This document shows, one piece after another, positions 1-12,531 of a DNA stretch of 12,531 nt (position 1 is the first letter of the stretch; each line of letters starts with the position of its first letter). The position numbers were made by a program, and so were the translations under genes. Source of the stretch: Calditrichia bacterium (GTDB taxonomy: Bacteria > Calditrichota > Calditrichia > RBG-13-44-9); contig JALXCH010000516.1 in the NCBI GenBank assembly GCA_026991005.1, positions 1 through 12,531 on the forward strand, read 5' to 3'. Under the pieces are notes generated by a model, which did not search any database, was not told where the DNA came from, and saw nothing but the letters and a program-made list of their open reading frames with translations.

Positions 1-2
1 GT

Positions 3-1019
3 CGGGAGGTACTCACGGCCAAGAAGATTGAACAACGGATTGAGAAAGTGAATGAAAAGATAGAGGATTACCTAAATCGTTTAAAAGAGAACGATGTTTT
101 GGAAGATTTTTTAGAGGAGAACGATACCGTATGGGAAGAAGAGGGAAAAATAAAGCAGGAATTAATCAAGAAAATAGCAGAGCTTCAGGAGCAGGTGGAA
201 GAGCTTACGCGGGAGAAGGAGCGTTTAGAGAAGGAGGGTACAAAAGTTCTTTCCCCTACTGATCCGGATGCCCGCTTAATGAAACATCAACAAGGGTATA
301 TTCCGGGATATAATGTACAGATAGCCGTGGATGATGCTTATCACATGATAGGTGCGGTTGAGGTTTACCAGGATGAGTCCGATAGGAATTTGTTGGAACC
401 CATGGTGGAGAATTTTCGTGAAGATGTAGGCATAACACCCAAAGAAGTGACAGGGGATAAAGGATATTATAATATCATTTCTATTGAGTCCCTTGAAAGT
501 AGTGGAACCACCTGCTATGTGGCTATTCCGTCGAAAAAGAGGCGAGGAGAGGAGGAAATTGAATTTCAATATGATGAAGAGAAAGACGAGTATCGCTGTT
601 CAGAGGGAGGGAGATTGGTTTTAATCCATAAAGGGAAAAAGAAAGCCGGGCAATATTATAACCTGTATAGCGGGATCGATTGTGAGGGATGTTCCTTGCG
701 CAGAATTTGCACCACATCGGAAAAAGGGAGGACCATATATCGGGCAGTGAACGAGGAATGGCGCAAGCAGTATCGAGCCCGAATGAAAAGTGCTATTGGG
801 AAAAAGATGCTCGAATTGAGACGGAATTTGGTAGAACATCCCTTTGGGACAATTCGTTATTGGATGGGGAAAATACCATTGCTATTAAGAGGGAGGTTAA
901 AAGTAGCCACAGAGATCCATCTTTATGTTACAGCATATAACCTTCATAGGTTACTCTCGCTAAAAAGCACCTCTGATATCCTTGAAATGCTGGAAAATTA
1001 TGAATGGAAGCTGGCTTAA
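3..1019 (+). CDS. IS1182-family transposase, 5'-truncated by window edge
   Basis: DDE transposase of an IS1182-type insertion sequence. The frame is open from the first full codon (base 3), so the N-terminal part lies outside the window; an internal ATG occurs at 48. The visible part starts with a charged coiled-coil stretch, then the typical core: DPDARLMKH, the GYNVQIAVDD block with a catalytic Asp, and GDKGYY with the second Asp. A cysteine cluster (CEGC followed by LRRIC) resembles a zinc knuckle. The C-terminal block around VEHPFGTIRYWMG holds the likely catalytic Glu, followed by LLLRGRLKVATEIHLYVTAY. The family usually has about 450-550 residues, so roughly a third is missing to the left. 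No internal stop or frameshift is seen, so the copy may be active if its left part is intact. Confidence 0.93.
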   Translation, partial: REVLTAKKIEQRIEKVNEKIEDYLNRLKENDVLEDFLEENDTVWEEEGKIKQELIKKIAELQEQVEELTREKERLEKEGTKVLSPTDPDARLMKHQQGYIPGYNVQIAVDDAYHMIGAVEVYQDESDRNLLEPMVENFREDVGITPKEVTGDKGYYNIISIESLESSGTTCYVAIPSKKRRGEEEIEFQYDEEKDEYRCSEGGRLVLIHKGKKKAGQYYNLYSGIDCEGCSLRRICTTSEKGRTIYRAVNEEWRKQYRARMKSAIGKKMLELRRNLVEHPFGTIRYWMGKIPLLLRGRLKVATEIHLYVTAYNLHRLLSLKSTSDILEMLENYEWKLA

Positions 1020-1081
1020 AGGTATAAAGTTAGCTTTTTGTTTTTCGAATTTGGTAGAAAAAATGGTCTGATGATACAGAT

Positions 1082-1138
1082 GCTGTGAAAAATCCACATT
1101 AGCAACCGATAGTTATTGAATTTCCATTTTTACACAGC
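1082..1138. repeat. Subterminal inverted repeat at IS right end
   Basis: GCTGTGAAAAAT at 1082-1093 is the reverse complement of ATTTTTACACAGC at 1126-1138 except for one extra A, with about 32 bases between. The inner copy repeats the terminal repeat in opposite orientation, so the end of the element can form a hairpin. It may serve as a second transposase site or as a terminator protecting the element; the function is inferred. Confidence 0.6.
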
Positions 1139-1179
1139 CTCTTCCATTTGTGGGAATGGATGCCTACACCCAAAATTTC

Positions 1180-1199
1180 CCCGTCCCGGATGGGACGGG
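1180..1199. repeat. GC-rich perfect hairpin just outside the IS
   Basis: CCCGTCCC (1180-1187), loop GGAT, GGGACGGG (1192-1199): an 8-bp perfect stem with a four-base loop. No T run follows on either strand, so it is not a simple terminator. It looks like a dispersed REP-like palindrome, but only one copy is in this window. Confidence 0.6.
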
Positions 1200-1439
1200 C
1201 TAAACTGAAGGTTCTGTTTCTTAATACGCATATTAATTAAAACCACAGAAGACACAGAAAACACCGAATATATTCCCAGCCATGTTATTTTGAGCGTAGC
1301 GTGAGCAGAGCGAAGAATCTCCGAGGTTGCAGTTAATCTTTTTCAAACCCCAACATCGGTGAATTGCGCAAAGAGGGCACAGAGAGCGCAAAGGGAAAAA
1401 ATCCTTTTATTTTTTATTTCCTTAAAATTTAAATTTTTC

Positions 1440-1550
1440 TAATTTGTAGCTTGAAATTTGTTTCATTTATCCTGGTATTTGAAATTTGTCTTTTGGAATT
1501 TGCCTATTGGGATTTGAGATTTGTCATTTGTGATTTGGAATTTAATTTTT
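1440..1550. repeat. Degenerate ATTTG-word repeat array
   Basis: Short related words built on (G/A)AATTTG, GATTTG and CATTTG recur about eight times with irregular spacing of 7-15 bases, directly upstream of the flavin reductase start. The reading frame through it (1451-1687) gives a low-complexity Phe/Leu/Ile/Cys-rich peptide that repeats the same words, as expected from repeat DNA and not from a protein. Confidence 0.55.
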
Positions 1551-1560
1551 TGGGGGAATT

Positions 1561-2061
1561 ATGCACTATAGCCATTTTCGTCATATCGCGCATCCGGTGG
1601 GTTTACTCTCCACTGCTTTCGAGGGGAAAGAAAATATTGCCACCATGGCTTGGCTTTCTCCGGTTTCTTTCGACCCACCACTACTAATGGTAGCGGTAAG
1701 TCCCAAACGCTACACCCACGATCTTCTACTAAAAAGCAGCGAATTCGCCATCATCATCCTCTCGGAACGGCAGAAGGAGCTATCCACTCTGGCGGGAACC
1801 AAAACGGGAAGGAAAACCAACAAATGGGAGTTGGAACCGTTCCGCCGACTGAAACGCCCCGCTAAAACAATCCGGGTACCGGTTCTGGAGGAATACCGAG
1901 CACTGTACGAATGTAAACTACACCATCATTTTCCTGCAGGCGATCATACCATGTTCGTGGGGGAAGTGCTTCACATGGATGTCAATTATCAAGTACCTCC
2001 TTTAATCTTATTCAACCGGCGTTATTACACCCTGGGCCGGGAGATTGATGTGTATCCTTAA
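1561..2061 (+). CDS. Flavin reductase-like FMN-binding split-barrel protein
   Basis: A 166-residue protein of the flavin reductase-like domain family (FMN-binding split barrel). The typical block SPVSFDPPLLMVAVSP is at residues 33-48, followed by YTHDLLLKSSEFAIIIL, which in the family lines the flavin pocket. The N-terminal HPVGLLST is the usual first strand. A C-terminal strand (FVGEVLHMDVN) and the LILFNRRYYTLG ending, which resembles the common 'l.y..g.Y..lg' tail, fit too. These proteins bind FMN and reduce flavin or act as small NAD(P)H oxidoreductases; the substrate cannot be told. The ATG at 1561 has a GGGGGAA ribosome-binding site about five bases upstream. It stands alone, with a possible weak terminator after it. 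Confidence 0.88.
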   Translation: MHYSHFRHIAHPVGLLSTAFEGKENIATMAWLSPVSFDPPLLMVAVSPKRYTHDLLLKSSEFAIIILSERQKELSTLAGTKTGRKTNKWELEPFRRLKRPAKTIRVPVLEEYRALYECKLHHHFPAGDHTMFVGEVLHMDVNYQVPPLILFNRRYYTLGREIDVYP

Positions 2062-2065
2062 ACTG

Positions 2066-2093
2066 ATAACGTTTACTTCTTTCGTTATTTTTT
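2066..2093 (+). terminator. Possible weak intrinsic terminator after flavin reductase
   Basis: ATAACG (2066-2071) pairs with CGTTAT (2083-2088) around an 11-base loop and is followed by a run of T (2088-2093). The stem is only 6 bp and AT-rich, so the call is modest; its place five bases after the stop codon supports it. Confidence 0.4.
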
Positions 2094-2256
2094 CTTACTT
2101 TCAGTGTCCCCGGCATTTCCTTACCCTGTGTTCGAACCATTCAAACAAATTTCCAGAAGCATAAAAGGAAATAAGGGAAATCACTAGGAATTTGCTTGAT
2201 TAATTCTATATAAATTTTTAACTTGCCAGCGTTTAACTCGATTTAATCAGGAGCTT

Positions 2257-3564
2257 ATGGGACTTTTACTGAAAAATGCCTACATTGTCACTCAGAACGC
2301 CCAGCGAGAAGAGTTTGCCGGGGACATTTTAATTGAAGAGAATCGCATTCAGGCTATTGGGAAGAACCTTCCCTCAAAAGGCCACGCAACTTTCGATTTA
2401 ACCGATCTGGTCGTAGTGCCCGGGTTCATCCAGACGCACACCCATTTGTGCCAGACGTTGTTTCGAAACCTGGCAGACGATCTGGAATTACTGGATTGGC
2501 TGGAGCAGCGCATCTGGCCCTTCGAAATGGCGCATAGTCCCGAATCGCTGCGGATTTCCGCCCGGTTGGGTCTGGCTGAACTCCTACTAGGAGGTACCAC
2601 AACCATTCTGGACATGGGCAATGGTCGGTATCAGGATATTATTTTTGAGGAAATGGTCCGCAGCGGAATTCGCGGTTTTAGCGGAAAAGTGATGATGGAC
2701 CAGGGACAACAGCCATACAAGGAAACAACCGAAACCGCGTTACAAGAAACGGAACGCCTCATCCAAAAATGGCACAGAGTGGCAGAGGGGCGTATTCAGT
2801 ATGCCCTGGCTCCCAGGTTTGTTCCCTCCTGCAGCCTGGATTTGTGGAAAGGAGTTAAAGAGCTTTCGGATAAATACCAGCTCATTATTCATAGCCATGC
2901 CTCAGAAAATCGCAAAGAATGGCAACTGGTAAAGAACAAAACCGGCTATTCCAATGTGGAATTTTTTGTGAAAAATGGTATTGCTTCCGAGCGACTGAAC
3001 CTGGCCCATTGTATCTGGGTCTCCGAAGAAGAAATCAAAATGATGGCAGAAACCGGAATCTCGGTTTTGCATTGTCCCTCCGCTAACTTGAAATTAGGCT
3101 CAGGCATCGCTCCCATCCCTCACTTCTGGGAATGGGGCATCCCTGTGGGATTGGGTGCGGATGGGGCTCCCTGCAACAACAATCTGGATATCTTTGTAGA
3201 GATGCGTCTGGCAGCGCTCATTCAAAAACCCCATCGGGGAGTAAAAAGTACCAATGCCAGACAGATTTTCGATATGGCAACCATTGAGGGAGCTCGCGTT
3301 CTGGGATTGGACAAAGAAATCGGAAGCATCGAAGTAGGAAAGAAAGCTGATTTAACAATTTTAGATTTAAATAAAGTTCACACCATTCCAGCCGATAATA
3401 TTTATGCTCAAATTGTATATTCTGCACATGCCTCGGATGTAAAACATGTCCTGATAAATGGAAAATGGGTTGTCCTGGACAGAAAACTTCAAAATGACAA
3501 TTACCAGGATATTGTACACACTGCCTGGAGCGAGATACAAAAATTATTTGATAGAATAAAATAA
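2257..3564 (+). CDS. Amidohydrolase: MTA/SAH or 5'-deoxyadenosine deaminase type
   Basis: A 435-residue metal-dependent amidohydrolase of the COG0402 deaminase group, normal full length. Metal ligands are visible: H61 and H63 in FIQTHTHLCQ, H214 in HSHASE, and D302 in GLGADGAP; E217 and H251 (NLAHC) match the catalytic pair. Further family blocks are LHCPSANLKLGSGIAPIP (271-288) and CNNNLDIFVEMR after D302, as in deaminases of methylthioadenosine, S-adenosylhomocysteine and 5'-deoxyadenosine. The reaction would be hydrolytic removal of the adenine amino group to give an inosine derivative and ammonia in the cytoplasm. Guanine deaminase or triazine hydrolase activity is less likely but not excluded. 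AGGAG lies four bases before the ATG. It is first of a three-gene run ending in a second adenosine deaminase-fold enzyme. Confidence 0.88.
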   Translation: MGLLLKNAYIVTQNAQREEFAGDILIEENRIQAIGKNLPSKGHATFDLTDLVVVPGFIQTHTHLCQTLFRNLADDLELLDWLEQRIWPFEMAHSPESLRISARLGLAELLLGGTTTILDMGNGRYQDIIFEEMVRSGIRGFSGKVMMDQGQQPYKETTETALQETERLIQKWHRVAEGRIQYALAPRFVPSCSLDLWKGVKELSDKYQLIIHSHASENRKEWQLVKNKTGYSNVEFFVKNGIASERLNLAHCIWVSEEEIKMMAETGISVLHCPSANLKLGSGIAPIPHFWEWGIPVGLGADGAPCNNNLDIFVEMRLAALIQKPHRGVKSTNARQIFDMATIEGARVLGLDKEIGSIEVGKKADLTILDLNKVHTIPADNIYAQIVYSAHASDVKHVLINGKWVVLDRKLQNDNYQDIVHTAWSEIQKLFDRIK

Positions 3565-3591
3565 ACCATTATTTTTTGAGGAGGAGACATA

Positions 3592-4437
3592 ATGAAACGC
3601 GTATATGTAATTATTGGACTCATCCTTCTGTTCTTACTAGCCTGTAATAAGCAGGAAGCTGGGATAAAAGAAGAACAGGCAGTTCTAGATCCAGAGCAAC
3701 TTTTAAAACAGGCAAATGAATTGTACCAGCAAGGCAATATCGAAGAAGCATTTAAATTGTACTCGAAGATCTATTACGAATTTCCAACCAGCAATGCTTA
3801 TATCGATGCAGCAATTGGTTTAAGCCGTTGTTATAATGATATGGGTAAATATGAAAAAGGTCTGGATGTGCTATATGATTTATTGCGTAAGAACATGATA
3901 CCCTCCCGGGTTCCAGAGATTTACAACGAAATGGCCAGATATTATGAAGTGAATGCGGGGATTTCTTCCATTGCCGGTCTTTCTGACGAGACAAAAGACT
4001 ATCAGAAAGCCATTGCTTTTTACAATAAGGCCATTTACTACCCCAACAGCAAGGATTCTGTGGCCAAGTCTTATGCTCAATTTAAAATTGGCGAACTCAA
4101 TGTGTACCTGGGTAAATTCAAAGATGCCATTCTGGCCTACAAGGCAACCGTAGCCAATTATCCCGGGACGCCCTGGGCCCTAAAAGCGCAGGAACGATTG
4201 GATGAATTTCGCAAAGCGGTGGATGAATTATTACAGGAAATTGCCGCCACCTCTCCCACTCCGGATACCAGCGCTATTCCTCAGAACATTTCCCAGCCAA
4301 CACCTCCTCCCGCCCCCGCTATCACTGTTCCGGAAACAACTCAAGCTCCTCCTCAAACACCGGCAGTTTCCCCGCCGGATACAACGACAATAGTTCCACC
4401 CGATACCAGCGAAAAGCCGGAACTTCAATTGAAATAA
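3592..4437 (+). CDS. TPR-repeat lipoprotein with Pro/Thr-rich tail
   Basis: A 281-residue exported lipoprotein. Basic MKR, a hydrophobic core and the lipobox LLAC place the lipidated Cys at residue 18, so it is probably membrane-anchored in the envelope. Residues about 34-67, 69-102 and 137-193 are helical tetratricopeptide-like repeats (ANELYQQGNIEEAFKLYSKI; SRCYNDMGKYEKGLDVLYDL; FKIGELNVYLGKFKDAILAY), similar in style to BamD/CpoB-type scaffolds. The last about 60 residues are low-complexity, rich in Pro, Thr and Ala, perhaps a wall- or periplasm-spanning spacer. GAGGAGGAG precedes the ATG by five or so bases. It starts 27 bases after the amidohydrolase and ends 42 bases before the adenosine deaminase, so it is probably co-transcribed. 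Its partner is unknown. Confidence 0.85.
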   Translation: MKRVYVIIGLILLFLLACNKQEAGIKEEQAVLDPEQLLKQANELYQQGNIEEAFKLYSKIYYEFPTSNAYIDAAIGLSRCYNDMGKYEKGLDVLYDLLRKNMIPSRVPEIYNEMARYYEVNAGISSIAGLSDETKDYQKAIAFYNKAIYYPNSKDSVAKSYAQFKIGELNVYLGKFKDAILAYKATVANYPGTPWALKAQERLDEFRKAVDELLQEIAATSPTPDTSAIPQNISQPTPPPAPAITVPETTQAPPQTPAVSPPDTTTIVPPDTSEKPELQLK

Positions 4438-4479
4438 CACGTATATCCGGCAAACCTGATTGAAAACGGAAAGGACATT

Positions 4480-5508
4480 ATGGAAATACCACTGGAGATT
4501 CTAAAAGAGCTACCCAAAACGGATCTACATGTACACCTGGATGGTTCGGTACGCGTTTCTACCATTATCGATTTGGCACGCAAACAAAATGTGGAACTTC
4601 CCACATTCAATCCCGGGGAACTGGAAAAAATCGTTATGAGCGGCAAGAACTGCCGGAACCTGGCAGAATATCTTCAGGGATTTGAGATTACTCTTTCTGT
4701 GATGCAGGAACCGGAAGCTCTGTATCGCATTGCTTACGAACTAGCCGAGGATGCTGCTGAGGAAAACGTGTGGTACATGGAAGTTCGCTATTCTCCGATT
4801 TTGCACACGCGTAGAGGGCTTAAACTTCCCACAATAGTGGATGCTGTGATCGAAGGACTTCAAGAGGCAGAAAAAAAGTTCAACATTAAAACAGGTGTTA
4901 TTATTTGCGGAATGCGTAACATTAATCCCGAAACGTCCCTGATTCTGGCGGAATTAGCCGTAGCATATAAAAATCGGGGTGTGGTGGGATTCGATCTGGC
5001 GGGACAGGAAGAAAACTACCCGGCAAAAGATCACAAGGAAGCGTTCTTTATCATTCGCAAGAACAATATCAACACCACCGCTCATGCTGGCGAAGCTTTT
5101 GGCCCGGAGAGTATCCACCAGGCCATCCACGACTGTGGTGCCCACCGAATTGGACACGGCACTCGCCTGTATGAGGACGGTGACCTGCTGAATTACGTCA
5201 ACGACCACCGCATTCCCCTGGAAGTTTGTTTAACCAGCAATGTGCAGACCGGAGCTGCCAGTTCTTACGAGACCCACCCTCTGCGTTTTTATTATGATTA
5301 CGGATTGCGGGTGACCATTAATACGGACAATCGTCTGGTCTCGGATACCACCGTTACTCGGGAGTTGTACCTTGCTGCCAAACATTTAAACCTTACTCTG
5401 GACGATATCAAATCCATTATTATCGATGGATTTAAAAGCGCCTTTCTTCCCAACCGTGCCAAATCCATTATGTTAAATGTGGTGAACGATGAGTTAAAAA
5501 AGTTTTAA
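4480..5508 (+). CDS. add: Adenosine deaminase family protein
   Basis: A 342-residue enzyme of the adenosine deaminase (Add) family, normal length. Active-site residues are all visible: H17 and H19 in TDLHVHLDG, H202 and E205 in HAGEAFGP, H226 in RIGHGT, and D283 in INTDNRLVS. E205 is the proton shuttle, H226 the stabilising base, and the other His residues plus D283 bind zinc (family knowledge). The expected reaction is adenosine or deoxyadenosine to inosine plus ammonia in purine salvage. Homologues in menaquinone-futalosine organisms instead deaminate aminodeoxyfutalosine, so substrate is not certain. A GGAAAGGA ribosome-binding site lies six bases or so before the ATG. It is third in the likely operon with the other deaminase and the TPR lipoprotein. 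Confidence 0.92.
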   Translation: MEIPLEILKELPKTDLHVHLDGSVRVSTIIDLARKQNVELPTFNPGELEKIVMSGKNCRNLAEYLQGFEITLSVMQEPEALYRIAYELAEDAAEENVWYMEVRYSPILHTRRGLKLPTIVDAVIEGLQEAEKKFNIKTGVIICGMRNINPETSLILAELAVAYKNRGVVGFDLAGQEENYPAKDHKEAFFIIRKNNINTTAHAGEAFGPESIHQAIHDCGAHRIGHGTRLYEDGDLLNYVNDHRIPLEVCLTSNVQTGAASSYETHPLRFYYDYGLRVTINTDNRLVSDTTVTRELYLAAKHLNLTLDDIKSIIIDGFKSAFLPNRAKSIMLNVVNDELKKF

Positions 5509-5525
5509 CAACCCCTAAAATGTTT

Positions 5526-5554
5526 TTGCATTTTTACTTTTAATTTGTTATACT
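5526..5554 (+). promoter_or_regulatory. Candidate sigma70-type promoter for the carboxylate-amine ligase
   Basis: TTGCAT (5526-5531), 17 bases, TATACT (5549-5554). The -10 box matches the consensus at five of six positions and spacing is ideal, while the -35 box is weak. It sits in the 95-base gap after the adenosine deaminase gene and would start transcription near 5561, some 40 bases before the next ATG. Confidence 0.5.
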
Positions 5555-5603
5555 GTATCACCGCAGTTATTAAAATTAAACAGGATCAGTTTACGATTCT
5601 TTT

Positions 5604-6740
5604 ATGAAAATAAAATTTAATACCTCACCTGGATATTCTATTGGAATTGAATTAGAGGTTCAAACCATTAGTCCCCGCACCGGAGAACTTCTACCAGGTG
5701 CTGTTTCCATATTAGCGGAACTACCCGGCGAAGTTTTGTTTAAGCCGGAACTATTCAGCTCGACCATAGAGATCAATACTCCGGTATGCCACTCTCTAAA
5801 AGAACTCCACGATAACCTTCAAAAAAATCTAACCAAACTCCAGGAAGTTGCTCGCAAATCGGAGCTGGAAATTCTAATTTCCGGGTGCCATCCTTTCGCC
5901 AACTGGCAACAACAGCAGATTAGCCAGCACGAACGGTATCTGAATCTACTCCGCCGCATTCAATGGCCGGTACGTCAGTTTCTGATATTTGGATTGCACG
6001 TCCACGTGGGCATCGACGATGCGGATAAAGCTCTGTATGTGATGTCCCACCTCACCCATTACATTCCCCACTTCATTGCCCTTTCGGCCAGTTCTCCTTT
6101 CTGGAACGGGTTCGATACCGGTCTGGCCACCTCGCGCATTAAGATTTTCGAAGAACTTCCCAATGCAGGAATTCCTTACTACTTCCAGAATTGGGAAGAA
6201 TACCACGAACTACTCCGCAACTTAATCCGCACCAATTCCATCGATACCGTGCGAGATATCTGGTGGGACATTCGCCCTCATCCCATTTTTGGGACGCTGG
6301 AAATTCGGGTGTGCGACGCCATGCCCACGGTAAAAGAAAACATGGCACTTTCGTCGTTAATTTACCTATTGGTGCGGAAATATTCTCAGGATTACGAGGA
6401 GAACAAGCCACGAAATCAACTTCCGCGCTGGATTCTGGAAGAAAACAAATGGCGGGCAGTGCGCTATGGACTTCAGGCGCAAATTATCTCCAACGAAGCG
6501 GGTGAGACAGAAAGTTTGCGGGAATCCATTGAGAAGACTTACCAGGAAATGGTAGAATTTGCAGTACAGGAAAATATTGCGGATGCAGCAACTTACCTTG
6601 CTGTAATTCCGGAAATTTTGGAAGTGGGGCCCAGCTATGTACGCCAGAAAAACTGGATTCAGCGCCGCCCCGGAGATTACAAGCATATTGTGGACAATCT
6701 TCTCATTGAGCTCCACGAAAACCGGTTCATTCCTGAATAA
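5604..6740 (+). CDS. YbdK-type carboxylate-amine ligase (GCS2 family)
   Basis: A 378-residue ATP-dependent ligase of the glutamate-cysteine ligase type 2 (GCS2/YbdK) family, full length. Family blocks appear in order: SIGIELE (12-18) with the metal-binding glutamates, SSTIEINTP (52-60), GLHVHVG (130-136), SASSPFWNGFDTGLATSR (161-178) and WWDIRPHPIFGTLEIRVCD (220-238). The family joins a carboxylate such as glutamate to an amine such as cysteine by an acyl-phosphate route; E. coli YbdK has weak gamma-glutamylcysteine activity, so the true substrate here is unknown. The ATG has no clear ribosome-binding site: the nearest purine stretch (AGGAT) is about 17 bases upstream. It has its own candidate promoter and ends within the A run of the following terminator. 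Confidence 0.9.
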   Translation: MKIKFNTSPGYSIGIELEVQTISPRTGELLPGAVSILAELPGEVLFKPELFSSTIEINTPVCHSLKELHDNLQKNLTKLQEVARKSELEILISGCHPFANWQQQQISQHERYLNLLRRIQWPVRQFLIFGLHVHVGIDDADKALYVMSHLTHYIPHFIALSASSPFWNGFDTGLATSRIKIFEELPNAGIPYYFQNWEEYHELLRNLIRTNSIDTVRDIWWDIRPHPIFGTLEIRVCDAMPTVKENMALSSLIYLLVRKYSQDYEENKPRNQLPRWILEENKWRAVRYGLQAQIISNEAGETESLRESIEKTYQEMVEFAVQENIADAATYLAVIPEILEVGPSYVRQKNWIQRRPGDYKHIVDNLLIELHENRFIPE

Positions 6741-6776
6741 AAAAAGGTGCAGAGGTATCTTCCCCTGCACCCTTTT
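6739..6776. terminator. Intrinsic terminator between converging genes
   Basis: GGTGCAGAGG (6746-6755), loop TATCTT, CCCCTGCACC (6762-6771): ten pairs with one A-C mismatch. Read on the - strand it is followed by seven T (6745-6739), a strong terminator for the lemA transcript. Read on the + strand it is followed by C and four T (6773-6776) and can also end the ligase transcript, whose stop codon overlaps the A run. Confidence 0.8.
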
Positions 6777-6863
6777 CGAATCTATTCTAACTTCCCTGTA
6801 AATTTCGCACTGGCAGTTCTCGTTTTATTTGAAAACCTTTATTTTACGCGGAATCTTTCTCTT

Positions 6864-7469
6864 TTAAAATTTTACCTTCGGAGCTTCCTGGGCCTGAGCG
6901 CTGGCCTGGAAATAAGCTTTAGGACGGAACCCGAAGATGCTGGCAACTAAGGATTGGGGGAAACGCCGAATGTAACTGTTAAATTTCTGCACTTTTTCGT
7001 TAAACCGGCGGCGCTCCACGGCAATACGATTCTCCGTCCCTTCCAGTTGTGCCTGAAGGGTCAGGAAGTTTTGGTTAGCTTTCAGCTCCGGATAACGCTC
7101 CACCACCACCATCAACCGTTGCAAAGCTGCACTCAATCCGTCCTGCAATTGCTGGAACTGAGCAAATTTTTGGGGATCGTTTAATATTTCCGGAGAAACG
7201 TTTATCATGCCACCGACTTTAGAACGCGCTTCAGTAACCTGGGTCAAAACATCCTTCTCGTGTTTCGCATACCCTTTTACCGTTTCCACCAGATTGGGAA
7301 TTAAATCGTACCTTCGTTGATATTGATTCTGCACCTGCGCCCAGCTAGAATTAACCTCTTCTTCCATCACCACAATTGAGTTGCGAATTCCAATAAACCA
7401 GGAAAAAATGAGAATAATGCCCAACACAATTGCAATTGCAATCCATTTACCTTTGCCACCTTTTGCCAT
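6864..7469 (-). CDS. lemA: LemA family membrane protein
   Basis: A 201-residue LemA-family protein. It begins with a short basic segment, one membrane helix at about residues 9-27, then the hallmark block around VNSSWAQVQNQYQRRYDLIPNLVETVKGYAKHE (residues 39-71) and a long helical bundle with NFLTLQAQLEGTENRIAVERRRFNE. LemA proteins are anchored by the N-terminal helix with the helical body outside the cytoplasm; their biochemical role is not settled. AGGAG lies nine bases before the ATG, somewhat far but usable. It is last in a three-gene run after AMMECR1 and the 59-residue membrane protein, 23 bases from the latter, and the transcript ends at the hairpin around 6760. LemA is often next to a TPM-domain gene, which is not present here. 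Confidence 0.93.
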   Translation of the reverse strand: MAKGGKGKWIAIAIVLGIILIFSWFIGIRNSIVVMEEEVNSSWAQVQNQYQRRYDLIPNLVETVKGYAKHEKDVLTQVTEARSKVGGMINVSPEILNDPQKFAQFQQLQDGLSAALQRLMVVVERYPELKANQNFLTLQAQLEGTENRIAVERRRFNEKVQKFNSYIRRFPQSLVASIFGFRPKAYFQASAQAQEAPKVKF

Positions 7470-7492
7470 AGAATAATTCTCCTGCTATTGAT

Positions 7493-7672
7493 TTAACTTC
7501 GTTTTTCCATCATTCGAGCAAAAATATACGCAACAAGCCCGGGAATAAAAAGCGGCCAGATAATTTCTACTGCCCGATAATCGCTGTTTTGCCAGCCCCA
7601 GAAGAGTGCTAATAACATGAGTGCTAATCCCAACTGGCGAAGCCAGCGGAGTACACGGACTCTATTCCCCAT
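7493..7672 (-). CDS. Small two-helix membrane protein overlapping AMMECR1 gene
   Basis: A 59-residue protein I do not recognise. The ATG at 7672 lies within the last codons of the AMMECR1 gene (11-base overlap), which suggests translational coupling. A longer frame opens at 7744, but its extra 24 residues lie wholly inside the AMMECR1 gene in another frame, so the short start is preferred. Residues 1-12 are Arg-rich; two hydrophobic segments follow, about 14-27 (LGLALMLLALFWGW) and 36-51 (EIIWPLFIPGLVAYIF), then a short charged end. Positive residues before the first and after the second helix suggest a cytoplasmic-in hairpin. Only a poor ribosome-binding site (AAAGAG) is seen. Its place between AMMECR1 and LemA points to a partner role in the membrane, which is inference only. 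Confidence 0.6.
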   Translation of the reverse strand: MGNRVRVLRWLRQLGLALMLLALFWGWQNSDYRAVEIIWPLFIPGLVAYIFARMMEKRS

Positions 7673-8252
7673 GCAACAACTCTTTTTCACTAAAAATTTC
7701 TGCAGAGAATATGTAAATTTCGGTCTCCGGATCCTTCCAGGCATCGGGAGGTAGCCCCGCTTTCAGGCAAGTTTGGCGCAGGAATTCTTCCCGATTCCAA
7801 TTCCATTCGGTGGCCACCTGCGGCAAAAGCAGCCCTCGATGAAATCCCCGCTGCATGATTAACCCATGCTTACCAATCACGATTTCATCGATGCTTTCAA
7901 TTTTCTTTAAGGGGGAAAGGACGGAAATTTCAATATCTAGATCCGGAACCTCCGAGAGTTCTACCGGGGGAAAACGGGGATCTTCGAAAGCGGCGGCTTT
8001 GGCCATATCCATAACCGCCTGGTACAGGGGTTTAATTCCTTCCACATACCCAATGCATCCACGCAATTCCCCAAATTTGTGAAGGGTTACAAATACTCCG
8101 AATTTTTCCTGCACTTTGGGAGAAATAGGTTTGGTTTCGGGATTGCGATGATATTTCAATTGGGTTTCTATGGTCTCTCGCGCCAGTTTTAATAAGTAGA
8201 TTTTTTCTTCCCGATTTAACCCCACAATCGGTTCGCCCACGTTGCCTGCCAT
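7662..8252 (-). CDS. AMMECR1 domain protein (AmmeMemoRadiSam protein A type)
   Basis: A 196-residue AMMECR1-domain protein. The invariant motif LRGCIG is at residues 63-68, with typical flanks: FGVFVTLHKFGELRGCIGYV and, after it, AAAFEDPRFPPVELSEVPDLDIEISVLSP in successive blocks, then HGLIMQRGFHRGLLLPQVA. The domain's activity is unknown; it forms a partly conserved set with MEMO and radical SAM proteins. The start was set by the ribosome-binding site AAGGAGGAG six bases before this ATG. Upstream in-frame ATG codons at 8318 and 8270 would add 22 or 6 residues, the longer one looking like a signal peptide (ILAFIIIIGAI), but 8318 has no clear ribosome-binding site. It begins a run with the 59-residue membrane protein and lemA, under a promoter near 8380. 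Confidence 0.9.
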   Translation of the reverse strand: MAGNVGEPIVGLNREEKIYLLKLARETIETQLKYHRNPETKPISPKVQEKFGVFVTLHKFGELRGCIGYVEGIKPLYQAVMDMAKAAAFEDPRFPPVELSEVPDLDIEISVLSPLKKIESIDEIVIGKHGLIMQRGFHRGLLLPQVATEWNWNREEFLRQTCLKAGLPPDAWKDPETEIYIFSAEIFSEKELLHGE

Positions 8253-8258
8253 AGCAAA

Positions 8259-8267
8259 CTCCTCCTT
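8259..8267 (-). promoter_or_regulatory. Strong ribosome-binding site deciding the AMMECR1 start
   Basis: On the - strand AAGGAGGAG is followed by TTTGCT and ATG at 8252. It is the best Shine-Dalgarno site on this strand of the window. It would lie inside the coding region if translation began at 8318, so it argues for a cytoplasmic, 196-residue protein without signal peptide. Confidence 0.75.
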
Positions 8268-8335
8268 CATTGTAATCGCTCCAATGATTATAATAAATGC
8301 CAAAATCAAGCGTTTCATTACTCAACCAATGTTTT

Positions 8336-8355
8336 TCATTTCATTTCATTTCATT
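8336..8355. repeat. Four perfect TCATT pentanucleotide repeats
   Basis: TCATT occurs four times in a row, then TCTTG. On the - strand (AATGA)n falls at the very start of the predicted leader of the AMMECR1 transcript, just downstream of its -10 box. Copy number changes would alter leader length only. Confidence 0.7.
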
Positions 8356-8363
8356 TCTTGATG

Positions 8364-8392
8364 AGTTTACAATTTTCAAAGAAAAAAGTCAA
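8364..8392 (-). promoter_or_regulatory. Candidate sigma70-type promoter of the AMMECR1-lemA run
   Basis: On the - strand TTGACT (8392-8387), 17 bases, TAAACT (8369-8364). The -35 box matches the consensus at five of six positions, the -10 box at four, with ideal spacing. Transcription would start near 8357, leaving a leader of about 105 bases to the ATG at 8252. This is the best promoter candidate in the gap. Confidence 0.6.
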
Positions 8393-8652
8393 TTCACAAA
8401 ACCAACTATTCAGATAAATTTTTATTTAAACCAGAGCGAAATCCGGCAATGTTGCCCACACCATCCATTGCAAAACCCTACCATTACCCTTTCGATTGGG
8501 CGCAGAATATGCATAAAAGAATTTCTAATTAATTCTTTGGAATATACCAATAGCCTACATTGAAGATATTTCAAAAATACGCAAATCTATTTAATAAAAT
8601 CATATCGGAGGAAGATTTGTTCCGTGCTAAAGGAGGCTTATTCTCATAAAAT

Positions 8653-9486
8653 TCAATAAATCACCGCAGCCAGATATCCGCTCACATCATTGCGGCAACC
8701 GGTAACATCACAGGTATTGCGGTAAAGAATGACTTTGCTCTGGTTGGCCCCAACCAGATGCCCAATTTTCATCACCGTATAAACCGCCGATAAACTGCAC
8801 ATCTCGACCCGTTTTTCGGTCACATCTTCTACCAGACGGTTCTCATCAAACACCTCGATGTCGTTTATCACCAACTGATCCAGCATTCGGGCTTCCGAAT
8901 AGGAACGTTGTCGGGATAAATTCGTTATGGCAATAAACAGGGTATCATCCAGCGGAAGTACCCGGGAAAGGATTTTCCAGAGGACGTTACGAAACTGCTC
9001 CTTTTCCTCTCCAAACACGATGGGGATAATGGGTATTTTCCCCATAATCCATTGCAGAAACGGCAAAACCGTTTCGATGGCGTATTCTTCTGATTCATGT
9101 CCCTGGTGAGCAATTTGGATTTGAGTATTCAAGGTAGCGATTAAACGGGCGTACTGGTGGTCTATTTCCGAGATTCCCAAAGCCGTGCGATAGGCATCGC
9201 CCTCAAAAATGGAGATAAATGGAAATTTTCTATGATGGGCAGTGGTAAGCAGCACAGCCCGTTTAAAATGGAAATCAATAATCTGGCGGAAGGCGCGGGC
9301 GGCCACCCCACCCGAAAGCGTCCAGGCATCATGGGGGACAATCAGTGCACGGGCGGGTCGGGGAAGATTCACGACCGGAGAGGCTTCCAGCAGCAGACTC
9401 AGTTCCCGTTCCAGACTCACTTTATCGCGAGGGTAATAACGACCCGCGGCAGCCATTTCCCGAATATTTTTTCCGTTCTTTTCCAT
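8653..9486 (-). CDS. Divergent MEMO-family protein (AmmeMemoRadiSam protein B type)
   Basis: A MEMO-like protein of 277 residues from this ATG (283 from a GTG at 9504; neither start has a good ribosome-binding site). The ATG is preferred because family members begin close to the 'IRe.a.aGrfYP' block, here NIREMAAAGRYYP. Numbering from the GTG, the metal-site residues of human MEMO1 have counterparts: H58 in ALIVPHDAW, H90 in TTAHH (the same 32-residue spacing as H49 and H81) and C236 in VEMCSLSAVY. The region HESEEYAIETVLPFLQW also fits. However, the usual PHAGY is PHDAW, and the usual SDxSH block reads TNLSR, so one His ligand is lost. The fold is that of nonheme-iron dioxygenase relatives; the activity is unknown. 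It has its own promoter and lies upstream of AMMECR1 on the same strand. Confidence 0.85.
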   Translation of the reverse strand: MEKNGKNIREMAAAGRYYPRDKVSLERELSLLLEASPVVNLPRPARALIVPHDAWTLSGGVAARAFRQIIDFHFKRAVLLTTAHHRKFPFISIFEGDAYRTALGISEIDHQYARLIATLNTQIQIAHQGHESEEYAIETVLPFLQWIMGKIPIIPIVFGEEKEQFRNVLWKILSRVLPLDDTLFIAITNLSRQRSYSEARMLDQLVINDIEVFDENRLVEDVTEKRVEMCSLSAVYTVMKIGHLVGANQSKVILYRNTCDVTGCRNDVSGYLAAVIY

Positions 9487-9526
9487 AGGTAAACCAATTT
9501 TCACCAGGACTTTAAATATAATAACA

Positions 9527-9555
9527 ATTATCGATGTTTTAAACGAATAATTGAA
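9527..9555 (-). promoter_or_regulatory. Candidate promoter of the MEMO gene
   Basis: On the - strand TTCAAT (9555-9550), 17 bases, GATAAT (9532-9527). The -10 box matches the consensus at five of six positions; the -35 box is moderate. Transcription would start near 9520, about 35 bases before the ATG at 9486. Confidence 0.5.
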
Positions 9556-9576
9556 TGTGAAAAATTCTTTAAACCT

Positions 9577-9594
9577 ACTTTACTTCAGTAAAGT
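9577..9594. promoter_or_regulatory. Perfect palindrome, possible operator
   Basis: ACTTTACTTCAGTAAAGT is two 8-base arms around TC. It lies between the MEMO promoter and the tRNA-Ser locus, some 60-75 bases upstream of the predicted MEMO transcription start, where an activator or dimeric regulator could bind. No T run follows, so it is not a terminator. The regulator is unknown. Confidence 0.45.
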
Positions 9595-9656
9595 GAATTA
9601 ATTTTTCGCTTTTTTCAATTCTATATGTTTTTTTTACGTGAAAAATGCTTTTAAAA

Positions 9657-9686
9657 TTGCACTTGATTTGTTGTCTTTCCTATCGT
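9657..9686 (+). promoter_or_regulatory. Possible promoter of the tRNA-Ser repeat locus
   Basis: TTGCAC (9657-9662), 18 bases, TATCGT (9681-9686), followed by a G/C-containing stretch before the first repeat unit at 9707. Both boxes are mediocre. If right, all four repeat units and the tRNA are in one transcript of about 540 bases. Confidence 0.3.
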
Positions 9687-9706
9687 ATTTTTGGCGCAAT
9701 ACGATT

Positions 9707-9809
9707 GGAGAGGTGGCCGAGCTGGCTGAATCCCGCAGCGGCGGGATGCTAAGCGAGTGTGAACTAGAAAACGGTTTTTGAGTTAACTGACAGATCAAAA
9801 AAAAAATTC
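9707..9809 (+). pseudogene. tRNA-Ser-derived unit 1
   Basis: Hairpin TCCCGC (9731-9736), AGCG, GCGGGA (9741-9746). The tRNA 5' acceptor strand and D-arm 5' half are intact; T arm and 3' acceptor strand are missing, so it cannot fold as a tRNA. Its tail has the longest A run of the four (about ten A near 9800). Confidence 0.85.
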
Positions 9810-9910
9810 GGAGAGGTGGCCGAGCTGGCTGAATCCCGCCACGGCGGGATGCTAAGAGAATGTGATCTAAAAAAGGTTTTTGAGTTATTTGGCGAATTGA
9901 AAGAAAATTC
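9810..9910 (+). pseudogene. tRNA-Ser-derived unit 2
   Basis: Hairpin stem as in unit 1 but loop CACG (9840-9843). The anticodon-side stretch reads TGCTAAGAGAATGTG, with two changes from the tRNA. It lacks the T arm and 3' acceptor strand. Confidence 0.85.
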
Positions 9911-10010
9911 GGAGAGGTGGCCGAGCTGGCTGAATCCCGCAGCGGTGGGATGCTAAGCGAGTGTGATCTAAAAAACCTTTTTGAGTTACCTGGTAAATTG
10001 AAATAAATTC
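9911..10010 (+). pseudogene. tRNA-Ser-derived unit 3
   Basis: The 3' hairpin arm is GTGGGA (9945-9950), a C-to-T change that keeps pairing as a G-U wobble. In the tail the A run and T run flank CC where unit 2 has GG. It lacks the T arm and 3' acceptor strand. Confidence 0.85.
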
Positions 10011-10109
10011 GGAGAGGTGGCCGAGAGGGCTGAATCCCGCAGCGGCGGGATGCTAAGCGAGTGTAGATTAAAAAAAGTTTTGAGTTACCTGGCAAATTGA
10101 AAGAAACTC
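10011..10109 (+). pseudogene. tRNA-Ser-derived unit 4
   Basis: The D arm reads CCGAGAGGGCTGAA where the other units and the tRNA have CCGAGCTGGCTGAA. Hairpin TCCCGC (10035-10040), AGCG, GCGGGA (10045-10050). The tail GAGTT...AACTC can pair with itself. It ends directly at the functional tRNA. Confidence 0.85.
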
Positions 10110-10201
10110 GGAGAGGTGGCCGAGCTGGCTGAAGGCGCTCGCCTGCTAAGCGAGTGTGGCAGCAAAAACTGCCACCGAGGGTTCGAATCCCTCCCTCTCC
10201 G
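10110..10201 (+). tRNA. tRNA-Ser(GCU)
   Basis: A complete class II tRNA. Acceptor stem GGAGAGG (10110-10116) pairs with CCTCTCC (10194-10200), discriminator G at 10201. Anticodon stem CTCGC/GCGAG encloses loop CTGCTAA with anticodon GCT (10145-10147), reading AGC/AGU codons. A long variable arm GTGGCAG/CTGCCAC with an A-rich loop, as in serine tRNAs, is followed by T arm GAGGG-TTCGAAT-CCCTC. CCA is not encoded (CTA follows), so it must be added after transcription. It is the last member of a tandem series whose four upstream members are broken. Confidence 0.97.
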
Positions 10202-10207
10202 CTATCA

Positions 10208-10239
10208 GGCTGATTAATTCACATTAATCAGCCTTTTTT
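10208..10239 (+). terminator. Intrinsic terminator after tRNA-Ser
   Basis: GGCTGATTAA (10208-10217), loop TTCACA, TTAATCAGCC (10224-10233), then six T. A perfect 10-bp stem seven bases after the tRNA. Confidence 0.92.
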
Positions 10240-10299
10240 ATTTACCTGAATTTATTTGCTATCTATGAGCCTTGTCTCTAAACAAACTATTTTTAAACA

Positions 10300-11598
10300 T
10301 CAAATTTCCCGTTCCGAGAAATTTTCCAGAATCTCTACTACCCGTTCCAGAAAACGCCCACCCAATTCACCATCCACAATCCGATGATCGAACGAGAGAG
10401 AGAGGTAAGCCATGGAACGAACAGCGATGGAATCGCCCATCTCGCTTTCGATAACCACGGGACGTTTTTTAATGGCGCCAATCCCCAGAATTCCCACATT
10501 GGGCTGATTGATAATGGGCAGACCAAAAATATTTCCGAACACCCCGTAATTGGTCACCGAAAAGGTAGAACCTTCGATGTCCCGCAATTGCAGTTTATTG
10601 GTTCGGGCACGCTGCACCAGGTCGTTCAGTGCCCGGGCAATTCCGCGTAAATTTAACCCTTCTGCCTGACGAATTACCGGCACAATCAGTCCCCGCGGCG
10701 AGGCAACCGCTACGCCCAAATTCACATGGCGATGGAGGATCATATTTTCTCCATCCACCGAGGCATTCATCCGCGGGAACTCCTGCAATGCTTTCACCAC
10801 CGCATATAAAATAAAAGGTGTGACGGTGAGCTTAAATCCTTCCTGTTCCAGAAAAGCGGGACGATGCTGCTGCATTATCTTCAGCACCTGTGTCATATCG
10901 CATTCCGAAACGGAATAGACGTGGGCGGAAGTATCCAGACTCAACCGCATGTGTTTGGCCATACTGCGGAGGACTGAATCCATGGGCACCACTTTTACCT
11001 CTTCGCCGGGCGCAAACATCGGTTCCACAGGTTGCTCCGGTGCTTTGGTCACCTCGGCTTTACGTTTCTGAATATAGCTTAACAAATCTTTTTTGGTCAC
11101 CCGACCATTCATTCCGGTACCGGGAATCGTTTCCAGTTCTTCCATGGAGATTCCTTCCTGTCGGGCGATATTGAGTACCAGGGGAGAATAGAATCGTCCT
11201 TCGGTACGGCGTTTTTTTGCCGGTGATTCGATGGGTTCTGCCGGCGGTGGCGCAGCTTCCGATGGAGTTGGAGGTGAAGTGATTTTTTCTTCTGGTAATG
11301 TCTCGGAAACGGGCGCAGATGCTTCCGCTGCGGACTCTTCCTCCGCACCGGCTTCCCCTTCCGTACGGATGCGAGCAATGACCGATTCCACCTCCACTGT
11401 CTCGTTCTCCTTGGCTAAAATTTCTTCCAGAACCCCGCTCACAGGACTGGGAATTTCCGAATCCACTTTATCGGTCGATACCTCCAGAAGGGTTTCATCT
11501 TTTTCCACCGCATCCCCCACCTGCTTGTACCATTTGATAATGGTTCCTTCCGTCAGGCTCTCGCCCAGTTTGGGCATTTTTACATCAACAACCATCAT
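10300..11598 (-). CDS. 2-oxoacid dehydrogenase E2 component (dihydrolipoyl acyltransferase)
   Basis: A 432-residue E2 subunit of a pyruvate or branched-chain 2-oxoacid dehydrogenase complex. It transfers the acyl group from the lipoyl arm to CoA and forms the complex core. Order of domains: one lipoyl domain (1-80) with the lipoylated K44 in STDKVDSE; an Ala/Pro/Glu-rich linker (81-130); a peripheral subunit-binding domain (about 136-176, YSPLVLNIARQEGI to GRVTKKDLL); a second linker; and the catalytic domain (about 200-430) with SFDHRIVDG, where H405 and D409 are catalytic. Two ATG codons stand in tandem at 11598 and 11595; GGAGA is three or six bases upstream, so the second ATG is equally possible. 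It lies 216 bases after the E1beta gene on the same strand, a gap with AT-rich 9-base repeats (11654-11680) and no clear terminator. Confidence 0.95.
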   Translation of the reverse strand: MMVVDVKMPKLGESLTEGTIIKWYKQVGDAVEKDETLLEVSTDKVDSEIPSPVSGVLEEILAKENETVEVESVIARIRTEGEAGAEEESAAEASAPVSETLPEEKITSPPTPSEAAPPPAEPIESPAKKRRTEGRFYSPLVLNIARQEGISMEELETIPGTGMNGRVTKKDLLSYIQKRKAEVTKAPEQPVEPMFAPGEEVKVVPMDSVLRSMAKHMRLSLDTSAHVYSVSECDMTQVLKIMQQHRPAFLEQEGFKLTVTPFILYAVVKALQEFPRMNASVDGENMILHRHVNLGVAVASPRGLIVPVIRQAEGLNLRGIARALNDLVQRARTNKLQLRDIEGSTFSVTNYGVFGNIFGLPIINQPNVGILGIGAIKKRPVVIESEMGDSIAVRSMAYLSLSFDHRIVDGELGGRFLERVVEILENFSEREI

Positions 11599-11814
11599 TT
11601 ATCTCCAGAATTTTCTTACCTGTTCATTGAAAAACATTCGATTAAATTTTTTCTAAAATTATTAAAATTATTGAATTATCGGTACGCATTCTTTCCCGAT
11701 TTTACCTGGTTTGGTCGTCAACCAATTCATTCCTTTTTGTTCCACCACTCCCCTATCCCTTCACTGATTTACCACTTTTGCTTTCCCCAATAATATGGGT
11801 TTCAAGAATGTCAT

Positions 11815-12531
11815 TTAGTAGAGCAACAGTTCCTTTAACGATTTCGCAATACGTGCCGGGGAGGGCAGTACATAATTTTCCAGACCGCTATTGTAGGGGA
11901 TATGTGCATCGTGGGCAGCCACTCGCATCACGGGACCATCCAGATATTCAAACGCATCGCGGGCAATGCGCGCCGCAATTTCGGCTCCAAAACCACCGGT
12001 TAAATTTTCTTCGTGCACCACCAGCACCTTCCCGGTTTTGCGTACCGAATTCAGAATAGTCTCCATATCCAGAGGAATCATGGTACGCAGGTCAATAATT
12101 TCCACTGAAGGATTCAATTCACCCAGCATTTTTACCGCTTCGATGGAACGCTGCACCTGCATCCCCCAGGTAACGATGGTGGCATCTTCCCCTTCCCGTA
12201 CCACCTGGGCATATCCCAGAGGAAGGAGGTAATCCGCATCCGGTTCCGGGCGGGCAGCAAACGATTGGCGATACAACCCTTTATGTTCCAAAAAAATAAC
12301 CGGATCTTCCCCTCGAATGGCCGCTTTGAGCAACCCTTTAGCATCCGCCGCATTACTGGGATACACCACCTTCAGTCCCGGGATGTGCGAGAAGAAAGCT
12401 TCGGCATTCTGACTGTGGTACAATCCGCCGTGAATGTATCCCCCAACAGGAGTGCGAATAACTACCGGCGCTTTCCAGGTTCCATTAGAGCGGTAATAAA
12501 TTGCAGCCAGCTCGTTGCGAATTTGCATGAA
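11815..12531 (-). CDS. 2-oxoacid dehydrogenase E1 beta subunit, N-terminus outside window
   Basis: The frame runs to the window's right edge (a Phe codon precedes the first visible ATG at 12528), so the gene is cut and that Met is probably internal. About 238 residues are visible. First comes the end of the pyrimidine-binding transketolase domain (VVIRTPVGGYIHGG, HSQNAEAFFSHIPGLKVVYPS, AADAKGLLKAAI, DPVIFLEHKGLYR), then the C-terminal domain (ATIVTWGMQVQRSIEA, VEIIDLRTMIPLD, KVLVVHEENLTGGFGAEIAARI). E1beta, with E1alpha, decarboxylates the 2-oxoacid with thiamine diphosphate and loads the lipoyl arm of E2. A separate E1beta has about 325 residues, so some 85 would be missing; an E1alpha-E1beta fusion is also possible. 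The E2 gene follows on the same strand, as in many such operons. Confidence 0.93.
   Translation of the reverse strand, partial: FMQIRNELAAIYYRSNGTWKAPVVIRTPVGGYIHGGLYHSQNAEAFFSHIPGLKVVYPSNAADAKGLLKAAIRGEDPVIFLEHKGLYRQSFAARPEPDADYLLPLGYAQVVREGEDATIVTWGMQVQRSIEAVKMLGELNPSVEIIDLRTMIPLDMETILNSVRKTGKVLVVHEENLTGGFGAEIAARIARDAFEYLDGPVMRVAAHDAHIPYNSGLENYVLPSPARIAKSLKELLLY

What the first reader, a model, noticed from the sequence alone, without database searches (positions are those of the whole stretch)
9707..10201. Tandem array of tRNA-Ser-headed units running into an intact tRNA-Ser
Four units of 103, 101, 100 and 99 bases each start with the first 24 bases of the adjacent tRNA-Ser(GCU) and later carry its anticodon-loop-onward segment (TGCTAAGCGAGTGT), but lack variable arm, T arm and 3' acceptor strand. 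The phase is exact: each unit ends where the next GGAGAGG begins, and the fifth 'unit' is the functional tRNA. E. coli tyrT has tandem repeats containing a tRNA 3' end and makes a small RNA (rtT); here the repeated part is the 5' half and lies upstream, which I do not know as a described arrangement. It could be a tRNA-derived small RNA cluster, a regulatory leader, or a repeat family born from tRNA duplication.
Basis: partly seen in the sequence, partly recalled or inferred. Interest (0 to 1): 0.85.

Follow-up and report, generated by a model that had tools for sequence, protein, structure and literature searches.

The report
Leftover flank of a tRNA-invading element
Four broken copies of a transfer-RNA gene, each with the same small hairpin in the same place, stand in a row before the working gene; the same pattern flanks many tRNA genes in related bacteria, often beside a DNA-cutting enzyme gene, so the row is best read as the remnant of a mobile element that invades tRNA genes and brings a spare working copy.

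Summary
In detail: four units (103, 101, 100, 99 nt; 9707-10109) precede an intact tRNA-Ser(GCU) (10110-10202). Each unit is the tRNA's first 24 nt, a 16-nt hairpin TCCCGC-N4-GCGGGA replacing positions 25-34, 14 nt of tRNA beyond the junction, and an A-rich linker. The units are not tRNAs. Two Calditrichota genomes carry the same units with the same junction at the same tRNA. In this phylum hairpin-interrupted partial tRNA copies flank many intact tRNAs (21 of 163 surveyed; 0 of 163 on the opposite strand). Complete cases read: 5' units, intact tRNA, GIY-YIG nuclease gene, 3' units; syntenic empty sites exist. All 40 tRNA-adjacent GIY-YIG domains read fall in one group of 57, on the tRNA's strand, and cluster by tRNA target. 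Best explanation: a GIY-YIG homing cassette enters a tRNA gene, carries a spare whole tRNA, and leaves hairpin-marked halves; repeated insertion or recombination makes arrays. The window keeps only the 5' half of one: no GIY-YIG gene, no 3' unit. Cutting and homing are inferred; junctions vary for some Ser and Glu tRNAs. Phage SegB is the closest known enzyme.

The parts
9707..9809 (+). 5' unit U1: tRNA head 9707-9730, hairpin 9731-9746, tRNA piece beyond the junction 9747-9760, linker 9761-9809
9810..9910 (+). 5' unit U2: head 9810-9833, hairpin 9834-9849, piece 9850-9863 (two changes), linker 9864-9910
9911..10010 (+). 5' unit U3: head 9911-9934, hairpin 9935-9950 (one C to T, keeps a G-U pair), piece 9951-9964, linker 9965-10010
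10011..10109 (+). 5' unit U4: head 10011-10034 (22/24), hairpin 10035-10050, piece 10051-10064, linker 10065-10109
10110..10202 (+). intact tRNA-Ser(GCU); segment replaced in the units = 10134-10143 (GGCGCTCGCC)
   Evidence: ARAGORN, Rfam RF00005 58.9 bits
10207..10244 (+). terminator-like site after the tRNA (stem 10207-10234, T-rich tail); no + strand terminator-like site inside the array

Best explanation
The array is the surviving 5' flank of a tRNA-targeted mobile cassette. Write a naive tRNA gene as H-S-E (head, short target segment, tail). A GIY-YIG nuclease cuts in S (inferred). Repair copies in a cassette made of hairpin, a few nt of E, a linker, a complete tRNA (H-S-E), the GIY-YIG gene, a few nt of H, hairpin (inferred). 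The invaded gene's head stays upstream as H-hairpin-piece-linker, its tail stays downstream as piece-hairpin-E, and the cassette's own tRNA keeps the cell alive (architecture shown in relatives; order of events inferred). Because that tRNA still contains S, it can be invaded again, and direct repeats can recombine; either gives tandem 5' and 3' units. In the window four 5' units remain in front of the working tRNA-Ser(GCU); the nuclease gene and 3' units are not there, so it is read as a relic, probably transcribed as a long 5' leader that RNase P removes (inferred).
For: Same units, same junction (tRNA positions 24|35) in G001 and G002, and in G002 also in a 3' copy. An automatic table over the loci I had assigned lists hairpin-interrupted copies at 43 tRNA loci: the window, 23 Calditrichota genomes and one other, 46 five-prime and 43 three-prime units (a few are cross-matches). 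Within Val(UAC), Cys, Asn, Asp and Pro the junction is the same on both sides and across genomes, allowing for BLAST ends and 1-nt numbering shifts, and apart from one extra D-arm hairpin in G023 Cys. Surveys of tRNAs not picked for their flanks: 15 of 102 and 6 of 61 with a same-strand unit, 0 of 163 on the opposite strand (the second set comes from seven genomes that I had picked for their hairpins). Units on both sides plus GIY-YIG: Cys in G008, G017, G018, G023; Val in G005; Glu in G008, G026; Pro in G025, G026; on one side only: Cys in G006, Asn in G037, Ser(GCU) in G022, Ser(CGA) in G002 (plus a 3' piece without tail). Empty sites at the syntenic Gly-Cys-Leu tRNA run: 12-17 nt between Cys and Leu in G009, G015, G016, G020, G021 against 815 (G002), 610 (G006), 594 (G017), 473 (G023), 310 (G008), 119 (G003). 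GIY-YIG: 40 of 92 short domains (34 loci, five with tandem pairs) lie within 500 nt of an intact tRNA, 40/40 on its strand, 38/40 downstream; all 40 on one side of a branch (SH-aLRT 96) with 57 rows, clustering by tRNA (13 label changes, genome labels 29; all-group count 25, shuffled mean 39.2, none of 200 as low). Of 17 others on that side, 9 have tRNA pieces, and 7 of 7 with a target predicted from the tree match it (one, L125, seen before); of the 35 rows outside, 0 have pieces. Phage SegB, a GIY-YIG enzyme, cuts inside tRNA genes and drives tandem amplification (PMC13096335, sections 9-10 read).
Against: The window has no GIY-YIG gene and no 3' unit. Its nearest relatives by tRNA and by the neighbouring E2 gene (G026, G040, G038, G025, G037) show no units at tRNA-Ser(GCU). 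No cutting or homing is shown. The tRNA inside occupied loci keeps S: G008 (occupied) and G016 (empty) tRNA-Cys have the same S, so self-cutting must be limited somehow. Numbers of 5' and 3' units are often unequal (G002 Ser(CGA) 8 and 0-1). Nested insertion predicts that the outermost unit is oldest; head identity agrees in 5 of 9 arrays, is opposite in the window, L007 and L115, and mixed in L247. No + strand promoter-like site was found at 9500-10300, so transcription of the array is assumed. The hairpin's origin is unexplained; TCCCGC hairpins also sit in rnpB and in intergenic repeats. The tree is a quick search on 78 columns with many open forks and no root.
Confidence: 0.6

Rival explanations
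1. SegB-like segmental amplification: the nuclease cuts the resident tRNA gene and repair between short repeats duplicates tRNA plus neighbouring DNA in tandem; surplus copies are later disabled by hairpins. No cassette insertion is involved.
For: [quoted passage not shown] tandem GIY-YIG genes with 3' units in G006 and G017.
Against: Does not explain why the extra copies bear a hairpin, in several tRNAs at one and the same point on both sides and across genomes, nor 5' units in front of a tRNA whose GIY-YIG gene lies behind it.
Confidence: 0.22
2. Ordinary tandem duplication by unequal crossing-over of one tRNA pseudogene that had been hit by a dispersed palindromic repeat; the GIY-YIG genes are bystanders.
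For: TCCCGC-N4-6-GCGGGA is over-represented in many of these genomes (G002 99 sites, control 0), sits in rnpB and interrupts other intergenic repeats in G005; linkers within an array are alike.
Against: In G002 all 17 sites with A|hairpin|YG flanks are in tRNA arrays or rnpB, though I chose those flanks after seeing tRNA cases, and the other 82 of 99 sites were only partly read. Hairpin sequence differs between tRNAs (Pro TGGCGC, Cys CCCGCC, Val TCCCGA), so one inserted repeat does not explain them, and the nuclease genes cluster by tRNA target.
Confidence: 0.1
3. Functional tRNA-derived RNA: a regulatory leader, decoy or small-RNA cluster made from the units.
For: No + strand terminator-like site inside the array, so it may be transcribed with the tRNA; hairpin stems stay paired in the Ser units read, the two stem changes (U3, G001 unit) keep G-U pairs.
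Against: Weak folding, unrelated linkers, patchy presence, many units elsewhere downstream of the tRNA, no Rfam family at gathering score, no + strand promoter-like site.
Confidence: 0.05
4. Attachment-site debris of integrases that use tRNA genes.
For: Many genomic islands lie next to tRNA genes in C. abyssi (PMC5317091 passages).
Against: Such sites usually leave tRNA 3' ends (recalled), not 5' heads with hairpins; no integrase among the ten window proteins scanned with Pfam.
Confidence: 0.02

Closest known systems
Phage T4/T6 SegB, free-standing GIY-YIG homing endonuclease of the tRNA region
   Same: GIY-YIG, near tRNA genes of many isotypes in phages, cuts inside tRNA genes, drives tandem amplification (PMC13096335: abstract, passages, sections 9-10; PMC2988022: passages)
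   Different: Here on bacterial chromosomes, clustering by tRNA target, with hairpin-interrupted tRNA halves and a spare whole tRNA; SegB amplification copies a full-length tRNA, and the parts read describe no hairpin copies
E. coli tyrT-tyrV rtT repeats
   Same: Tandem units beside a tRNA, each ending in 19 nt of its 3' end; on reading K-12, a T-loop 9-mer stands collinear before a 67-nt GC-rich insert at three of four 19-mers
   Different: 3' side only, no GIY-YIG gene annotated in the stretch, insert larger and not a significant fold (z -1.4)
Homing elements of fungal mitochondria that replace the 3' end of a gene and displace the old end (recalled, no call)
   Same: Endonuclease gene brings a replacement piece of the host gene
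   Different: Protein genes there; whole tRNA and hairpin marks here
REP/BIME-type palindromes and palindromes inside RNA genes (recalled)
   Same: Small GC palindromes, many copies, also in rnpB here
   Different: Here tied to particular positions in tRNA copies and often to a nuclease gene

Membership tests
Free-standing GIY-YIG homing endonuclease (SegB type) | GIY-YIG gene at the locus | tested here: not met
   None in the window; met in relatives with the same architecture
Free-standing GIY-YIG homing endonuclease (SegB type) | Gene lies at tRNA genes | tested here: met
   In relatives, not in the window: 40 of 92 short domains within 500 nt of an intact tRNA, all same strand
Free-standing GIY-YIG homing endonuclease (SegB type) | Cuts the target DNA and is inherited preferentially | not testable with these tools
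   Needs biochemistry and crosses
Proposed tRNA-invading cassette | tRNA head + hairpin at a set junction + short tRNA piece + linker, directly before the intact tRNA | tested here: met
   Window units against G001, G002 and other tRNAs
Proposed tRNA-invading cassette | 3' unit (piece + hairpin + tail) behind the tRNA | tested here: not met
   None in the window; present in G002 at tRNA-Ser(GCU); G001 has a 3' tail piece behind a hairpin
Proposed tRNA-invading cassette | One junction per tRNA species | tested here: inconclusive
   Holds for Val(UAC), Cys, Asn, Asp, Pro and for the window, G001 and G002 at Ser(GCU); does not hold for Glu(UUC), Ser(CGA), Ser(UGA), nor for G022 at Ser(GCU)
E. coli rtT-type repeats | Repeats carry the tRNA 3' end and lie downstream | tested here: not met
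   Window units carry the 5' head and lie upstream
Functional tRNA genes | Cloverleaf recognised by ARAGORN or Rfam | tested here: not met
   For the units: only the tRNA at 10110-10202 is called
Dispersed palindromic repeats | Same palindrome scattered in the genome | tested here: inconclusive
   No whole genome is held for the window; true of many of the 40 relatives
tRNA attachment sites of integrases | Integrase gene and duplicated tRNA 3' end | tested here: not met
   No integrase among ten window proteins scanned; no further tRNA-Ser piece outside the array at E below 0.2

The most novel reading that the evidence does not exclude
A class of bacterial mobile element, in at least two phyla, lives in tRNA genes: a GIY-YIG nuclease specific for one tRNA, a spare tRNA that rescues the invaded gene, and hairpin-marked halves that the enzyme can no longer cut. 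Arrays without the nuclease, such as the window's and perhaps the E. coli tyrT repeats, are its fossils, and the carried tRNA makes the element hard to lose.
Probability: 0.4. Interest if true: 0.9.

Novelty: new variant of a known kind. Interest (0 to 1): 0.8.

Why it matters
Homing endonucleases are known from introns, inteins and intergenic DNA. An element that breaks an essential tRNA gene and supplies its own replacement would be a further way to live in a conserved gene, and would explain why fragments of tRNA genes stand in tandem beside intact ones. The prediction is sharp: each nuclease group should cut one tRNA gene near the junction read from its flanking copies, and spare the hairpin copies.

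Tried and rejected
Rfam scan of the array: nothing but the tRNA at gathering score, and only chance-size matches over units at E up to 10. Minus-strand ORF 9634-10095 across the array: no Pfam family, and the unit lengths are not all multiples of three; taken as chance. The pattern hit L001 (Acidimicrobiia) has no hairpin unit by eye; dropped as unrelated. An age gradient along the 5' arrays: mixed, not used. A hairpin specific to tRNA elements: rejected, since hairpins of this type also sit in rnpB and in other repeats. A strictly fixed junction per tRNA: not true for Glu(UUC), Ser(CGA), Ser(UGA). Viral contigs: the Ser pattern has no match; tblastn of one GIY-YIG protein found 11 phage records, all under 60% identical, not followed. 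Literature: ten full-text searches listed no paper on this arrangement; I opened three papers only, and the library holds only open-licence PMC papers. Spread beyond Calditrichota was sampled once: 198 genomes of the phylum of G041 (the Acidimicrobiia genome), 30 loci given, of which I read the 13 with a short GIY-YIG frame; other short hits in the list had no locus and were not read. Of the 13, 2 show interrupted tRNA copies (L268 by BLAST and by eye, L265 by BLAST pieces and by eye), 2 merely lie near a tRNA (L275, L282), 9 show no tRNA (two of these have a tmRNA gene nearby). Of the Calditrichota GIY-YIG hits I read all 27 loci and, the 30 loci given plus 40 fetched stretches, in E order down to 7e-11 with long frames left out; weaker hits were not read. 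The 92 domains are those with a frame of at most 300 aa, identical ones of a genome counted once.

Full report
Observation. The array is real and in exact phase: four units at 9707-10109, then tRNA-Ser(GCU) at 10110-10202 and a terminator-like site at 10207-10234. Each unit reads: tRNA positions 1-24, a 16-nt hairpin TCCCGC-N4-GCGGGA in place of positions 25-34 (GGCGCTCGCC), positions 35-48, then 45-49 nt of A-rich linker. Between units the head, hairpin and 14-nt piece vary little (0-2 of 24, 0-3 of 16, 0-2 of 14) and the linker more (9-14 of 45-47). That difference can come from selection or from copying off the intact tRNA; I do not read it as proof of function. Folding z-scores are -0.84, -1.28, -1.17 and -2.01 for the units and -3.99 for the tRNA. 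No + strand promoter-like site was found at 9500-10300.

Who has it. No whole genome is held for the window. An exact-pattern scan of genome contigs gave one relevant record, a Calditrichota MAG (L002, genome G001), and one unrelated hit. Among the 40 genomes searched in that phylum, G001 has one unit and G002 three by an exact pattern. The window's E2 gene (10303-11598) is 72% identical to a partial match in G037, 59-62% to G025, G026, G038 and G039, and 51% to G001, G002 and G003. So the units are shared with distant members of the phylum, while G026, G040, G038, G025 and G037, nearest by tRNA-Ser(GCU), show none there. Unit linkers look unrelated between the three holders, and each genome's unit heads mostly match its own tRNA at the variable D-loop bases (CT here except U4, TT in G001, TC in G002).

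A general pattern. Following the hairpin through G002, all 17 sites of the form A|TCCCGC..GCGGGA|YG fall in tRNA arrays or in the RNase P RNA gene: four 88-nt units before tRNA-Asn, seven 111-nt units behind tRNA-Cys, four at tRNA-Ser(GCU), two in rnpB. I chose those flanks after seeing tRNA cases; the other 82 of 99 hairpin sites of G002 were only partly read, and many lie in clusters of another repeat. Scanning tRNA flanks then showed interrupted partial copies at many tRNAs. An automatic table over the loci that I had assigned lists 43 loci (the window, 23 Calditrichota genomes, one other genome), 18 tRNA types, 46 units before and 43 behind the tRNA (some rows are cross-matches, for example Gln in L088, so Gln should not count). 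What the hairpin replaces is the same in the units of Cys (38-55; G023 has a second hairpin in the D arm), Asn (38-47), Val(UAC) (29-45, the anticodon arm), Asp (51-58) and Pro, allowing for BLAST ends and 1-nt shifts, and in the Ser(GCU) units of the window, G001 and G002 (25-34). It is not the same throughout Glu(UUC), Ser(CGA) and Ser(UGA), and G022's Ser(GCU) unit is interrupted in the T loop. As a control, two tRNA sets not chosen for their flanks gave 15 of 102 and 6 of 61 tRNAs with a same-strand unit, and 0 of 163 on the opposite strand. The second set comes from seven genomes that I had picked for their hairpins, so its rate is not that of the phylum.

The nuclease. Short GIY-YIG genes stand directly behind many of these tRNAs. 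Of 92 distinct short GIY-YIG domains read, 40 (34 loci, five of them with tandem pairs) lie within 500 nt of an intact tRNA, all 40 on its strand and 38 downstream of it. In an unrooted quick tree of 78 columns all 40 lie on one side of a branch (SH-aLRT 96) with 57 rows, none among the 35 others, and they cluster by tRNA: Cys, Ser (four isoacceptors), Pro, Asn, Thr(CGU), Asp, Glu(UUC), Val, with exceptions and many open forks. Target labels need 13 changes, genome labels 29. The 17 rows of that side without an intact tRNA in view gave a test: 9 have tRNA pieces nearby, and all 7 whose target the tree predicts match it (one of them, L125, I had already seen); of the 8 without pieces, six have the end of the contig less than 200 nt away on the side where the tRNA should be. 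Of the 35 rows outside, 0 have pieces.

Full cassettes and empty sites. In G018 the tRNA-Cys locus reads: interrupted head (CTGCAA|hairpin|CGAATCCGGC, its 5' end worn), linker, intact tRNA-Cys, GIY-YIG gene, interrupted tail (CTGCAA|hairpin|CGAATCC...), and the start of a second GIY-YIG gene; G017 has two 5' units and two GIY-YIG genes. Of the 24 intact tRNA-Cys loci found by similarity, seven have units: G002, G003, G006, G008, G017, G018, G023. The tRNA run Gly-Cys-Leu is syntenic in part of the genomes: Cys and Leu are 12-17 nt apart in G009, G015, G016, G020 and G021, and 815, 610, 594, 473, 310 and 119 nt apart in G002, G006, G017, G023, G008 and G003, the gap holding units and, in G006, G008, G017 and G023, GIY-YIG genes. 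So this is inserted DNA.

How it works. The simplest account of the anatomy is a cassette of hairpin, short tail piece, linker, complete tRNA, GIY-YIG gene, short head piece, hairpin, inserted at segment S of a naive tRNA gene. The invaded gene's halves become the outer units, and the carried tRNA replaces its function. Because the window array has no + strand terminator-like site, an upstream promoter could still drive the carried tRNA. A second invasion of the carried tRNA adds one unit on each side; crossing-over between repeats can change the numbers on either side. Shown: architecture, shared junctions in several tRNAs, target-clustered nucleases, strand bias, empty and occupied sites. 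Inferred: cutting in S, repair by copying, the order of events, protection of interrupted copies from cutting. Not explained: where the hairpin comes from and why the carried tRNA is not destroyed.

Results against. The window lacks the nuclease gene and any 3' unit, so it is filed by architecture alone. Junctions vary in some tRNAs. S is the same in G008 (occupied) and G016 (empty). Unit counts are unequal on the two sides, and the age gradient is mixed. Hairpins of this kind also occur in rnpB of G002, G003 and G005 and inside intergenic repeats of G005.

Known relatives. Phage SegB is a GIY-YIG homing endonuclease that cuts inside tRNA genes, has a preferred motif RAWTSGAAC at 23 of 83 sites, sits near tRNAs in many phages, and drives tandem amplification of tRNA-Tyr (PMC13096335: abstract, passages, sections 9 and 10; PMC2988022: passages). 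The complement of that motif reads like a T loop (my reading). The chromosomal cassettes differ in the hairpin-interrupted halves, the spare tRNA and the clustering by target. Outside the phylum, a tRNA-Arg locus of G146 (L268) has an interrupted 5' copy, then GIY-YIG, then the intact tRNA, and a tRNA-Met locus of G059 (L265) has interrupted heads around a GIY-YIG gene, by eye and BLAST pieces; the other 11 short GIY-YIG loci read there show no such copies. In E. coli K-12 three copies of the 19-nt tRNA-Tyr 3' end repeat behind tyrV and one lies between tyrT and tyrV; a collinear T-loop 9-mer starts 76 nt before the 19-mer at three of these four, with a GC-rich insert between. This suggests that the old tyrT repeats belong to the same class, but the 9-mers are weak singly (E 0.69) and the insert's fold is not significant.

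Noticed in passing
L018 1045-1464, L022 572-992, L033 309-731: RNase P RNA genes of G002, G003 and G005 carry one or two hairpins of the same TCCCGC..GCGGGA type inside the otherwise well-scoring gene (RF00010, 238-247 bits).
   Followed up: partly
L027, L028, L030, L052 and other G005 loci: The same hairpin replaces the centre of other intergenic palindromic repeats, e.g. GGATTCCGA|hairpin|CGGAATGAC and CCTGA|hairpin|CGAAGGG.
   Followed up: no
L294 (NC_000913.3 1285500-1288500): E. coli tyrT-tyrV repeats look like tRNA-Tyr 3' pieces interrupted in the T loop by a GC-rich insert.
   Followed up: partly
L070: The GIY-YIG frame behind tRNA-Val in G005 runs on into the interrupted tRNA copy, so its last residues are encoded by tRNA and hairpin sequence (read by eye).
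   Followed up: no
L012 1369-2430: G002 has a cluster of GGATTCCCGC..GCGGGAATGAC repeats at 40/83/123-nt spacing, resembling neisserial dRS3 repeats (recalled).
   Followed up: no
window 3-1019: Transposase with DDE domains (PF13751, PF01609) at the window's start, cut by its edge.
   Followed up: no
L265, L268: Interrupted tRNA copies with GIY-YIG genes in genomes of another phylum (sample around an Acidimicrobiia genome).
   Followed up: partly
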